The translations under genes were made by a program, and so were the position numbers. This document shows positions 1-64,000 of a DNA stretch of 64,000 nt, one piece after another. The DNA comes from Streptomyces sp. NBC_00236 (GTDB lineage Bacteria > Actinomycetota > Actinomycetes > Streptomycetales > Streptomycetaceae): positions 62,001 to 126,000 of the forward strand of contig NZ_CP108100.1 in NCBI RefSeq assembly GCF_036195045.1. Reading direction: 5' to 3'. Under the pieces are notes generated by a model that saw only the letters and a program-made list of their open reading frames with translations, was not told the DNA's origin and ran no database searches. Each line of letters opens with the position of its first letter. The first letter of the stretch is position 1.

Positions 1-1409
1 GAGCCTGGCAGTTTCGGGTCGAAGGCGGGGTGATGGAGGTGAGTGGGTGCACCGAGGCCCACCGTGGTGCCGTTGGCGGCTGCGGCGAACGCCATGTTGA
101 CGTCGATGCCGACCACGTACCGCCTGGTGCACTCCTCGTCGGTGAGCGGGCGCGCCCAGTCGTACGCCTCTTCCATGAGCATCTGATCCGGGGTGCGCTG
201 ATGGAAGCGCGGCAGATCGGCCAGGAGCGGGTGCCCGTCGGGTGCTTCGCACGGGGCGCAGTCCACGGGGTCGTTGCCGAGGGAGCCGGGGTTGTGCTCG
301 CTGTGCCGCTTGCCGGCGCGGTCGGGTTCGCTCGCCCGGGTGGGCGGGTGCAGCGCCGTCATCAGCTCCAGGCCGGTGACCGCCGTCGAACCGCGGGGGG
401 TGATCACACGAGTCGCGTAGGTGCCGAGGAGGCGTGCGAGTTCGGGGGCCGGAAGCTGCCCGGCACTGCCCCAGCTGCGGGCGTCGAGCGCGTTCCATGA
501 CGGAATGCACAGCTGGACGCAGGCGCGGTTGCCGCCCTGGGCGGGGCGGTAGATTCGGGCCCACGGGCCGAACCCCCGGCGGGTGAGCTGCCAGTTCGCC
601 CGGGACAGCTGCTGGATCACCCGGTGGCCTTCGGGGAGCCGCCCTGCCGTGCGTTCCTCCTCGCTGAGCTGCGGGGGCAGACCGTAGCGTTCGCACGCGG
701 CGGGCGTCAGGACGATCAGGGGGTCGGCGTCCTTGCCGTTGCGGCTCAGCCGGGGAGCGCCCAGCTTCGCTTCGCTCAGAACCCACTCGACGAGGGCAGG
801 GGCGGATTTGGCGGGCACGTCCAGGACGAGGCCGCCGACGCAGTACGCCGCAGCGTGCCCGTCCTCGACGTCGATGACGGCCAGGGGGCCGTTCGCGAAA
901 CGCGGATCGGTCTCCGCCGGTGGTGTGGCGGTCTTCGCGGGCACCGGACGTCGCGGGGCCGTGCGCGTCGCCGCGGTCCGGCCGGGGGCAGGAGGAGACT
1001 GCACTTCGGGCGCGGGTGCGGCCGGAGAGGGCACTTCGGGCGGGGGCGTGGGCGCGGGCGGGGAGGGCGCTTCGGGCGGGGGTGCGGGTGCCGTCGGAGA
1101 CAGCAGTTCGGGTGCCGGTGCTCCCGGTGCTTCCGGGACGGCCGCCGGTGCCGTCGGCGGGGCAGGCATCTCGGGGTACAGCTCGGCAAGCTTGTTCACC
1201 AGTCGGGCGTAGGCCTCGCGTTGCGGCGGGCGCGGTTCCGTCCTGCCGTTCTCCCAGCTCACCACGGTCGCCCTGCGCACGCCCAGTGCGGCGGCCACCT
1301 GTTCCTGTGTCAGACCGTGAGCCTTGCGCAGACGCTCCCGTTCCTGCGGCGGCGGCAGAGGTGAGTGGTCCGCGATGAGAGCATCGACCGCATCGAACAG
1401 TTCAGACAC
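1..1409 (-). CDS. tap: Telomere-associated protein Tap (C-terminus beyond window)
   Basis: Tap recruits the terminal protein Tpg to the 3' overhang during end patching of linear Streptomyces replicons. The gene starts at GTG 1409, six bases after a GGAGG at 1416-1420, and runs off the left edge. The visible 469 residues begin with an XRE-type helix-turn-helix (about residues 20-75, with LTQEQVAAALGVRRATVVSW), then a Pro/Ala-rich linker of roughly 70 residues. A conserved body follows, with GPWARIYRPAQG and VVGIDVNMAF. This order matches Streptomyces Tap as I remember it. In known cases tpg lies just downstream, which would be left of position 1. Its presence suggests a chromosome arm near the telomere, or a linear plasmid. 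The assignment rests on recalled family sequence. Confidence 0.85.
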   Translation of the reverse strand, partial: MSELFDAVDALIADHSPLPPPQERERLRKAHGLTQEQVAAALGVRRATVVSWENGRTEPRPPQREAYARLVNKLAELYPEMPAPPTAPAAVPEAPGAPAPELLSPTAPAPPPEAPSPPAPTPPPEVPSPAAPAPEVQSPPAPGRTAATRTAPRRPVPAKTATPPAETDPRFANGPLAVIDVEDGHAAAYCVGGLVLDVPAKSAPALVEWVLSEAKLGAPRLSRNGKDADPLIVLTPAACERYGLPPQLSEEERTAGRLPEGHRVIQQLSRANWQLTRRGFGPWARIYRPAQGGNRACVQLCIPSWNALDARSWGSAGQLPAPELARLLGTYATRVITPRGSTAVTGLELMTALHPPTRASEPDRAGKRHSEHNPGSLGNDPVDCAPCEAPDGHPLLADLPRFHQRTPDQMLMEEAYDWARPLTDEECTRRYVVGIDVNMAFAAAANGTTVGLGAPTHLHHPAFDPKLPG

Positions 1410-1521
1410 CAGAAACCTCCCCGATCACTCTCGGACGCTACACCAAAGCACTCCCCAAACGAACTTTAGCCGCACATTGTTCGAGCGTTTGGCGTACACC
1501 GAGGGGACCCGGGCGCATGCG

Positions 1522-2262
1522 TCAACGGGCGACAGCGGGCAGCCTGCGGGGCTCGACGCGCGCCTCCACCGCCTTGTCACCCTCGCGCCCGACCACGTAC
1601 GCGCCCTTGCCCGGGACCTCGGTCACCGCCTCCACCAGTTCCGTTCCGCGGTAGACCAGACCCACTCCGTCATCGGTGCAGTGAGAGGTCGGCAAGGTGC
1701 CGTCCGCCACGAGCCGGTGGATCAGCGGGCGCCGGCCCTCGTCCACGTCGTAGTGCACCCCGTTGCCGTAGGGAAGAAATCCCAGAGCGTTCGTGAGGGG
1801 GCGCAGTTCCGGCCCGAACGAGTCGGTCGCGCCCCCTTCGAACCAGCAGATGGATCCCGCGCTGACCCCGCTCAGTACGACGCCGGCCTGCCAGGCCCGG
1901 TACATGATCCGGTCCAGGCCATGCACCCGCCACACCGCGAGCAGGTTGGCCACCGAGCCGCCCATGACCCAGACGACATCGTGATCGAGAACCGCACCCT
2001 CGACGTCCTCCATGTTGGGCATGGGGAACAGGTTCAGTGGCGTCAGATCGAAGCCTGCGGTCCGGCCGGCCTCCCCCATGCGGGCGGTGAAGTGTTCGGC
2101 GTCCCCGATCGCGGTGCCGACGTACATGACACGCGGGCGCCGGCCGTGTGCCCCGGAGAGGTCGACGGCGTGATGTACGAGGGCATCGAACATCACGCTG
2201 GTACGTCCTCCGGCACGGTGTCCGCCGGAGGTGGCGAGGATCGTGGGTTCCGGTGCGGTCAT
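1522..2262 (-). CDS. pepE: Peptidase E (S51 family, aspartyl dipeptidase type)
   Basis: This is a 246-residue cytoplasmic peptidase of family S51, whose founding member removes N-terminal aspartate from dipeptides. The nucleophile elbow GVSAGS places the likely catalytic serine at residue 134, and WVMGGS near 98-103 matches the strand before it in the family. No signal peptide is present. The start is taken at ATG 2262 (MTAPEPT). ATG 2274 is in frame and possible, and neither has a strong ribosome site. A longer reading to 2496 has atypical N-terminal composition and was not used. The gene follows tap in the same orientation after 112 bases, so it is probably a separate unit. Confidence 0.85.
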   Translation of the reverse strand: MTAPEPTILATSGGHRAGGRTSVMFDALVHHAVDLSGAHGRRPRVMYVGTAIGDAEHFTARMGEAGRTAGFDLTPLNLFPMPNMEDVEGAVLDHDVVWVMGGSVANLLAVWRVHGLDRIMYRAWQAGVVLSGVSAGSICWFEGGATDSFGPELRPLTNALGFLPYGNGVHYDVDEGRRPLIHRLVADGTLPTSHCTDDGVGLVYRGTELVEAVTEVPGKGAYVVGREGDKAVEARVEPRRLPAVAR

Positions 2263-2550
2263 GGCCGTGATCATATCGACGGCCGTTCGGGGCTCTCCGC
2301 TTCCCTCGTGAAGGTGGGACCGGTCGGGTTTCCGTGTTCGTCGGTCCGGTCCGCGTCCGCCATGTCCGCCTTGGCGAGGTGAGCGCTGAAGAGGGTGAGG
2401 ATCCTGCCCGGGTGTGCCGCTAGCACCGGAACCCGACCCGATCTTGTGCTGAGGTGTCGTCATGGCGGTGACGCCGGGTGCTGGATCGCGCTCCAACTCA
2501 AGGACCGTCGACGGCGAGCGTCCTACGTGAAAGTACTCCGGAACGCCTGA

Positions 2551-2580
2551 CGGGCCGCCGGAGCGTGCTCCGGCGGCCCG
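2551..2580 (-). terminator. Terminator of the cold-shock gene
   Basis: A perfect 14-base inverted repeat CGGGCCGCCGGAGC / GCTCCGGCGGCCCG, separated by two bases, lies 17 bases past the cold-shock stop codon. The real loop would open a few pairs. The remaining bases between 2263 and 2550 show no convincing gene and must hold the peptidase E promoter. Confidence 0.75.
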
Positions 2581-2596
2581 CGTGTCACCCCTGAGG

Positions 2597-4335
<1,739 letters not shown>

Positions 4336-4344
4336 GCGACACGG

Positions 4345-4581
4345 TCGGCATCTGCGATGCCACCACGACGACTCCGGATCTGCCATGGGCTCGTGATGCG
4401 TTCGCCCGAGCAGCACCTCGTCCAGGCGCTCGACGTGCACCCGGAGCTCGGCAACGGCGCTCGCCGGCAGCATGAGCAGAACTTCTTGCAGCTTGTCCCG
4501 AGCCCAGCCCTCACCACAACACGGACAGGCGAACTCGGCCTCTCCATGCCTCCAGCGACGCCTGGTGCCGTGGACGCGCAC
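4345..4581 (-). pseudogene. Small hypothetical protein remnant (CPCC / WWHRR type)
   Basis: From GTG 4581 the minus strand reads about 75 residues with real-protein character: FACPCCGEGWARD, then LPASAVAELRVHVERLDEVLL, then DPESSWWHRRC. I recall short Streptomyces hypothetical proteins of this layout, a cysteine cluster followed by an amphipathic helix and a Trp-Trp ending. Here no stop follows the expected end. The frame continues for about 90 residues antisense through the end of the methyltransferase gene, which suggests a lost stop codon or a frameshift. It may be a decayed gene or an extended but functional one. Confidence 0.4.
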
Positions 4582-4599
4582 AGACCATACGCGCTGAGC

Positions 4600-4614
4600 C
4601 CGCCCTCCGGGCGG
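4600..4614 (-). terminator. Short hairpin after the GNAT gene
   Basis: CCGCCC, a three-base loop and GGGCGG form a six-pair hairpin seven bases past the GNAT stop codon. It could terminate that gene; it is short, so support is modest. Confidence 0.4.
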
Positions 4615-4620
4615 CCGGCG

Positions 4621-5127
4621 CTACGTCCGAAACACGCCCTGACAGAGCTCCTTGCGCATCAGCGTGCACATCGTCTCGTAGCGACGCAGCGATCCGTCCG
4701 GCGCCTGCTCGTCCCACGTGTCGGGACTGCGGTCGTAGGCGACATACCCCAGTCGTTCGTACAGCGCCCGCGCCCGGGGGTTGCTCTCCTCCACGCCGAG
4801 CTCGGCGTGGCGGAGGCCGCGGTTCCTCATACGGAGTTCCGCGGCTTCGACGAGGAAGGTGCCGATCCCGCACGACTGCAGGGCCGGGTGGACCGCCAGC
4901 TGCCAGAGGGTGCCGGCCCCCTCCTTGACCCGGTAGTCGATGCCGGCCTTCGCGACGGGAACGTCCGTGGGGGTGCAGACCACGAGGTAGTCGACCTCGC
5001 CGAGCCGGGCACGCTCCAGCTGCACCGCGACGCCCGCCAGGTGGTGTGCGGACCCCGCCCATCCGCAGGACGCCAGGTCCGCATGCACCAGGTCCCGCAC
5101 CGACAGCTTCAACTCCACGCTGATCAT
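4621..5127 (-). CDS. GNAT family N-acetyltransferase
   Basis: This 168-residue protein transfers an acetyl group from acetyl-CoA to an unidentified amine. The GNAT signature is clear: LWQLAVHPALQSCGIGTFLV (residues 74-93) holds the Q-x-x-G-x-G pyrophosphate loop, and ESNPRARALYERLGY is the typical C-terminal helix-strand. Two ATGs compete. ATG 5127 is preferred because GGAGG sits eight bases upstream, whereas ATG 5133 leaves only two. The gene is monocistronic and convergent with the methyltransferase. Confidence 0.88.
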   Translation of the reverse strand: MISVELKLSVRDLVHADLASCGWAGSAHHLAGVAVQLERARLGEVDYLVVCTPTDVPVAKAGIDYRVKEGAGTLWQLAVHPALQSCGIGTFLVEAAELRMRNRGLRHAELGVEESNPRARALYERLGYVAYDRSPDTWDEQAPDGSLRRYETMCTLMRKELCQGVFRT

Positions 5128-5373
5128 CCTCATCGCCTCCGGCCAGTCAGCATCCCTGCGAAGCACCCGGGATGCAACGCCGTTCTTCCGCATGTGCCCC
5201 CACATCGCTCCCGCACGCGGGTCATCCGAATGCCACGTCGGGCGCCCGTCCGCGGCGCGCCGGGGGACGAACCTCTCCTCGTTCGTAACTCTTTGCATCA
5301 GGACGTGACGTCGGCAGGACGAGAACACGCGGCGCACGACTCCCCGAAATCGGCCGTCACCAGGAGGACTGCG

Positions 5374-6258
5374 TTGTCATCCCGAATCCACCGCCCCGGA
5401 TCCATGCGGCACAAGCTGATGGTGGCCGGCGCGTTCAGCCTGGTCATGGCCCTCGGTCCAGGAGTTCCTTCCGGCGCAGCGGCAGCAGTACCGCGGCCGT
5501 CCGGCGACACCATCCCCCTCGGCGACGGATACATGGGGGCCGGATATCTTGCGGATGCAAAGAACTTCACGGCGGACACGCGGCAGATCGAGTTCGGTGC
5601 CGAGGGCAGCGCGTCCACTCGGGCCACCCAGGCAGGCATCGACGTCTCCCACTACCAGGGAACGATCAACTGGCCGTCGGTGAAGTCGGCCGGCATCGGG
5701 TTCGCCTACATCAAGGCCACGGAGTCGACCACGTACAAGGACCCCACGTTCAGCGCCAACTACCTCCACGCCCACCAGGCGAAGGTGATCCGAGGCGCCT
5801 ACCACTTCGCCCGTCCCGGTCTGTCCGGCGGCGCGGCGCAGGCGACGTACTTCGCCGCCAACGGCGGGGGCTGGTCGCGGGACAACCTGACGCTGCCCGG
5901 CATGCTCGATCTCGAAGGCGGCTGCTCCGGCAAATCGGTCTCGGCCATGCGGTCATGGATTCTGGACTTCTCGAACACGTACAAGGCGAAGACCGGACGT
6001 GACGTCGTCATCTACACCGGCCCGAGCTGGTGGAACACCTGTACGGGCGGGTGGAGCGGCATGGCCGCCCGGAGCCCTCTGTTCGTCGCGCACTGGACCG
6101 GCGCTTCCAGTCCCTCCATCCCGGGCGGCTTCCCGTACTGGACCTTCTGGCAGTACACCGACTCCGGTTCGGTGGGCGGGGTCTCCGGGGCGGTGGACCG
6201 CGACCGGTTCAGCGGTGACAGCGGCCGCCTTCTGGCCCTGGCCAACAACACCCTCTGA
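5374..6258 (+). CDS. Secreted GH25 lysozyme (N-acetylmuramidase)
   Basis: GH25 muramidases cut the beta-1,4 bond between MurNAc and GlcNAc in peptidoglycan. The 294-residue precursor has a signal peptide (residues 1 to about 38, ending GAAAA), a linker of about 45 residues, and a catalytic domain starting GIDVSHYQG with Asp90. The catalytic D-x-E appears as Asp179 and Glu181 (MLDLEGG), and YWTFWQYTD is the usual C-terminal signature. TTG 5374 is preferred as the start because GGAGG lies six bases upstream; ATG 5404 has none. It could serve in cell wall turnover or attack on other bacteria. Confidence 0.92.
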   Translation: MSSRIHRPGSMRHKLMVAGAFSLVMALGPGVPSGAAAAVPRPSGDTIPLGDGYMGAGYLADAKNFTADTRQIEFGAEGSASTRATQAGIDVSHYQGTINWPSVKSAGIGFAYIKATESTTYKDPTFSANYLHAHQAKVIRGAYHFARPGLSGGAAQATYFAANGGGWSRDNLTLPGMLDLEGGCSGKSVSAMRSWILDFSNTYKAKTGRDVVIYTGPSWWNTCTGGWSGMAARSPLFVAHWTGASSPSIPGGFPYWTFWQYTDSGSVGGVSGAVDRDRFSGDSGRLLALANNTL

Positions 6259-6323
6259 CGGCCGAACGGGCGACATCGCACACCCTGTGGGAATAGTCGG
6301 CGCCAGTCACTGTTGATCACGGC

Positions 6324-7214
6324 ATGACTTCTGACACACGTGACGCATTCGGGCAGATCGGCATCTGGAGCGGGGCCCTCCACCGGTCGCGGGCGGACGA
6401 CGCGGGGAAGGCTGCCATCACGGAGGCGGTCACCGAGCTCGAAGACCTCGGGTACGGCACGCTCTGGATCGGGGGCAGTCCCTCGCCCGACGATGCCGCC
6501 GCTGTCGTCGAGGCCACCCGTTCGATCACCGTCGCCACGGGAATCCTCAGTATCTGGGACCACCCCGCCGCGGATGTGGCGGCACGCATCGCGCGGCTCG
6601 ACGCGGCCGCCCGCGGGCGGTTCGTCCTCGGCCTGGGTGTCAGCCACGGTCCGATGGTGCCGCAGTACTCGAAGCCGTACAGCGCGATGGTCTCCTACCT
6701 CGACGCGCTGGACTCCGCCACCCTGCCGGTGGACGCCGGACATCGTGTGCTGGCCGCGCTCGGCCCGAAGATGCTGAAGCTCGCGACGGGGCGGGCGCTG
6801 GGTGCCCACCCCTATCTCGTCACCACCGAGCACACGGCGGAGGCCCGCGAAGCGCTCGGCCCCGACGCTCTGCTCGCCCCGGAACTCTCCGTCGTGCTCG
6901 ACACCGACCTCGACCGGGCGCGCACCACCGCGCGGACCATGCTGGCGATGTACCTGCAGCTGCCGAACTACACCGACAACCTGCTGCGGCTGGGGTTCTC
7001 GGAGAGCGACTTCGAGGACGGCGGAAGCATTCGCCTCCTCGACGCCCTGTTCGCCCTGGGCGACGCCGAGCAGGTGAAGACCCGGGCGAGGCAGTACCTC
7101 GACGCCGGTGCCGATCACGTCGCTCTCCAGGTACTCACCGCCGGCCAGGGCGGCGCCGGCCTGCCGCGAGCCGAGTGGCGCGCCCTGGCCGAGGCCTTCG
7201 GGGACGAACTGTAA
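6324..7214 (+). CDS. LLM-class flavin oxidoreductase (F420-type)
   Basis: This 296-residue TIM-barrel enzyme belongs to the luciferase-like monooxygenase family. In actinobacteria many members use coenzyme F420 instead of FMN. Family features include TLWIGGSPSPDDAA near the second strand, VATGILSIWDH, and RFVLGLGVSHGP, where cofactor contacts occur. The substrate is unknown. ATG 6324 fits the conserved N-terminus (FGQIGIWSGAL). It follows the lysozyme gene by 65 bases without a terminator, so read-through is possible, but the functions do not suggest an operon. Confidence 0.88.
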   Translation: MTSDTRDAFGQIGIWSGALHRSRADDAGKAAITEAVTELEDLGYGTLWIGGSPSPDDAAAVVEATRSITVATGILSIWDHPAADVAARIARLDAAARGRFVLGLGVSHGPMVPQYSKPYSAMVSYLDALDSATLPVDAGHRVLAALGPKMLKLATGRALGAHPYLVTTEHTAEAREALGPDALLAPELSVVLDTDLDRARTTARTMLAMYLQLPNYTDNLLRLGFSESDFEDGGSIRLLDALFALGDAEQVKTRARQYLDAGADHVALQVLTAGQGGAGLPRAEWRALAEAFGDEL

Positions 7215-7251
7215 GCGGCGGTTCCAGCAGGCGGCGGTCCGCCGGTCGTGA

Positions 7252-7294
7252 CCGCCGCCTCGCATCCCGTCGACCGGACGGTGCGAGGCGGCGG
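7252..7294. terminator. Bidirectional terminator
   Basis: A perfect 13-base inverted repeat, CCGCCGCCTCGCA (7252-7264) with TGCGAGGCGGCGG (7282-7294), carries a second four-pair stem in the loop. It sits between the convergent LLM oxidoreductase and SapA-like genes and can serve both strands. Confidence 0.8.
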
Positions 7295-7366
7295 CCGGGA
7301 CCCGGCGGGAAGGCGGGCATCAGCCGCACCGTCCGTGGGCCGGAGCGTCCCCTTCGTACGACCGGG

Positions 7367-7816
7367 TCAGCGGATTTCCGTGACCCGGTGTTCCGTGCGC
7401 GCGGCGCAGTTGGAGTTGTCCACGGACACGTACACGTTGGCGATGTTGCCGCCCCAGCTCACGCAGTGGCCCTTGCCGTAGACGTAGGCCGGCCCCGCGT
7501 ACGACGTGTAGTTCCCGGAGTCGCCGGCCCACTCGTCGGTGTCGGGCACGTAGATGTACGTGGACATGTCCTTGGCCGTACCGGGGTTGGTACGGATGGT
7601 CGCGACGCAGTTCCTCCCGTTCGTGGAGTTGTACGTCAGGTAGACGGTGCCCAGTGAGCCGACGGGCACCGAGTTCACGGTCTTGTAGGCACTGCCGCAG
7701 ACGCCCTGAGGTGTGACGTTGGGTGCGGCAGAGGCTGCCGTGGCGCCCATGACCGTGGCACCCGCCACCAGCGCGCCCACCGCCCCGACGACCGCGACAT
7801 TACGCAGGCTTCTCAT
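7367..7816 (-). CDS. SapA-like spore-associated secreted protein
   Basis: This 149-residue precursor resembles SapA, a protein first found loosely attached to Streptomyces coelicolor spores; its biochemical role is unknown. A signal peptide covers residues 1 to about 30 (ending AASA). The mature part has four cysteines at 40, 70, 118 and 137, which could form two disulfides, and the characteristic TVYLTYNSTNGRNCV and GDSGNYTSYAGPVYV-like segment (here GPAYVYGKGHC). ATG 7816 has AAGGGGG four bases upstream. The gene is monocistronic with a strong terminator behind it. Confidence 0.85.
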   Translation of the reverse strand: MRSLRNVAVVGAVGALVAGATVMGATAASAAPNVTPQGVCGSAYKTVNSVPVGSLGTVYLTYNSTNGRNCVATIRTNPGTAKDMSTYIYVPDTDEWAGDSGNYTSYAGPAYVYGKGHCVSWGGNIANVYVSVDNSNCAARTEHRVTEIR

Positions 7817-7957
7817 ATATCCCCCTTGTGTCTCCAGGAGCGGTTTGCTCCCACTTGATAGGACCCGCGGGCGGCAGGGATGGTTGTGCCGGGTATGCCC
7901 GCGGGTTCCGACGCAGGGTGCGTTCACGGGAGCCGGGGAGGTCTCGTCCCGCCCGGG

Positions 7958-9130
7958 TCACCGCTTGCGCAGGAGGGCGCAGACGAAGTTCTCCTCCACG
8001 GTGCGCAGCCGCTGCAGCAGTTCCGGCTTGTTCGTCTTGTTCACCTGGGTGGTGAGGGAGAAGGTCAGGGACCGTTTGCCGTCCGGTGTGGCGGCGACCA
8101 GTTGCGTATAGCCGGGAAAGTTGCCCGTGTGGCCGTACACCACACCGCAACGGGTCGTGTACCGGAAGAGGGCCAGACCTGCCTTGTTCGCGCCCGGGCC
8201 CGCCGGCTCGGAGGCCCCGTTCACCCAGTTCAGCTGCTGACGCCGGGTCCGGTCGGAGATCAACGTCCCGCCGGCGTAACCGCGGATGAACGACGTCATG
8301 TCCTTCGGCGTCGAGATGATCCCGCCCGACGCCCACACACCCGAGGCGCTGAGCACCTCGCTGACGTCCTCGGGCGGGTTCGGCGGGGTGACGTCGTAGC
8401 CGTGCATGTACGGCTCGGGCATCCGGTAGCCCTGCGGCAGGCTGGTGCCGCGCATACCGAGCGGGCGGTACACGAGTCGGGCGAGCAACTCCTCGTAGCG
8501 GCGACCTGTCACCGCCTCCGCCATCAGCGCGACGGCGATGTTGTCGGAGTTGGAGTAGGCGTACCGGGTCCCGGGGCGGAACGCCAGCGGCTCGGCGGCG
8601 ACGAAATCCAGCAGCCGCCGGGAGTCGAAACGGCGCCGGGGGTCCGCGGTCACCAGGGACAGGAACTCCGGGTCCGCGCTGTAGTCCGGCAGCCCGCTGG
8701 TGTGGTTCAGCAGTTGCCGCAGTGTGACCCGGTGCCAGGCGCGGGGCAGCCGGGGCAGCACCCGGCCGATGGTGTCGTCCAGCCGAAGCCTCCCCCGGTC
8801 GACGAGTTGGAGGGAGACCGCGCCGCTGTAAGCCTTGGCCGTGCTGGCGATACGCATGTGGTCGGTCGTCCGGATCGGGCGGGCGGTGCCGGTGTCGGCG
8901 ACACCCGCCCGGAATACCTCGGTGCGGTGCTCTCGTTCGAGGACGGCGATCACGCCGGGCGGCCCGCCGGGCGCATCGGTCAGTTCCTGCAACTGCACGC
9001 GCAGCGCGCGGTCGTGGTCGGCGGGGGCGTCCGCGGCGTGGGCGGGGGAAAGCATCGGCCCGGCCGCGCAGGCAGCGGCCAGCAGGGCGGCGAGGGGCAG
9101 GCGGACCTGCGGGAGGCCTGGAAGCAGCAC
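7958..9130 (-). CDS. Secreted serine hydrolase (beta-lactamase / D-Ala-D-Ala carboxypeptidase family)
   Basis: This 390-residue exported enzyme has the class C beta-lactamase/DD-peptidase fold. The catalytic S-x-x-K is S96-TAK, the Y-x-N is Tyr192-Ser-Asn194, and H334-T-G336 replaces the K-T-G box, as is usual in the DD-peptidase and esterase branch. A signal peptide occupies residues 1 to about 32 (ending AHA). GTG 9130 is chosen because GGAG lies seven bases upstream and the hydrophobic core then begins at the right distance. Likely roles are peptidoglycan trimming or D-peptide hydrolysis; resistance to beta-lactams cannot be inferred. Confidence 0.87.
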   Translation of the reverse strand: MLLPGLPQVRLPLAALLAAACAAGPMLSPAHAADAPADHDRALRVQLQELTDAPGGPPGVIAVLEREHRTEVFRAGVADTGTARPIRTTDHMRIASTAKAYSGAVSLQLVDRGRLRLDDTIGRVLPRLPRAWHRVTLRQLLNHTSGLPDYSADPEFLSLVTADPRRRFDSRRLLDFVAAEPLAFRPGTRYAYSNSDNIAVALMAEAVTGRRYEELLARLVYRPLGMRGTSLPQGYRMPEPYMHGYDVTPPNPPEDVSEVLSASGVWASGGIISTPKDMTSFIRGYAGGTLISDRTRRQQLNWVNGASEPAGPGANKAGLALFRYTTRCGVVYGHTGNFPGYTQLVAATPDGKRSLTFSLTTQVNKTNKPELLQRLRTVEENFVCALLRKR

Positions 9131-9284
9131 GGAAGTACTCCTGAGACGTGAGCCCGGTGGAGAATCCAGCTTCGCCCGCTGCTCCGCGAGCCGCCCGTCG
9201 CCCTGCTCCATCCAGCCGAGACCACGCAGCCGCCGCCCCTCGCGGGGCTGTGACGTGGTGCGGGGTGCCCGCGCCCGCGGGCTG

Positions 9285-9836
9285 TCAGCGCCGTCCGCCG
9301 AACTCCCAGGCATGCACTTCGATCCCGGCGTACCGGTCCGGCGTGAGGACGGCGCGTGCCGCGTCCGGATCCGGCGCCCTTACCAGTGCCGCCGTGCCCA
9401 GCCAGGTCGTACCGTCGTCGGAGAGCAGCGGCCCGTAAGCGATCAGGTCGTCCCGGCCGGCCGGCACCGCGAGGTCGGCGGGATCCCCCGCGCCGAGGCC
9501 GATCACGAGGTACCGGTTGCCGCCGCTGTGTCCACCGGGGAAGTCCCACATGGTGCGCCCCAGCAGGTTGCGCCACCTCCTCAGCAGCACGTCGCGGTAA
9601 GCGCCCGCCTGGTAGTTCGGCTCGTCGAAGGCGAACGCGCGGGCGGCGGCGGGGCCGGGCAGGTCGACGATGTGCACGCTTCCGGTGGGCACCTCGTCGT
9701 TGTCGTGCGCGAAGGTCGGGCCCCTGGCGATCAGCTCCTTCGCATATTGGTCCATGTAGGACCAGTGTTCTTCCAGCAGCTCTTCCCGCAGCGGAAGGGA
9801 GCCGGGCCGGTCGCGGTGGTAGCAGAGGAACTCCAT
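9285..9836 (-). CDS. YciI-like protein with two domains
   Basis: This 183-residue protein looks like two YciI-type ferredoxin-like domains in tandem. The first half (residues 1 to about 95, MEFLCYHRDRPGSLPLREELLEEHW) contains the usual REELLEEHW helix and a GSVHIVDL strand. The second half repeats the layout (DLIAYGPLLSDDGTTWLGTAALV). YciI proteins are small dimeric proteins of uncertain function, some with hydrolytic or dioxygenase-like activity. The ribosome site is weak. The gene lies 85 bases from the divergent-looking end of the M20 gene but is transcribed in the same direction, so it may be the distal gene of that unit. Confidence 0.75.
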   Translation of the reverse strand: MEFLCYHRDRPGSLPLREELLEEHWSYMDQYAKELIARGPTFAHDNDEVPTGSVHIVDLPGPAAARAFAFDEPNYQAGAYRDVLLRRWRNLLGRTMWDFPGGHSGGNRYLVIGLGAGDPADLAVPAGRDDLIAYGPLLSDDGTTWLGTAALVRAPDPDAARAVLTPDRYAGIEVHAWEFGGRR

Positions 9837-9921
9837 GACCGAAGGATCTCTGAACCGAGGCAGCCGGGTCGAGCCGGTTTTCCGCGATGAGCGCCCGGCC
9901 CGGTGGGCGGGTGCGCTGCCG

Positions 9922-11175
9922 TCACACTGTGTCGAGCCAGGTCAACGCCGCGACCACCAGCGCTTCCACGCCGGTGCTCAGCGTCGGCTCGACGACCGGT
10001 GCGAAGGCCGACGAGTGGTTGCTCGGCAGCTCGTCCATGCGTCCCTCCTTGAACGCCGCGATCGCCGATTCCGCCTCCAGCCCGCCCCAGAACCAGAACA
10101 CCGTGGGCACGCCGAGTGCCTCACCGAACACACCCACGTCCTCGCTCGCGTTCACCTGCGGCATCGGCAGCAGCCGCTGGGCGCCGAAGTGCTCGGAGAA
10201 CGCCGCCACCGTCGTCTTCGTGGCCTCGGAATCGCTGACGAGCGCGGGGGCGGCGGCGAACCAGGCGAGGTCCGGCGGCTTCGGCGCGCCGCTCGTCCGT
10301 GACTCCCCCGTCACGATGCGCTCCACCGCGCTGCGGACCAGGTCGCGTACGGCAGGCGTGAAAGCGCGGATGTTGACGCCCAGTTCGGCGGTTTCCGGGA
10401 TGATGTTGTCCTTCGTACCGGCCTTCAGGCGCCCCACCGTCACCACGGCCGTCTCCGCCGGCGGTACCTCACGGGCGACGATGCCCTGGAGCCGAGTGAC
10501 CACGTTGGCCGCCATGAGCACCGGATCGATGGACGCTTCCGGCCTGGATCCGTGGCCGCCCCGGCCGTGGAGGGTGATGTTCACCGAGTCGGCGGCCGCC
10601 ATCACCGGCCCGCTGCCGTGACCGATGAATCCGGCGGGCAGCGGTCCGACGTGCTGGCCCAGGACGATGTCCGGCTTGGGAAAGCGTTCGAAGAGGCCGT
10701 CGTCGACCATGCCCCGGGCGCCGACCGCCAGTTCCTCGGCCGGCTGGAACACCACCAGCAGTGTGCCGCTCCACTGCTCGCGGGCCCGCGCGAGAAGGTC
10801 TGCGGCACCCGTCAGGCAGACGGCGTGCATGTCGTGACCGCAGGCGTGCATCACGGGCACGTCATGGCCGTCGCCGTCGACGGCGCGGACCGTGCTGGCG
10901 TACGGCAGTCCTGTGTTCTCCTCCACCGGCAGCGCGTCGAAGTCCGCGCGCAGCATCACCACGGGGCCGTCCCCGTTACGCAGGACGCCGACCACGCCGG
11001 TGACGCCGACCTGCTCGACGACCTCGTCGAAGCCCCCCTTGCGCAGGCGCTGCGCCAGCAACGCGGCAGTCCGGGTCTCCTGCAGCGAGAGCTCCGGGTG
11101 GCTGTGCAGGTCCCGGTAGAAGTCGGCAAGGTCCTCGCGTATGTGCTGCAGGCCCTCGGTCACCGTACTGGCCAT
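9922..11175 (-). CDS. M20D amidohydrolase (hippurate hydrolase type)
   Basis: This 417-residue metallopeptidase resembles hippurate and N-acyl amino acid hydrolases. Metal-ligand motifs are visible: HACGHDMH in the middle of the N-terminal catalytic domain, FQPAEE with the catalytic glutamate, and a C-terminal histidine in the SNHSSAF segment. GHGSRPEASIDPV marks the dimerisation lid. It has no signal peptide and probably acts on acylated amino acids in the cytoplasm. ATG 11175 is preceded by GGAGGAGG. The downstream YciI-like gene reads in the same direction after 85 bases. Confidence 0.9.
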   Translation of the reverse strand: MASTVTEGLQHIREDLADFYRDLHSHPELSLQETRTAALLAQRLRKGGFDEVVEQVGVTGVVGVLRNGDGPVVMLRADFDALPVEENTGLPYASTVRAVDGDGHDVPVMHACGHDMHAVCLTGAADLLARAREQWSGTLLVVFQPAEELAVGARGMVDDGLFERFPKPDIVLGQHVGPLPAGFIGHGSGPVMAAADSVNITLHGRGGHGSRPEASIDPVLMAANVVTRLQGIVAREVPPAETAVVTVGRLKAGTKDNIIPETAELGVNIRAFTPAVRDLVRSAVERIVTGESRTSGAPKPPDLAWFAAAPALVSDSEATKTTVAAFSEHFGAQRLLPMPQVNASEDVGVFGEALGVPTVFWFWGGLEAESAIAAFKEGRMDELPSNHSSAFAPVVEPTLSTGVEALVVAALTWLDTV

Positions 11176-11288
11176 GTCCCGTTCCTCCTCCTAGCCGGTC
11201 CCGGCACCGTACCTTCCGGCCGGACGCCCCGCACGGCGACGCCTGGCGCTGCGGAGCAACCCCCGCCTGCGGAAAGGCCGCAGGTCCT

Positions 11289-12968
11289 TCACGGCGCCTC
11301 AGCGGGATCGGGCACCCGCCGGGCGTACGCCAGTGCCTGGACCTCGGCGTAGGACGGGGCGGCCGGATCCGTCGGCCGCCCGTCCCGGATGCCGGTCGCC
11401 GCGCCGACGGCCGCCGCCAGTGCCCTGCGGTAGAGCAGCGAGCCGAGGCTGACCCTGCGCACGCCCAGCGAGGCCAGTTCGGCAAGCGTGGGCCCGGCCG
11501 GGTTGTACAGGATGTTCAACGGGACGACGAGCGCCGAGGTCAGCTCGGCGATCGCGGCCGGATCCGAGAGCCCGGGCACGAACACCCCGTCGGCACCGGA
11601 CTGTTCGTAGAGGGCCAGGCGCATCTCGGTCTCGTCCTCGTGGCGGGACGCCCAGTGGGTGTCGGTACGTGCGTTGACGAACAGCGCGGGTGCCACCTCT
11701 TTGACCGCGGCGATCTTCGCCGCGTGCAGCTCCATCGGCGCGAGTGTGCCGTCGGGTCGGCCGTCCTCCAGGTTGATGCCGGCCGCGCCCGCCTCGTACA
11801 GGGCCCGTGCCAGTGCGGCCACTTCCGCCACGTCGTCGCTGAACCCGCCTTCGGCATCGACGGTGAACAGGAATCGGCCCGTTCCGAGGCGACGGGCCAG
11901 ACTCACGGTCGCCTCGGCCGTGGCGGCTGCCCCGTCCGGCAGACCGGCCGCGGCGGCGACACCCAGGCTGGTGGTGCCGACCGCGGCGAAGCCCTGTTCG
12001 GCCAGCGCGGCGGCGGAGGCGCAGTCCCAGGCGTTGGGCAGCAGCAGTGGGTGCGCCCCGTGGTGCAGCCGGGCGAACGGAGTGAGCGGGCGCCGGAGCA
12101 GTCCGTCGGCCAGCGCGAGGGCGTGGGCCCTGCCCGGGCAGATGCGGGGCGGGGCGCCGAAGGTGAGAGGCACCGGGTGCGCGCGGTTGGCGGCCGCCAG
12201 GTCGAGGAGCACCACGTCGCCCTCGGCGATCGCGCGGCCTGCGACCCGGGTGGCTCCGGCGGCGACGCGACGCATGTTCCGTACGGGAGGCAGGTCCCGC
12301 AGGACCCGGGACAGCGGAAGCCGTTCGTTGCCGGCTGCGGTTTCGACGAGCGCGGCCGTCGCCTCGCATGCCTGGACGAGCAGACCGATGCGACCGGCTG
12401 CGGACTCCAGGGCGGCGTCGTCCGAAGGACGCACCGGTTCGGTGGCGGCCTCGGATCCGGCCGACGGAGTGCCAGGTCCGCCCTGTGTGGACACAGGCTC
12501 GTCCGACGGACAACCAGGTCCGTCCTGTGTGGAGCCAGGGCCGTCCTGTGTGGGAGCGGCCGGCCACCTCACCAGCCTCGCCACCGCCTCGTCGGCAGCT
12601 GCGTCCTCCCCGCCGAAGTACACCCCGGCCACCGCGATCACTGCCTGCGCCACGGCTGCGGGCTGCGCCATCCCCAGGGCCCCGGCGAGCGTACGCACCA
12701 CCGTGACCCGGGTGTCTTCGCCGGGCACCACGGCTGCGGCCTCGCGCAGCGACTCCGGAGCGAGACGGGCCACCTCGGCCTCGACCAGGGCGCGCCGCCG
12801 CCGGTGTGGCTCTCCGTGGCTGAACCGGGCCACAGTGGCGCGCAGCCAGGCAACGCTCGCCCCGGGCGGGCCGTCTGCCGCGGCCGGCCGTTCCGGGACG
12901 AGCGCCGGATCGGCGAGGGCCGACCGTACGTCCTCGAAGCGGTCGAAGTGGTGCGTCGTGTACGTCAT
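11289..12968 (-). CDS. Fusion: degenerate cytochrome P450 + PEP mutase/isocitrate lyase-like domain
   Basis: One uninterrupted 559-residue frame joins two families. Residues 1 to about 295 read as a cytochrome P450: C-helix HGEPHRRRR (51-59), I-helix-like QACEATAALVE (199-209), and heme-ligand loop FGAPPRICPG with Cys277. The K-helix E-x-x-R reads RVLR (221-224), so its Glu is missing, and the meander with its D-P-x-x-F-x-P segment is absent between NRAHPV and LTFG. A TQDGPG-repeat insert occupies about 138-180. Residues about 300-559 are a PEP mutase/2-methylisocitrate lyase-like barrel: LLPNAWDCASA, FTVDAEGGF, GINLEDG, FVNARTDT. ATG 12968 faces the ArsR gene across an operator. The P450 half is probably not a working monooxygenase; the barrel half looks intact. 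Confidence 0.85.
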   Translation of the reverse strand: MTYTTHHFDRFEDVRSALADPALVPERPAAADGPPGASVAWLRATVARFSHGEPHRRRRALVEAEVARLAPESLREAAAVVPGEDTRVTVVRTLAGALGMAQPAAVAQAVIAVAGVYFGGEDAAADEAVARLVRWPAAPTQDGPGSTQDGPGCPSDEPVSTQGGPGTPSAGSEAATEPVRPSDDAALESAAGRIGLLVQACEATAALVETAAGNERLPLSRVLRDLPPVRNMRRVAAGATRVAGRAIAEGDVVLLDLAAANRAHPVPLTFGAPPRICPGRAHALALADGLLRRPLTPFARLHHGAHPLLLPNAWDCASAAALAEQGFAAVGTTSLGVAAAAGLPDGAAATAEATVSLARRLGTGRFLFTVDAEGGFSDDVAEVAALARALYEAGAAGINLEDGRPDGTLAPMELHAAKIAAVKEVAPALFVNARTDTHWASRHEDETEMRLALYEQSGADGVFVPGLSDPAAIAELTSALVVPLNILYNPAGPTLAELASLGVRRVSLGSLLYRRALAAAVGAATGIRDGRPTDPAAPSYAEVQALAYARRVPDPAEAP

Positions 12969-12988
12969 GGTTCCGACGCTAGGGCCTC

Positions 12989-13014
12989 GACGGTTCGGCG
13001 CGGCCCGAACCGTC
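12989..13014. promoter_or_regulatory. Perfect dyad between P450 fusion and arsR, likely ArsR operator
   Basis: GACGGTTCGG and CCGAACCGTC form a perfect 10-base inverted repeat with a six-base spacer. It occupies the centre of the 65-base divergent intergenic region, 20 bases from each start. Position and symmetry fit the operator of the adjacent ArsR-type protein, which would then control both genes. This is inference from position. Confidence 0.7.
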
Positions 13015-13033
13015 ATGGCGGCATCATGGCTGC

Positions 13034-13714
13034 ATGTCCTCCATCGCCGAGACCGCGTCCCTGCTCGCCGACCGCACCCGGGCCACCTTCTGCCAGTCCC
13101 TGCTCGACGGCCGGGCCTGGACCGCGGGCGAGCTCGCACGGAGCGCCGGGGTCAGCGCGTCCACGGCCAGCGAGCAGTTGTCCCGACTGATCGACGGCGG
13201 CCTGCTGGCCGAGGAGCGGCAGGGCCGGCACCGCTATGTGCGGCTGGCGGGCCCGGAGGCCGCCGCCCTGATCGAGGCCGTCGCCTCATACGCCCCCGAC
13301 GCTTCCGCCCGCCCGCGGAACCTGCGCCAGTCCGGCCGGGCGGGTGCCGAGGCGCGAGCCCGGACGTGCTATGACCATCTGGCCGGTGAGCTGGGTGTGG
13401 CGCTGGCCGATGCCATGATCTCCCGGGGCCTGGTCTCCGAGGACGCCGGTCTCTCCGTCACCCCGGCGGGCCGGGAGTGGCTGGCGGACGCCCTGGGTTA
13501 CCGGCACCCCACGGGTGCGCGCCGGCCCTTGGTGCGGAGCTGCCTGGACTGGACGGAGCGCCGGTCGCATCTGGCCGGAGCGGTGGGAGCGGCCCTGTGC
13601 GCCACGTCGCTGGAGCGGCAGTGGGTGCGGCGGATCGGCTCCGGGCGGGCGGTGAAGGTGACGCCGGTGGGGGCCGAGTCGTTCCGGGAACTGCTGGGTG
13701 CGGAGGTCGGCTGA
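13034..13714 (+). CDS. ArsR-type winged-helix regulator with C-terminal extension
   Basis: This 226-residue protein starts with an ArsR/HTH_20-like DNA-binding domain (residues about 5-85: TASLLADRTRATFCQSLLDG, then AGVSASTASEQLSRLIDGGLL). The classic ArsR metal-binding Cys-Val-Cys is not seen. The remaining 130 residues, with YDHLAGELGVALADAMISRG and CLDWTERRSHLAGAVGAALC, form an extension known in Streptomyces regulators that probably binds a small molecule. It diverges from the P450-PEP mutase fusion and is likely its repressor. A start at ATG 13034 gives almost no leader before the operator. Confidence 0.85.
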   Translation: MSSIAETASLLADRTRATFCQSLLDGRAWTAGELARSAGVSASTASEQLSRLIDGGLLAEERQGRHRYVRLAGPEAAALIEAVASYAPDASARPRNLRQSGRAGAEARARTCYDHLAGELGVALADAMISRGLVSEDAGLSVTPAGREWLADALGYRHPTGARRPLVRSCLDWTERRSHLAGAVGAALCATSLERQWVRRIGSGRAVKVTPVGAESFRELLGAEVG

Positions 13715-13740
13715 GCTGCGCGACGGGTGCGCGCCCGCGG

Positions 13741-13757
13741 ATTACCTCCGGGGTAAT
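13741..13757. promoter_or_regulatory. ATTACC / GGTAAT palindrome upstream of SnoaL-like gene
   Basis: ATTACC, five bases, GGTAAT: a perfect six-base dyad, the only A/T-rich symmetric element in this 125-base gap. It lies 83 bases before the SnoaL-like start and could be an operator. The regulator is unknown. Confidence 0.4.
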
Positions 13758-13839
13758 CGACCGCTCCTCTCCCCCGCGGCAGGATCGGGCATACCGACGG
13801 GGACCCCGTCGGCAGCCCACTGACCGCAAGGAGCCCTCC

Positions 13840-14298
13840 ATGGCCGTCAAGCCCGTTACCGGCAACCCGATTCCGGCCGGCGACGCACGTTCCGTCGCCG
13901 AGACCACCCGGGCCGTCGTGAACGCGTTCCTCGCGGCCCGGCTGGCCGGGGACACCGAGCAGATCGCCGCGCTGTTCGCCGACGAGGTCGACTGGCTGCT
14001 CGCGCCGAACCCTGCGGTCCCGTGGATCCGACCGCGGTCCACGGCCGCCGAATGCGCCGCCCAGTCCGCGGAGTTGGCGGCGCACACGGTGCCGGAGGAC
14101 GCGCGGGCGTCCGTCGACACGTTTCTCGTCGACGGCACCGATGCCGTCCTGATGGGGCATCTCTCGGGAACCGTACGGGCGACGGGCAAGTCCTTCGCGG
14201 GCCCGTTCGCTCTCCGTCTCACCGTCGAGGACGGCCGCGTCACCCGGCACCACCTCTACGAGAACAGTCTGTCGATCGCCGAAGCCTGCACGTCGTAG
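13840..14298 (+). CDS. SnoaL-like / NTF2-fold protein
   Basis: This 152-residue protein has the cone-shaped NTF2 fold shared by SnoaL polyketide cyclases, ketosteroid isomerases and many uncharacterised proteins. Typical features are FLAARLAGDTEQIAALFADEVDW at the first helices and RLTVEDGRVTRHHLYEN at the end. The catalytic residue and substrate cannot be fixed, and no polyketide genes lie nearby, so a stress or small-molecule role is as likely. ATG 13840 is supported by AAGGAG six bases upstream. Confidence 0.8.
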   Translation: MAVKPVTGNPIPAGDARSVAETTRAVVNAFLAARLAGDTEQIAALFADEVDWLLAPNPAVPWIRPRSTAAECAAQSAELAAHTVPEDARASVDTFLVDGTDAVLMGHLSGTVRATGKSFAGPFALRLTVEDGRVTRHHLYENSLSIAEACTS

Positions 14299-14330
14299 CG
14301 CGTCCCGGGCGCCGCTCCGCCCGGGACGCG
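14299..14330. terminator. Bidirectional terminator
   Basis: A perfect 12-base stem, CGCGTCCCGGGC with GCCCGGGACGCG, and an eight-base loop start at the SnoaL-like stop codon. It separates two convergent genes and can stop transcription from both sides. Confidence 0.8.
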
Positions 14331-14342
14331 TGGCCTGCCGGG

Positions 14343-16379
14343 TCAGCCGGGGGCGGGCGGGGCAGGCCGTGCGAGGTGACTCCACAAGAAGGTGTGCATG
14401 AGGGCGTTGTTGTGGGCGGCCTGCTCGTTGTCGCCCGCGCCCGCGTGGCCGCCGCCGGTGTTCTCGTGAAGCAGGACCCGGTGACCGAGTTCGCGCAGCC
14501 GTGCGGCGGCCTTGCGGGCGTGGCCGGGGTGGACCCGGTCGTCACGGGTGGAGGTCGTCAGGAGCAGGGGCGGATAGGACCGGTCCGCGGCGAGCCGGTG
14601 GTACGGGGACAGCGCGCTCAGGTGCACGCGATCGGCCCGGTCGTCCGGGTCACCGTACTCGGCGATCCAGGACGCACCGGCCAGGAGTTCGTGGAAGCGG
14701 AGCATGTCCAGCAGGGGGACCTGGGCGACGACGGCGCCGAACAGTTCCGGGTACCGGGTGACCATCGCGCCCATGAGCAGTCCGCCGTTGCTGCCGCCCG
14801 CCGCGCCCAGCATGGCCGGGGTGGTGATGCCTCGTCGGACGAGGTCGGCGGCGACGGCCGCGAAGTCCTCGAAGGCCCGTACCCGGTCCGCGCCGAGTGC
14901 CGCCCGGTGCCAGCCGGGGCCGTACTCGCCGCCGCCCCGGATGTTCGCGATCACATAGGTGCCCCCGCGCTCCAGCCAGGCCCGGCCCGTCACCGCGCCG
15001 TAGAAGGGGGTGAGCGAGACCTCGAAGCCGCCGTAGCCGTAGAGGAGGGCGGGGCCGGGGCCCGCGGAGGCGTCGCGGGGGCCGATCACGAAGTACGGCA
15101 CCTTCGTGCAGTCCTGCGAGAGGGCGAAGAACTGCTCCACTCCGAGCCCGGCCGCGTCGAAGCGGGCCGGGGCCTGCTTGATGATCTCCGTTTGGCCCCC
15201 GACCCGCCCGTGGTAGAGCGTGGAAGGCTGCAGGAACCCCGACACGTCGAGGAAGAACTCGTCGGAGACGTCCGGGTCCGTGTCCACGACGCTGACGGCG
15301 GACAGCGCCGGGACGTCCGCGAGCGGCTCGCGCGCCCACCCGGCGCCGGGGGTGGGGGTGAGTACCTCGATGCGGGTGCTGACGTCGTGCATCGTCTCCA
15401 GGATCAGATGGTGACGGGTCCACGCGTGCCCGGCCAGGGCGGTCCGGGCGTCCGGTGTGAACAGCACCTCCGGGGTCCGGTCGCCCGCCAGGAAGGAATC
15501 GAAGCCGAAGGCCAGCATGGAACCCGCGCGGTGTCCGAGCCAGTCGGACTTCAGGCTGACGATCAGGTGCTCGCGATGGGCGTACGCGTCGGCGTCGTCC
15601 GGGACATCGATCCTGATGAGCGAGGCCTCCGGGGTGAGGAGATACATCTCGCTGTGGTGGAAGTCCATCGACCGGACGACGAAGTCCCGTTCGAACCCTG
15701 GCGTGGAGTCGTGCCAGCCGCCGGCCGCCACGTCCCGCGCCTCGCCCTCGAAGACCGGCTCGGCATCCTCCAGGGGCGTACCGCGGCGCCATCGGCGAAC
15801 CGTCCTCGGATAGCCGGATTCGGTGAGGGAGCCCGGCCCGAAGTCCGTGCCGACGAACACGGTGTCGGCGTCGATCCATCCGATCCGGGTCTTCGCCTCC
15901 GCCACCTGGAACCCGTCCTCGACGAAGGTCCGGGTGCCGAGGTCGAACTCGCGGACCACCACGGCGTCTCCGCCGTCACGCGAGAGGCTGACCAGGGCGC
16001 GGCCGCAGTCGGGGTGGCGTACCCGTGCGCCGGCCCATATCCACTTCGTTCCCTCCGTGGCGGCGAGCGCGTCGACGTCGAGGAGCATCTCCCACCGGGG
16101 AGCGTCCGTCCGGTACTGCTCCGGCGTCGTGCGCCGCCACACACCCCGCGCATGCCCGGCGTCACGCCAGAAGTTGTAGAGGAACTCGCCGTGGCGCGCG
16201 ACATACGGAATCCGGTCCGGGGCGTCCAGCACCTCCAGCAGGCGCTCCTTCAGCGAGGCGAACGCCGCGCCGGATGCCAGAGCGGCGTCCGTCTCGGCGT
16301 TGCGCTCCGCCACCCAGGCGAGCGCGGCCTCGCCCTCGATGTCTTCCAGCCACAGGTACGGGTCATCGTTGATCACCAC
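14343..16379 (-). CDS. Prolyl oligopeptidase family S9 peptidase
   Basis: This 678-residue cytoplasmic serine peptidase has an N-terminal beta-propeller (residues 1 to about 400, beginning DDPYLWLEDIEGEAALAWV) and a C-terminal alpha/beta hydrolase domain. The nucleophile is in GGSNGGLL, the acid in TRDDRVHPGHA and the histidine in GGGHAG. Family members cleave after proline in short peptides. Length matches S9A enzymes. The start GTG 16379 opens the conserved N-terminus; GAGG lies about 12 bases upstream, so the ribosome site is weak. Confidence 0.9.
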   Translation of the reverse strand: MVINDDPYLWLEDIEGEAALAWVAERNAETDAALASGAAFASLKERLLEVLDAPDRIPYVARHGEFLYNFWRDAGHARGVWRRTTPEQYRTDAPRWEMLLDVDALAATEGTKWIWAGARVRHPDCGRALVSLSRDGGDAVVVREFDLGTRTFVEDGFQVAEAKTRIGWIDADTVFVGTDFGPGSLTESGYPRTVRRWRRGTPLEDAEPVFEGEARDVAAGGWHDSTPGFERDFVVRSMDFHHSEMYLLTPEASLIRIDVPDDADAYAHREHLIVSLKSDWLGHRAGSMLAFGFDSFLAGDRTPEVLFTPDARTALAGHAWTRHHLILETMHDVSTRIEVLTPTPGAGWAREPLADVPALSAVSVVDTDPDVSDEFFLDVSGFLQPSTLYHGRVGGQTEIIKQAPARFDAAGLGVEQFFALSQDCTKVPYFVIGPRDASAGPGPALLYGYGGFEVSLTPFYGAVTGRAWLERGGTYVIANIRGGGEYGPGWHRAALGADRVRAFEDFAAVAADLVRRGITTPAMLGAAGGSNGGLLMGAMVTRYPELFGAVVAQVPLLDMLRFHELLAGASWIAEYGDPDDRADRVHLSALSPYHRLAADRSYPPLLLTTSTRDDRVHPGHARKAAARLRELGHRVLLHENTGGGHAGAGDNEQAAHNNALMHTFLWSHLARPAPPAPG

Positions 16380-16452
16380 CGAATTGTGCAGCCTCGCGGG
16401 GCACCGTGGGTCCGTATCCGCCGCTCGCGGCCGGCGGAACCCCGCTCCGCTC

Positions 16453-16487
16453 CCCCGCCGGCACGCCCGGACGGCGTGCCGGCGGGG
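16453..16487. terminator. Strong stem-loop after the GH87 gene
   Basis: CCCCGCCGGCACGCC and its exact complement form a 15-pair stem with a five-base loop (CGGAC). It lies 87 bases past the GH87 stop and 74 bases upstream of the S9 peptidase start, so it should insulate the two same-direction genes. Confidence 0.75.
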
Positions 16488-16573
16488 CCGGGTCGGGTGG
16501 CCGCGCCGTGTTCCCGTCCGGTGGCTGCGGAACGGAGACCGGTGGCGGGGTCGCGGGCGGCGGGTGGCGGCGG

Positions 16574-19500
16574 CTACCTGCGGGTCGTCTCCTTCCCTGC
16601 GCTGCCGTTGATGACGAACTGGGATCCGGGCTCGACCACCACGTCGCCGTCGGCGGAACCCGTGATGGTCACATCGGTCAGCGTCGCGCTGCCGCGCGCG
16701 CCGCCGTGGGCGAGGATTCCCGCCCCGTTGACGGAGTTCTCGATGCGGACGTTGCTGATCTGCGCTCCCGGCACGGAGCCCCCGCCCGACTTGAACTGGA
16801 TTCCGTCATAGGTGGAGTCGTGGATGTCGGTGTCGCGGATGGTGACGCCCGGGATGTTCTGCGAGGCCGCGAACAGGGTGATGGCGCCGAACTCCTGGGC
16901 CTCGCCCCAGAATGCTCCGCCCGTGCGGTGCAGCGCGTTGTTGGCGATCAGCGTCTCCCCGGAGAAGGGCAGCGGATCGTGGTCCGTGGCCAGCATGATG
17001 CCGGGGTAGTTCATGGTGTCGGAGATGATGTTGTTCTCGATCGTGTTGCCGTAACCGCCGTAGACCGCGATGCCGTTGGCCCTCCAGGGCAACTGGATCG
17101 TGTTGTTGCGGAAGTGGTTGTCGTGGCCGATGTCCACCGACGGGTCCTTCACGTACTTGCTCGACCACACGGCCAGCGAGTCATCTCCGGTGTTCCTGAA
17201 GGACGAGTTGAACACGGTCGAATTGCGGGTGCCGTTGGCGAAGTTGATGCCGTCCGCGTAGGTGTTGCGGATCCGCATGCCGGTGAACCGGAGATCGTCA
17301 CCGGGTCCCCAGAGTTCCGGGATGTTGCTGTAGTCCCGGCCGACCCACACACCCACGTTGGCGTGCTCCAGCCACACGTTCGTGATCTCCGTGTGCTGGC
17401 CGAAGCGCCCGTTCAGGCCGACGCCGCCCTCGGCGTTGCCGTCTCCGCCCCGGATGGTGCCGGAGCCGAAGATCGCCAGGTCCGAGATCTTGGTGTTGTC
17501 GTCGATGTCGAAGCCGAAGTTCCCTTCGTGCGGGTGATTGATACCGCCCGCGTCCTGAGGCGCGGTCAGCGTGTACAGCTGCGAGTGCCACATGCCCGCG
17601 CCGCGGATCGTGACGTCGCTGATGCCGACCTGGTTGTACTGCCCCCGGTTCAGCGGGTCGTCGGTCAGGATCTTCTGCTCCTGCCGCCACTGCCCCGGCG
17701 GAATCCATACGCAGCCGATGTCACCGTTCTGGTCGGCCGTCACCGCCCGCTGGATGGCGTCCGTGTCGTCGATCCCGTCGTTCGGGACGGCCCCGTAGGC
17801 GGTGATCGAGGTGCATCCGGCCGGCTGGGCGGCTGCGGGAGCCACCTGCTCCAGGTCGACGAGGTCGATGACGTAGAAGGATGCGGCGTCGCCCGCGTCG
17901 CGCTGGAGACGGAACTTCGTTCCGGCGGGATAGGACTGGCCGAGCAGTGCGTGGGACTCGTCGAACAGTCTGCGGGCGTCCGCCTGCGGCGTGTTGGTCA
18001 GGCCCTCCGGGCTGTCCGTGTCGCCGTAGAGCCAGCTGTGCTTGGAGGAGAGCGTCAGCTTCCGGGCGAAGGTGCCGTTGACGTAGAGGCTGATCGTGGC
18101 CTGTGTCCCACCGCCGCCGAGGGCGTCGGGTATGGAGTTGCGCACCACGAGGGAGTTCGACGGCACGGTCGAGGTGACCTCGACGAACTGGCCGGTGGAG
18201 TCCAGCCGGACGGACTGCCGGCCGGAGGACTCGGTGGCGAAGTTGGTGTGCCCGAAGGTGCGTTCACGGTCCGATGTCAGCAGCGTGCCCCGGTAGTCGC
18301 CTGCCTCCGCCTCGTACTCGGTGTACGGGACCGCGGCCCCGCGGCCGACCACGATGGCGCGCGAGAAGACGTTGTTGTTCTCGTTGGTCTCGGCGACCAC
18401 ACCCGTGGCGTCGGCCGTGGCGGTCAGATTGGCGCCGCCGCTCTTCGCGGTCCAGGTCCCGCTGACGGCCACCGTGACCGTGCCCCCGGCGGGGATCGCG
18501 CCCGTGGCCCCGTTCAGGGTGGTGCTCTCCGCGAGAAGGCGGGTGACGGTGGGCGAACCGACCTCAGTGGTACCGCGGTTGCGCACGGAAACGGAGAAGG
18601 TGACCGGGGCGCCCACCGCGGGGTTGGAGGGGGTGGACGTGATGCCGAGCACCTCCAGGTCGGGGCCCGGGCTCTGCCCGATCTCGAGCTTCGTGGCAGC
18701 GGTGCGGCTGTTGTTGCTGTTGTCCTGCTCGACGACCGTGTCGGCCGGGTCGACGACCGCCGAGACGCTGTAGGCACCCATGGCCCGTCTGCCGACGTCG
18801 ATCCGTACGGTGGCCGAGGCGCCGGCGGCGAGGGCGGCCACCGGCGCACTGCCGGCGGCCGCGCCCTCCAGGCTGACGTCGACGGTCGTCGCCGCGGCCG
18901 CCGCCGTGCCCGTGTTGCGTACAGTGGCGTCGACCGTGACGTCGTCCTTCTCGGACGGCGACGCGGGCGACCAGGTCAGCTCGGACACGGTCAGGTCCGG
19001 GTTGGGTGCGGCGGTGCCGACGACCTGGATCTCGGCGGCCTGGGCGCCGGGGGCGCCCGAGTTGGAGGAGAACTTCAGCTGCACGTCCGCGTACCGTCCG
19101 GTAACCGGGATCGTGACCGTGTTCTCGTTCGCCGAAGGGTCGAAGACGTAGTCGGCCCGGGCCTTCAGCTGGGTGAAGCCGGTGGCGGACTGGCCGCGGC
19201 CGAGCACCTCCATGCTCTGGGTACGTGTCGCCCAGGCCTGGTCCGGGGAGAGCTTGACGACGACGGCCTCGATGTCGGCGTCTGCGCCGAGCTTCACCGT
19301 CAGCGTGGCCGGGTGGCCGCCGGATTCCCAGTACGTGCCGGTCTTGTCGTCGTTGGCGTTGGACGCCACGTACGTCTGGACGGACGACGACGCCTCGATC
19401 GGCTTGTTCAGCGCCAGGTTGGACCCGACGGCGGGCGACGGGCCGGGGTCGCTCCCGGTGTCCTCACCGCGGACCTCGACCTGGGAGAGCTGCGCGGCGT

Positions 19501-19972
19501 TCCAGCCGCTGTTGGCGGTCACCTGCACACGGATGTACCGGGCCTCCGTCGCGGCGAATCCGAGGGTCACGGTATTGCCCGCTGCCGGGCTGAACTCCCG
19601 GGCCGCGGAGGCGGACAGGGTACTGAAGGTGCTCCCGTCCGTGCTGCCCTGGATCCCGATGGTCTGGGCCCGGGCCTCCCAGGTCGCCGGCAGCTTCAGC
19701 ACCACCTGGTCGACGTCGAACCGGCTGCCGAGGTCGATCCGAACCCACTGCGGGAGTGTGCCGGTGCTCTCCCAGTACGTCTGCTGGCTGCCGTCGGCCA
19801 CGTTGGCGGCCGGGTAGGCGCCGTGCGCACCGCTGGTCGTCACCTGCTTGCCGAGGGCGAGGTCGGGGACCTGTACGGCTGCCGAGGCGGCGACCGGCAG
19901 AAGGCCGACGGTCATCAGCGCGGCGGTCACCGCGCCGACGGCCAGCCGCCGTCCCAGTTGCTTCCATCTCAT
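16574..19972 (-). CDS. Secreted GH87 alpha-1,3-glucanase (mutanase/mycodextranase), multidomain
   Basis: GH87 enzymes hydrolyse alpha-1,3-glucan, a polymer of fungal walls and dental biofilm. The 1132-residue precursor has a signal peptide (1 to about 31), two discoidin-like carbohydrate-binding domains (about 36-170 and 184-320), two CARDB repeats (about 324-430 and 437-540), a CBM35/CBM6-like domain (about 550-710) and the GH87 beta-helix (about 720-1132). Asp907, Asp930 and Asp931 have the same spacing (23 and 24) as the three catalytic aspartates reported for the Paenibacillus enzyme. ATG 19972 gives a clean signal peptide. The modular build fits attack on insoluble fungal wall glucan. 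Confidence 0.9.
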   Translation of the reverse strand: MRWKQLGRRLAVGAVTAALMTVGLLPVAASAAVQVPDLALGKQVTTSGAHGAYPAANVADGSQQTYWESTGTLPQWVRIDLGSRFDVDQVVLKLPATWEARAQTIGIQGSTDGSTFSTLSASAAREFSPAAGNTVTLGFAATEARYIRVQVTANSGWNAAQLSQVEVRGEDTGSDPGPSPAVGSNLALNKPIEASSSVQTYVASNANDDKTGTYWESGGHPATLTVKLGADADIEAVVVKLSPDQAWATRTQSMEVLGRGQSATGFTQLKARADYVFDPSANENTVTIPVTGRYADVQLKFSSNSGAPGAQAAEIQVVGTAAPNPDLTVSELTWSPASPSEKDDVTVDATVRNTGTAAAAATTVDVSLEGAAAGSAPVAALAAGASATVRIDVGRRAMGAYSVSAVVDPADTVVEQDNSNNSRTAATKLEIGQSPGPDLEVLGITSTPSNPAVGAPVTFSVSVRNRGTTEVGSPTVTRLLAESTTLNGATGAIPAGGTVTVAVSGTWTAKSGGANLTATADATGVVAETNENNNVFSRAIVVGRGAAVPYTEYEAEAGDYRGTLLTSDRERTFGHTNFATESSGRQSVRLDSTGQFVEVTSTVPSNSLVVRNSIPDALGGGGTQATISLYVNGTFARKLTLSSKHSWLYGDTDSPEGLTNTPQADARRLFDESHALLGQSYPAGTKFRLQRDAGDAASFYVIDLVDLEQVAPAAAQPAGCTSITAYGAVPNDGIDDTDAIQRAVTADQNGDIGCVWIPPGQWRQEQKILTDDPLNRGQYNQVGISDVTIRGAGMWHSQLYTLTAPQDAGGINHPHEGNFGFDIDDNTKISDLAIFGSGTIRGGDGNAEGGVGLNGRFGQHTEITNVWLEHANVGVWVGRDYSNIPELWGPGDDLRFTGMRIRNTYADGINFANGTRNSTVFNSSFRNTGDDSLAVWSSKYVKDPSVDIGHDNHFRNNTIQLPWRANGIAVYGGYGNTIENNIISDTMNYPGIMLATDHDPLPFSGETLIANNALHRTGGAFWGEAQEFGAITLFAASQNIPGVTIRDTDIHDSTYDGIQFKSGGGSVPGAQISNVRIENSVNGAGILAHGGARGSATLTDVTITGSADGDVVVEPGSQFVINGSAGKETTRR

Positions 19973-20410
19973 GCTGTCCTCTGTTCCGTGGGGCCACGGG
20001 ACCGGGAGCGCGCGTGAAGGCGTCGCCGGCCGTACGACGCGCGCGGCGTCGTACGGCGGGACAAGGCCGGGTTGCGGGCTGCCGGTACACCGATGGGGGC
20101 GATCGGGGACGCCGGCAGGAGGGAAAGCAGGCCGCCCGCCGGAAACTCGCGCATCTAGCTTCGCTTTTTGAGCGATCTGATTCATTTTTTGCGGCGCTGC
20201 GGTGACAGGTTTCTAGCAGGTCACGCTTTTGTCAACGGTCCTCACACCGACATCCCCCGCGCACCGCTGTTTGTGCTGCTCAGCGCCACGTACCGAATCG
20301 CGGCGGGGCGGCGGTGCCCGCAACCACCTGCGGACGGATGCCTGCCGGGCCGGTCTGCGTGGATCTGCATAGTTCTGCGCGGTTCTGCGGGAGGTTCGAT
20401 CATCGAGGCT
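19973..20410. other. 438-base divergent region between GH87 and DNA ligase genes
   Basis: No gene is supported here. It holds the GH87 leader with a 29-base palindrome and, on the minus strand, a TTGACA at 20230-20235 that could be a -35 element, with a TAGAAA 14 bases further on (short spacing). No matching element for the ligase is obvious. Confidence 0.5.
20029..20057. promoter_or_regulatory. 12-base perfect dyad in the GH87 leader
   Basis: GCCGTACGACGC and GCGTCGTACGGC are separated by GCGCG. The element lies 57-85 bases upstream of the GH87 start. It may be an operator for a sugar-responsive repressor or an RNA hairpin in the leader; sequence alone does not decide. Confidence 0.55.
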
Positions 20411-21379
20411 ATGGCTCCGATTCCTCCCGGCACCCTCTGGTCGCCGCCGTCGATCGCCCCGATGCTGGCCGTGCCGGGCCCGCTTCCCGAGCCCGATGCG
20501 GACTGGGCGTTCGAGACCAAGTGGGACGGTGTCCGCTGCGTCCTGACCACGACGGGTGACGGATCGGTGCGACTGGCCTCGCGGGCGGGCAACGACATCA
20601 CGGTGACGTATCCGGAGCTGCAGGCCCTGGGCGGCGAACTGCGGGGGCGCGGTGTGGTCCTGGACGGTGAAGTCGTGGCCCTCGACGCGGCCGGACGGTC
20701 CGACTTCGGCCTGCTCCAGAGCCGGATGGGCGTGGCCGACGCACGGCGCGCCGGCCGCCTTGCGCTGGACTGTCCCGCCCATCTGATGATCTTCGACGTC
20801 ATGTACGTCGACGGGCTCGGTCTGCTGAGTGCGACGTACCGGGAGCGCCGCGAGATGCTGTCCGCCCTCGGTCTGAACGGGGCGCACTGGTCGGCACCGT
20901 CGAACGTGCACGGGCGCGGATCACAGGTGTGGGACGCCGTGGTCCGTGAAGGCCTGGAGGGCGTGGTCGCGAAGAGGCTCTCCTCCCCGTACCTGCCCGG
21001 CACCCGATCGGCTCACTGGCGCAAGACCAAGCGGGTGGAGACCCTGGACGTGGTCATCGGTGGCTGGACCCAGCGACGGGGCGCAGCGGCCGGTGTGCCG
21101 GGAGCAGTACTCGTCGGCGTCACCGGGCCCACCGGTCTGCGGTACGCGGGATCGGTGGGGTCGGGAATGTCCGAGCGTGAACAGAGCGAACTCACGGCGT
21201 ACTTCGCGGTCATCGCACGAGCGTCGTCCCCGTTCACCGACCCTGTCGACGTGGCCGGCGCGCACTGGGTGGAGCCGCGGCTGGTCGCGGAGGTCACCGC
21301 GACGCAATGGACCAGGGCCGGCCGGCTGCGCCATCCGGTCTGGCAACGGCTGCGACCGGATCTGACCCGCCTCGGCTGA
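20411..21379 (+). CDS. ATP-dependent DNA ligase (LigC-like, repair type)
   Basis: This 322-residue ligase carries the adenylation motif ETKWDG with the AMP-accepting lysine at residue 37, followed by motif III (FDVMYVDG), motif IV (EGLEGVVAKR) and motif V (WRKTKR). The C-terminal OB-fold contains GVTGPTGLRYAGSVGSG. The two-domain size is that of non-replicative actinobacterial ligases used in repair; the replicative enzyme is NAD-dependent. It lacks the polymerase and nuclease domains of LigD. ATG 20411 is the best in-frame start, although its ribosome site is unclear. Confidence 0.9.
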   Translation: MAPIPPGTLWSPPSIAPMLAVPGPLPEPDADWAFETKWDGVRCVLTTTGDGSVRLASRAGNDITVTYPELQALGGELRGRGVVLDGEVVALDAAGRSDFGLLQSRMGVADARRAGRLALDCPAHLMIFDVMYVDGLGLLSATYRERREMLSALGLNGAHWSAPSNVHGRGSQVWDAVVREGLEGVVAKRLSSPYLPGTRSAHWRKTKRVETLDVVIGGWTQRRGAAAGVPGAVLVGVTGPTGLRYAGSVGSGMSEREQSELTAYFAVIARASSPFTDPVDVAGAHWVEPRLVAEVTATQWTRAGRLRHPVWQRLRPDLTRLG

Positions 21380-21452
21380 CAGGGCCGGCGGGCACCTCCG
21401 ACGCGGGCCGGGCAGCCCGTGCCCGGACTGCGGCCTCTGACAGGATCGCGCC

Positions 21453-22256
21453 ATGGCTGAACACGACGCGGAGCGCGGCTACCTTCTGGACAACCGGCAG
21501 TCGGAGGCGGGCATCCGTTTCGGGGCTCTCAGCGAGCTCTTCGATCCGGGGACGTTCCGGCATGTCGACCGGCTCGGCATCACCACCGGCATGCGGTGCT
21601 GGGAGGTCGGCGCCGGCTCTCTCTCCGTACCCCTGGGGCTGGCCGAGCGGGTCGGCCCGACCGGAGCGGTGGTCGCCACCGACATCGACGTGTCGTGGAC
21701 CGAGGGCGTCACCGACGGCGTGGTCGAGGTGCTGCGCCATGACGTGGCGGCCGACCCGCCGCCTCCCGGCGGTTTCGACCTGGTCCACGCCAGGCTGGTC
21801 CTGGTGCACGTCACCGACCGGGCCGAGGCGCTGCGCCGCATGGTCCAGGCGCTCCGGCCGGGCGGGCGACTGCTCCTGGAGGACGCCGACCCGGGGTTGC
21901 AGCCGCTGCTCTGCCCCGACGAGTCCGGTCCGCAGCAGCGGCTCGCCAACCGGCTGCGCTCCGGGTTCCGCTCGCTGATGGCGGCCCGGGGCGCGGACCT
22001 CACGTACGGGCGGACCCTGCCCAGGCTGCTGCGCGAAGCCGGCCTGGAGGACGTACAGGCCGACGCGTACTTCCCGATCACCTCGCCTGCGTGTTCCGTC
22101 CTGGAGGCCGCGACCGTGCGGCAGATCCGCGGCCTTCTGGTGTCGGAGGGGCTCGCCACCGACGACGAGATCGAGCGCCACCTGGCCAACGTCGCCACCG
22201 GCCGCCTCGACCTCGCCACCGCTCCCATGATCTCCGCGTGGGGGCGGCGCCCGTGA
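21453..22256 (+). CDS. Class I SAM-dependent methyltransferase
   Basis: A 267-residue methyltransferase with motif I CWEVGAGSLSVPLGLA (residues 49-64) and the acidic strand-2 end VVATDID. The serine in place of the second motif glycine (EVGAGSLS) is a common variant. FDLVHARLVLVHV and LRPGGRLLLED match strands 4 and 5. The partner region PACSVLEAATVRQIRGLL suggests a small-molecule substrate, which I cannot name. It starts 73 bases after the DNA ligase stop without a terminator, so the two may be co-transcribed. Confidence 0.85.
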   Translation: MAEHDAERGYLLDNRQSEAGIRFGALSELFDPGTFRHVDRLGITTGMRCWEVGAGSLSVPLGLAERVGPTGAVVATDIDVSWTEGVTDGVVEVLRHDVAADPPPPGGFDLVHARLVLVHVTDRAEALRRMVQALRPGGRLLLEDADPGLQPLLCPDESGPQQRLANRLRSGFRSLMAARGADLTYGRTLPRLLREAGLEDVQADAYFPITSPACSVLEAATVRQIRGLLVSEGLATDDEIERHLANVATGRLDLATAPMISAWGRRP

Positions 22257-22362
22257 CCTCGCGCGGAGCAGCCGCATCGGCCTGGGCGCGGAAGGAGGAT
22301 CCGGCAGAATCGGTCAGGAATCAAGAAGCGCGGGTCGCAGGGGCGGATCTAGCATGATCGCC

Positions 22363-22773
22363 ATGGACATCAGCATTCACACGAGCTTCCTTCCGCACGA
22401 CGACCCGGACGCGTCCGTGGCCTTCTACCGCGACGTTCTCGGCTTCGAGGTCCGCAGCGACGTCGGGCAGGGCAAGATGCGCTGGATCACGGTGGGGCCC
22501 GCCGGGCAGCCCAGCACGTCGATCCTGCTGGCGCCGCCGGCCGTCGACCCCGGCATCACCGAGGACGAGCGCCGCACCATCACCGAAATGATGGCCAAGG
22601 GCACCTACGGATGGATCCTGCTGGCCACCCCGGACCTCGACTCCGTGTTCGAGAAGGTGCAGTCGAGCGATACCGAGGTGGTCCAGGAGCCGACCGAGCA
22701 GCCGTACGGCATCCGCGACTGCGCCTTCCGTGACCCGGCAGGCAACCTGGTCCGCATTCAGGAGCTCCGCTGA
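22363..22773 (+). CDS. VOC family (glyoxalase-like) protein
   Basis: A 136-residue single-module pair of vicinal oxygen chelate folds. DPDASVAFYRDVLGFEV is the family's first helix-strand and FRDPAGNLVRIQE the last strand. VOC proteins include glyoxalases, dioxygenases and antibiotic-binding proteins, and metal ligands cannot be assigned with confidence. The start is taken at ATG 22363 because homologues begin MDISIH; ATG 22354 is also in frame. In Streptomyces this type commonly sits beside an AraC regulator, as here (86 bases to the next gene), which supports a two-gene unit. Confidence 0.85.
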   Translation: MDISIHTSFLPHDDPDASVAFYRDVLGFEVRSDVGQGKMRWITVGPAGQPSTSILLAPPAVDPGITEDERRTITEMMAKGTYGWILLATPDLDSVFEKVQSSDTEVVQEPTEQPYGIRDCAFRDPAGNLVRIQELR

Positions 22774-22859
22774 ACCGTCGGGCTGACGGACCGCCCCGCT
22801 CCCTACGGGGCAACGCCGCACTCCAGGCACGCACCCGAAGCCGACGAAACGGAGCTCGT

Positions 22860-23312
22860 ATGTGTCTCCCCGCGTGGGGGCGTGCCCGCATCACGGCACA
22901 GCGCCTGAACGACCTCGCACGCCTGCGTCGCGTACGCGACCGCATCGACCGGGAGTACGCGCAGCCACTGGACGTCGAAGCGCTCGCCCGCGGCGCCGCC
23001 ATGCAGGCCGGGCAGCTCAGCCGTCAGTTCCGGCTGGCCTACGGCAAGTCCCCGTACGCGTATCTGATGGCCCGTCGTATCGAGCGTGCCGGCGGCCTGC
23101 TGCTCCACCGCGACCTCGACGACGCCGATATCCGCCGCATGGTCGGCTGTTCGTCGCCGGGTGTCTTCCGCAGGCACTTCACCGAGCTGGTGGGCATGCC
23201 GCCCCACGCCTACCGCCGGCGCGCCGTCGGCACCGTGGCGGACATGACGCCATGGGTGCCGGAACAGGCGACACGGACAGCGACAGCCGGGCTCGCCACC
23301 ACGGGGGCCTGA
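22860..23312 (+). CDS. AraC-family regulator with no sensor domain
   Basis: A 150-residue protein made almost wholly of the AraC double helix-turn-helix: DRIDREYAQPLDVEALARGAAMQAGQL-type first unit (about 27-60) and GCSSPGVFRRHFTELVGMPPHAYRRR (about 97-122). No ligand-binding domain precedes it, so it must respond through another protein or by level alone. The second recognition helix differs from the usual VGCSSLGTFSTRF form by RRMVGCSSPGVFRRHF. ATG 22860 has GGAG five bases upstream. It follows the VOC gene and probably controls it. Confidence 0.85.
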   Translation: MCLPAWGRARITAQRLNDLARLRRVRDRIDREYAQPLDVEALARGAAMQAGQLSRQFRLAYGKSPYAYLMARRIERAGGLLLHRDLDDADIRRMVGCSSPGVFRRHFTELVGMPPHAYRRRAVGTVADMTPWVPEQATRTATAGLATTGA

Positions 23313-23352
23313 GGAGGGATTGCGGTGCAGCCGGGACACTGCCCGGGGAGAA

Positions 23353-23390
23353 GGCAAGAGGGATGCTCCACCTCTTGCCACTTTTAACTT
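23353..23390 (+). terminator. Terminator of the VOC-AraC unit
   Basis: GGCAAGAGG (23353-23361) pairs perfectly with CCTCTTGCC (23371-23379) across a nine-base loop, and a T-rich run (ACTTTTAACTT) follows. It is a classic intrinsic terminator, rare in such GC-rich DNA, and isolates helR from the upstream genes. Confidence 0.75.
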
Positions 23391-23402
23391 ATAGCGCAGT
23401 GG

Positions 23403-23422
23403 GGGGCTTGCCGCAAGGCCCC
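23403..23422. promoter_or_regulatory. Rifamycin-associated element (RAE) upstream of helR
   Basis: GGGGCTTGCCGCAAGGCCCC is an imperfect palindrome that matches, from memory, the RAE found upstream of rifamycin-inactivating and helR genes in actinomycetes. It lies 224 bases before the helR start. A TTGCCG inside it and a CAGAAT 19 bases further on could be -35 and -10 boxes, so the element may overlap the promoter. A TATAGC at 23390-23395 is an alternative -10. Confidence 0.75.
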
Positions 23423-23645
23423 CGCCGTACCGCAGAATCACTCGTCGGCGTCCGAAGCCGGTGACGCCGGAAGCTGCGGAAACAGGAGATTCACTCAGTG
23501 CATATGTGTGTGCCGGTTCACGGGTTGCGCCACGACGGCGACCCGTTGGTGGAACCCGGCGTGCGGTCGCGGGCACCGCACGACGAGGTGCGGGAATGCG
23601 CACCGCCCCGGTTCCCGGGCTCGACCGCGGATCGGAGCTGATGGC

Positions 23646-25790
23646 ATGAACCCCTTGAGCACCAGCGCGTTCGATCTGCCCGACCGGCTCGCCGTCAAGG
23701 CCGACCCCCATCTGATCGCCGCTGACGAAGAGCACTTCGCGGCCATCGCCGAGTGCCTGGAACAGTCGGTCGCCGAACTCTCCGCACGCCTCGATGCCGA
23801 ACGCAGGTCGCCAGGCGGCATGGGCCGCCAGGCGATGGACCGGGACATCGAGATCCACCGGCTGACCGCCCGGCTGCGTACACTGCGCCGGTTCGGCCTG
23901 GACCTCTGTCTCGGGCACATGGTCGGCGCGGACGATCCCGAGCCCGTGTACGTGGGGCGGCTGGGCCTCACGGACAGCACGGGCCGTCGCCTGCTGACCG
24001 ACTGGCGCTCCCCCGCGGCCGAGCCCTTCTTCGGAGCCACCCATGCCAACCCGATGGGCCTGGCGAGCCGCCGCAGGTACCGCTGGACCCGCGGCCGGGT
24101 CAGTGACTTCTGGGACGAGGTGTTCACGCCGGACGGGGGCGCCGGGCACGCGGCGCTCGACGACCAGTCCGCCTTCATCGCCACGCTCGGCGGCAACCGG
24201 TCGGCACGGATGCGCGATGTGCTCGGCACCATCCAGGCCGACCAGGACGCCGTCATCCGTGCGGGATCCCGCGGCGCACTCGTCGTCGACGGCGGCCCGG
24301 GTACCGGAAAGACCGTCGTCGCCCTGCACCGTTCCGCGTACCTCCTCTACTCCGATCCGCGCCTCGGCCACCACCGCGGCGGCGTGCTGTTCGTCGGTCC
24401 GCACGAGCCGTATCTCGGCTACGTGGCCGACGTCCTGCCGAGCCTCGGCGAGGAGGGCGTGCAGACCTGCACCCTGCGCAACCTGGTCACCGAGGGAGCC
24501 GCGGCAGGGGTCGAGGCCGACCCGGACGTGGCCCGGCTCAAGTCGTCCGCGGATCTGGTGAAGGCCATCGAGGCCGCTGTCAGGTTCTACGAGGATCCCC
24601 CCGCCAAGAGCATGACGGTCACGACCCAGTGGTCCGACATCCGGCTGAGCGCGGCCGACTGGGCGGTGGCGTTCGAATCGGCACCCGGAATCCCGCACAA
24701 CGAGGCGCGTGACCAGATCCTGGAGGAGCTGGTCACGATCCTGGTGGACCGGGACAACAGCGACGTTCCGGAGCACCTGCTCCGGAAATCCCTTCTGCAG
24801 AACCGGGAGCTGCTCGCGGAATTCGACGGTGCGTGGCCGCTGGTCGACGCGGCCGATCTGGTCGGGGACCTGTGGTCGGTACCCGCCTATCTGCGCGTCT
24901 GCGCTCCCTGGCTGAGCCGCGACGACGTGTCCCGGCTCCAGCGCGGGGACGCCCGGGCCTGGACGGTGTCCGACCTGCCCCTGCTCGACGCGGCACGCCA
25001 GCGGCTCGGCGACCCGGAGACATCGCTGCGCAGACGGCGGCACGCCGCGGAGGTCGCGTCCGAGCGTGAGCACATGGCCCATGTCATCGACTCCCTGCTC
25101 GAAGCCGATGCCGACGGTGAAGGCGCGGTCACGATGCTGCACGGCCAGGACCTGAAGGACACCCTGGTCGACGGATCCGCACGGGTGGGCGGTGAACCGG
25201 ACCTGCTTGCCGGGCCGTTCGCGCACATCGTCGTGGACGAGGCCCAGGAACTGACCGACGCGGAATGGCAGATGCTGCTGCTCCGCTGCCCGTCCCGGAG
25301 CTTCACCATCGTCGGGGACCGCGCGCAGGCCAGGCACGGATTCACGGAGTCCTGGCAGGAACGACTGGAACGCGTCGGGTTCGACCGGATCAACCGGGCA
25401 TCCCTGAGCATCAACTACCGGACGCCGGAAGAGGTCATGTCGGAGGCCGAGCCGGTCATCCGGGCCGCGCTGCCCGATGCCAACGTGCCGGCCTCCGTCC
25501 GCAGCAGCGGCATTCCCGTGGTCCGCGGATCCGCTGACGAGCTCGACGCGGTCCTCGACACATGGCTCGCCGCACACGCCGAAGGGATCGCCTGCGTCAT
25601 CGGCGATCCCACGTTCCGGGCGAGGCCCCGGGTCCGTTCGCTGACCCCTGAGCTGTCGAAGGGCCTCGAGTTCGACCTGGTCGTCCTCGTCGACCCGGAA
25701 CAATTCGGAACGGGCATCGAAGGAGCGGTCGACCGCTATGTGGCCATGACCCGCGCGACCCAGCGGCTTGTCGTCCTCACCAGCCCGTGA
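23646..25790 (+). CDS. helR: HelR, RNA polymerase-recycling ATPase (rifamycin tolerance)
   Basis: HelR is a HelD-type superfamily 1 ATPase that binds RNA polymerase, displaces rifamycins and protects transcription. The 714-residue protein has an N-terminal helical arm (to about residue 75, EQSVAELSARLDAERRS), the insertion YVGRLGLTDSTGRRLLTDWRSP, Walker A GGPGTGKT (about 216-223), Walker B VVDEAQELTD, and helicase-type motifs in INYRTPEEV and VAMTRATQRL. ATG 23646 has GGAG eight bases upstream and matches the remembered N-terminus. The long leader contains an RAE, which fits induction by rifamycin. A 62-codon GTG frame (23461-23649) overlaps the start by ATGA and could couple translation. Confidence 0.9.
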   Translation: MNPLSTSAFDLPDRLAVKADPHLIAADEEHFAAIAECLEQSVAELSARLDAERRSPGGMGRQAMDRDIEIHRLTARLRTLRRFGLDLCLGHMVGADDPEPVYVGRLGLTDSTGRRLLTDWRSPAAEPFFGATHANPMGLASRRRYRWTRGRVSDFWDEVFTPDGGAGHAALDDQSAFIATLGGNRSARMRDVLGTIQADQDAVIRAGSRGALVVDGGPGTGKTVVALHRSAYLLYSDPRLGHHRGGVLFVGPHEPYLGYVADVLPSLGEEGVQTCTLRNLVTEGAAAGVEADPDVARLKSSADLVKAIEAAVRFYEDPPAKSMTVTTQWSDIRLSAADWAVAFESAPGIPHNEARDQILEELVTILVDRDNSDVPEHLLRKSLLQNRELLAEFDGAWPLVDAADLVGDLWSVPAYLRVCAPWLSRDDVSRLQRGDARAWTVSDLPLLDAARQRLGDPETSLRRRRHAAEVASEREHMAHVIDSLLEADADGEGAVTMLHGQDLKDTLVDGSARVGGEPDLLAGPFAHIVVDEAQELTDAEWQMLLLRCPSRSFTIVGDRAQARHGFTESWQERLERVGFDRINRASLSINYRTPEEVMSEAEPVIRAALPDANVPASVRSSGIPVVRGSADELDAVLDTWLAAHAEGIACVIGDPTFRARPRVRSLTPELSKGLEFDLVVLVDPEQFGTGIEGAVDRYVAMTRATQRLVVLTSP

Positions 25791-25842
25791 CGGCGTCGGC
25801 ACGGCCCCCGCGGCGGCGGTCATGCCGACGGCACACTGCCGC

Positions 25843-25895
25843 CGCGCACCGTCCGTCCGGAACCATCGGCACCGGAGCCGGACGGACGGTGCGCG
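25843..25895. terminator. Very strong bidirectional terminator
   Basis: An 18-base perfect stem (25843-25860 with 25878-25895) and a 17-base loop lie between the convergent helR and pectate lyase genes. Its length exceeds the other terminators in this window. Confidence 0.85.
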
Positions 25896-25900
25896 CGCCG

Positions 25901-27460
25901 CTATCCGGCGTAGGTCTCGAACTCGGCGATCTTCGGGGTGCCGGTGGAGCCGGTGATCTGGAAGGTGATCTTGCGCAGCGAGGTCCGCGGGATCGAGATG
26001 GCGCCCGCTCCGGTTCCGGTGGCCAGCACCGCGCCGGTGTCCCCGTTCAGCACCTTCCAGGTCCCGATGCTGCCGGCGGAACCGGAAGCCTCCCGGATGT
26101 TGACGGACGAGACGGAGGTCGCGGTCCCCCACTTGACCGAGACCGAGCCGGTGGCCCCGGCGGGCGACCAGTAGGTGCTCAGGTCACCGTCCCGTACGTT
26201 GCCGTAGCTCGTCCCGTCGGCCTTGCTTGACCCGTCGGCGCCGGCGGCGATGCTGAGGTTGGTCCCGGTCGGGTCCGGTGTCGGGTCGGTCGGGTCCGGG
26301 GTGGGGTCGGTCGGGTCGGGCGTCGGGTCGGTCGGGTCCGGGGTCGGCGTCTGCGTCGAGCAGTTGCCGTCCGATACCTTCAGCCCCTTGTTGGCGCCCG
26401 CGGTCTGGGCCACGATGCCGGGCACGCAGGATGCCGCGTCGAGGCTGTAGGCGTAGGGGATGCTGACCGTGGTGTTGGACTTCGGGTCGGGACCGGCCGG
26501 GTTGTTCTCACTGCCGGGGGCGGACCAGGTCACGTTGTCGAACGTGTTCCCGCTGACCTGCCAGTATCCGGCCGCGTCGGTGTAGAAGGTGCCCAGGACG
26601 TCCTTGGAGTCCTTGAAGTAGTTGTTGTCCACCTTCGCGCGAGCCCCGGCACGGGAGTTGATCCCGGACTCGTTCAGCTTCACGTAGTAGTTGTTGTAGA
26701 TGTGGGCGATTCCACCCCGCAACAGGGGGGTGCGGGAGTCGAGGTTCTCGTACAGGTTGTGGTGGAACGTGACGAAGCCGTTGGAGAGTTCGGTCTCGCT
26801 CGACCCGATGAGTCCGCCGCGGCCGGAGTTGCGCAGGGTGCTGTAGGACAACGTCACGTACTGCGTGTTGTCCTTCATGTCGAAGAGGCCGTCGAACCCT
26901 TCCGACTCTCCTCCCGACGCCTCCAGGCTGCTGTGGTCGACCCAGACGTTGCGGACGTCGCTCTCCATGCCGATGGCGTCACCGCCGTTGGACGTGGGCG
27001 ACCCCGACTTCTTGACGTTCCGGACGGTCACGTTCTGGATGATGATGTTGCTCGACTGGCGTATGTGGATGCCCAGTTGATCGAACACGGCCCCACTGCC
27101 GACTCCGACGATCGTGACGTTGCTGATCTGCTTGAGCTCGATCACGCCGGCCGCGGTGTTGCAGCTGTCGCCGGACACCTTGGCGGTGTTGGCGTGGTTG
27201 ATCGTCCCCTCGACCTCGATGGTGATGGGGGTGCTGCTGCTGGCCCGGCTGCACAGGGCCTGGTGGATCGCGGTGCCCGTGGTGGCCCGGACCGTCTGTC
27301 CGCCCGCACCGCCGGTGGTCCCGCCGTTCTGCGTCGCGTAGCCGGTGGCCCCGGTGGTCGCGGCCGATGCCGACGGCATCGACACGACGACACCGGTCGC
27401 GGCGGCGAGGGTGGCCGTGGTGAGCGCCGCGTACAGGCGCAGTGCGACTCGTCTTTTCAC
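25901..27460 (-). CDS. Secreted PL1 pectate lyase with C-terminal carbohydrate-binding domain
   Basis: PL1 lyases cleave polygalacturonate by beta-elimination with calcium. The 519-residue precursor has a signal peptide (1 to about 33), the parallel beta-helix (about 40-368) and a discoidin-like domain (about 400-519), joined by four PTPDPTD repeats (371-398). VWVDH (172-176), FDGLFD (189-194, calcium site) and RTPLLRGG with Arg243 and Arg248 mark the active region. GTG 27460 has GGAG eight bases before it. Together with GH87 it suggests a plant- or fungus-degrading lifestyle. Two LacI-like palindromes lie 390-475 bases upstream. Confidence 0.92.
   Translation of the reverse strand: MKRRVALRLYAALTTATLAAATGVVVSMPSASAATTGATGYATQNGGTTGGAGGQTVRATTGTAIHQALCSRASSSTPITIEVEGTINHANTAKVSGDSCNTAAGVIELKQISNVTIVGVGSGAVFDQLGIHIRQSSNIIIQNVTVRNVKKSGSPTSNGGDAIGMESDVRNVWVDHSSLEASGGESEGFDGLFDMKDNTQYVTLSYSTLRNSGRGGLIGSSETELSNGFVTFHHNLYENLDSRTPLLRGGIAHIYNNYYVKLNESGINSRAGARAKVDNNYFKDSKDVLGTFYTDAAGYWQVSGNTFDNVTWSAPGSENNPAGPDPKSNTTVSIPYAYSLDAASCVPGIVAQTAGANKGLKVSDGNCSTQTPTPDPTDPTPDPTDPTPDPTDPTPDPTGTNLSIAAGADGSSKADGTSYGNVRDGDLSTYWSPAGATGSVSVKWGTATSVSSVNIREASGSAGSIGTWKVLNGDTGAVLATGTGAGAISIPRTSLRKITFQITGSTGTPKIAEFETYAG
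26267..26350 (-). repeat. Four tandem 21-base repeats coding the PTPDPTD linker
   Basis: Codons for PTPDPTD repeat four times in the pectate lyase linker. Such flexible Pro-rich linkers space catalytic and binding domains; at DNA level they can change copy number. Confidence 0.8.
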
Positions 27461-27850
27461 GCTGGTATCTCCTTGTTCGTCTTCGATGCCGGATACAAAA
27501 TGGCATGCCCATGTCATCTCGGCGGTCCGTCCGTCGACTGCCGTTCTCACTGGACAGGCCCGATCGGCGTGGTGGCACGTGCTCTTGTCGGTGCGATGGG
27601 GCGGGCCGCGCTCTTGCGACCTGAAGCTGTGTCGGCGCCGGCCGCGGGATCACCGCTGCCGCAAAGGGTCGTCGCCCTCGAACTCCCCAAGGACGGCTCG
27701 ATGCGTCGTCACCATGGCGTGGTTCGTGACCCCATGACGTGCCGGCACCGTGAGTGCAGTCCCGTTCCGGATCACTGGCGGCTCGTTCATGAGGTCGCAG
27801 CAACTGCCCTGCCACGACTCCACTGCCACCGGAACGGGGTTGACTGAATG

Positions 27851-27862
27851 GAAAGCGCTTTC
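27851..27862. promoter_or_regulatory. LacI-type palindrome 1 (GAAAGCGCTTTC)
   Basis: A perfect 12-base palindrome with the central AGCGCT typical of LacI-family operators. It is 72 bases centre-to-centre from a second such site. It may serve the pectate lyase gene (start 389 bases away) or the broken frame at 27978. Confidence 0.6.
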
Positions 27863-27922
27863 TCGTTGTGAGAATAGGACTGCGTGCGCTGGGCTGGCAA
27901 GGCTCTGGACACCCTCACCGGG

Positions 27923-27934
27923 TGAAGCGCTTCA
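27923..27934. promoter_or_regulatory. LacI-type palindrome 2 (TGAAGCGCTTCA)
   Basis: A second perfect palindrome sharing AAGCGCTT with the first. It lies 44 bases before a ribosome site and ATG at 27978. No LacI-family gene is present in the window. Confidence 0.6.
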
Positions 27935-27977
27935 ACTGACTGGCCAACTGCCCTATGTTCGCTTGATTTAGAGGAGA

Positions 27978-28211
27978 ATGAGCGGCACATCCGGCGAGCA
28001 CCGAAGTCGCCGGGAACGTCTCACGAGCGTGTGATCCCACGAGAGCAAGCGCGTTCTATCGTGGGCGGTCCGATCGCACTGGGCCGGAGCATGCCAGGCC
28101 GACGGGTCCGTCCTCTGCACCCCGTTCGGGCAGGCGGCGCGGGTGGTCGGCATCGACCTGGGCAGGGTCAACCGACGGGTGAAGCGCCTCCGGGAACTGT
28201 CCGGACCCTGA
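27978..28211 (+). pseudogene. Nonsense-interrupted small ORF with HTH-like end
   Basis: ATG 27978 sits directly behind GAGGAGA and reads 18 residues (MSGTSGEHRSRRERLTSV) to a TGA at 28032. The same frame stays open afterwards to a TGA at 28209 and ends ARVVGIDLGRVNRRVKRLRE, which has helix-turn-helix spacing (Ala, Gly and Val at the usual positions). This could be a small regulator gene broken by a nonsense mutation, a real 18-residue leader peptide, or chance. It lies just behind two LacI-like palindromes. Confidence 0.3.
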
Positions 28212-28263
28212 TACACGCCGCGAGGGGCCGGACAGGCCCGGTGCCGTGGATCAGGGTCCGGAC
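28199..28263 (-). terminator. Inverted repeat at the end of the carboxylesterase gene
   Basis: GTCCGGACCCTGATaCAC (28199-28216) pairs with 28246-28263 with one mismatch, around a 29-base partly self-complementary loop. It includes the esterase stop codon and probably acts as its terminator. Confidence 0.65.
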
Positions 28264-29675
28264 GGTTCCCACCGCTGGAGCCAGGCCCGCAGTTCCTCCT
28301 GGCGCGGCGCGAGGGCCACCCCCGCCTCGGGATGGCCGAAGACCATCACCGGCCGGCTCGCGTCCCAGGCGGACCACCCCGGGTCACCCGAGGAAGCGAA
28401 CGCGACCCAGGCCCGGTGCATGGCGTCGGCCAGCGGCTGAGGAGCATCCGGGCCGGTGAGCGCTTCACCGTGGTGGAGGTTGTCGAAGACGAAGCCGATC
28501 TCCAGTGCATGGCAGGCGCCCAGGCCGAGTACGGGCGAGGGCCACGCGAACTCGTACAGGAACGTCCGGGCCGGCCGCGAGTCGGCCAGTCGGTTGAGCG
28601 GTCCGCGCACGAGCAGGTCGGTGGCCATCTCGCCGAGGATCACCCCGGGCTTCGCGCCCGGCCTGGAGGCCTTGTACAGCCTGGCGACGCTCCACGGGAC
28701 CCGGAACTTCAGGAGGGCCAGCCGGAGCGAGAGGGCGTTGACGCGGTCCACCATCCCGCTCGGCACGAACCAAAGCCGGTACTCCTCCCGGTTGCAGCCC
28801 ATCAGCAGATCGACGGTGGGCAGCGACGGCTCGGCCGGAACCACGTCGCCGTCGACCACGAGGTGGAAGCCGAGCCCCCCACTGATCGGATCCGCCTTGC
28901 CGACGACTTCGGTCTGTACGTCCAGCAGCAACTCGCGGTCCACCGCCGCGAACGCCTCCGCCGTGGCGGGCACCCTCAGCGCCTTCGCCATCGCACGCAC
29001 GGTCTTCGCTCCCCGGCTGCGTGACACCGTCTGCGGCGGGCCGCTCTGCAGGACGGCCCGGTGGAAGAGGCCGGCCGCGCGCGGGCTGGTCATCAGGGCG
29101 GCGATGCTGACAGCCCCGGCTGACTCGCCGCACACCGTGACGTTCTCCGGGTCCCCGCCGAAGGCCGCGATGTTCTCCTTGACCCAGCCCAGGGCCGCGA
29201 TCTGGTCCAGCAGGCCCCGGTTGTCGGGTGCGTCGGGGAACACCCCGAACCCCTCCACCCCGAGCCGGTAGTTGACGGTGACCAGCACGATGCCGTCGCG
29301 TGCGAAGGCCCGGCCGTCGTACAGGGGCAGGGCCCCCGAGCCGTTGCGCAGGGACCCTCCGTGGATCCACACCATCACCGGCAGCGGTCCCCCACCCGGG
29401 TCCGGCGTCCAGACGTTGAGGTTGAGGCACTCCTCCCCCGGGATGTCCACGTCGGGAATCAACCGGTCGAGGGGCGGACGGTAGGGGCGCTGCGGCGCGG
29501 TCGGCCCGTAGCCGAGCGCGTCGCGCAGCCCTTCCCACGGCTCGACGGGCGCAGGGGCGCGAAAGCGATGGGGCCCGAACGGGGCGGCGGCGTAGGGAAT
29601 GCCGAGGAAGGTGGCGATTCCGTCCCGGCCGCGGCCCCGGACCCGGCCTCGGCAGGTGGTCGCGATGGCGTCCAT
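28251..29675 (-). CDS. Type B carboxylesterase/lipase
   Basis: A 474-residue alpha/beta hydrolase of the carboxylesterase type. The oxyanion-hole motif is HGGS (105-108) and the nucleophile elbow GESAG puts the catalytic serine at residue 185. EECLNLNVWTP (81-91) is the family signature. The catalytic acid and histidine should lie in CNREEYR and in the GACHALEIGFVF segment. No signal peptide is present. The natural ester is unknown. ATG 29675 has AAAGGA six to seven bases upstream. It follows the secreted hydrolase gene by 117 bases on the same strand. Confidence 0.9.
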   Translation of the reverse strand: MDAIATTCRGRVRGRGRDGIATFLGIPYAAAPFGPHRFRAPAPVEPWEGLRDALGYGPTAPQRPYRPPLDRLIPDVDIPGEECLNLNVWTPDPGGGPLPVMVWIHGGSLRNGSGALPLYDGRAFARDGIVLVTVNYRLGVEGFGVFPDAPDNRGLLDQIAALGWVKENIAAFGGDPENVTVCGESAGAVSIAALMTSPRAAGLFHRAVLQSGPPQTVSRSRGAKTVRAMAKALRVPATAEAFAAVDRELLLDVQTEVVGKADPISGGLGFHLVVDGDVVPAEPSLPTVDLLMGCNREEYRLWFVPSGMVDRVNALSLRLALLKFRVPWSVARLYKASRPGAKPGVILGEMATDLLVRGPLNRLADSRPARTFLYEFAWPSPVLGLGACHALEIGFVFDNLHHGEALTGPDAPQPLADAMHRAWVAFASSGDPGWSAWDASRPVMVFGHPEAGVALAPRQEELRAWLQRWEPSGP

Positions 29676-29792
29676 GTCTGTCCTTTCACGAGATGTGCCC
29701 GCCTCCCCCGTCGCCGGAGGCGCACGGGGGAGGCGGATACGGGAGACCGGGCACCGCAGGCAGGGCGGTGCCCGGTGGGCGGCGGCAGCCCG

Positions 29793-30659
29793 TTACGGGG
29801 TCGTCGTCGCCGGAATGCTCAGAGCCAGGCTGTTGCGGCGGACGTCGGACCACGTGGTGCTATCGGTGCAGATCCCGCACCCGGGGCCGAAGAACTGGGC
29901 GCGGGCAGTCTCGTCGCCCATGAGCTGGGCACGGAACCAGGCGGTGGTCGGCGCGGCGAACGGGCCGGGGTCGCCCACGATCGTGAAGTGGTCGGCCCCG
30001 CGCAGCTCTCCGTAGAGAGCCGGGATGTGATCGGCTGCGTTGTAGAAGGCCTTGACCAGGAAGGGGAAGACGATGCTGTCCTTCTCACCGGCCAGGAGGA
30101 GTGCGGGGACGTGCACGGCGTCGATGTCGGCGAGCGGGCCGGGCTGGATGGGCAGGATGGCGTCGATGCGGGGGTCCGCGCCCACGACTATGGCGGCAGC
30201 GCCCCCTTGGGAGTGCCCCGACGCGCCGATGTGTTCCAGGTCGACGCGGTTGTGGAAGATGCTGCCCGGGTCGGCGTTCCGGTGGGTGAGCATGTCGATG
30301 CCTGCGCGCATGGAGATGCCGAGGTTGGACTGCGGAGTGTTGGCCGCGGCGACGATGAACCCCTGGCTTGCCCAGTGGAGCAGCAGGTCCCGGTAGACGA
30401 GGGGGATACCGCTGGTGCCGTTGCCCCACACGATCACGGGGTGGCGACGCTCGCTGCTCGCGATGTCACGCGGGTAGTACAGGGTGGTGATCAGCCCGAC
30501 TTCCACAGCGGTGGCGTAGGGCCCGGGGGCGCCGAAGGCACTCGTGGCCGTGGCGGGACCGGTGGACAGGGGGGCCGGCGCTGCGCCCGCAGCGGCCGAC
30601 GCGGACAGGACGAGGGTGAGTGCGGCCAACGGGACGAGCAGTTTCCTTCTCCACGACAT
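29793..30659 (-). CDS. Secreted alpha/beta hydrolase (dienelactone/cutinase-like)
   Basis: A 288-residue exported hydrolase with a signal peptide (1 to about 26, ending AAAGA) and nucleophile GHSQGG with Ser150. The loop preceding it (GNGTSGIPLVYRDLLLHWASQGFIVAAANTP) matches the chlorophyllase/PET-hydrolase-like group. The acid and histidine are expected in LLAGEKDSIVFP and GADHFTIVGDPG. Two cysteines near the end (GPGCGIC) may pair. ATG 30659 has AGGAG seven bases upstream. Substrate is unknown; an extracellular ester is likely. Confidence 0.85.
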   Translation of the reverse strand: MSWRRKLLVPLAALTLVLSASAAAGAAPAPLSTGPATATSAFGAPGPYATAVEVGLITTLYYPRDIASSERRHPVIVWGNGTSGIPLVYRDLLLHWASQGFIVAAANTPQSNLGISMRAGIDMLTHRNADPGSIFHNRVDLEHIGASGHSQGGAAAIVVGADPRIDAILPIQPGPLADIDAVHVPALLLAGEKDSIVFPFLVKAFYNAADHIPALYGELRGADHFTIVGDPGPFAAPTTAWFRAQLMGDETARAQFFGPGCGICTDSTTWSDVRRNSLALSIPATTTP

Positions 30660-30783
30660 GGGCGTCTCCTGACGTCGGGGCGAACTGAGGGATTCTTCCG
30701 GATCACAATCGGTGCGCAATGGCACGTCCTTGGGGCGAGACCGGCCTTCCGTTTCTGTGCGATCGCGCCTGCCACCGGCCGGC

Positions 30784-30888
30784 CTCTGCGCCGGGCGGCT
30801 GTGCACGGCTTCCGCGCCCGGGCGGCTGTGCACGGTCTCTGCGCCCGGGCGGCTGTGCACGGTCTCTGCGCCCGGGCTGCTGATCAGG
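30784..30888. repeat. Four tandem 27-base repeats
   Basis: Copies of a 27-base unit with the core GCGCCCGGGCGGCTGTGCAC run from 30784 to 30888; the first lacks one base and the last diverges after GGGC. The fourth copy overlaps the last codon of the acyl-CoA ligase gene. The array fills the gap between that gene and the secreted hydrolase gene. Confidence 0.85.
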
Positions 30889-32413
30889 CCGGGCCGGCTT
30901 CCCCGGCGGTCCCGGCCGTCAGCCCGCGCTTGAGGATCTTGCCGGTGGACGTCAGAGGAAGGCTGTCGCGGAACTCCACGCTGCGCGGGTACTTGTAGGC
31001 AGCCATGCGCTCGCGGCACCAGGCGATCAGTTCCGCCTCGCTCAGCTCCGTGCCGGGCACCGGGATGACGAACGCCTTGACGTCCTCGCCGTGTGTGGCG
31101 TGTCGTACGCCCACCACGGCGGCCATGCTCACGGCCGGATGCGTGATCAGTACCTCTTCGATCTCGCGCGGGTAGACGTTGAACCCGCCTCGGATGATCA
31201 GGTCTTTGACCCGGTCCACGATGTAGTAGTAGCCGTCCGCGTCACGCCGGGCGATGTCTCCGGTACGGAACCAGCCGTCGTTCATCACCGAGGCCGTGTC
31301 GTCGGGCCGCCGGTGGTAGCCCTTCATGATGTTGTGTCCGCGGATCGCGATCTCACCCCGGCCGTCCGCCGGAACGTCCTGCCAGGCATCGTCGATGAGC
31401 TTCATCTGCACGCCCCACACCGGCCGGCCGATCGACCCGGGCCTCGGCGGCGTTCCGGGCGGGTTGAAGCAGGCCACGGGCGAGGTCTCCGAAAGGCCGT
31501 ACCCTTCCTGCACTCCCACGCCGAAGGTCTTCCCGAACTGCTGGAGCACCTCGACGGGCAGCGCGGCTCCCCCGGAGACGGCGGTGCGCAGACGTGGGGG
31601 TGTCGCCGCCTCGTGCTGGGTGCCGAGCGCGCCGAGCAGGGCCCAGTACATCGTCGGGACGCCCGCGAAGAAGGTGACGCCCTCGCGGTGCATCAGCCGG
31701 AGGGCCTCTTCGGCGTCGAAGCGCGGCTGCAGAACGAGCGTGGCGCCCCTGAGCAGGCCCATGTTCATCACCGCGCTCTGGCCGAAGGCGTGGAACAGCG
31801 GGAGGGCTGCGAGCATCACCTCGTCGTCGGCCGCCGTGAACAGCCGGTCGGCGACCATGGCGTTCATCACCATGTTGCGGTGGGTGAGTTCGGCGCCCTT
31901 GGGCCGTCCCGTCGTGCCGCTGGTGTAGAGGATCACCGCGGTGTCCTCCGCCGCCGTGGCCACCGCGTCGGCGGTCCCGGCGTCGGCGGTCCCCGTGTGC
32001 CCGATCCGGTGCAGCGGGAGGAGGTGTTCGCAGTCGGGCGCCTGGTCGAATCCCGCCTTGCCCACCTCGGCCAGGGGCAGCTGGGGGGTGTCCTCGAAGC
32101 AGAGGAGGGCCCTGGCTCCGGAGTCGGTGAGGTGGTACGCGACCTCCTGCGGCCGCAGCAGCACATTGAGCGGCACCACGACCGCTCCGACGCTGAGTAT
32201 GCCGAAGTAGGCGGCCGGGAAGTCCGGCACGTTCGGGCAGGACAGCGCCACCTTGTCGCCCTTGCCGATCCCGCGGAGCCGCAGCGCTCCGGCGATGTCC
32301 TGGGATCGTGCCAGCAGCTCGGCGTAGGTCAGGCGGGTGTCACCGAGGACCAGCGCGATTCGGCCGGGGTGCTCCCGGGCGCTGTGCTCCAGCAGGGACG
32401 ACAGGTTCAGCAT
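30884..32413 (-). CDS. Long-chain fatty acid-CoA ligase-like protein
   Basis: A 509-residue member of the adenylate-forming superfamily that activates a carboxylic acid with ATP and loads it on CoA. The P-loop-like motif YTSGTTGRPKG, the QEGYGLSETSP motif, the hinge GWFRTGDIARRD and the C-terminal lysine segment LTSTGKILKR are all present. Chain length preference is not readable. ATG 32413 has GAGGAG six bases upstream. It diverges from a PucR-type regulator across 127 bases that hold a 16-base palindrome, so regulation by that protein is likely. Confidence 0.9.
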   Translation of the reverse strand: MLNLSSLLEHSAREHPGRIALVLGDTRLTYAELLARSQDIAGALRLRGIGKGDKVALSCPNVPDFPAAYFGILSVGAVVVPLNVLLRPQEVAYHLTDSGARALLCFEDTPQLPLAEVGKAGFDQAPDCEHLLPLHRIGHTGTADAGTADAVATAAEDTAVILYTSGTTGRPKGAELTHRNMVMNAMVADRLFTAADDEVMLAALPLFHAFGQSAVMNMGLLRGATLVLQPRFDAEEALRLMHREGVTFFAGVPTMYWALLGALGTQHEAATPPRLRTAVSGGAALPVEVLQQFGKTFGVGVQEGYGLSETSPVACFNPPGTPPRPGSIGRPVWGVQMKLIDDAWQDVPADGRGEIAIRGHNIMKGYHRRPDDTASVMNDGWFRTGDIARRDADGYYYIVDRVKDLIIRGGFNVYPREIEEVLITHPAVSMAAVVGVRHATHGEDVKAFVIPVPGTELSEAELIAWCRERMAAYKYPRSVEFRDSLPLTSTGKILKRGLTAGTAGEAGPA

Positions 32414-32501
32414 CAGTTCTCCTCAGCGGCTCGTGAGGAAATGCTCAGGCACAACAGGCGCGGTAAGCGGTGGGCGGACGACCTCGGGTACGGCCTCCGT
32501 C

Positions 32502-32517
32502 TTGTGCGACCGCACAA
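32502..32517. promoter_or_regulatory. Palindrome TTGTGCG-AC-CGCACAA between fadD-like and pucR-like genes
   Basis: Perfect seven-base arms with a two-base centre, 24 bases before the PucR-type start and 89 bases from the ligase start. Probably the operator for the PucR-type protein. Confidence 0.65.
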
Positions 32518-32540
32518 TTGCGGACCGGGCGGTGAACCGT

Positions 32541-33770
32541 ATGCTGACCGGCATGCCAGAGCAGCACGCCGATGGCGGTCTGACCGTTCCTCCGCTGTTG
32601 TCGGTATGCGCCGCGGAGCTGCTGGAGCGGGTCGACGTCCTCGCTGACGACCTGTTCCGCACGATCACCGCCGAGATCCCTCCCTACGCCCGGTTGAGCC
32701 GGGAGGTCCAGGCCGACGTACGGGACTTCAACGAGCGCAACCTGCACGAGCAGCTGACGTGCATGGCCGAGCGCCGCCCGATACGTACGGACTCCACCAG
32801 GCAGTGTGTAAGGCGGCGGGCCACGCAGGGCGTTCCGGTCGATGCGGTCCTGCATGCCTTCCGTATCGGCTACCGCCTGTTGGCGCATTCCCTCATCGAC
32901 TGCGCCAAGGGGCAGCCCGGCACGACGATGGACGACATCGCGCAGGCCTCCATGTCGATCTGGTCCCTGCTGGACGCCGCGTCGCACACGGTCAACGACG
33001 TCTACCGGGACACGCTGGTCGGGCTGGCGCGAGCCGATGAACTGCAGCGGCTGTTGCTGCTCGACGCGCTCCTGAACGGCAAGACCGCCGACTGGGCGAT
33101 GCTCGGTGGCACCGGCGCCTCCCTGGGCCTGCCCGAACAGGGGCCGTACATCTGCGTCGTCGCCGAGCACAGCGACGTCACCGCGATGGAACAGGCGCTG
33201 CTACGGAACGGAGTGCGCTCCGCCTGGCGCCCTCGTCCCGACGGCCTCGCGGGCATCGTCGCGCTGCCGGAACCGGCTGTCGTCTCCGGTTCGTCCCGTG
33301 TGCCGGGACCGGCGCTCGTGCTGGGAGTCGTCGGCGCCGCGGTCATGGGGCGTGCGGGTCTCAGCCCTGCGTACGGGAGACTGCGCGAGAGCGCCGACGC
33401 GCTGCGGCTGGCCACGCTGGCCCAGGCGTCGCTGCCCGTCGGCACGCACCGGGCGGTCACGCTCGATCACGATCCGGCTGCGGCCCTGGTCGCGGCCGGG
33501 CACGATCTGGCGCTGCGGCTGGCCGTCGCCCTCCTGGACCCGGTCCTGGCGGCGCCGGACCGCAAGGACCTCATGGAGACGCTCACCGCATGGCTGGACT
33601 CCGACTCCGGTTCCACCACGGAGATCGCGGAGACCCTGTACTGCCACCGCAACACCGTCCGCAACCGGCTGGACCGCGTCTCCCGCCTCACCGGCCGCTC
33701 CCTGTTCCGGCCGGCGGACGTCGCCGCGTTCTACGCCTCGGTGCGGGCTCTCAAGCTCCGCACGCCCTGA
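32541..33770 (+). CDS. PucR/CdaR-type transcriptional regulator
   Basis: A 409-residue regulator with a C-terminal PucR helix-turn-helix: TEIAETLYCHRNTVRNRLDRVSRLTG (about residues 355-385) is the recognised motif. The N-terminal 170 residues form an all-helical sensor (RTITAEIPPYARL, VDAVLHAFRIGYRLL), and the middle is a GGDEF-like fold seen in this family. It is likely autoregulated and controls the divergent acyl-CoA ligase gene. ATG 32541 is used; ATG 32553 (MPEQHAD) is also in frame. Confidence 0.88.
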   Translation: MLTGMPEQHADGGLTVPPLLSVCAAELLERVDVLADDLFRTITAEIPPYARLSREVQADVRDFNERNLHEQLTCMAERRPIRTDSTRQCVRRRATQGVPVDAVLHAFRIGYRLLAHSLIDCAKGQPGTTMDDIAQASMSIWSLLDAASHTVNDVYRDTLVGLARADELQRLLLLDALLNGKTADWAMLGGTGASLGLPEQGPYICVVAEHSDVTAMEQALLRNGVRSAWRPRPDGLAGIVALPEPAVVSGSSRVPGPALVLGVVGAAVMGRAGLSPAYGRLRESADALRLATLAQASLPVGTHRAVTLDHDPAAALVAAGHDLALRLAVALLDPVLAAPDRKDLMETLTAWLDSDSGSTTEIAETLYCHRNTVRNRLDRVSRLTGRSLFRPADVAAFYASVRALKLRTP

Positions 33771-33829
33771 GGCCCCGCCCGCGATCGATCCGTTCGGCGG
33801 ACCGAGCGGGTCGATCGCGGGCGGGAATC

Positions 33830-34184
33830 GCGACGATCATCGACGCCCAGCCCGGCCCCGAGGTGGTCGCTCCTGAACGGCATCCGCACGGTCGCAACCG
33901 GGGAGGCGCTGCTGGCGCCCGAGGTGACCCGGCGGGTCATCGGCCGGTACGCGGCGCGGATCCGCCCCGCCGAGAGCCCGGCCGGCAACACCGGACTGAC
34001 GCCCCGCGAGCTCGAGGTGCTGCGCCTGATCGCCAACGGCCCTTCGAACGGTGAGATCGCCGCAACGCCGGTGATCACCCCGGAGACCGTCAGGACGTAC
34101 GTGTCGCGCATCCAGACCAAGTTCGGCCTGCGGGACCGTGTGCGGGCGGTGGTCCACGTCTATCGCAGCGGTCTGGTGACCTGA
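33830..34184 (+). pseudogene. NarL/LuxR-type response regulator remnant
   Basis: The C-terminal LuxR helix-turn-helix is intact (LTPRELEVLRLIANGPSNGEIA, then RVRAVVHVYRSGLVT), preceded by the linker LNGIRTVATGEALLAPEVTRR. The receiver domain is gone: upstream, in another frame, only IIDAQPGPEVV remains, which resembles the first receiver helix region. A deletion with a frame change has joined the two ends. A protein of 86 residues could still be made from GTG 33924. No phosphorylation site is left, and no sensor kinase lies near. Confidence 0.7.
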
Positions 34185-34223
34185 GGGTGGCCGGCCCGCT
34201 CCTGGACTGCTGCCGGGTCGGTC

Positions 34224-35356
34224 TCAGCGCAGTTGGCGGAAGAACTCGGTGATGTCGTCGGCGAGCAGTCCGGGCTCTTCGTGGGCGGCGAAGTGTCCGC
34301 CGCGCGGCATCAACGTGTACCGGGTGATGTTGTAGGTGCGTTCGGCCCAGGAGCGCGGGGGCCAGGTGAGGTCGGCGGGGAAGACGGCGACGGCGGTGGG
34401 CACTTCGACCTTCTCGACGCGCCGGGTCAGATTGCGGGCGTACTCGTAGTAGGGCCGGAACGACGTCGAGATCGTGCCGGTGAACCAGTACAGGGAGGCC
34501 TGGGTGAGGACGAAGTCGTCGGTGAACCGGGACGACAGGTCGCCGCCCGAGTCGCTCCAGGCGCGGTACTTCTCCACGATCCAGGCCAGCAGGCCGGCCG
34601 GAGAGTCGGACAGCGCGTGGGCCAGGGTGAGGGCCGGGTGTTCTGCTGGTGCTGGTAACCGCCCTCCTCCGCGCTCCAGTTGGCGACCTGGTCGAGGTGG
34701 GCCTGTTCGTCCAGGGTGAGGCCCGCGGCGTCGTACTCCTCGGGTGCGGCGACGGCGAGCAGGTGGATGCCGGCCAGCGACTCCGGGTAGGCCTCACCCA
34801 GACGCGAGGTGATGCCCGCGCCCAGGTCCCCGCCGTGGGCGGCGTACCGGTCGAAGCCGAGCTCGTCCCGCATGAGCCGGTGCCAGATCTGGTGGGTCTG
34901 GAGCGTCGGCGGGAGGTCCGGGCGTTGCGGCGAGAACCCGTAGCCGGGCAGCGAGGGGACGACGACCGTGAACGCGTCGGACGCGTCGCCGCCGTGCTGC
35001 GACGGCTCCGCGAGACGCCGGGCGAGGTCGGTGAGCTCCAGGAAGGTGCTGGGCCAGCCGTGGCTCAGCACGATCGGCAGGGCGCCCGGTCGCTCGCCGT
35101 CGAACCGGAGGTAATGGACGGGTGTGCCGCCGATGACGGCCGTGTGGTGCGGCAGGGCGTTGATCCGCGCCTCGTGGGCGCGCCAGTCATAGCCTGCGGC
35201 CCAGTACTCCGCCAGGCGGCGCACCTCAGTGGTGTCGGCGCCCGCTTCCCAGCCGTCGACGGGCCACCGGGTGGGCCACCGGGTGGCGCGCAGTCGCGCG
35301 CGCAGGTCTTCGAGTTCCTCATCGGTCACAGCGATCAGCGGCGGGTGGTCGGTCAT
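34224..35356 (-). pseudogene. Epoxide hydrolase, frameshifted
   Basis: Residues from ATG 35356 read a full alpha/beta-hydrolase N-terminal part: LRATRWPTRWPVDGW, LSHGWPSTFLEL, and HGGDLG with the nucleophilic aspartate. Homology breaks after YQHQQNTRP at about 34630-34640, where one base appears lost in the run CGGCCCTCACCC, and the correct continuation (SPAGLLAWIVEKYRAWSDSGG-like, then GGHFAAHEEP with the catalytic histidine) goes on in another frame to 34224. Corrected length would be about 377 residues, normal for the family. Either a real mutation or a sequencing error; GGAGAGG precedes the start. Confidence 0.8.
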
Positions 35357-35433
35357 GTGCCTCTCCTGGCCGTGCTCATGTGCTGGTCGTGCGACAGCGC
35401 CTGGACCTGGTCGACGCCGTCGCCGACTCGCGG

Positions 35434-36102
35434 TCACCGCGTGGCGATGGCCAGTGCCGCGCGGATGACGTCGTCGCCGGCGGGCCGGCCCTTCTCGTTC
35501 GAGTACGGCCCATAAGGGCTGCCCCACACCGGTGTGCCCGTCGCCTGCCGCCAGCTGTCGGCCAGCCGCCCCGCATCCACCACGCCGTACCCGATGGAGT
35601 CGATGAAGTCGGTGACCGCCGCCTTCGCCGGCACCGAGTCCCCGGCGATCGGCAGGTACGACCGGTCGGCCGCCCCCGCCGGGCGGGCGAGTGACAGCAG
35701 GTGCTTGAAGTAGATGGTGTTGAACGCCTTCACGAGTCCGGCGTCCGGGACGTGGCGCAGCAGCAGTTCGCTCGAGGTGAGCGACCCACTGTCGAGCTCG
35801 GGAATGTGTCCGTCACGCTCGGGGCCGTAGTTGCACGTGTCGATGACCGTCTTTCCCACCAGTGGTGCGGCGGGAAGGTCGGGGAAGGCCGCGACCGGCA
35901 CGGTGACCACGACGATGTCACCGGCCGCCGCGGCTTCCTCGCTCGTCGCCGCGGATGCCCCCGGACCCAGTCTCGCGACCGTGTCCGCGAGCGTCCCGGG
36001 ACCGCGCGAGTTGCTGAGCACGACCTGATGTCCGGCCTCGACGGCGAGCCGCGCGAGGGTGCTGCCGATGGATCCGCTTCCGATGAATCCCACAGTCATC
36101 AT
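35434..36102 (-). CDS. NADPH-dependent F420 reductase-like protein
   Basis: A 222-residue Rossmann protein with the dinucleotide motif GFIGSGSIGSTLA near its N-terminus and LSNSRGPGTL at the expected phosphate-recognising position, which favours NADP. VVVTVPVAAF and VKAFNTIYFKHL are family features. Such proteins reduce F420 with NADPH or are paralogues with lost F420 contacts. It is the most divergent of three related genes in this block, the others at 37214 and 38947. ATG 36102 is the first of two adjacent ATGs; GGAAGGA lies about 11 bases upstream. Confidence 0.82.
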   Translation of the reverse strand: MMTVGFIGSGSIGSTLARLAVEAGHQVVLSNSRGPGTLADTVARLGPGASAATSEEAAAAGDIVVVTVPVAAFPDLPAAPLVGKTVIDTCNYGPERDGHIPELDSGSLTSSELLLRHVPDAGLVKAFNTIYFKHLLSLARPAGAADRSYLPIAGDSVPAKAAVTDFIDSIGYGVVDAGRLADSWRQATGTPVWGSPYGPYSNEKGRPAGDDVIRAALAIATR

Positions 36103-36206
36103 GTTCTCGGCGTCCTTCCGGAAGAACCTTGTCCTGGTACGAGCCTCGTCGTAAGAGCCTCGCTCTTGCCATGCGCCGGACTCGTCGCGACCCGGGCCCC
36201 CTGCTG

Positions 36207-37148
36207 TCAGCCGGCGGGGAAGTAGTGGCCGTTGTCCAGATCGGCGAGGAGGCGGGGCTGAGCCGGCTCCCAGCCGAGGGTCCGGCGGGTGATGAGGTTG
36301 GACGTCGGGTAGCTCTGCGTGACGACGTTCGTAAGGAAGCCGAAATGTGCCGGCAGGATCAGCTCGTCCAGGGGAACGCTCACGGCGGGCAGGCCGAGGC
36401 GGCTGCCGATGGCCTCGGCGATCTCGCGGAACGGGACGCCCCCGTCCTCGACCGCGTGCCAGTAGCTGCCGGCCGGGCCCTTCTCCAGCGCCAGTCGGAA
36501 CAGGGAGGCGGCATCGCGGGCGGGCACGGCGTTCCACCGGTTCGCGCCGTCTCCGGGGTAGCCGGCGAAGCCCTTCTCCTTCGCGAGCGCGATCAGCATG
36601 GGGAGAAAGCCACGATCGGTCGTGCTGTGCATGATGTTGGCGATCCGCACGACCGAGGACCGTACCTTCTGCTCGGCGAGTCCGATGACGGCGGACTCCA
36701 CGACGTTACGGGCCCGCAGGGTGCCCTTGTGCTCGTCGCCGACGGGCAGTGCCGGGTCCTCCTCGGTACCCGGCCGGCCCAGGTACGTCCCGGTCCCGGG
36801 CGAGCCGATGCTCCCCGCCGCGACCAGCGGCTTACCGGTCCCCGCGAGGGCCTCGCCGTACGCGAGCATGACCGGGAGCTCCGCGGCGGCCACGGCCGCC
36901 ATCCCGCCGGACGGAAGCAGGTCCTGCCGGTGCGCGACGTGGATGACGCCGTCGGAGTCCGCGGCCGCTTCCTTGAGCCCGTCGAGGTCCTGGAGGTCGC
37001 CGCGGCGTATCTTCGCGCCGAGCGCGGACAGTGCCGCGGCGGCCGTGTCCGACCGGACGAGGCCGGTGACCTCGTGTCCTGCGGCGATGAGTTCGGGGAT
37101 GATGTACGACCCGGAATGGCCGGTCCCGCCAGTGACGAAGACACGCAA
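36207..37148 (-). CDS. Extended SDR / NAD-dependent epimerase-like protein
   Basis: A 313-residue extended SDR beginning RVFVTGGTGHSGSYIIPELI, a T-G-x-x-G-x-x-G motif in which the usual phenylalanine-isoleucine is His-Ser. It continues with GLVRSDTAAAAL and the RRGDLQDLDGL segment. A clear Y-x-x-x-K catalytic pair is not obvious, so it may be an atypical (NmrA-like or reductase) member. The start is TTG 37148, supported by GGAGC seven bases upstream. It lies within a same-strand block of redox genes. Confidence 0.85.
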   Translation of the reverse strand: MRVFVTGGTGHSGSYIIPELIAAGHEVTGLVRSDTAAAALSALGAKIRRGDLQDLDGLKEAAADSDGVIHVAHRQDLLPSGGMAAVAAAELPVMLAYGEALAGTGKPLVAAGSIGSPGTGTYLGRPGTEEDPALPVGDEHKGTLRARNVVESAVIGLAEQKVRSSVVRIANIMHSTTDRGFLPMLIALAKEKGFAGYPGDGANRWNAVPARDAASLFRLALEKGPAGSYWHAVEDGGVPFREIAEAIGSRLGLPAVSVPLDELILPAHFGFLTNVVTQSYPTSNLITRRTLGWEPAQPRLLADLDNGHYFPAG

Positions 37149-37213
37149 GGTACTGCTCCTTGTCAGTGATGTGGTGCGCGAAGTGCTGGTGCGGGGTGGT
37201 GGTGCGGGTGTGC

Positions 37214-37837
37214 TCAGCCGCGGAGGTCGACGCCGAGGGCGATGTCGAAGGTCCCCGCGCCGTTCCGGGCCAGGCCCATCAGCAGCGGCCCGATCCCTTC
37301 CAGCCAGCGGGCCATCTCCAGGCCGCCGACATCGAGGGGACGCAGTCCGAGGCTCGCGATGAACGCCGACACGTCGGCCTTGGCCCGTGCGTCGTCTCCG
37401 GCGAAGAGCACGTCCAACGGACGCTCCTGGACCAGGACATGGCCGAACACTGTGTTGAACGCCTTCACCACGTGCGCGCTCGCCGGGGCCGCCTTGGCGA
37501 TCTCCTGCGCACCGGACGTGCCCTCGGGAGTGACCACTCCGGTGGCGTCGGCGTCGAAGGTGTTGGAGATGTCGATGATGACCTTGCCGGCCAAGGCATC
37601 CCCGTACTGGGCGACGACCGGAACGGCGCTGGTGTAGGGCACCGCGAGGACAACGATGTCGCCCTCAGGGACGGCGCCGAAGGTCCCCACCGTGGCCCCG
37701 GCGCCGAGCTCGGCGGCCAGGCCCTTGGCCTTGGCGGCGTCGCGGCCGATCAGCTCGACGGAGTTGCCGCCCGCTACCGCACGTGAGGCGATGGCGTGGG
37801 TCATGCCCCCCAGACCGATGAAACTGATACTGCTCAT
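37214..37837 (-). CDS. NADPH-dependent F420 reductase-like protein, paralogue A
   Basis: A 207-residue Rossmann protein starting MSSISFIGLGGMTHAIAS, the G-x-G-x-M form of the dinucleotide motif. It has the same length and plan as the gene at 38947, with more than half the positions identical by eye (for example VAQYGDALAGK, DISN, ASLGLRPLDVGGL). AGDDARAKADV and the C-terminal GTFDIALGVDL-like end are shared. The role is probably F420/NADP hydride transfer or a related small reductase. GGAAGAGAG precedes ATG 37837. The two paralogues are separated by an LLM-type gene that could use the cofactor. Confidence 0.84.
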   Translation of the reverse strand: MSSISFIGLGGMTHAIASRAVAGGNSVELIGRDAAKAKGLAAELGAGATVGTFGAVPEGDIVVLAVPYTSAVPVVAQYGDALAGKVIIDISNTFDADATGVVTPEGTSGAQEIAKAAPASAHVVKAFNTVFGHVLVQERPLDVLFAGDDARAKADVSAFIASLGLRPLDVGGLEMARWLEGIGPLLMGLARNGAGTFDIALGVDLRG

Positions 37838-37899
37838 GGTGAGACTCTCTTCCTCTGATCCGAATCGAGCGGCTTGCCCGCCCGTCGTTTCTTCGGTGG

Positions 37900-38802
37900 T
37901 CACAGCCGGCCGGTACGCTCGATCACCTGGCCGGCGAAGTCGAGCAGCTGGTCAAGGCCGGCGAACATCGTGAAGGCATCGAAGTACGCCTCATCGACAC
38001 CGGATTCGGCGTACCGCTTCAGTTGGTCCGCGACCGATTCGACGGATGTGCCCGGCTCGAGGTTGATCCGCATGGCCGTCTTGAGTGCGTCGGGATCACG
38101 GCCGGCCTCCTCCGCCGCTCGACGCGCGATCGACCACAGGCGGCCTGCGCCCTCGTCCTGACTACTGACCGACGCGGCGGGCGCCGGCCCTTCGACCCCG
38201 AGCCAGCCGACCCCGCTGCGGCCGACCCGGCGCATCGCCGCCTCGCTGGCACCACCGATCCAGATGGGCGGCCCGCCCGCCTGGACCGGACGGAGGTCGG
38301 CGTGTACAGGTGGCATGGTGAAGAACTCGCTGTCCCAGGACACGGGACTCGTGGTCCACCACGCCCGCAGGAACGCCAGCATGTCATCGAGCATCTTGCC
38401 GCGCCGGCTCCAGTCCGCGCTGCGGGCGACGTCGTACTCCTGCTTCATCCACCCCACCCCCACACCAACGCCGAGGCGGCCGCCGCTGAGCACGTCGAGC
38501 GTGGTCAACTGCCGGGCCAGGTGCGGCGGCTCGTAGTAGAACGTGCTGAGCGTGCTGGTGTTCAGGCGCACCCGGTCGGTCGCCGCCGCAGCGACGGTCA
38601 ACAGCAGCATCGGATCGAAGGAGCGGGCCATCTGTGGCCCCCGGTCCAGATAGCCGTTGCCCAGATCAACCGGCGTGACCAGGCGATCGCCGACCCACAG
38701 GGTGTCGTAGCCGAGGTCCTCGAGTCCGCAGACGAAAGCGCTCAGGGCGGGGGCGTCGCTGATCGCAGGCCCGACAAGGGGAATCACCACACCGAGCTGC
38801 AT
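37900..38802 (-). CDS. LLM-class F420-dependent oxidoreductase
   Basis: A 300-residue luciferase-like monooxygenase family enzyme, starting MQLGVVIPLVGP and continuing TLWVGDRLVTPVDLG and GRLGVGVGVGWMKQEYDVA, typical of the F420-dependent TIGR03619-type subgroup. IWIGGASEAAMRRVGRSGVGWLG is the other landmark. It lies between two F420:NADP reductase-like genes on the same strand, which supports use of F420H2. ATG 38802 has GAGGAGG about nine bases upstream. Substrate unknown. Confidence 0.9.
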   Translation of the reverse strand: MQLGVVIPLVGPAISDAPALSAFVCGLEDLGYDTLWVGDRLVTPVDLGNGYLDRGPQMARSFDPMLLLTVAAAATDRVRLNTSTLSTFYYEPPHLARQLTTLDVLSGGRLGVGVGVGWMKQEYDVARSADWSRRGKMLDDMLAFLRAWWTTSPVSWDSEFFTMPPVHADLRPVQAGGPPIWIGGASEAAMRRVGRSGVGWLGVEGPAPAASVSSQDEGAGRLWSIARRAAEEAGRDPDALKTAMRINLEPGTSVESVADQLKRYAESGVDEAYFDAFTMFAGLDQLLDFAGQVIERTGRL

Positions 38803-38845
38803 TGCGTTGGGCCTCCTCGGGCGAACTATTTCGCCACTATTGACA

Positions 38846-38866
38846 TCTGACTTCTGAAATCTGAAA
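38846..38866. repeat. Three tandem heptamers (TCTGAct, TCTGAaa, TCTGAaa)
   Basis: Three adjacent seven-base repeats lie 44-64 bases upstream of the LLM gene. Heptad direct repeats are a hallmark of OmpR-type and SARP binding sites, so this may be an activator site. Function is unproven. Confidence 0.5.
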
Positions 38867-38946
38867 TCGACGAGTCGGTGGTTCCACCAATGAGCCAGAG
38901 CGCACGGCGCCCTGCTTTCCGATTGCCTGGTCAGCCGGCCCGGGGG

Positions 38947-39570
38947 TCAGTCCGTAAACTCGTTGACGCCCAGGGCGAAGTTCCCGTGGCCGATCCCGTT
39001 ACCGGCGAGGCCTACCGTGAGAACGCCCGCTCCTTCGAGCCAATGCGCCATTTTCAGGCCTCCGACGTCCAGCGGGCGCAGTCCGAGGCTCTCGATGAAC
39101 GCCGCGACATCCGCCTTGGCCTGCGGGTCGTCACCGGCGAAGAAGACATCGGGCCGGCCGTTCTCCAGAACGCCGCGGAAGATGGTGTTGAAGGCCTTGA
39201 ACACGTTGGCGTCGGCCGGGGCCACCTTGGCGACCTCCTGCGCGATCGAGGTCTCCTCGCTGTGGGCCAGGCCATCGCCCGTGGTGTTGAACGGGTTGCT
39301 GATATCGACGATGGTCTTGCCCGCGAGGGCGTCCCCGTACTGGGCGACGGTCGGAACGACCCCGTCGTACAACATGGCCGTGATGACGATGTCCCCGGCC
39401 GGGACGGCGCCCCACTCACCCGTCGTCGTGCCGCCGCCCAGCGTCTTGGCCAGGCCCTCGGCCTTGGACTGATCGCGTGCCATGATCTCGACGGTGTTGC
39501 CGCCCGCTACCGCGAGCGCGCCGATCGTGCGGGCCATGTTCCCCGCACCGATGAAGGTGATGCTGCTCAT
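38947..39570 (-). CDS. NADPH-dependent F420 reductase-like protein, paralogue B
   Basis: A 207-residue Rossmann protein beginning MSSITFIGAGNMARTIGALAV. It mirrors the gene at 37214 in length and in nearly every block (NTVEIMARDQSKAEGLA, DIVITAMLYDGVVPTVAQYGDALAGK, VKAFNT-like VFKAFNTIF). The pair looks like a tandem duplication with the LLM gene between them. AGGAAGAGAG precedes ATG 39570. It may feed or drain F420H2 for the LLM enzyme; no experimental link is visible here. Confidence 0.84.
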   Translation of the reverse strand: MSSITFIGAGNMARTIGALAVAGGNTVEIMARDQSKAEGLAKTLGGGTTTGEWGAVPAGDIVITAMLYDGVVPTVAQYGDALAGKTIVDISNPFNTTGDGLAHSEETSIAQEVAKVAPADANVFKAFNTIFRGVLENGRPDVFFAGDDPQAKADVAAFIESLGLRPLDVGGLKMAHWLEGAGVLTVGLAGNGIGHGNFALGVNEFTD

Positions 39571-39641
39571 GATCTGTGCTCTCTTCCTGTTCTCGGGGGC
39601 GCCTTTTCTCCGGGCACCGCTCTGTCGCGTTCGTGCGTGGT

Positions 39642-40382
39642 TCAGATAGCGGTGGTGCCGCCGTCGGCGACCAGCTCCAGACCGTTGACGTAGCTGGAGT
39701 CGCCGGAGGCCAGGAACAGGGCGATCGTGGCGATCTCCTCGGGGCGGCCCATCTTTCCGCGGGGGATCAGGGACTCGAAGGCAGTCCTGGTCGCCTCGTC
39801 GAACAGCTCTTCCTGCTTGGCCGTGCCGACCTGGCCGGGGGTCAGGACGTTCACCCGGATCTTGCGGTCGCGGAGCTCGTTGAGCCAGACACGGGCAAAG
39901 GCCTGCTGGACGGCCTTGCTTCCCGCGTAGAGGCTCCAGCCGGGGAAGGCGCCGAGGGAGGCGTTGGATCCGGTCATCACGATCGATCCGTGGTCGTTGA
40001 TCAGCGGCAGTGCCTTCTGCACGGTGAACAGGGTGCCGCGGGCGTTGAGCGAGAAGGAGCGGTGGAACTGTTCCTCGGTGATCTCGCCGAGCATGGCGGG
40101 CTCACCCGTCCCGGCACTGGCCCACAGCACGTCGATCGAGCCCTTCTCCCGCTTGACGGTGTCGTACAAGCGGTCCAGGTCGTCAAGGTCCGACGCGTCA
40201 CCCTGGACGGCCGTGACGTTGCGGCCGATCAGTTCGACGGCCTCGTCCAGTGCTTCCTGCCGCCGGGCCTGGATGAAGACATGCGCTCCTTCCTCGACGA
40301 AAAGCTTGGCCCCGGCCAGTGCCAATCCGGTGGATCCACCGGTAATTACCGCTACCTTGCCATCGAGCTTTCCCACGATCAC
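39642..40382 (-). CDS. SDR family oxidoreductase
   Basis: A 246-residue classical short-chain dehydrogenase. The cofactor motif reads TGGSTGLALA, in which the third glycine of T-G-x-x-x-G-x-G is alanine. Catalytic Ser and YAGSK (Tyr-x-x-x-Lys) are present, followed by the C-terminal MGRPEEIATIALFLASGDSSYVNG. It reads as a generic carbonyl reductase. The start is GTG 40382; GTG 40376 is also possible. It is the first gene of the redox block, opposite the LysR gene across a 153-base region with a symmetric element. Confidence 0.88.
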   Translation of the reverse strand: MIVGKLDGKVAVITGGSTGLALAGAKLFVEEGAHVFIQARRQEALDEAVELIGRNVTAVQGDASDLDDLDRLYDTVKREKGSIDVLWASAGTGEPAMLGEITEEQFHRSFSLNARGTLFTVQKALPLINDHGSIVMTGSNASLGAFPGWSLYAGSKAVQQAFARVWLNELRDRKIRVNVLTPGQVGTAKQEELFDEATRTAFESLIPRGKMGRPEEIATIALFLASGDSSYVNGLELVADGGTTAI

Positions 40383-40408
40383 TCCATTGAATTGATGATC
40401 AGTAATTA

Positions 40409-40441
40409 CCGAGTCTGAATTCTTGTACCGAATTCTCTCGG
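40409..40441. promoter_or_regulatory. Imperfect dyad between SDR and LysR genes
   Basis: CCGAG-tct-GAATTC-N7-GAATTC-t-CTCGG. Two EcoRI-type palindromes lie inside an outer inverted repeat. It is the only symmetric element in the divergent region and a likely LysR site. Confidence 0.5.
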
Positions 40442-40535
40442 CCCCATGAACGATGCCATTCGCCTGGGCGGGTGTCCAAGACCCGTTTCAACCGTGGTGA
40501 TAACCTCAAGGCATTGCCGGACCGGGAGGGGCCCC

Positions 40536-41447
40536 ATGGATCTGGATCTCCGCAAGTTGCGCTACTTCGTCGCCGTCGCCGACAGACTGCACTTCGGCCG
40601 CGCCGCCGAGTACCTGCACATCGCGCAGCCGGCGCTCAGCCGGCAGATCCGCGCGCTGGAGCAGGACCTCGGCGCCCCTCTGTTCACCAGGGACAGCCAC
40701 GGCGTCACGCTGACGGACGCGGGCCGGCAACTCCTGGACGACGCCGGTCCGTTGCTCGCCTCCGCGCAAGCAGTCAGGCGCCGGGTGACGGCGGCTGCCC
40801 GTGGCGGCCAGCGGCTGGTGGTCGGTTTTCGGGCTGGGATCCCGGTCATCCCCGCGGCGCGAGAGTTCGGTGGCCGCCATCCCCACGTGGTCGTGGACGT
40901 GCAGCGCATGGAATGGGACGACCAGGTCCCTATGCTGCTTGACGGCCGCGTCGACGTCGGCTACGTGCGGCTGCCCATCGACGAGACCGGCCTGCGCCTG
41001 ATGCCGCTCTACACCGAGCCGCTCATGGTGGCGCTGCCCGCGGGCCACCGGCTGGCCGGCGAGAAGGAGGTCACCGAGGCGGACCTGGCCGGTGAGCCGC
41101 TGATCTGGCATGCCGACCCGAGCACGCAGCCCACCAGACGTCCGCACCCCGACTCCGGGCTCCGGGTGCGCGGAGTGGAGGAGAAACTCGAGCACGTCGC
41201 GGCCGGCCGCGGCATCTCATTCGTGGGGCGCTCGGAGACCGTGTTCTACTCACGGCCGGACATCAGGTACGTGCCCGTCCTGGACCTGGCGCCCGACCAG
41301 GTATTCGTCGCGATGGCAGCGTCGCGCACCTCGCCGCTGGCCGACGACTTCTTCGCCGCGGCTCAGGCGACGGCTGGGATCACGGCAGAATGCGGGAACT
41401 ATGAGATGTGGCAGCTGGTGACCGACGCCGCTGCACAGCGTGGTTGA
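40536..41447 (+). CDS. LysR-type transcriptional regulator
   Basis: A 303-residue LysR protein. The N-terminal helix-turn-helix is LRYFVAVADRLHFGRAAEYLHIAQPALSRQ, and the effector domain runs from about residue 90 (LVVGFRAGIPVIPAAREF). The start ATG 40536 follows GGGAGGGG. It diverges from the SDR gene that heads the redox block and probably controls it. The inducing compound is unknown. Length is normal for the family. Confidence 0.9.
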   Translation: MDLDLRKLRYFVAVADRLHFGRAAEYLHIAQPALSRQIRALEQDLGAPLFTRDSHGVTLTDAGRQLLDDAGPLLASAQAVRRRVTAAARGGQRLVVGFRAGIPVIPAAREFGGRHPHVVVDVQRMEWDDQVPMLLDGRVDVGYVRLPIDETGLRLMPLYTEPLMVALPAGHRLAGEKEVTEADLAGEPLIWHADPSTQPTRRPHPDSGLRVRGVEEKLEHVAAGRGISFVGRSETVFYSRPDIRYVPVLDLAPDQVFVAMAASRTSPLADDFFAAAQATAGITAECGNYEMWQLVTDAAAQRG

Positions 41448-41784
41448 GCAGTTCGGCTGACAACAGCAGAAGCCGGCCTCCGGTACGCGTATGCCCTGTG
41501 GCGCGCTGATCGACGGAGTGGTTCGTTCCCGATCATGGCGGTGTTCACCGCCGCCGACCTCCGCTGCGGGCCCGATTGGGAGGCCCCGCTCAGGGCGGGG
41601 GCGGTGCGCCGGATCAGGGCCAGTTCGGCCAGGGGTGCCGGCGCGTCCCCGCACCCAAGCAGTGCTTCACGACGCCGTGCCCGCAGTACGACCTCGGGGC
41701 ACTCGCGCCGGAACCATGGCCGGACGGAGGGGCCTGACAGCACGCGGCACCCGGTCCTGTCCGCACCGCACGGCACGCCGGTGG
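41448..41784. other. 337-base stretch without a convincing gene
   Basis: Overlapping open frames exist on both strands, but none has a ribosome site, conserved motif or normal amino acid composition. The stretch may contain the SRPBCC gene's downstream signals; I see nothing more. Confidence 0.4.
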
Positions 41785-42204
41785 TCACGAGCCCTGCGGA
41801 GACTCCATCAGTTCCTTGAGCCGCTCCAGGTCGGCGGCGACCATGTCGGCGTCGCGCCGGAAGTCGGGATCGCTCGTCCCCGGCCGTCGGCGCAGGGTGA
41901 ACACGACCTCGCTGCCGGTGCCGTCCGCGATGACGCGGACGGGATTGTGCACGGTTTCCCCGGACGGCAGCGTGACGTCGTGGTCGAGTACGCCCAAGTC
42001 ATTGGGGGGCGTGAAGGCGACGACGACCCGTCCCATGGGTGAGGATTCCGCGACCCATCGGCCGTCGATCTGCTCGATGGAGCCTCCCAGTCCCTGGGCC
42101 CACGCAGGGAGGTTGGCCGGGTCGGAGGCGAAGGCGTAAACGGTCTCGGCCGGGCCGGCGATATGGATACTGATGTGGCGCGATTCGTGTTCGGTGCTCT
42201 TCAT
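41785..42204 (-). CDS. SRPBCC (START-like) family protein
   Basis: A 139-residue helix-grip protein with a hydrophobic ligand cavity. The opening ISIHIAGPAETVYAFASDPANLPAWA is the family hallmark, followed by TVHNPVRVIADGTGSEVVFTLRR and a long C-terminal helix (ADMVAADLERLKELM). Members include polyketide cyclases, lipid carriers and activators such as Aha1; the ligand here is unknown. ATG 42204 is used. The gene is alone and lies about 120 bases from the sortase gene. Confidence 0.82.
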   Translation of the reverse strand: MKSTEHESRHISIHIAGPAETVYAFASDPANLPAWAQGLGGSIEQIDGRWVAESSPMGRVVVAFTPPNDLGVLDHDVTLPSGETVHNPVRVIADGTGSEVVFTLRRRPGTSDPDFRRDADMVAADLERLKELMESPQGS

Positions 42205-42323
42205 GGCGGCGAGAATATCGGGTCGCTTCCCTCATTTCTTGAAGAAAACGGACTCGGCCGGCCGCACCCAGGCCGCCGCGCGGCTGTCCTCCCCAAGACG
42301 CCGCGTGTACGCCGCAGCCGCTT

Positions 42324-43154
42324 CTAGCGGCTGGGCCCTTGCGCTCCCTGCCGCCCCTTCTCCAGGACGGACGTGAGGCGCGCGTAGGCCACGACATTGC
42401 CCTCGTATCCGGCCTTCGGCGAGAAGCCGCCGCCGCAGGTGAGTACGCGCAGTTCCGGATCCGAGGTGTTCGCGTAGACACGGTCGGCCGGGAATTCGGC
42501 CTTGCTGACGACCTCTACGGCATACACGGAGAAGACCGCTGTGGTGCCGTCGGTGCGGGCGATCTCGATGCGGCGTCCCTTCTCGAGTGCGCCGAGTCCG
42601 TAGAAGACGGCAGGGCCCGCCTTGTTGTCCACATGGCCCACGAGCACGGAGGTGCCCGACTCGCCGGGAGTGACGGAACCGTCGTACCAGGCTGCCAGGT
42701 TGTTGTCCGCCAGGGGCGGTGCGTCGATCCAGTCGTCCGCGCTCAGACCCACCTTTCCGACGGGAGCATCGACGTCCAGGAAGGGGATCGTGATCCGTTC
42801 GGGCAGGGAGCGGGTGAGGGGCTCGGGAAGCGGTCCTTCCGGCCAGGTGCCCGCAGCCGAGTCGCCGGACCGGGCGCCTGCCGCCGACGCGGGCTGCGGG
42901 GGGCCGTCGCCGCCGAGGCCCTGCCGGATCAGCGACAGACCGAGCAACAGGGCGATGACGAGGGTGCCCCAGCCCGGCACCTTACGACCGCCGTCCTTCT
43001 TGCTGCCGTCCCGGCTGCCCTCGCCGGCCCCGTCGGCCCCGCGGTCCCCGCCACCCCGGCCTTCCACGGCCTTGCGGCGGCCGAACAGGCCCTGGCGTAC
43101 CGGTTCCGGGGGTTCGGCGGGTTCGATCCACTCGTGCCACACGGCTCTGTGCAC
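42324..43154 (-). CDS. Class F-type sortase
   Basis: A 276-residue membrane-anchored transpeptidase. A cytoplasmic basic tail (KKDGGRK) precedes a membrane segment at about 61-76, a Pro/Ser-rich spacer follows, and the catalytic domain starts near residue 120. Catalytic histidine is in VGHVDN (His174) and the cysteine in VLTCGGG (Cys240); an arginine in the final VVAYARL completes the triad. Such sortases anchor surface proteins to peptidoglycan in actinobacteria. GTG 43154 has GGAG five bases upstream. The adjacent secreted gene probably encodes its substrate or a partner. Confidence 0.9.
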   Translation of the reverse strand: MHRAVWHEWIEPAEPPEPVRQGLFGRRKAVEGRGGGDRGADGAGEGSRDGSKKDGGRKVPGWGTLVIALLLGLSLIRQGLGGDGPPQPASAAGARSGDSAAGTWPEGPLPEPLTRSLPERITIPFLDVDAPVGKVGLSADDWIDAPPLADNNLAAWYDGSVTPGESGTSVLVGHVDNKAGPAVFYGLGALEKGRRIEIARTDGTTAVFSVYAVEVVSKAEFPADRVYANTSDPELRVLTCGGGFSPKAGYEGNVVAYARLTSVLEKGRQGAQGPSR

Positions 43155-43184
43155 GTCTTCTCCGCCTTCTGTCCTGTGGTTCCC

Positions 43185-43213
43185 GGACCGGGCCCCTCGG
43201 CAGGACCCGGTCC
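43185..43213 (-). terminator. Hairpin between substrate and sortase genes
   Basis: GGACCGGG and CCCGGTCC form an eight-pair stem with a 13-base loop in the 75-base gap. It could attenuate read-through and keep sortase level below that of its substrate. Confidence 0.5.
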
Positions 43214-43229
43214 TTCAGCGCTCGCCCGG

Positions 43230-43751
43230 TCAGGCGTTGCTGCCGGAACGGCGGCGCATCTTGTAGGCACCGAGTCCGAGCGCGCCCGCGACGAAGGCGG
43301 CTCCCGCGCCGATCTCACCCGGGCTCATGGCGGAGAGGCTTCCGCCGGCTCCGGCCCGGACGCCATTGCCCGGCATCACCGGGCCCGTGTGGTCGTTGCG
43401 GCCCGATCCCTCGCGAATCGTCAGCGGCGTGGTGCCCTTCTCCCCCTTGCAGTCGAAGGTCACGTCGTACTCGGCGCCGGGCTTGGCGTCGTCATCGACG
43501 CGCGCGGTGGCCGAGTGACCCTCCTCAAGGGTGACGGTGTCGAACACTCCCGAGCTGACGGTCACGGACGGGACCTCGCACCCGGTCGCGTTGAGGGTCA
43601 CGGTGCCGCCGGGGGCCACCGTCGACGGGGAGACGGTGAAGCCGAACGACGTGATGTTGTGGTTCCCGTCGTCGGCAAGGGCCGCCGGAGCGGCGACTCC
43701 CAGAGCGGCGGCACCGAGCAGGGCGACAGAAGCGACACGTATCACGCGCAT
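43230..43751 (-). CDS. Secreted surface protein with C-terminal anchor, likely sortase partner
   Basis: A 173-residue precursor: signal peptide (1 to about 26, ending ALA), an Ig-like domain (about 30-115: PSTVAPGGTVTLNATGCEVPSV, two cysteines that may pair), a Gly/Ser-rich stalk, then a membrane segment with a basic tail (GAGAAFVAGALGLGAYKMRRR). That is a sortase-type C-terminus, yet no L-P-x-T-G is visible; the nearest stalk sequence is GPVMPGNG. So the recognised motif is unusual, or the protein simply stays in the membrane. ATG 43751 is used; the gene precedes the sortase in the same orientation. Confidence 0.82.
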   Translation of the reverse strand: MRVIRVASVALLGAAALGVAAPAALADDGNHNITSFGFTVSPSTVAPGGTVTLNATGCEVPSVTVSSGVFDTVTLEEGHSATARVDDDAKPGAEYDVTFDCKGEKGTTPLTIREGSGRNDHTGPVMPGNGVRAGAGGSLSAMSPGEIGAGAAFVAGALGLGAYKMRRRSGSNA

Positions 43752-44004
43752 GATGGTTCTCCGGATTCTCGAGAAGCAGCTGTGGGCCTTTTGTCCTCAC
43801 AAGCGAGCAATGCCCCTCGGCCCGGGTGACGCTAAGCGCCGCCCGAACGGCTCGCCACTCGGCTCCTGCCGGGCCGGCGCCGAATGGAGCAGCACCCGCG
43901 CGACCCTCACGGCACGTCAGCACCCCCACGCGCGGACCCGCCTTCGCCCCCGGTCGCGTTCAGGCCATATCCCCTCCCCCTGCCCCGCAACCCCATCACT
44001 TAGG

Positions 44005-44023
44005 TTAGGTTAGGCATGCCTTA
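44005..44023. promoter_or_regulatory. Iron box (DmdR1/IdeR type)
   Basis: TTAGGTTAGGCATGCCTTA matches the 19-base iron box TTAGGTTAGGCTNNCCTAA closely, with an extra TTAGG overlapping on the left. It lies 39 bases before the DUF2470 start, where a repressor would block transcription when iron is plentiful. Confidence 0.85.
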
Positions 44024-44061
44024 GTTACTAAGATCTGCCACCCTCCCTCAGGAGACCCTGG

Positions 44062-44769
44062 ATGCGCCCTTTCAGCGCCCGCATCACGCAGCCGACTCCC
44101 GCCGAGCGCATGCTGTCGATCCTCACCGGCGCCCATTCGATGACGGTGGTGAGTGACGGCCTCGACCCCGTCGAGGTCCATCGCCTCGACGGCACGCCCG
44201 CGATGGGGCATGTCCACCTCCACGAGCCGTCCGGGACCGGCCCCGCGCATCCGGCCGCACCCGTCCCGGTCCGGCTGGAGTTCACGGATGTCGCGCCCAC
44301 ACCCGTACGCGACCGGCTGCGCGCCCGGGTCACGATGACCGGGCTGCTGGCCGCACCGTACGACGCGGAAGCCGCCGGCAGCGTCTGCATGGAGTTCGGC
44401 CAGGCGGTTCTCGACGACGGCGGGGGCCGCACGTTCGTTCCGCTGTCCGCTCTCCAGACCGCCACCCCTGATCCGGTCGCCCCGCACGAGGCGGACATGC
44501 TGACTCACCTGATGGACAGTCATGCAGAACTCGTACCGCTCCTGCTGCGCCTCGTGCGCCCCGCGCCGGACAGGAGCATGCTGCGCGCTCTCCCTGTGGC
44601 GCTGGACCGGTACGGCATCACCCTGCGCCTCGAGTACCCCCGCAAGCGGCGCGACGTACGGCTGCCGTTCGCGACGCCGGTGACCGGGATGAACCAGGCC
44701 GCGCCCCGGATCCACGCCCTGCTGACGGCCGCCCGTCGCGCTTCCCACCCCAGCCGGCTGTTCGCCTGA
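44062..44769 (+). CDS. DUF2470 domain protein, iron-regulated
   Basis: A 235-residue protein with a C-terminal DUF2470-like domain (ADMLTHLMDSHAELVPLLLRL onward) and an N-terminal half resembling a flavin-binding split barrel. Related proteins act in heme use and iron supply. The start ATG 44062 has AGGAG eight bases upstream. The iron box directly ahead suggests derepression by iron starvation. No transporter or siderophore gene sits next to it, so it may be a stand-alone heme-handling factor. Confidence 0.82.
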   Translation: MRPFSARITQPTPAERMLSILTGAHSMTVVSDGLDPVEVHRLDGTPAMGHVHLHEPSGTGPAHPAAPVPVRLEFTDVAPTPVRDRLRARVTMTGLLAAPYDAEAAGSVCMEFGQAVLDDGGGRTFVPLSALQTATPDPVAPHEADMLTHLMDSHAELVPLLLRLVRPAPDRSMLRALPVALDRYGITLRLEYPRKRRDVRLPFATPVTGMNQAAPRIHALLTAARRASHPSRLFA

Positions 44770-44863
44770 CGCCGTTCGGAGCCCGGTTCGCGGTGTCCGG
44801 GGAAGCCCGGCGGCGGCCATCGCTCCGTCACACCGGCACCACAGCGACGAGGGGGATCTCCGC

Positions 44864-45778
44864 TCAGGTGCCCCGGGTTCCCCGCAGTTCCTCCACGGCG
44901 GCCCGCGCCGCTGCGCCGATCACGGCGTCGGCGCGGGGCAGCTTGTTGTCGGCCCGGGCGGCCTGGGTGAACACCACCGCCGTATAGGCGCTGCCGTCCG
45001 CGAGTTCGACGACGCCCGCCTCGTGGCGCAACGCGCCGAAGGTGCCGGTCTTCCCGTAGACGGTGACGTCGTCGTAGGGGAAGCCGGAGGCGAGCCGGTG
45101 CGTCCACGGCTGGCTGCGCATGACCTCGCGCATGAAGGCGCAACTGTCCTCGGAGGCGGCCTGTCCGGTCCAGATCGCGCGCAGGAGGCGTGCCATGTCC
45201 GACGCCGTGCTGGAGGCCTTGAACGCCGGGTCGTACACGCCCGCCGGTACGACGGCGTCGTTGTCGCTCACCCGTGCCAGCGCGGCGTCCAGCGACCGGG
45301 CGCCCGTTTCGGCGACGAGCCGGCTGTACGTGCTGACGACGCCTCCGTGGATATGGGTGCCTGGCATGCCCAGTTCCTGGCACATGGCGTCGACCGCGTC
45401 GGCGCCGACCTCCCCGAGAACGGCGGCGGCCGCGGTGTTGTCGGAGATGCTCATCATCTGCGTCACGAGGTCGCGCAGTGACATGGTGACCGGGTCCCGC
45501 AGGAGCGAGACGCCGGTCGGGCCGGGGACGCGGTCCGCCGGATCCAGGGTCAGCCGACGGCGGGGGTCGATCAGACCCGCATCCGTGAGCCGGCAGAAGG
45601 CGGCCATGAGCGGCACCTTGTAGACGGATCCGATGGGCAGTGGGACGTCGGGATCGATCGTGACTCCGGCCGACGGTCGGTGCAGTTCCGCCACGTGCAG
45701 CCAGCCGCGGACTCCCGCGTCGTCGAACATGCCGCGGATGGTGCGCTCCACGCCACTGCCGCGCCGCAGGCCCGTCAC
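44864..45778 (-). CDS. Class A beta-lactamase-like serine hydrolase
   Basis: A 304-residue protein with all three class A-type motifs: S51-VYK54 (S-x-x-K), S112-DN114 (S-D-N) and K243-TG245 (K-T-G). The deacylating Glu on the omega loop cannot be placed with confidence. It lacks a signal peptide, which is odd for a periplasm-type lactamase and fits a cytoplasmic or PBP-related hydrolase. The start GTG 45778 overlaps the LysR stop by four bases (GTGA), so it is co-translated. A neighbouring PBP suggests a beta-lactam response group. Confidence 0.85.
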
Positions 45779-46647
45779 CGTGCCGCCTTCCGGTCCAGGG
45801 CGTCCTCGAGCAGTCGCGCCGTCGAGGCCGTCTCGTCCGAACCGGAACGTCGTGGGTTCCAGGCCACGCGCAGCCGCAGGGGCAGTGGCGGATCCGTCGC
45901 CGCCCGGCGCACGACCCCGGAGGCTGTCAGCGCGTCGTCCGCCGTGACCAGCACCGCCTGGCCCGACGCGACCAGGGCGAGACCCGCACGCTCATCGGCG
46001 ACCGCCACGGTGTCCACCCGGCGCCCGCGGCTGGCCAGCGTGTCGATGAACAGGTCGTGGGCCGCCGGCGCCTCGGCGCGCGGACGCACAGCGAAGGGAA
46101 GGTCCAACGGCACGCCACCGCCTGCCTGTTGGCGGCCGGTGGGGGCAAGGACCCAGGTCGGCAGCAGGATCACGCGACCGGCGGCCAGCCCGTGCAGTAC
46201 GGAGGGGTGCCGGATCACCGCCAGGTCGAGCCGCCCGGCCTCGACATCACTGAGCAGCGCGGCCGTTGACCCGGTCACCATCCCGATCCGGGTCCGTTCG
46301 CCGGCCCGGACGGGCGCGGATGCCACATCGGCTGCCAGGGGTGCCGGCACTTCGGGGGCCAGCCCGAGCCGCAGGCGCCGCCCGTCCGCGTGCTCACGGG
46401 CACCGGTCTCCCGCAGCTCGGCGAGGGCGGCCAGGGCCCGGCGGGCGTGTGGCAGCAGCAGCGCCCCCTCCTCCGTGAGGAACACCCCGCGCTCGCGGTC
46501 GAACAGGCGGACTCCGAGCAGGGCCTCCAGCCGGCGCAGGCCCTGCGACAGTGGTGGCTGCGTGATGCCCACACGCTGAGCGGCTGTACCGAAGTGCTCC
46601 TCCTCCGCCAGCGCGACAAAGATTTCCAGATGCCGTTCGGTCAGCAC
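45775..46647 (-). CDS. LysR-type regulator of the beta-lactamase-like gene
   Basis: A 290-residue LysR protein. The N-terminal helix-turn-helix reads [29 protein letters not shown], followed by an effector domain. The start GTG 46647 has GGAGG four bases upstream. It is co-transcribed with the beta-lactamase-like gene and divergent from the PBP gene, with a small dyad in between. By analogy to BlaL/AmpR systems it may sense cell wall stress, but an unrelated effector is equally possible. Confidence 0.87.
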
Positions 46648-46700
46648 AGCCCCTCCTGACGTGCGGCGATACGGTCTGCGAATCACCCTGATGCCGAGAG

Positions 46701-46715
46701 CGTATTCGACATACG
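46701..46715. promoter_or_regulatory. CGTAT-N5-ATACG dyad between LysR and PBP genes
   Basis: Perfect five-base arms flank TCGAC. The element lies 54 bases before the LysR start and 146 bases before the PBP start. It is LysR-like (T-N11-A type) in form; function unproven. Confidence 0.5.
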
Positions 46716-46860
46716 ACCAGGCGGCGGGTTTGACTCCCGGCGGGGGTTGCCCACGAGGGCTTCGGCGGGGCGGCTGACGGTCTGCCCGCACATGTGTGCC
46801 CCCGCCGACGCCGGGGTGGACCCCGGCCGGCGGTCGGACGGAATCGGAACGGAGAGCACC

Positions 46861-48513
46861 TTGAGGCGTGCCCGCAGCCGGAACACGTACACGGGCTACG
46901 AGCCGAGGCGCCGCGGACGGCGGCCGCTCGGCATCCTCGTGGCCCTTGCCCTGCTCGCCGGAGGCGGCTACGGCGCCTACAGCCTCTGGGGCGGCGATAC
47001 GGAAGGGGACGATCCGCAGGTCGCCGCCGCCCGGAAGCCCTTGGCCGGGTTCCTCGAGGCATGGGAGAGACATGACGCGAAGGGGGCCGCGGGCCACACG
47101 GACACGCCCGACAACGCCGCGTCACTGCTCACCTCGGTCCTGACCAACCTCAAGCCCTCGCGAACCACCATCGTCAACGACAGCGGCCGGAAGGAGGGCG
47201 ACGGCAAGGTCCGCTTCCCCTTCTCCGTGGCCATGGAGGTTCCCGGTGCGGGTGAGGTCACCTGGCGCTCCCGGGCACAGGTGAACCGGATCTCCGGGAC
47301 ATGGAAGGTCGAGTTCACCTCGCCGATGATCCACCCGGAGCTGAAGCCGGGGCAGACACTCGCGCTCAAGGCGGACGACACCCGGGCGAAGGTGCTCGAC
47401 AGCCGGGGCCGGCCGTTGCGGGCCGCGTCGCTCGTGGGCACCGTCGACCCGGTCAGCGGCAAGGGAACCTCGGGTCTTGAGGCCCGGTACGACAAGGTGC
47501 TCTCCGGAGGCAGGAAGGCGGGCAAGTCCCTCGTGGTGGCGGACCGGCAGAGCGGACTCGCTCTCAGGAACCTCGGCACAGCCGGGTCCGCCGAGGGCCG
47601 TCCGGTCCGTACCACCATCGACTCACGGATCCAGACGGCGGCAGCCGACGCCGTGGCCGGGACGGATCACCAGGCGGCCCTCGTCGCCATCGATCCGCGC
47701 AACGGCCATATTCTGGCCGCGGTCAACCGGCCCGGCGGCCTCAACCGTGCCCTCGAAGGGCGTTACCCGCCCGGCTCCACGTTCAAGGTGGTCACCACGG
47801 CGGCTCTGCTGAAGGGCGGCACCCGGCCGGCAGACCGCGCGGCCTGCCCGAAGTTCGCTCACGTCAACGGCCAGCGCTTCGAGAACCAGGGACAGTTCTC
47901 GCTCCCGGCCGGCTCGACGTTCACCGACGTCTTCGCCCAGTCCTGCAACACCTACTTCGTCAACGCCCGCAGCCGGCTCTCCGCCACCGATCTGCGGGAT
48001 GCCGCCCAGGCGTTCGGGATCGGGGGCAGCTGGGACGTGGGGACGACCACGTACGACGGCAGTGTGCCGGTCACGACGAGCGACAACGACAAGGCGGCGG
48101 CCACCATCGGCCAAGCACGGGTCCAGACATCGCCGCTGGTCATGGCCTCCATCGCGGCCACCGTCAAGAACGGCGCCTTCAGCCAGCCGGTTCTGGTGCC
48201 GGACGCGGTGAAGAAGAGGTTCACCGCTCCGGCGGCGCTCGATGCCGAGGTCACCCGTCAGCTCCGCGAGCTGATGCGTGCCACGGTGACCTCGGGATCC
48301 GCCCGCGCGTTGCGCGACCTGCCCGGGCACCCGCACGCGAAGACCGGAACGGCCGAGTTCGGAACCGGGAAGCCGCCCCGCACCCACGCCTGGATGATCG
48401 GCTATCAGGGCGACTCCGACCTCGCGTGGGCGGTCCTCCTGGAGGACGGGGGGTCCGGCGGCGCCGACGCGGGCCCGGTCGCCGCACGGTTCCTGCGCAA
48501 CCTGGCCCGCTGA
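46861..48513 (+). CDS. MecA-like class B penicillin-binding protein
   Basis: A 550-residue transpeptidase. The membrane anchor is residues about 22-40, then an NTF2-like MecA_N domain (about 55-165), a spacer, and the transpeptidase domain with S306-TFK309, S361-CN363 and K494-TG496. Such PBPs cross-link peptidoglycan and the MecA branch can have low beta-lactam affinity, which fits the neighbouring LysR and beta-lactamase-like genes. The start TTG 46861 is supported by GGAG six bases upstream; no ATG or GTG fits as well. A terminator follows. Confidence 0.9.
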
Positions 48514-48534
48514 GCGGACGACGGTGCCCGGAGG

Positions 48535-48552
48535 GGGCGCGGGACCGCGCCC
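48535..48552 (+). terminator. Hairpin after the PBP gene
   Basis: GGGCGCGG and CCGCGCCC form an eight-pair stem with a two-base loop, 22 bases past the stop codon. A short but GC-rich terminator. Confidence 0.55.
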
Positions 48553-48562
48553 GAGGCCGGGG

Positions 48563-48691
48563 TCAGCTCCGCACGCCGTTCGCAGCCGCCCGGCGCAGCA
48601 GAGGTCCGACCAGGGCGGGTTGCGTGCCCATGGCCAGAAACGCCAGGCGTCCGGCCCCTCGCCGCTCGACCTCGAAGCGGTGAAAGGCCAT
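48563..48691 (-). CDS. Possible 42-residue small protein
   Basis: From ATG 48691 the frame reads 42 residues (FHRFEVERRGAGRLAFLAM...) with balanced composition, just past the M20 stop. Upstream in-frame sequence overlaps the M20 gene end. It may be a short gene, the remains of a longer one, or chance. I do not recognise it. Confidence 0.25.
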   Translation of the reverse strand: MAFHRFEVERRGAGRLAFLAMGTQPALVGPLLRRAAANGVRS

Positions 48692-48728
48692 CAGGCCACG
48701 GCCCATTCGGCCGGTACGTTCCAGCACG

Positions 48729-49871
48729 TCATCGCCTCGTGCGCGCGATGAGTTCGGCCAGCAGCCGGGCCCGGGGAACCATCCGGGTGACGTCCACGTA
48801 TTCGGAATCCGCGTGGGCTCCGGCGCCCACGGCCCCGAGTCCGTCCAGCGTCGGACAGCCCATCGCCGCGGTGTAGTTGGCGTCGGAGGCACCGCCGACA
48901 GCCATCCCCCTCAGCGGCTCCTGACCCTGATCGGCGGCAACCCGGGACGCCAGTGCGAACAGGGCGGCGGACGACTCCGGGCCCATCGGCGGCCGCTGGC
49001 CTCCGCCCCGTACCTCCAGTCGCGCACCCGGAACACGGGGAGTCATCCCTCGTACCAGTACATCGATCGTCTCCTGCGCCTCCGCGCTGGGCGCCCGCAC
49101 GTCGACCGTCAGCCGCGCCAGTGCGGGAACGGTGTTGCGTGCGCTACCCGCCGACAGGAGGGTGGGCGTGATGGTCGCCGCGCCCAGGGGGCCGCCGCCC
49201 GCAGCTGCGGCGGCCGATGCTCCCAGGCCGGCGACGGACAGCACCTGGTGAGCTGCCTCGATGGTGGCGTTGACCCCCTTCTCGGGCTCCTGGCCCGCGT
49301 GCGCGGCCTTGCCGTGCACCACGATCTCGTAGCGCGACGTGCCCTTGCGGGCGGTCTTGAGCGCGCCCTCGTCGTCGGCCGATGCCTCCAGCACGAACGC
49401 GGCGGCGCACCCCGCGGCGGACTCCTCGATCAGCCTCCGGGAGGTCGTGGAGCCGACCTCCTCGTCTCCGTTGACGATGACGCACACCCCTTCCGGTGAG
49501 GGGAGGGACGCCAGCGCGTGGAACATCTGCACCAGCCCCGCCTTCATGTCCAGAACTCCGGGACCGCGCGCTCTGCCGCCCGCCACCGACCAGGGACGGG
49601 TCCGGATCGAGCCCATGGGCCACACCGTGTCGTGATGCCCGACCAGCAGGACCTTCGGGACACCGAAGGACCACCGCAGGTGGCTCACGCCCCCGATCAC
49701 GATCCGTTCCGGTGCGGCCCCCAGCAGCCTCGTCCCGAGGGCGGCGACCACCCCCGCGCTGCGCGCCACTGCCTCCAGGTCGGAGGAGAAGGACTCGCAC
49801 CGTACGAGTGTCTCCGCATCGCTCAGCATCGTCGGCAGGGAGAGGACTCCCTCCCCCGTCACCGGGACCAC
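48729..49871 (-). CDS. M20 family metallopeptidase (glutamate carboxypeptidase type)
   Basis: A 380-residue zinc exopeptidase. Metal-site motifs: VGHHDTVWPMG, GVLDMKAGLVQ, the catalytic glutamate in NGDEEVGS, and the terminal HADSEYVDV. The lid domain carries VHGKAAHAGQEPEKGVNA. It probably cleaves a C-terminal residue from small peptides or folate-like molecules. The start GTG 49871 is used; its ribosome site is weak. The gene diverges from a LysR gene across a 223-base region with a small palindrome. Confidence 0.88.
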   Translation of the reverse strand: MVPVTGEGVLSLPTMLSDAETLVRCESFSSDLEAVARSAGVVAALGTRLLGAAPERIVIGGVSHLRWSFGVPKVLLVGHHDTVWPMGSIRTRPWSVAGGRARGPGVLDMKAGLVQMFHALASLPSPEGVCVIVNGDEEVGSTTSRRLIEESAAGCAAAFVLEASADDEGALKTARKGTSRYEIVVHGKAAHAGQEPEKGVNATIEAAHQVLSVAGLGASAAAAAGGGPLGAATITPTLLSAGSARNTVPALARLTVDVRAPSAEAQETIDVLVRGMTPRVPGARLEVRGGGQRPPMGPESSAALFALASRVAADQGQEPLRGMAVGGASDANYTAAMGCPTLDGLGAVGAGAHADSEYVDVTRMVPRARLLAELIARTRR

Positions 49872-49887
49872 CCCGTCATCACTTTCC

Positions 49888-49901
49888 TGTGTGTCAACAC
49901 A
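49888..49901. promoter_or_regulatory. TGTGT-GTCA-ACACA dyad in M20/LysR region
   Basis: Five-base inverted arms lie 17 bases upstream of the M20 start. The position would let a repressor block the M20 gene. Small, so low certainty. Confidence 0.4.
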
Positions 49902-50094
49902 TGTCTCCCTAGGGCTATTTGGACCACAGATGAGCGACGGGGCACGTATGACCGCTGCGACACCGCCGTGCGAACGACGTTAGGGCGGAGCCCGGCATAC
50001 CACTAGCGACTGGATTGCATGAAAGCCATGCGTCCGAGGAATGGGAGAGCAAGAATGACGGACAAGGTCGTCGGCAACTGGGGGTGGTGAGCGG

Positions 50095-51009
50095 GTGTTC
50101 GAGAACGATGCGCTTCGGCTGCTCGTGGCCGTGGCGAAGTGTGGTTCGTTCACGCAGGCGGCTGTCCGGCTCAACTACACGCAGTCCGCGGTGTCCCGGC
50201 GGATCGCCGCGCTGGAGCAGCAGGCGGGCGGCCCCTTGTTCGACCGGCTGCCCCGGGGCGTCAGGCTCACTCCCGCCGGCCGCGCACTGCACCGGCACGC
50301 CACCGAAGTACTGGACCGGTTGGTGAGGGCGGAGCGGGAACTGGCCGTGCTCCACGCCGGGCAGGGCGGACTGCTGCACGTCGGCGCGTTCGCCACCGCC
50401 AACATCTCTCTGGTACCCGGCGCCCTGCGGCTGCTCCGGGATACCCGTCCAGGGGTCGAGGTCGCGGCATCCGAGGGCCCGACCGAAACCCTCATGCGGC
50501 GGCTCACGGACGGCGCCCTCGACCTGGCCGTCGTCAGCGACTACCCGTCCGGTCTGCCGCAGACCGACGGTGTGACCACGACGGTGCTGTGCGATGACGA
50601 GTTGTTCGTCGTACTGCCCCAGGGACACCGACTGGCCGAAGCCGGAACGTTCGACCTGCGCGAACTACGCGACGAGGCATGGTTGCAGAGCGCATACGGT
50701 GACCGCCCCACGATGCTCGCGGACGCCTGTGCCCGAGCGGGCTTCACCCCCAGGAAGGTCATTCGCATCGCGGAATGGACCGGAAAGTTCGGCTACGTGG
50801 CCGCGGGACTGGGGGTGGCACTCGTTCCTTCGCTGGCCGCCCGCGCGGTCCCTGACACGCTGGTCCTGTGCCGGCTCACCGACCCCGCCCTGCGCCGGAT
50901 CGTGCACGTCGCACTGCCCACCACCCCGCTCCCGGCCGCCCTGGAGCTGCGCGACCTGCTGCGTGCCGCGGCCGGAACCCGGGACACGGTGCACGGGCCG
51001 GCCCGATGA
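50095..51009 (+). CDS. LysR-type transcriptional regulator
   Basis: A 304-residue LysR protein. The helix-turn-helix is LRLLVAVAKCGSFTQAAVRLNYTQSAVSRR, followed by a normal effector domain (VGAFATANISLVPGALRLL). The start GTG 50095 gives the usual N-terminus. It diverges from the M20 peptidase and may control it; no effector can be named. Confidence 0.88.
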   Translation: MFENDALRLLVAVAKCGSFTQAAVRLNYTQSAVSRRIAALEQQAGGPLFDRLPRGVRLTPAGRALHRHATEVLDRLVRAERELAVLHAGQGGLLHVGAFATANISLVPGALRLLRDTRPGVEVAASEGPTETLMRRLTDGALDLAVVSDYPSGLPQTDGVTTTVLCDDELFVVLPQGHRLAEAGTFDLRELRDEAWLQSAYGDRPTMLADACARAGFTPRKVIRIAEWTGKFGYVAAGLGVALVPSLAARAVPDTLVLCRLTDPALRRIVHVALPTTPLPAALELRDLLRAAAGTRDTVHGPAR

Positions 51010-51406
51010 AGCACCTTCGACTTCGTTGATCCGGCCCGCAGTTCCCGAATGCGGGCACAGACTCCGTCGCCCGCCCAGGCCTTGTCCCAATTCGCGATCG
51101 ACAACGTCGCGGTGCCCCGTGCCCCCGGGCCGGCATGCGGGCTTGACGGGTGAACTGCCGTCGGCCGACGACTCCTCAGGGCGTGATGAACGGCCGGACT
51201 TCGGGCATCCGACCGTGAGCGGGGCCAGGTGGTGGAGACGCTCCCGGTGGCCGCGGGCGACGGCCGGCTCATCGCGGCCGGACTGGATGAACGCCTGCAC
51301 GCCGCGCTCTCCGCCCGGAACGGGATGGGCCGGCTGACTCCCGGAACGGTACGGGCCGGCTGACTCCCGGAACGGTACGGGCCGGCTGACTCCCGGCTCG
51401 TACCGT
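51010..51406. other. 397-base gap with possible gene remnant and repeats
   Basis: No full gene is supported. One plus-strand frame reads VETLPVAAGDGRLIAAGLDE and could be a fragment. The right side (51327-51404) is a tandem repeat. I see no promoter or RNA gene. Confidence 0.4.
51327..51404. repeat. Three tandem 26-base repeats
   Basis: Two identical copies of a 26-base unit starting GGGCCGGCTGACTCCCGG, then a diverged third copy that ends just before the OYE stop codon. Possible remnants of replication slippage. Confidence 0.85.
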
Positions 51407-52522
51407 TCAGATCCGTGCGAGCACGGGATAGTCGTTGTACCCCTCCTCCCCGTGGACGTGCATCAGGAACTCGGGGCGGATCTCGTTGAGCGGCGCGCCC
51501 GTGCGCTGTCGCTCGACGAAGTCGGGGTTGGCGAGGAATCCGCGTCCCAGGGCGATCAGTTCGGCGCCCTCGCCCAGGAGCCGCTCCCCTCGCTCCATGC
51601 CGCCGTCGGCCGCTGCCTCCTCCCGCGACAGCGCCGGGTTGGCGATCAGCGTGCCCGGCCAGGCCTTGCGGAGCCGGGAGAAGAGGGGCTGGTCCGGGTC
51701 GGCGTGGACCACGTGCAGATAGACGGGGGCGATGCGCGCGAGTGCGGGCAGGAGGGCCGCGTAGAGGTCCTCGGTGTCGCCCTCCTCGACGCTGTTGACG
51801 CCCGCTCCGGGCGAGATGCGTACGCCGACCCGCTCCGGACCGATGGCCTCCGCGACGGCCCGCGTCACCTCGACCGTGAAGCGGATGCGGTTCGCTGCCG
51901 GGCCGCCCCACGCGTCGGTGCGGCGGTTGGTGTTCCCGGCCAGGAACTGGTGCAGCAGATGACCGTTGGCGGAGTGCACCTCCACTCCGGCGAAGCCTGC
52001 TTCGACCGCGTTGCGGGCCGCCGCGGCGAAGTCGGCGATGGTGGACCTGATGTCCCGCGCCGCCATCTCACGGGGTGCGACGCCTTGCCGGAGCCCGCCC
52101 GGTGTCTGCAGCGTCTCCGGGAAGCGCACGACGGACGGTGCGAGCGGGAGGTGACCGCTGGTGTCGGGGTGACCGACCCGGCCGCCGTGCTGCAACTGGA
52201 GGAACATCGGGCTCCCGCCGGAAGCCGCACGCACCGCGTCGGTCACCCGACGCCATCCGGCGATCTGCGCGGGGCTGTGGATACCCGGGATATGCGGATA
52301 GGTCTGTCCGACGGCGTTCGGGGTCGTGCCTTCGGCGATGATCAGACCGGCCGAGGCGCGCTGCGCGTAGTGGGTGGCCATCAGCTCGCCGGGTACGCCG
52401 TCGGCCCCGGCGCGATTGCGTGTCAGCGGAGCCATGACCAGCCGGTTCGCCAGTCCGATGCGACCGAGCCGGGCAGGTTCGAAGAGTCGGGATGCGGAGG
52501 ATTCCTGCCGTGTGTACGTCAT
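51407..52522 (-). CDS. Old yellow enzyme-family alkene reductase
   Basis: A 371-residue FMN-dependent ene-reductase. Conserved blocks include VMAPLTRNRAG, FLQLQHGGRVGHPD, GFAGVEVHSANGHLLHQFL and LGRGFLANPDF. The active-site His-x-x-Asn/His pair is expected in VHSANGH. It reduces activated alkenes such as enones and nitroolefins with NAD(P)H. ATG 52522 coincides with the predicted transcript start of a MerR-type promoter, so the mRNA may be leaderless. The divergent MerR gene is the likely regulator. Confidence 0.92.
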   Translation of the reverse strand: MTYTRQESSASRLFEPARLGRIGLANRLVMAPLTRNRAGADGVPGELMATHYAQRASAGLIIAEGTTPNAVGQTYPHIPGIHSPAQIAGWRRVTDAVRAASGGSPMFLQLQHGGRVGHPDTSGHLPLAPSVVRFPETLQTPGGLRQGVAPREMAARDIRSTIADFAAAARNAVEAGFAGVEVHSANGHLLHQFLAGNTNRRTDAWGGPAANRIRFTVEVTRAVAEAIGPERVGVRISPGAGVNSVEEGDTEDLYAALLPALARIAPVYLHVVHADPDQPLFSRLRKAWPGTLIANPALSREEAAADGGMERGERLLGEGAELIALGRGFLANPDFVERQRTGAPLNEIRPEFLMHVHGEEGYNDYPVLARI

Positions 52523-52528
52523 GCCGGT

Positions 52529-52560
52529 AACGTAGAACCTGACATTGATGTGAGATTCAA
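52529..52560 (-). promoter_or_regulatory. MerR-type promoter/operator for the OYE gene
   Basis: On the minus strand TTGAAT (52555-52560) and TACGTT (52529-52534) are separated by 20 bases, the long spacer typical of MerR-activated promoters. A near-perfect dyad CTGACAT-TG-ATGTgAG sits inside the spacer. Transcription would start about at the OYE ATG. Confidence 0.75.
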
Positions 52561-52574
52561 GTCCTGGGGTGCGT

Positions 52575-52997
52575 ATGCGGATCGGGGAGCTGGCGGCTCG
52601 TACCGGTGTCGGGGAGCGTTCCCTGCGCTACTACGAGGAGCAGGGGCTGCTGGCAGCCGACCGGACACCGGGCGGTCACCGCGACTACCCCGAGAGGGCC
52701 GTCGACCGGGTGATCCGCATTCAGGAGCTCTACGCGGCCGGTCTGCACAGTACGAAGATCGCGCGGATCCTGCCCTGCATGCGCGACGAGGACGGCGGTC
52801 CCTCCCTGCGGGCCACCCCCGCCCTGGTCGACGAGCTCACCTCCGAGCGGACCCGGATCGACGGCATGATCGACGACCTCCTCCGCTCCCGCGAGGTACT
52901 GAACGACGTCATCGACACGGCGGCAGGCGGTGCCCCCGCGGAGCCGGACAGGAACCGGTACGAACCAGAAGGAGTTCCCCGTGCCTCTGACCCGTGA
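52575..52997 (+). CDS. MerR-family regulator
   Basis: A 140-residue protein beginning MRIGELAARTGVGERSLRYYEEQGLL, the MerR winged-helix signature, followed by a coiled dimer helix (about 80-115). No metal-binding cysteine pair is clear; one cysteine lies at RILPCMRD. That fits electrophile or redox sensing like SoxR/NmlR-type relatives, but is not proof. It diverges from the OYE gene and overlaps the PPOX gene by 17 bases. ATG 52575 is preferred over GTG 52569. Confidence 0.88.
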   Translation: MRIGELAARTGVGERSLRYYEEQGLLAADRTPGGHRDYPERAVDRVIRIQELYAAGLHSTKIARILPCMRDEDGGPSLRATPALVDELTSERTRIDGMIDDLLRSREVLNDVIDTAAGGAPAEPDRNRYEPEGVPRASDP

Positions 52998-53409
52998 AGA
53001 ACGCGAGCAGTTCCTGGCCGAGCCGCATGTGGCGGCGCTGGCCGTGGCCTCCGCCAAGGAGGGCCGGGCGCCTCTCGTCGTGCCGATCTGGTACATGTAC
53101 GAACCCGGTGGCGACCTGTGGATCATGACGGGCCGCGACTCCCTGAAGGGAATCTCGATCGCCGCGGCCGGCCGGTTCTCCATGATGGTCGAACGGGTCA
53201 CGCCGACCGTTCGCTACGTCTCCGTCGAGGGCAGTGTCATCGCGACCCGCGACGCCACCCGCGAGCAGCTGGTGGAGATCTCGTCACGCTATCTCCCGCC
53301 GGAAAAGGTCGACGGCTACGTCGACTTCGCGTGGCGGGAGCACGGTGAGCAGGTGGTCATCCACCTGCGGCCCGAGCACTGGCTCAGCGCCGATCTGGGC
53401 GGAGCCTGA
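52981..53409 (+). CDS. PPOX-family (split-barrel) flavin/F420 protein
   Basis: A 142-residue pyridoxamine 5'-phosphate oxidase-like protein: VAALAVASAKEGRAPLVVPIWYMYE, then the core GRDSLKGISIAAAGRFSMMVER. Members bind FMN or F420. GTG 52981 follows AAGGAG and overlaps the MerR gene by 17 bases, so the two are co-expressed. With the OYE it forms a small reductive detoxification group. Confidence 0.82.
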   Translation: MPLTREEREQFLAEPHVAALAVASAKEGRAPLVVPIWYMYEPGGDLWIMTGRDSLKGISIAAAGRFSMMVERVTPTVRYVSVEGSVIATRDATREQLVEISSRYLPPEKVDGYVDFAWREHGEQVVIHLRPEHWLSADLGGA

Positions 53410-53474
53410 GACCTCCACCCTCATGATGACCCCGCACGCCGGACCTGCCGCGCCGCGCGGTCGAGCGCGGGAGT

Positions 53475-54026
53475 TCAGCTGCCCAGGAGAGGGAACAGCC
53501 GGGTGATCGCGGCGACGGGCACCGTACCGGCGGGCCGAACCGCGGGGTCCTCGTCCCGGTCGCGGTAGCCGTCCAGCAGGCGGCGGATCGAGGCGGCGAG
53601 TTCGGCCGTCTCCGCCGGGGTGAGGTGGACGACGGCGCTGAAGGACTCGTCGTGCCGCCACTCGCCCGGTGCATCGTCCCGGTGCGCCAGCCAGTGCTGG
53701 TAACTCTCGTCCTCCAGTCCGCGTGCCGTCACGGCGAACTCCTCGGGTCCCTCCTCCGCAGGCGCCCAGCGAAGCCGCCACGGCCGCACGCGACCGCCGC
53801 TGTGCGGCGCCTCCTCGATGAGGCCGTGCCGGGCCAGCTGCCGCAGATGGAAGGAGCACAGCCCGGAGCTGTGGCCGAGCCGGGCGGCCGCCTGGGTGGA
53901 CGTGACCGTGCCGACCTCGGCGAGCAGGTCCAGGAGCGCCACGCGCACCGGGTGGTCGGGCAGGCGCGGGCGGGCGCGGTGCAGCAGGGGGTCCACGCAG
54001 GGGACTTGGCGGTTCTCGTCGCTCAT
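53475..54026 (-). CDS. ArsR-family regulator with long C-terminus
   Basis: A 183-residue protein with a winged-helix N-terminal domain (about 20-85: HPVRVALLDLLAEVGTVTSTQAAARLGHSSGLCSFHLRQL). A C-terminal half contains EFAVTARGLEDESYQHWLAHRDD. Homologues are often paired with MFS transporters; none is seen here. The start ATG 54026 (MSDENRQ) lies inside its own likely operator. A longer start at 54050 is possible but would place the start within the same operator. Confidence 0.83.
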   Translation of the reverse strand: MSDENRQVPCVDPLLHRARPRLPDHPVRVALLDLLAEVGTVTSTQAAARLGHSSGLCSFHLRQLARHGLIEEAPHSGGRVRPWRLRWAPAEEGPEEFAVTARGLEDESYQHWLAHRDDAPGEWRHDESFSAVVHLTPAETAELAASIRRLLDGYRDRDEDPAVRPAGTVPVAAITRLFPLLGS

Positions 54027-54052
54027 TTTGCAAAGGGTGCTACTTTGCAAAG
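54027..54052. promoter_or_regulatory. Two TTTGCAAA palindromes over the ArsR start
   Basis: TTTGCAAA occurs at 54027-54034 and 54044-54051, centres 17 bases apart, the second extended to CTTTGCAAAG. They abut the ATG of the ArsR-type gene and probably mediate autorepression. Confidence 0.75.
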
Positions 54053-54131
54053 CATTCGGTCAAGTGGCGCCAGGCCGGCCGGGGCCCGGACCCCGGCGGG
54101 CCGCGGCATGCACGGAAGGCGTTGATGCTCC

Positions 54132-54791
54132 ATGGCGGTTGGGTTCGGCCACACTGCACAGGACCGCAGGGTGCGGCTGCTGGGAGAGCCGGTGGATGCG
54201 TACCCGCGGGTCGCTCCGGAGGCAGCACGGGGTTCGGTACGCCGCATCACCGTCGTCGGCGAGGAGATCCTGGGGCGCCGCTGCCGGGAGGTCACGCGGT
54301 TCGGCACGCCGGAGCTGTCGCGCCTGATCGACGACATGTTCGCCACGAATCAGGTGGCCGAAGGCGCGGGTCTCGCCGCCAACCAGGTAGACGTGGACCT
54401 GCAGTTGTTCGTGTGGGACATCACGGACGAGTGGGGGGTGCGGCATGTCGGGCACATCGCCAACCCGGTCCTGGTGGAGGTTCCGGCCGGGCAGCGCCGC
54501 CTGATCGAGGAGTCCGAAGGGTGCCTGTCGGTCCCGGGGCCCTACCGGATGGTGCCCCGCCTCGACCGCGCCGTCGTACGCGGCCGGGACAGGAACGGTG
54601 AGCCCCTGGTCATCGAGGGCCGGGGATACTTCGCGCGGTGCCTCCAGCACGAGACCGATCACCTTCGCGGCCGGCTGTATCTGGACCGGCTCGCCCAGCG
54701 GGATCGGAAGACGGCCCTCCGCGAGATGGCGGCGTCCAAGGACGAGCTGTTCGCCCGGCGCGCGGCCCTGGCCGAGAAGCTCGGCAAGTAG
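54132..54791 (+). CDS. def: Peptide deformylase
   Basis: A 219-residue metallopeptidase that removes the formyl group from nascent proteins. Signature motifs: GAGLAANQ (78-85), EGCLSVPG with metal-binding Cys131 (129-136), and QHETDH (172-177) with the two histidines and catalytic Glu. It has an N-terminal extension of about 35 residues over the usual start. In Streptomyces more than one deformylase is normal, so this may be a second copy. ATG 54132 is used; the ribosome site is not obvious. Confidence 0.93.
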   Translation: MAVGFGHTAQDRRVRLLGEPVDAYPRVAPEAARGSVRRITVVGEEILGRRCREVTRFGTPELSRLIDDMFATNQVAEGAGLAANQVDVDLQLFVWDITDEWGVRHVGHIANPVLVEVPAGQRRLIEESEGCLSVPGPYRMVPRLDRAVVRGRDRNGEPLVIEGRGYFARCLQHETDHLRGRLYLDRLAQRDRKTALREMAASKDELFARRAALAEKLGK

Positions 54792-54833
54792 CGCGGAGCC
54801 GGCCCGCACCGTTACTGCGCGGAAGGCCTGCCG

Positions 54834-55178
54834 TCAGGAGACAAGACCGGGGGCCTCCGCCGTCCCCGTGTCCAGGGGACGCAGGAACCGGCGTTCGTAG
54901 CGGCGGATGCATCCGGTGCGGCGAGCCAGTTCGAACGCGGCCTGGCATTCGGGATCGGTGGCGCTGTCCGTGCGGTAACGCTCGTACGCGGCGAAGCCGG
55001 GGAACGAGAAGAGCGCGTAGGCGATGTCGCTGTCACCCTCGCTGGGCAGGAAGTAGCCGTGGTGGGTGCCGCCGAACCGGTTCACGAGGGCGACCCATCT
55101 CCGGCCGTACTCCTCGAAGTCCTCGATGCGGTCGGGGTCGATCTCGTACTTCAGATGAATGGTGATCACTGACCCCAT
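54834..55178 (-). CDS. NIPSNAP-family protein
   Basis: A 114-residue ferredoxin-like alpha/beta-barrel protein. Hallmarks: ITIHLKYEIDPDRIEDFEEYGRRWVALV and FGGTHHGYFLPSEG, then YALFSFPGFAAYERYR. Its function in bacteria is unknown. It begins at ATG 55178 and ends close to the peptide deformylase end on the other strand. Confidence 0.82.
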   Translation of the reverse strand: MGSVITIHLKYEIDPDRIEDFEEYGRRWVALVNRFGGTHHGYFLPSEGDSDIAYALFSFPGFAAYERYRTDSATDPECQAAFELARRTGCIRRYERRFLRPLDTGTAEAPGLVS

Positions 55179-55235
55179 GATGCCTCAGCGGACGGCGGCG
55201 TCCGGCCTCCGTCCGTGCCGGATCACCGGTGCCGA

Positions 55236-55709
55236 CTACCCGAACTGGCCCGGCTGGTAGTCACCCGCGGGCTGCTGGACGATGACGTTCACCCGGTTGT
55301 AGGCGTTGATGAGGGCGATGAGCATCGCCAGGGCGGCGAGCTGGTCCTCGTCGTAGTGCTTGGCGGCGTTCGCCCAGGCCTCGTCCGTGACGCCTCCCGC
55401 CGCGTCCGCGATGCGCGTACCCTGCTCCGCCAGCTCCAGCGCGGCGCGCTCGGCGTCGGTGAACACGGTCGCCTCCCGCCAGGCGGCGACCAGATGGAGA
55501 CGGATCGCGGTCTCCCCGGCGTGTGTGGCGTCCTTGGTGTGCATGTCGGTACAGAAACCACAGCCGTTGATCTGACTGGCACGGAGCTTCACCAGCTCCT
55601 GCGTGGCGGCGGGCAGGGTCGAGCCCACGATCACCTTGTCCGCCGAGTTGATGTACTTGAAGAACTTGGCCCCGGCCGCGTTGGCGAACAGGTTCAAGCG
55701 AGCGTTCAT
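55236..55709 (-). CDS. Carboxymuconolactone decarboxylase/AhpD-like alkylhydroperoxidase
   Basis: A 157-residue AhpD-type protein with the catalytic C50-GFC53 pair and the neighbouring His57 (GCGFCTDMH). LVKLRASQINGCGFC is the family core. It likely reduces hydroperoxides through a thiol relay. ATG 55709 begins MNARLNLF and follows a plausible ribosome site. Single gene, no partner reductase visible. Confidence 0.88.
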   Translation of the reverse strand: MNARLNLFANAAGAKFFKYINSADKVIVGSTLPAATQELVKLRASQINGCGFCTDMHTKDATHAGETAIRLHLVAAWREATVFTDAERAALELAEQGTRIADAAGGVTDEAWANAAKHYDEDQLAALAMLIALINAYNRVNVIVQQPAGDYQPGQFG

Positions 55710-55862
55710 GGTGCGCTCCCGTGCCGTCGTCGATGGATACCACTGTCCGACAGGACAGGTCGCACCGCATTCCGTAGCGACGCGTGACCGTTCGAGATGC
55801 AGGTGTGTGGGCGCGCTGATTCGCTGGTGGGGTCGGCTCTCCCCCGAGACCCAGGAGTGATC

Positions 55863-56051
55863 ATGAGTGTTGCGGACGAAACCGGCGGCCGAGCGGAGCG
55901 CATTCGTGCCAAGGCGCAGGAGATGAAGGAGGCGGCCGAGCGGGTCTCCGATCCGCAGGAGCGCCGGCGTCTGGAGGACAAGGCGCGCCGGCTCCAGGAG
56001 CGGAGCGATCAGGTGTCGACCAAGGGCGAAGGCGGCACGAACCCGCTCTGA
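55863..56051 (+). CDS. Small hydrophilic protein (DUF6381-like)
   Basis: A 62-residue protein, highly charged and probably helical: ETGGRAERIRAKAQEMKEAAERV then QERRRLEDKARRLQERSDQV. Similar short proteins are common in Streptomyces, function unknown, perhaps stress related. ATG 55863 has AGGAG five bases upstream. Confidence 0.75.
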   Translation: MSVADETGGRAERIRAKAQEMKEAAERVSDPQERRRLEDKARRLQERSDQVSTKGEGGTNPL

Positions 56052-56139
56052 CCGGACGACGACCGCTCGTGGACGGCAGCGGTCGGCCCGGGCGCTTCCC
56101 CGTGCCGGGAGAGGCGAGCCGTCTCCCGGCACGACGTGC

Positions 56140-56538
56140 CTACTGCGTGAACCGGGGCAGCCACTTCACCTGGTAACCGGGGTGCCCGGCGTGTTCCGCG
56201 GCCATCTGCCGGACCACGAACCCCAGGCCGAAGGCCCTGCCCGAGGCGAAGTCCCGCTGCGGGCGGTCGACGTCCAGCGCGGCGACCTCCGCGTACTCGT
56301 CCAGGAGCACTCTGTTGGTCTCGATGCGCTGGAGGGTTCGCGCGGGGTCCTGCAGAGCGATGTGGCGGTCGTAGCCGTGCGTCCTCAGGGTGAACGCGAT
56401 GGCGCCGGTCCGGTCGTGGATCTCGCCGGGCACCTCGGCCGGGCACCGCCACCCCTGGCCGCCGGCCGCACGTGCGGCGTCTTCTTCCTCGTCGAGGCGC
56501 GCCCGGACGAAGGCGACCAGCTCGGAGTTGTCTGTCAT
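56140..56538 (-). CDS. DUF6221-like hypothetical protein
   Basis: A 132-residue protein beginning MTDNSELVAFVRARLDEEE, with a histidine- and arginine-rich middle (RTHGYDRHIALQDPARTLQRIETNRVLL). This pattern is common in Streptomyces hypothetical proteins, often near phage-related or mobile regions, though none is evident here. ATG 56538 is favoured over 56550. Function unknown. Confidence 0.72.
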   Translation of the reverse strand: MTDNSELVAFVRARLDEEEDAARAAGGQGWRCPAEVPGEIHDRTGAIAFTLRTHGYDRHIALQDPARTLQRIETNRVLLDEYAEVAALDVDRPQRDFASGRAFGLGFVVRQMAAEHAGHPGYQVKWLPRFTQ

Positions 56539-56704
56539 GTGGTTGTGCATCCTTCCGCTCGGCCCCACGCCTCAGGAGCCGTGCTGGAGCGTATCCCGTC
56601 GCCCTGTCCGCCCCGGGACCGCCCGTACGACGGGACGGACCCTCCGGGCCGGCCGCACCCGTATCGCTTGATGCACCCGGCCCGGCCGCCTGTGCCCCTG
56701 GTTT

Positions 56705-57151
56705 TCAGTGGCCGGCGTCCACGGGTTCCAGTACGAGAACGGGGATCTCCCGGTCGGTCTTCTCCTGGTAGTCGGCGTAGTCGGGGTACGCCTCGACGGC
56801 GCGCTCCCACCAGAGCGCCTTCTCGTCGCCGGTCACCTCACGGGCGGTCATGTCCCGGCGCACCGGGCCGTCCTGCAGTTCGGCACGCGGGTCGGCGGTG
56901 AGGTTGTGGTACCAGACCGGGTGGCGCGGAGCCCCGCCCAGTGAGGCGACCACTGCGTACGAGCCGTGGTGCTCGACCCGCATCAGGGGCGTCTTGCGGA
57001 TCTTTCCGCTCCTGGCGCCGAGCGTCGTCAGGACGATGACCGGCATCCCCCGCATGGTCGTCCCCTCCGTCCCGCCCGAGCTCTCGTACTGCTCGACCTG
57101 GTCACGGACCTGGGGGGTGGGGCTCGGTTCGTACTCGCCCTGAAGCGGCAT
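56705..57151 (-). CDS. Deazaflavin (F420)-dependent nitroreductase, Ddn family
   Basis: A 148-residue split-barrel protein: [28 protein letters not shown], then [22 protein letters not shown] and the end [22 protein letters not shown]. It resembles actinobacterial Ddn enzymes, which use F420H2 to reduce quinones or nitro compounds. It further increases the F420-linked gene load of this window. ATG 57151 is well defined. Confidence 0.9.
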
Positions 57152-57494
57152 GGCAGTTGTCCCGTCGTCGACATCCGGTCGCGGCGCTCATCGGCCGCGT
57201 CCCTTCATCATGGCTTCAACATCACCGGCCGCCGGAAAACTCCGCTCCCCCGACGTGTCGGTCCGCGCGAACGCTCCGGCCCGGCTCATCCGGTGTCGGT
57301 GCGCCCCCTGGCGCGGTTCATTCCGATGGCGCTGTCGTTCGCCGGATGACGGAACGTACGGATCCTGCGCCCCCGCACACCGTGGCGATCCGCATCCCGA
57401 ACGTCTTCATGGCGAAGGCGATACCGCGGCCCCGGCAGGAGTCCCTCACCCCGGTCATCCCGTTGAGGAGGAAGCCCTCCGTCCGCGGCCCGCC
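57152..57494. other. 343-base stretch without a convincing gene
   Basis: No frame has both a ribosome site and conserved composition. A plus-strand frame starting MTERTDPAPPHTVAIR is open but unsupported. I see no repeat or RNA element beyond short hairpins. Confidence 0.4.
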
Positions 57495-58010
57495 TCAGTC
57501 CCCGGTCACTCCGTCGAGGCGCTCGCGCACCAGATCGGCGTGGCCGATGTGGCGTGCGTACTCGCCGATCATGTGGACGTGCACCAGGCGCAGCGAGAAG
57601 ACCTCGCCGTTGTGGACGAACGTGTCGTCGAACGACGCACCGGCGATGATCTCGTCCGCCAGCCGGCACTCCTCGACCAGCCGGGCGTAGTCCTCGGCGG
57701 CCCGGGCCGGATCGAGGTCCTCGAAGTCCGCGTCCTTGCCCTTCTCCGGGTCGTACATGGGGGCGAGGTCCTGGCCGGCGAACCGTTGCCGGAACCAGGT
57801 GCGTTCGACCTTGGCCATGTGGCGGAGCAGTCCGAGCAAGGAGAGGTTCGAGGGCGGGGTGGTCCGCTCGGCGAGCTGCTCGCCGGTCAGGCCGGCGCAT
57901 TTCTGGAGAAGGGTGGCGCGGAACCATCCCAGGTACCCGGTGAGCATCTCCCGCTCGGCGGCGACGAGCGAACCGTCGGTACGGGTGACTTCAGGTGCTG
58001 TCCATGTCAT
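57495..58010 (-). CDS. DinB-family (DUF664-type) protein
   Basis: A 171-residue four-helix bundle protein: LTGYLGWFRATLLQKCAGLTGEQL, then NLSLLGLLRHMAKVERTWF and HVHMIGEYARHIGHADLV. Metal ligands of DinB proteins are the histidines in HMAKVE and HIGHADL. Relatives are mycothiol-dependent transferases or isomerases. ATG 58010 is the conserved start. Confidence 0.85.
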   Translation of the reverse strand: MTWTAPEVTRTDGSLVAAEREMLTGYLGWFRATLLQKCAGLTGEQLAERTTPPSNLSLLGLLRHMAKVERTWFRQRFAGQDLAPMYDPEKGKDADFEDLDPARAAEDYARLVEECRLADEIIAGASFDDTFVHNGEVFSLRLVHVHMIGEYARHIGHADLVRERLDGVTGD

Positions 58011-58051
58011 CCGACGATCATGCCGGTCGACCCGCGGTTCGCACGACTGTT

Positions 58052-58834
58052 TTACGCCTGCATCCCGTAATCCGTTTCGTCGGACGACGAGCGGGTCACG
58101 GAGGTCGTGATGCTGCCGATGAGCCCGAGGACCAGGAAGAGCACCAGCAGCGCCTTGCCCGCGGTGCTCATGACCAGGGGCCTGGTCGCGGAACGCCCCT
58201 GCTGTTCCGGAACGGAGAGCGCGTCCTCGCCGAAGAAGCCCTTGGGGTAGGCGGGGCTGAGCATCGTCACGTAGGCGGACACACGCATCTCGTAGCGGAG
58301 GGTGGCCGCCGTGGCTTCGAAGAGCGGGCGGGGCATACGTCCGAGAACCAGCGTGATGATCCACCACACGATCGCCAGGGCCCACCAGCCGTACGTGGCG
58401 AGGCTCTGCACGATGGCGGCGGGGATGACCAGGATCAGCCGGAAGAAGACGGCCAGCCGGTTGAGCCGGGTCGGCCGGACATCGATCCGGACCGGATAGG
58501 CAGACGGCTGGGTCAGCGTGAACGGCGGGTAGCTGTCGACGAGGAGCATGCTGCTCGCGGCGACCCGGGTGCGGTAGGCGAGGGTCGCCGCGAGAAAGCG
58601 GAAGACGGGTTCGGGCAGCCGTCCCAGGACGAGGGCTGCGAACCAGCCGAACACGACGGTGAAGAACGCCGCGATCCCCAGGAAGAACAGCACGATGAAG
58701 TGCGGGACCAGCAGGAGGAGACGGAACAGCACGGTGAGGCGGCGCTGGCGGGCCGGTTCGATGACATCCAGCACCGGCAGGAATTCATCGGCGTCGCCGG
58801 CCCTGCGCCCCGGGCTCCACTGCGCGTCGGCCAT
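58052..58834 (-). CDS. DUF4389 membrane protein
   Basis: A 260-residue integral membrane protein with two repeats of the DUF4389 motif (RQRRLTVLFRLLLLVPHFIVLFF and LNRLAVFFRLILVIPAAIV). Five or more hydrophobic segments are visible, plus a C-terminal one (ALLVLFLVLGLIG). The function is unknown. ATG 58834 is preceded by GGGGAGCGAC. Confidence 0.85.
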   Translation of the reverse strand: MADAQWSPGRRAGDADEFLPVLDVIEPARQRRLTVLFRLLLLVPHFIVLFFLGIAAFFTVVFGWFAALVLGRLPEPVFRFLAATLAYRTRVAASSMLLVDSYPPFTLTQPSAYPVRIDVRPTRLNRLAVFFRLILVIPAAIVQSLATYGWWALAIVWWIITLVLGRMPRPLFEATAATLRYEMRVSAYVTMLSPAYPKGFFGEDALSVPEQQGRSATRPLVMSTAGKALLVLFLVLGLIGSITTSVTRSSSDETDYGMQA

Positions 58835-58967
58835 GTCGCTCCCCTTCGGCGGGTGATCCGTACGCCGGCGGGTCCATACGGCGTCATCTCACGCTGGGAC
58901 CACCCGGGACGGCCCGCAATCGGCGACGGGCCGATCGAGTGCCCGCCGGCCTTCCCCCTGCCGCCGG

Positions 58968-59633
58968 TCAGCGCTTACGGCCGCGCCTGCGGGTGAGACG
59001 CGTACGTACTCCCTGCCGCGCCCTCGTCCAGGACGTGGCAGCCCGTCCGGTTCGCTTCGCGGTCGGCTTCGCGGTCCTCGGACGTGCGGGCTTCTGCCGC
59101 CGGGCCGGGGCCGGGACGGTCTCGCGCCACGGTTCGGCGGCCAGCACGTGGTAGCGGTGGCTCAGACGCCGCCCCAGCACCAGATAGCCGAGCAGCGCAC
59201 CCGCCGTGTTGAGAATGACGTCGTCGATGTCGAAGGCCCGCCCCGCGACCAGCGCTCCCTGGACCAGTTCGACGACGACGATGACCAGCACGGTCAGCAG
59301 GACCATACGGACCATGCGCAGCCGTCGTGGCACGAGCACGGGCAGCAGCACGCCGAACGGCATGCCCAGCACGAGGTTGCCCCCGGCCTGCTTGCACGCG
59401 GCGAGGAAGGTGTAGTCCTCGGCGTACTGCCGCAGCGAACGCCCCGGGCGGAGATTCGACGTGACGAGATCCTGCGAGGCGGGCGACGGTGTGAGTGTCA
59501 CCTTCGCCAGCACGACGGAGAACCCGACCATGGCCAGGAACACCGCCACCAGAATGGTGACCTGAAGCAGCACATGACTCCATGCCCGGTGCCGTGTCCC
59601 GTTGCGCGCGTCTCTTTCCGCCTCTGCGTCCAT
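58968..59633 (-). CDS. VanZ-family membrane protein
   Basis: A 221-residue protein with about four hydrophobic segments (first LLQVTILVAVFLAMVGFSVVLA). VanZ landmarks are NLVLGMPFGVLLPVL and EL(V)QGALVAGRAFDIDDVILNTAGALLGYL. VanZ gives low-level teicoplanin resistance in enterococci; most homologues have no proven role. The C-terminal 60 residues are extremely basic, more than usual, and may contact nucleic acid or cell envelope polymers. Start ATG 59633. Confidence 0.85.
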   Translation of the reverse strand: MDAEAERDARNGTRHRAWSHVLLQVTILVAVFLAMVGFSVVLAKVTLTPSPASQDLVTSNLRPGRSLRQYAEDYTFLAACKQAGGNLVLGMPFGVLLPVLVPRRLRMVRMVLLTVLVIVVVELVQGALVAGRAFDIDDVILNTAGALLGYLVLGRRLSHRYHVLAAEPWRETVPAPARRQKPARPRTAKPTAKRTGRAATSWTRARQGVRTRLTRRRGRKR

Positions 59634-59797
59634 GGGCGACAGGTGCCCCCGAGCGGCCGCACCACACCTGACGTCTGCGCACCGGCCGCTCGGACCGGCG
59701 TGGTGCGGCGCGGAAGGGCGCGGGCCAGACTGACTGCACGTGCGGGTACGGATACGGCCCGGCGGACACGACGGGACGAAACCGATCCGGAGGTCTC

Positions 59798-61327
59798 ATG
59801 ACGAGCGACCGCGGGAATCAGCCTCTGCACTGTCTGGTCACCGGCGCCACCGGTTACATCGGTGGGCGCCTGGTCCCGGAACTGCTCGCGGCGGGGTACC
59901 GGGTGCGCTGCCTGGCGCGCAGCCCGGAGAAGCTGCGGGACTACCCGTGGGCGGGTGAGGTGGAGATCGTGCGCGGCGACGTCACCGACGCGCGGTCGCT
60001 GGCCCCCGCGATGCGGGACGTCGACGTGGCCTATTACCTGGTTCACGCCCTGACGTCCGGCGGTGGTTTCGAGGAGACGGACCGCAGGGCCGCCACGGTC
60101 TTCGGCGAGCAGGCGCGGGACGCGCGGGTCGGCCGCATCGTCTACCTCGGCGGCCTCATTCCGTCCGACGTACCGGAAGAGGAGCTGTCACCCCATCTGC
60201 GGTCGCGGGCCGAGGTCGGCAGGATCCTGCTGGCGTCCGGCGTCCCGACCACCGCGCTGCGGGCCGCCGTCATCATCGGATCCGGATCGGCCTCCTTCGA
60301 AATGCTGCGCTATCTGACGGAACGGCTGCCCGTCATGGTGACGCCGAGCTGGGTGTCCACACGGATCCAGCCGATCGCGGTCCGGGACGTGCTGCGCCTC
60401 CTGGTGGGCAGTGCCCGGATGCCGCATGAGGTGAACCGCACCTTCGACATCGGCGGGCCCGACATCGTCACGTACCGCGAGATGATGCAGCGGTACGCGG
60501 AGGTCGCGGACCTTCCGCACCGGCTGATCCTGCCCGTGCCGATGCTGACCCCCCGGTTGTCCAGCCACTGGATCGGCCTGGTCACACCCGTGCCGCGGTC
60601 GATCGCCCGCCCGCTCGCCGAGTCGCTGCGGTACGAGGTCGTGTGCCGGGAGCACGACATCGCGGCGTACGTTCCCGACGGCCCGGGGCAGCCTTTCGGC
60701 CTCGACAAGGCGCTGCGGCTGGCACTGCAACGGGTCCGGGAGGCCCGGGTGACCACGAGGTGGTCGTCCGCGTCGGTTCCCGGGGTGCCGAGCGACCCGC
60801 TGCCCACCGACCCCGACTGGGCCGGCGGAAGCCTGTACACGGATGTCCGCCGGTGCGACGTCGACACGTCCCCGGAGGCACTGTGGCGCGTCGTCGAGGG
60901 GATCGGCGGCGAGCACGGCTGGTATTCGTTCCCGCTCGCCTGGGCGGTGCGCGGGTGGCTCGACCGGCTGGTGGGAGGGGTGGGTCTGCGACGCGGACGG
61001 CGGGACACCGACCGGCTGCGGGTGGGCGACTCACTGGACTTCTGGCGCGTCGAGGAGATCGAACCGGGCCGTCTGCTCAGGCTGCGCGCGGAGATGCGAC
61101 TGCCGGGCCTGGCGTGGCTGGAGATGTCCGTGGAACCCGACGGCCGGGGCGGGGCGCGTTACCGTCAGCGAGCCCTGTTCCATCCGCGCGGGCTGCTCGG
61201 TCACACGTACTGGTGGAGCGTGTGGCCCTTCCACTCCCTCGTCTTCGGCGGGATGGCCCGCAACATCGCCCGTACGGCGGCGGGTGCGGCGTCACCCGAA
61301 CCGGCGAGCGCCGAGGTGACGCGCTGA
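59798..61327 (+). CDS. SDR oxidoreductase fused to DUF2867 domain
   Basis: A 509-residue protein. The N-terminal half is an NmrA-type SDR (LVTGATGYIGGRLVPELL, then RGDVTDARSL); the C-terminal half (about 340-490) is DUF2867, a SRPBCC-like domain with WYSFPLAWAVRGWLDRLVGG. Such proteins are found beside photolyase and carotenoid genes in actinobacteria. ATG 59798 has GGAGG four bases upstream. It lies 69 bases before the photolyase gene, so the two probably form an operon. Confidence 0.87.
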   Translation: MTSDRGNQPLHCLVTGATGYIGGRLVPELLAAGYRVRCLARSPEKLRDYPWAGEVEIVRGDVTDARSLAPAMRDVDVAYYLVHALTSGGGFEETDRRAATVFGEQARDARVGRIVYLGGLIPSDVPEEELSPHLRSRAEVGRILLASGVPTTALRAAVIIGSGSASFEMLRYLTERLPVMVTPSWVSTRIQPIAVRDVLRLLVGSARMPHEVNRTFDIGGPDIVTYREMMQRYAEVADLPHRLILPVPMLTPRLSSHWIGLVTPVPRSIARPLAESLRYEVVCREHDIAAYVPDGPGQPFGLDKALRLALQRVREARVTTRWSSASVPGVPSDPLPTDPDWAGGSLYTDVRRCDVDTSPEALWRVVEGIGGEHGWYSFPLAWAVRGWLDRLVGGVGLRRGRRDTDRLRVGDSLDFWRVEEIEPGRLLRLRAEMRLPGLAWLEMSVEPDGRGGARYRQRALFHPRGLLGHTYWWSVWPFHSLVFGGMARNIARTAAGAASPEPASAEVTR

Positions 61328-61396
61328 CCGGTGGGTCCGCGGACGGTCCCGGGGACGGCAGCATGGCAGGTCCCCGGCCTCCCCAGGAGTTGCGCC

Positions 61397-62770
61397 ATGA
61401 CCGTTGCGGTCGTCCTGTTCACTTCCGACCTCCGGCTGCACGACCACCCGCCCCTGCGAGCCGCCCTTGCCTCCTCGGACGAGATCGTGCCGCTGTTCGT
61501 CCGTGACAGCGGGATCGAGGAGTCCGGGTTCGCCGCCCCGAACCGTCTGGCCTTCCTCGCCGACTGTCTCCGGGATCTGGACGCCGGGCTGCGTGAGCGG
61601 GGCGGCCGGCTGGTGATCCGCTCGGGCGACGTCGTCGGGGAGGTGGGCCGGATCGTCTCGGAGACGGGTGCGGCGGACGTCCATCTCGCGGCCGGCGTCA
61701 GCGCCTACGCACGTCGGCGTGAGGAGCGGCTGCGCGAGGCGCTGGAGTCCGGCGGCCGGCGGCTGCACGTCCACGACGGCGTGGTGACCGCCGTCGCGCC
61801 CGGTGCCGTGACTCCCGCGGGATCCGACCACTTCGCCGTGTTCACGCCGTACTTCAGGCGCTGGTCGGCACAGCGGGTACGGGATGCCTTCGCCGCGCCA
61901 CGCACCGTGCGGGTCCCGGACGGCCCGGGGTCCGAGGAGGTGCCGGCCCGCAGCGCGGTGTCCGGGGTGTCGGAGGGCCTGGCCGAGGGCGGTGAGCGGC
62001 AGGCCCGCAGGCAGCTGACCGCATGGCGGCGCCAAGGGCTCGCGGGGTACGAGGAAGGTCACGACGACCTGTCCGGAGACGCCACGTCACGGCTCTCGCC
62101 GCATCTCCACTTCGGCACCCTGTCCCCCGTCGAGCTCATCCACCGGGCCCGCTCCGCCGGCGGTGCGGGGGCAGACGCCTTCGTACGGCAGCTGTGCTGG
62201 CGCGAGTTCCATCATCAGGTCCTCGCGGCCCGGCCCGCCGCGTCCCGCCAGGACTACCGCACCCGGCACGACCACTGGCGCTCCGGGGCGGAGGCGGGCC
62301 AGGACATCGAGGCCTGGCAGCAGGGCCGCACCGGCTTCCCGGTGGTCGACGCGGCGATGCGCCAGCTGCGCCACGAGGGATGGATGCACAACCGCGGCAG
62401 GCTCCTCGCCGCGGGCTTCCTCACCAAGACGCTGTACGTGGACTGGCGCATCGGTGCACAGCACTTCCTGGACCTGCTGGTCGACGGCGATGTCGCCAAC
62501 AACCAGCTGAACTGGCAGTGGATGGCCGGGACCGGGACGGACAGCCGGCCCAACCGGGTGCTCAACCCCGTGGTCCAGGGCAAGCGGTACGACCCGGACG
62601 GCAGCTACGTCCGGCGCTGGGTGCCGGAGCTGGCCGCGGTGGCCGGGGCCGCCGTGCACGAGCCGTGGAAGCTACGGGGGCCGGCGCACGACCGGCCGGA
62701 CTACCCACAACCGGTGGTGGAGCTGACGGAAGGGCTGGCCCGCTTCAGGAGGGCGCGGGGCCTGGACTGA
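61397..62770 (+). CDS. phr: Deoxyribodipyrimidine photolyase
   Basis: A 457-residue class I photolyase that repairs UV-induced pyrimidine dimers with blue light. The antenna domain occupies about 1-200 (VVLFTSDLRLHDHPPL). The FAD domain carries LSPHLHFGTLSP, CWREFHHQVL, GRTGFPVVDAAMRQL and the NNQLNWQWMAGTGTDSRPNRV block, which are cofactor-contact motifs. ATG 61397 has AGGAG seven bases upstream. In Streptomyces photolyases are often light-induced; no LitR-type gene is in the window. Confidence 0.92.
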   Translation: MTVAVVLFTSDLRLHDHPPLRAALASSDEIVPLFVRDSGIEESGFAAPNRLAFLADCLRDLDAGLRERGGRLVIRSGDVVGEVGRIVSETGAADVHLAAGVSAYARRREERLREALESGGRRLHVHDGVVTAVAPGAVTPAGSDHFAVFTPYFRRWSAQRVRDAFAAPRTVRVPDGPGSEEVPARSAVSGVSEGLAEGGERQARRQLTAWRRQGLAGYEEGHDDLSGDATSRLSPHLHFGTLSPVELIHRARSAGGAGADAFVRQLCWREFHHQVLAARPAASRQDYRTRHDHWRSGAEAGQDIEAWQQGRTGFPVVDAAMRQLRHEGWMHNRGRLLAAGFLTKTLYVDWRIGAQHFLDLLVDGDVANNQLNWQWMAGTGTDSRPNRVLNPVVQGKRYDPDGSYVRRWVPELAAVAGAAVHEPWKLRGPAHDRPDYPQPVVELTEGLARFRRARGLD

Positions 62771-62864
62771 GGGCCGTGCGGGCGTCCGGCCCCGGTGCCG
62801 CATCCGCCGCGCCGAGCCGGGAGCAACACCGTACGGCCGGACGGACGGCGGCGAGGATGCTGTC

Positions 62865-63542
62865 GTGCCGACTTCCCCCGCATCCACCGAACCGGCCGCC
62901 CGTGACACCGCGGACGGTCCCCGCGCCCACGCGGCGCTGTTGCTGCTGTCGGCGGCCTCCGGGGCGGCGGACGCCTTCGTCTTCATCTGCGTCGGCCAGG
63001 TCTTCGCCGGTGTGATGACGGGCAACCTGGTCCTGCTGGGCGCCGCGGCCGCGGGGGCGGGCGAGGAGGGAGTCGCGCTGCGCGTGATCACCGCGCTGGT
63101 CTCGTACGGGTGCGGGGTGGCCTGGGGCGCGGTGACGGGCGAGCGGACGTGGTGGCGGCTGCCCGTCATGCTGCTGGTCGAGGTGGTGCTGCTCACGGCC
63201 GGCGCCGTGCTGTGGGCGTGCGGCCTGATCACGTCGGACGCGGACCGGCTGGGCCTCCTGGTCGTGATGGGGCTCGCGATGGGCATCCAGGGCCGTGTCC
63301 GGGCGACGCCCACGAACTACTTCACCGGAACGCTGACCTCCCTCGTCGGACGGCTGGCCCTGGGGTCGTGGCGTCCGGGTGACGGCTGGGTGGTCGGCCG
63401 GCTGCTCGCCGTCGTGGCGGGCGCTGCTGCGGCCGCGCTGACGGTGCGCCTGTGGCCTGCGTCCGGTGCCGTGGCTGCGGCGGGACTGGCGGCCGCTGCG
63501 CTCCTCGTGGAAGCCGCCGGGCGGCGGGCCGTCCGGGCGTAG
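62865..63542 (+). CDS. YoaK/DUF1275 membrane protein
   Basis: A 225-residue integral membrane protein with about six hydrophobic segments. DUF1275 landmarks include SAASGAADAFVFICVGQVFAGVMTGNLVLLG and NYFTGTLTSLVGRL, with GIQGRVRA before it. Function is unknown. The start GTG 62865 follows GAGGATGC. A terminator follows the stop codon. Confidence 0.88.
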   Translation: MPTSPASTEPAARDTADGPRAHAALLLLSAASGAADAFVFICVGQVFAGVMTGNLVLLGAAAAGAGEEGVALRVITALVSYGCGVAWGAVTGERTWWRLPVMLLVEVVLLTAGAVLWACGLITSDADRLGLLVVMGLAMGIQGRVRATPTNYFTGTLTSLVGRLALGSWRPGDGWVVGRLLAVVAGAAAAALTVRLWPASGAVAAAGLAAAALLVEAAGRRAVRA

Positions 63543-63568
63543 GGCGGGTACGCCCCGGACAAGGGGAA

Positions 63569-63601
63569 GCCCCGGCCGGATCGGGGGATTCCAGCCGGGG
63601 C
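63569..63601 (+). terminator. Terminator of the YoaK-like gene
   Basis: GCCCCGGC and GCCGGGGC form an eight-pair stem with a 17-base loop, 27 bases past the stop. Probable terminator. Confidence 0.55.
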
Positions 63602-63684
63602 GGTTCTGGTGTGGGCGCTCAGCGCGTCGTCCACGTATAGGTGAACGATAAATCATCTGGCCGTGTTCCCGGGAATCCGCGGCC

Positions 63685-63717
63685 CGGGCTGTGATCCAGG
63701 GCACGGTTCACAGCCCG
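63685..63717 (-). terminator. Terminator of the L31 gene
   Basis: CGGGCTGTGA and TCACAGCCCG form a perfect ten-pair stem with a 13-base loop, about 42 bases past the L31 stop on the minus strand. Confidence 0.7.
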
Positions 63718-63758
63718 CGTGGGCACGGCTTCGCCCACCGGCCACGAGGACCGCGGCA

Positions 63759-64000
63759 TCACTCACCGGCGGCGGGCACTCCGCTGCCGTAACGGCGGTT
63801 GAACTGCTCGATCCGGCCGGCCGTGTCCAGCACCTGACGGGTCCCCGTGTAGAACGGGTGGCTCGCCGACGAGGTCTCCACGTCGATGACCGGGTAGCTC
63901 CGGCCGTCCTCCCACGTCACCCGCTGATCGGAGTCCGCGGTGGAACGGGTCAGGAAGGCCTCCCCGGCAGCGCGGTCACGGAAGACCACCGGACGGGAGA
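63759..64000 (-). CDS. rpmE2: 50S ribosomal protein L31 type B (5' end beyond window)
   Basis: The visible 80 residues read [19 protein letters not shown] then [26 protein letters not shown], the type B L31 pattern. No cysteines occur, so this is the zinc-free (C-minus) paralogue that replaces the zinc-binding L31 when zinc is scarce. It is normally under Zur control, and the operator would lie to the right of position 64000. The upstream codons SRP before VVFRDR show that the gene starts outside the window. Confidence 0.92.

Follow-up and report, generated by a model that had tools for sequence, protein, structure and literature searches.

A reduced cytochrome P450 domain with a conserved heme site, fused to or paired with a PEP mutase-type barrel

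EryCII and DesVIII, both homologous to P450s, serve a glycosyltransferase as stabilisers and activators, EryCII both stabilising EryCIII and activating it allosterically, according to the available excerpt of PMC3391682. Two further precedents come from sources likewise available as excerpts: the CYP157 proteins of Streptomyces are P450s without an intact ExxR motif (PMC3599690), and CYP5619 of oomycetes carries a P450 and another catalytic domain in one chain (PMC5919972). P450-derived partner proteins are already known, and what appears to be new in the protein described here is its reduced size, its kept heme site and its fusion to a lyase barrel. Searches of the open-access literature for a P450-PEP mutase pair, P450 fusions and truncated or small P450s showed no description of such a protein among the results listed. 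To our knowledge, no P450-derived partner protein of this reduced size, with the heme site kept, has been known to be joined to a lyase barrel.

The window, a 64,000-nucleotide stretch of Streptomyces sp. NBC_00236, contains a single 559-residue frame on its minus strand (11289..12968), with an ATG start at 12968 and a stop ending at 11289. This frame had been reported by a first-pass annotation, which gave no strand. The start is supported by homologues that begin at the same point and by a palindrome that sits just 5' of the ATG. The reduced P450 domain occupies residues 1-294 (12087..12968, minus strand), and an isocitrate lyase/PEP mutase-type barrel occupies residues 298-527 (11388..12077, minus strand). 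The repetitive TQDGPG insert that had been described is a low-complexity linker of tandem repeats at about residues 137-180 (12429..12560, minus strand). It is disordered in the structure model, its length differs between relatives and it is almost missing in some; a functional role for it was ruled out, as it is a variable, fast-changing repeat linker.

Searched alone, the N-terminal part had no Pfam match and did not reach the gathering score of PF00067. A profile built from 21 of its relatives recovered solved P450s (CYP164A2, E 1.2e-10), and the relatives P0140, P0141, P0152 and P0207 pass the PF00067 gathering score themselves. The domain belongs to the P450 superfamily by its fold, as seen in the model of a relative, and by its heme-loop Cys. 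Fold searches with the window-protein model returned barrels only, which has no bearing against a P450 fold of the N-terminal domain. The Pfam search bore out the lyase/PEP mutase-like assignment of the C-terminal part, with PF13714 (PEP_mutase) matched at E 5.6e-66 and 223 bits against a gathering score of 31.5 bits.

The P450-barrel fusion is genuine and is explained neither by chance nor by a sequencing error. Sorted by motif rules, 129 of 205 listed homologues (window protein included; P0001, a wrong-strand translation, left out) have the same fusion, 45 have a DinB-like tail and 31 are others, counts that cover only the listed proteins, taken from the best 120 of 495 and the best 120 of 347 matches. 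Their hosts are Streptomyces, Planomonospora, Actinomadura, Nocardiopsis, Stackebrandtia and others. We also collected loci from named genomes (the best 80 of 240 found) and searched 4 kb on the strand of the reduced P450 gene for a barrel gene; the pair is fused in 43, encoded by separate genes in 27 and without a detected barrel gene in 10. A search for both families in one chain had been proposed with the original reading; the fusion is not an isolated case. Two genes merged by a sequencing error, a doubt raised at the same time, or a decaying pseudogene would account for a P450 part that appears short with an abnormal K-helix motif, but the same joined frame recurs in independent genomes at the frequencies given above and the residues of the heme site and the barrel are conserved, which leaves this explanation with next to no probability. 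In L030, counted among the 43 fused loci, the barrel is split across two frames further downstream. The visible names of the listed fused proteins refer to the barrel or read 'hypothetical protein', and none refers to a P450; among these matches, current annotation overlooks the P450 half.

In all 27 separate-gene loci the barrel gene lies downstream of the P450 gene on the same strand. The two genes overlap by 4 bp in 24 of the 27, a count favoured by the method, since the start codon nearest the stop was taken and any NTGA (A, G or T) contains one; ATGA in 22 of these 24 is the stronger sign. L048, L051 and L073 have no such overlap. Micromonospora, Dactylosporangium and Sphaerisporangium have a plain reduced P450 gene and then a barrel gene, and in the Kitasatospora group the P450 carries a DinB-like tail and its gene is followed by a separate barrel gene (L040, L041, L044-L046, L048, L051 and L071, the barrel gene following in all except L041, where the contig ends). 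The DinB likeness is weak (E 0.046, below the cut-off, in the relative P0140). A VOC-family gene lies upstream in this group (KbpA model, 192.5 bits against a cut-off of 250 in L040), together with an ORF that we take to resemble a terpene synthase. Across the 80 loci, the DinB-like tail occurs in 12 and the VOC-family gene in 10. No barrel gene was found within 4 kb on the same strand in L050, L052, L056, L057 and L058 (Catenulispora group), where the reduced P450 has its heme residues and its gene is preceded by the same palindrome, nor in L032 and L075, which have the reduced P450 domain; L041 and L067, also without a detected barrel gene, stop at a contig end. One P450 frame of Streptomyces oryzae (L063:3-1628) has no family likeness past the I-helix and is probably broken or misread.

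The domain alignment comprises 79 rows (L083-L085, L067 and L069 left out) with pairwise identities from 37.8% to 93.3%. Eighteen columns are invariant: P25, L42, R48, F49, H55, R58, R59, D126, L132, A191, L197, Q199, T204, L207, R234, F270, C277 and P278. The C-helix segment H55-R56-R57-R58-R59 (12792..12806, minus strand), with H55, R58 and R59 each in 79/79 domains, is presumably the heme-propionate region of P450s. The heme-ligand Cys277 (codon at 12138..12140, minus strand) is retained, as had been claimed, and is Cys in 129/129 listed fused proteins, 45/45 DinB-type proteins, 29/30 ungapped other proteins and 78/78 ungapped locus rows. By alignment, we take H55, R58/R59, R234 and C277 to be the P450 positions that hold heme. 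Of the phrase 'degraded P450 motifs' in the first-pass annotation, the motif changes stand and 'degraded' misleads, the heme-holding residues being invariant in the 79 aligned domains.

Because the heme site has been kept up, pure decay and a heme-free scaffold are both strongly disfavoured. A scaffold like EryCII or DesVIII would solely fold or stabilise the barrel; EryCII, in the excerpt cited above, has a P450 fold, carries no heme and stabilises its partner, and both the reduction of the fold and its fusion to a partner would fit such a role. The same excerpt, however, describes EryCII as lacking the Cys and the C helices, whereas Cys277 and the C-helix His and Arg residues are invariant in the aligned rows here and would be needless for a scaffold, so that we consider this explanation unlikely.

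The two motif changes described earlier are present in the window protein. The K-helix reads R221-V-L-R224 in place of E-x-x-R (12297..12308, minus strand), and the meander is missing, because ordinary P450s have about 15 more residues between LAAANR and the heme loop. The meander is kept in the relatives P0140, P0141, P0152 and P0207. Arg221 occurs in 126/129 listed fused proteins, 34/43 fused locus rows and 34/37 rows of the window clade, and the Glu of the motif is kept in 4/43 fused rows (L036, L037, L039 and L061) and in 15/27 separate-gene relatives. These rows show that Arg221 is not universal among the fused proteins; given its frequency in the window clade and the Glu elsewhere, it appears to characterise a clade and not to reflect random decay. 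Of the Micromonospora-type relatives (best 120 of 538), all 120 listed matched ExxR, 118 matched the Gln pattern of the I-helix and 116 matched the heme-loop pattern (118 with a looser pattern).

Two I-helix residues unmentioned in the first-pass annotation, Gln199 and Ala203, are the stronger sign against ordinary monooxygenase chemistry. In the segment Q199-A-C-E-A203-T204 (12357..12374, minus strand), Q199 is found in 79/79 and A203 in 77/79 domains. In the aligned letters, Q199 coincides with the Ala of AGxET, the position of BM3 Ala264 and P450eryF Ala241. A203 lies at the position of the oxygen-activating Thr and is Ala in 127/128 listed fused proteins; the window protein, with Ala203 replacing this Thr, lacks the acid-alcohol pair of the I-helix. 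Residue 202 is Ala in 18/43 fused rows and an acid in most of the 27 separate rows (D in 22, E in 2). For comparison, we used 15 ordinary P450 frames, drawn from 23 matches in this genome, that pass the heme-loop pattern, two of the frames being from one gene. They have Ala or Gly at the Q199 place in 15/15 and the ExxR Glu in 15/15, and 14/15 carry Thr or Ser where A203 stands. The remaining frame, L094, has Ala, and for this reason the Ala203 change alone is weak evidence; P450eryF, an active hydroxylase, is also taken by us to have Ala at the catalytic Thr position. In P450 BM3, the variants A264Q and A264C displaced the sixth water without ligating the iron, and A264K and A264H were inactive (2025, excerpt of PMC11900375). 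Because BM3 A264Q displaced the sixth water, Gln199 should crowd the oxygen site; direct ligation of the heme iron by Gln199 is not claimed, as the BM3 variant displaced the water without it.

These residues also bear on the possibility that the reduced P450 has remained catalytic. It would then be a heme-thiolate peroxygenase, isomerase or dehydratase that does without the usual oxygen relay, shares a pathway with the barrel lyase and passes its product to it or receives one from it. The heme site is strictly constrained, and the invariant Q199 and T204 with a common acid at 202 suggest an active pocket; some chemistry could survive in members of the family because the 202 acid is often kept and Thr204 is invariant. 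The fusion and the gene overlap equally fit consecutive pathway steps, of which the DinB-like tail and the VOC-family gene could be further enzymes. On the other hand, when the modelled secondary structure is compared with the secondary-structure plan of P450s, the parts that shape the substrate pocket and the redox-partner face appear absent, 18/43 fused rows have Ala at residue 202, and no ferredoxin- or ferredoxin-reductase-like cluster was seen by eye among 22 neighbourhood clusters. We regard such a cryptic enzyme as a tentative alternative that ranks close behind a heme-keeping partner of the barrel. The 22 clusters viewed include aldo/keto reductase-like (6 loci) and luciferase-like (4 loci) proteins.

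The Gln and Ala of the I-helix are shared by full-length P450s of the same genus (L134-L140, 7/7; about 400 residues, I-helix SQTYDAT), and no PEP mutase-type gene was found in the fetched stretches around them. An intermediate state seems to be represented by Micromonospora members with about 340 residues. These two observations suggest that a Gln-type P450 lineage, possibly the one seen in L134-L140 and ancestral to the reduced family, shrank stepwise after pairing with the barrel. The distribution of the reduced-P450 family is patchy. In a search of the genus, 20 of 150 genomes (own genome included) match at E 1e-15, seven of them through L134-L140, and in a phylum sample 3 of 396 match (own genome included), one of these, L085, resembling an ordinary P450. 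On a quick tree of the 79 domains, with many open forks and the root not inferred, the fused and separate states require 3 changes, and shuffled labels require many more. The fused proteins fall on three branches, the large window clade, L061 (Kitasatospora sp. Root107) and L068 (Herbihabitans). Gain and loss are indistinguishable from the tree alone; repeated fusion is the simpler reading because separate pairs fall on both sides of the drawn root.

The barrel appears competent from its conserved residues, which we assign to a metal and 2-oxoacid site. D371-A-E373 (11850..11858, minus strand), presumably the metal site, has D371 and E373 in 44/44 fused and 27/27 separate barrels. Both motifs named in the first-pass annotation were located, EDG at residues 401-403 and NARTD at residues 432-436 (11661..11675, minus strand). 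E401 is identical in 44/44 fused and 27/27 separate barrels, and R434 is found in 129/129 listed fused proteins, 43/44 fused barrels (one gap) and 27/27 separate barrels. The barrel did not reach the NCBIfam equivalog cut-offs for methylisocitrate lyase PrpB (51.9 against 354.4 bits), PEP mutase (20.7 against 319.55 bits) or CPEP phosphonomutase (21.5 against 420.05 bits). The genome has a second, unfused PEP mutase-type barrel (L002, G000:C1:5219183-5219893) with 44% identity to the fused one and with one in-frame TGA counted within the matched stretch.

Upstream of the fusion gene, an inverted repeat whose perfectly matching 10-bp arms stand 6 bp apart, GACGGTTCGG-N6-CCGAACCGTC (12989..13014), lies between divergent genes and is a probable operator. 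Its core, TTCGG-N6-CCGAA, is exact in 69/79 upstream regions (L083-L085 and loci with <160 bp upstream left out) and in 34/3950 random control windows, which come from the same loci and may themselves contain the palindrome. By class, the core is present in 37/43 fused loci, 23/27 separate loci and 9/9 loci without a barrel gene; genome-wide, its pattern has 13 sites against 4 for the reversed control. The divergent gene (13034..13714, plus strand) encodes an ArsR-type winged-helix regulator (HTH_20, E 2.4e-9), and an ArsR-type homologue lies within 6 kb in 45/80 loci, divergently in 40. This regulator would be the protein that binds the palindrome. Other neighbours in the window, by Pfam, are a beta-lactamase-family protein (PF00144, 7958-9313), a YCII-domain protein (9285-9836), an M20 peptidase (9922-11175) and a prolyl oligopeptidase (14343-16379), all on the minus strand.

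We favour a heme-keeping P450-derived partner that ties the activity of the barrel to heme, redox state or a ligand, with a rough probability of 45%. The heme- or ligand-responsive module serving the barrel that had been proposed at first is still the best reading of the sequence. The protein has two parts: the P450-derived domain comprises about 250 residues and the insert, and a lyase/mutase-type barrel enzyme follows it. From the models, the P450 part seems to have lost the meander, the C-terminal sheet and helices A, H, J and J'. Its oxygen-activating Thr is Ala, and it has retained Cys277, His55, Arg58/59 and Arg234, the residues for holding heme. Heme would be bound through Cys277, with Gln199 crowding the sixth-ligand site. 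Ordinary monooxygenation is disfavoured because fold parts, the meander and the oxygen relay are lost and Gln199 is present, and the domain probably performs none. A partner role is favoured by the lasting pairing with one kind of barrel, which the P450 part may stabilise and whose activity it may tie to heme, redox state or a small ligand. It would act like the activators EryCII and DesVIII, but with the heme site retained. The divergent ArsR-type regulator probably governs synthesis by way of the conserved palindrome. Counting against the partner role, the domain is kept in the five Catenulispora-group loci, L032 and L075, where no barrel gene was found within 4 kb. A bolder form of the partner reading, possible though we would not bet on it, is a family of natural half-size P450s that kept the heme-thiolate site and an unvarying Gln on its distal side, abandoned oxygenation and now form an integral heme, gas or redox switch for a C-C or C-P lyase, fused and translationally coupled forms arising repeatedly under one ArsR-type operator.

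Compared with the bacterial P450s P450BioI, CYP119, P450eryF and CYP109, many reduced members have about 215-300 residues without the insert, and the shortest P450 chain among 60 solved-structure matches listed has 343. The models suggest that, unlike those four, the reduced family lacks the C-terminal sheets and helices A, H, J and J'. It has Gln instead of Ala/Gly in the I-helix, and the window clade is in addition without the meander and the ExxR Glu. The isocitrate lyase/PEP mutase entries 4mg4, 4lsb and 2ze3 (DFA0005) are chains of 261-294 residues, the barrel alone, with titles that leave the reaction putative or unnamed. CYP157 keeps the Glu and loses the Arg (ExxW), whereas here the Glu is lost, the Arg kept and the chain reduced and fused. 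In CYP5619 the partner is a peroxidase/dioxygenase (excerpt of PMC5919972), and here it is a lyase barrel.

EryCII and DesVIII (NCBIfam TIGR04515) share with this family a reduced P450 fold recruited as an enzyme partner. TIGR04515 is the top model for P0207, L137, L134 and L066, and its cut-off of 343 bits was not reached by the window domain (16.1), P0207 (84.4) or L066 (114.7, the best seen). Special kinship with the glycosyltransferase activators was rejected; three ordinary P450s of the genome score 111.8, 164.4 and 124.9 bits, and because ordinary P450s score as high or higher, the TIGR04515 score is a mere P450 signal. The differences from EryCII and DesVIII, as far as the excerpt of PMC3391682 describes them, concern three points. 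The two are without the heme Cys, which is invariant in the aligned rows here; EryCII lost the C helices and kept the J helix and C-terminal sheets, and the reduced family did the reverse; and their partner is a glycosyltransferase, here a PF13714 barrel. The family would reveal how small a P450 can be without losing its heme-thiolate site. A compact heme-thiolate scaffold becomes available with it, as does a system in which control of a barrel enzyme by a P450 relic can be tested. The family would show a P450 turned partner domain with its heme retained, the opposite route to that of EryCII and DesVIII.
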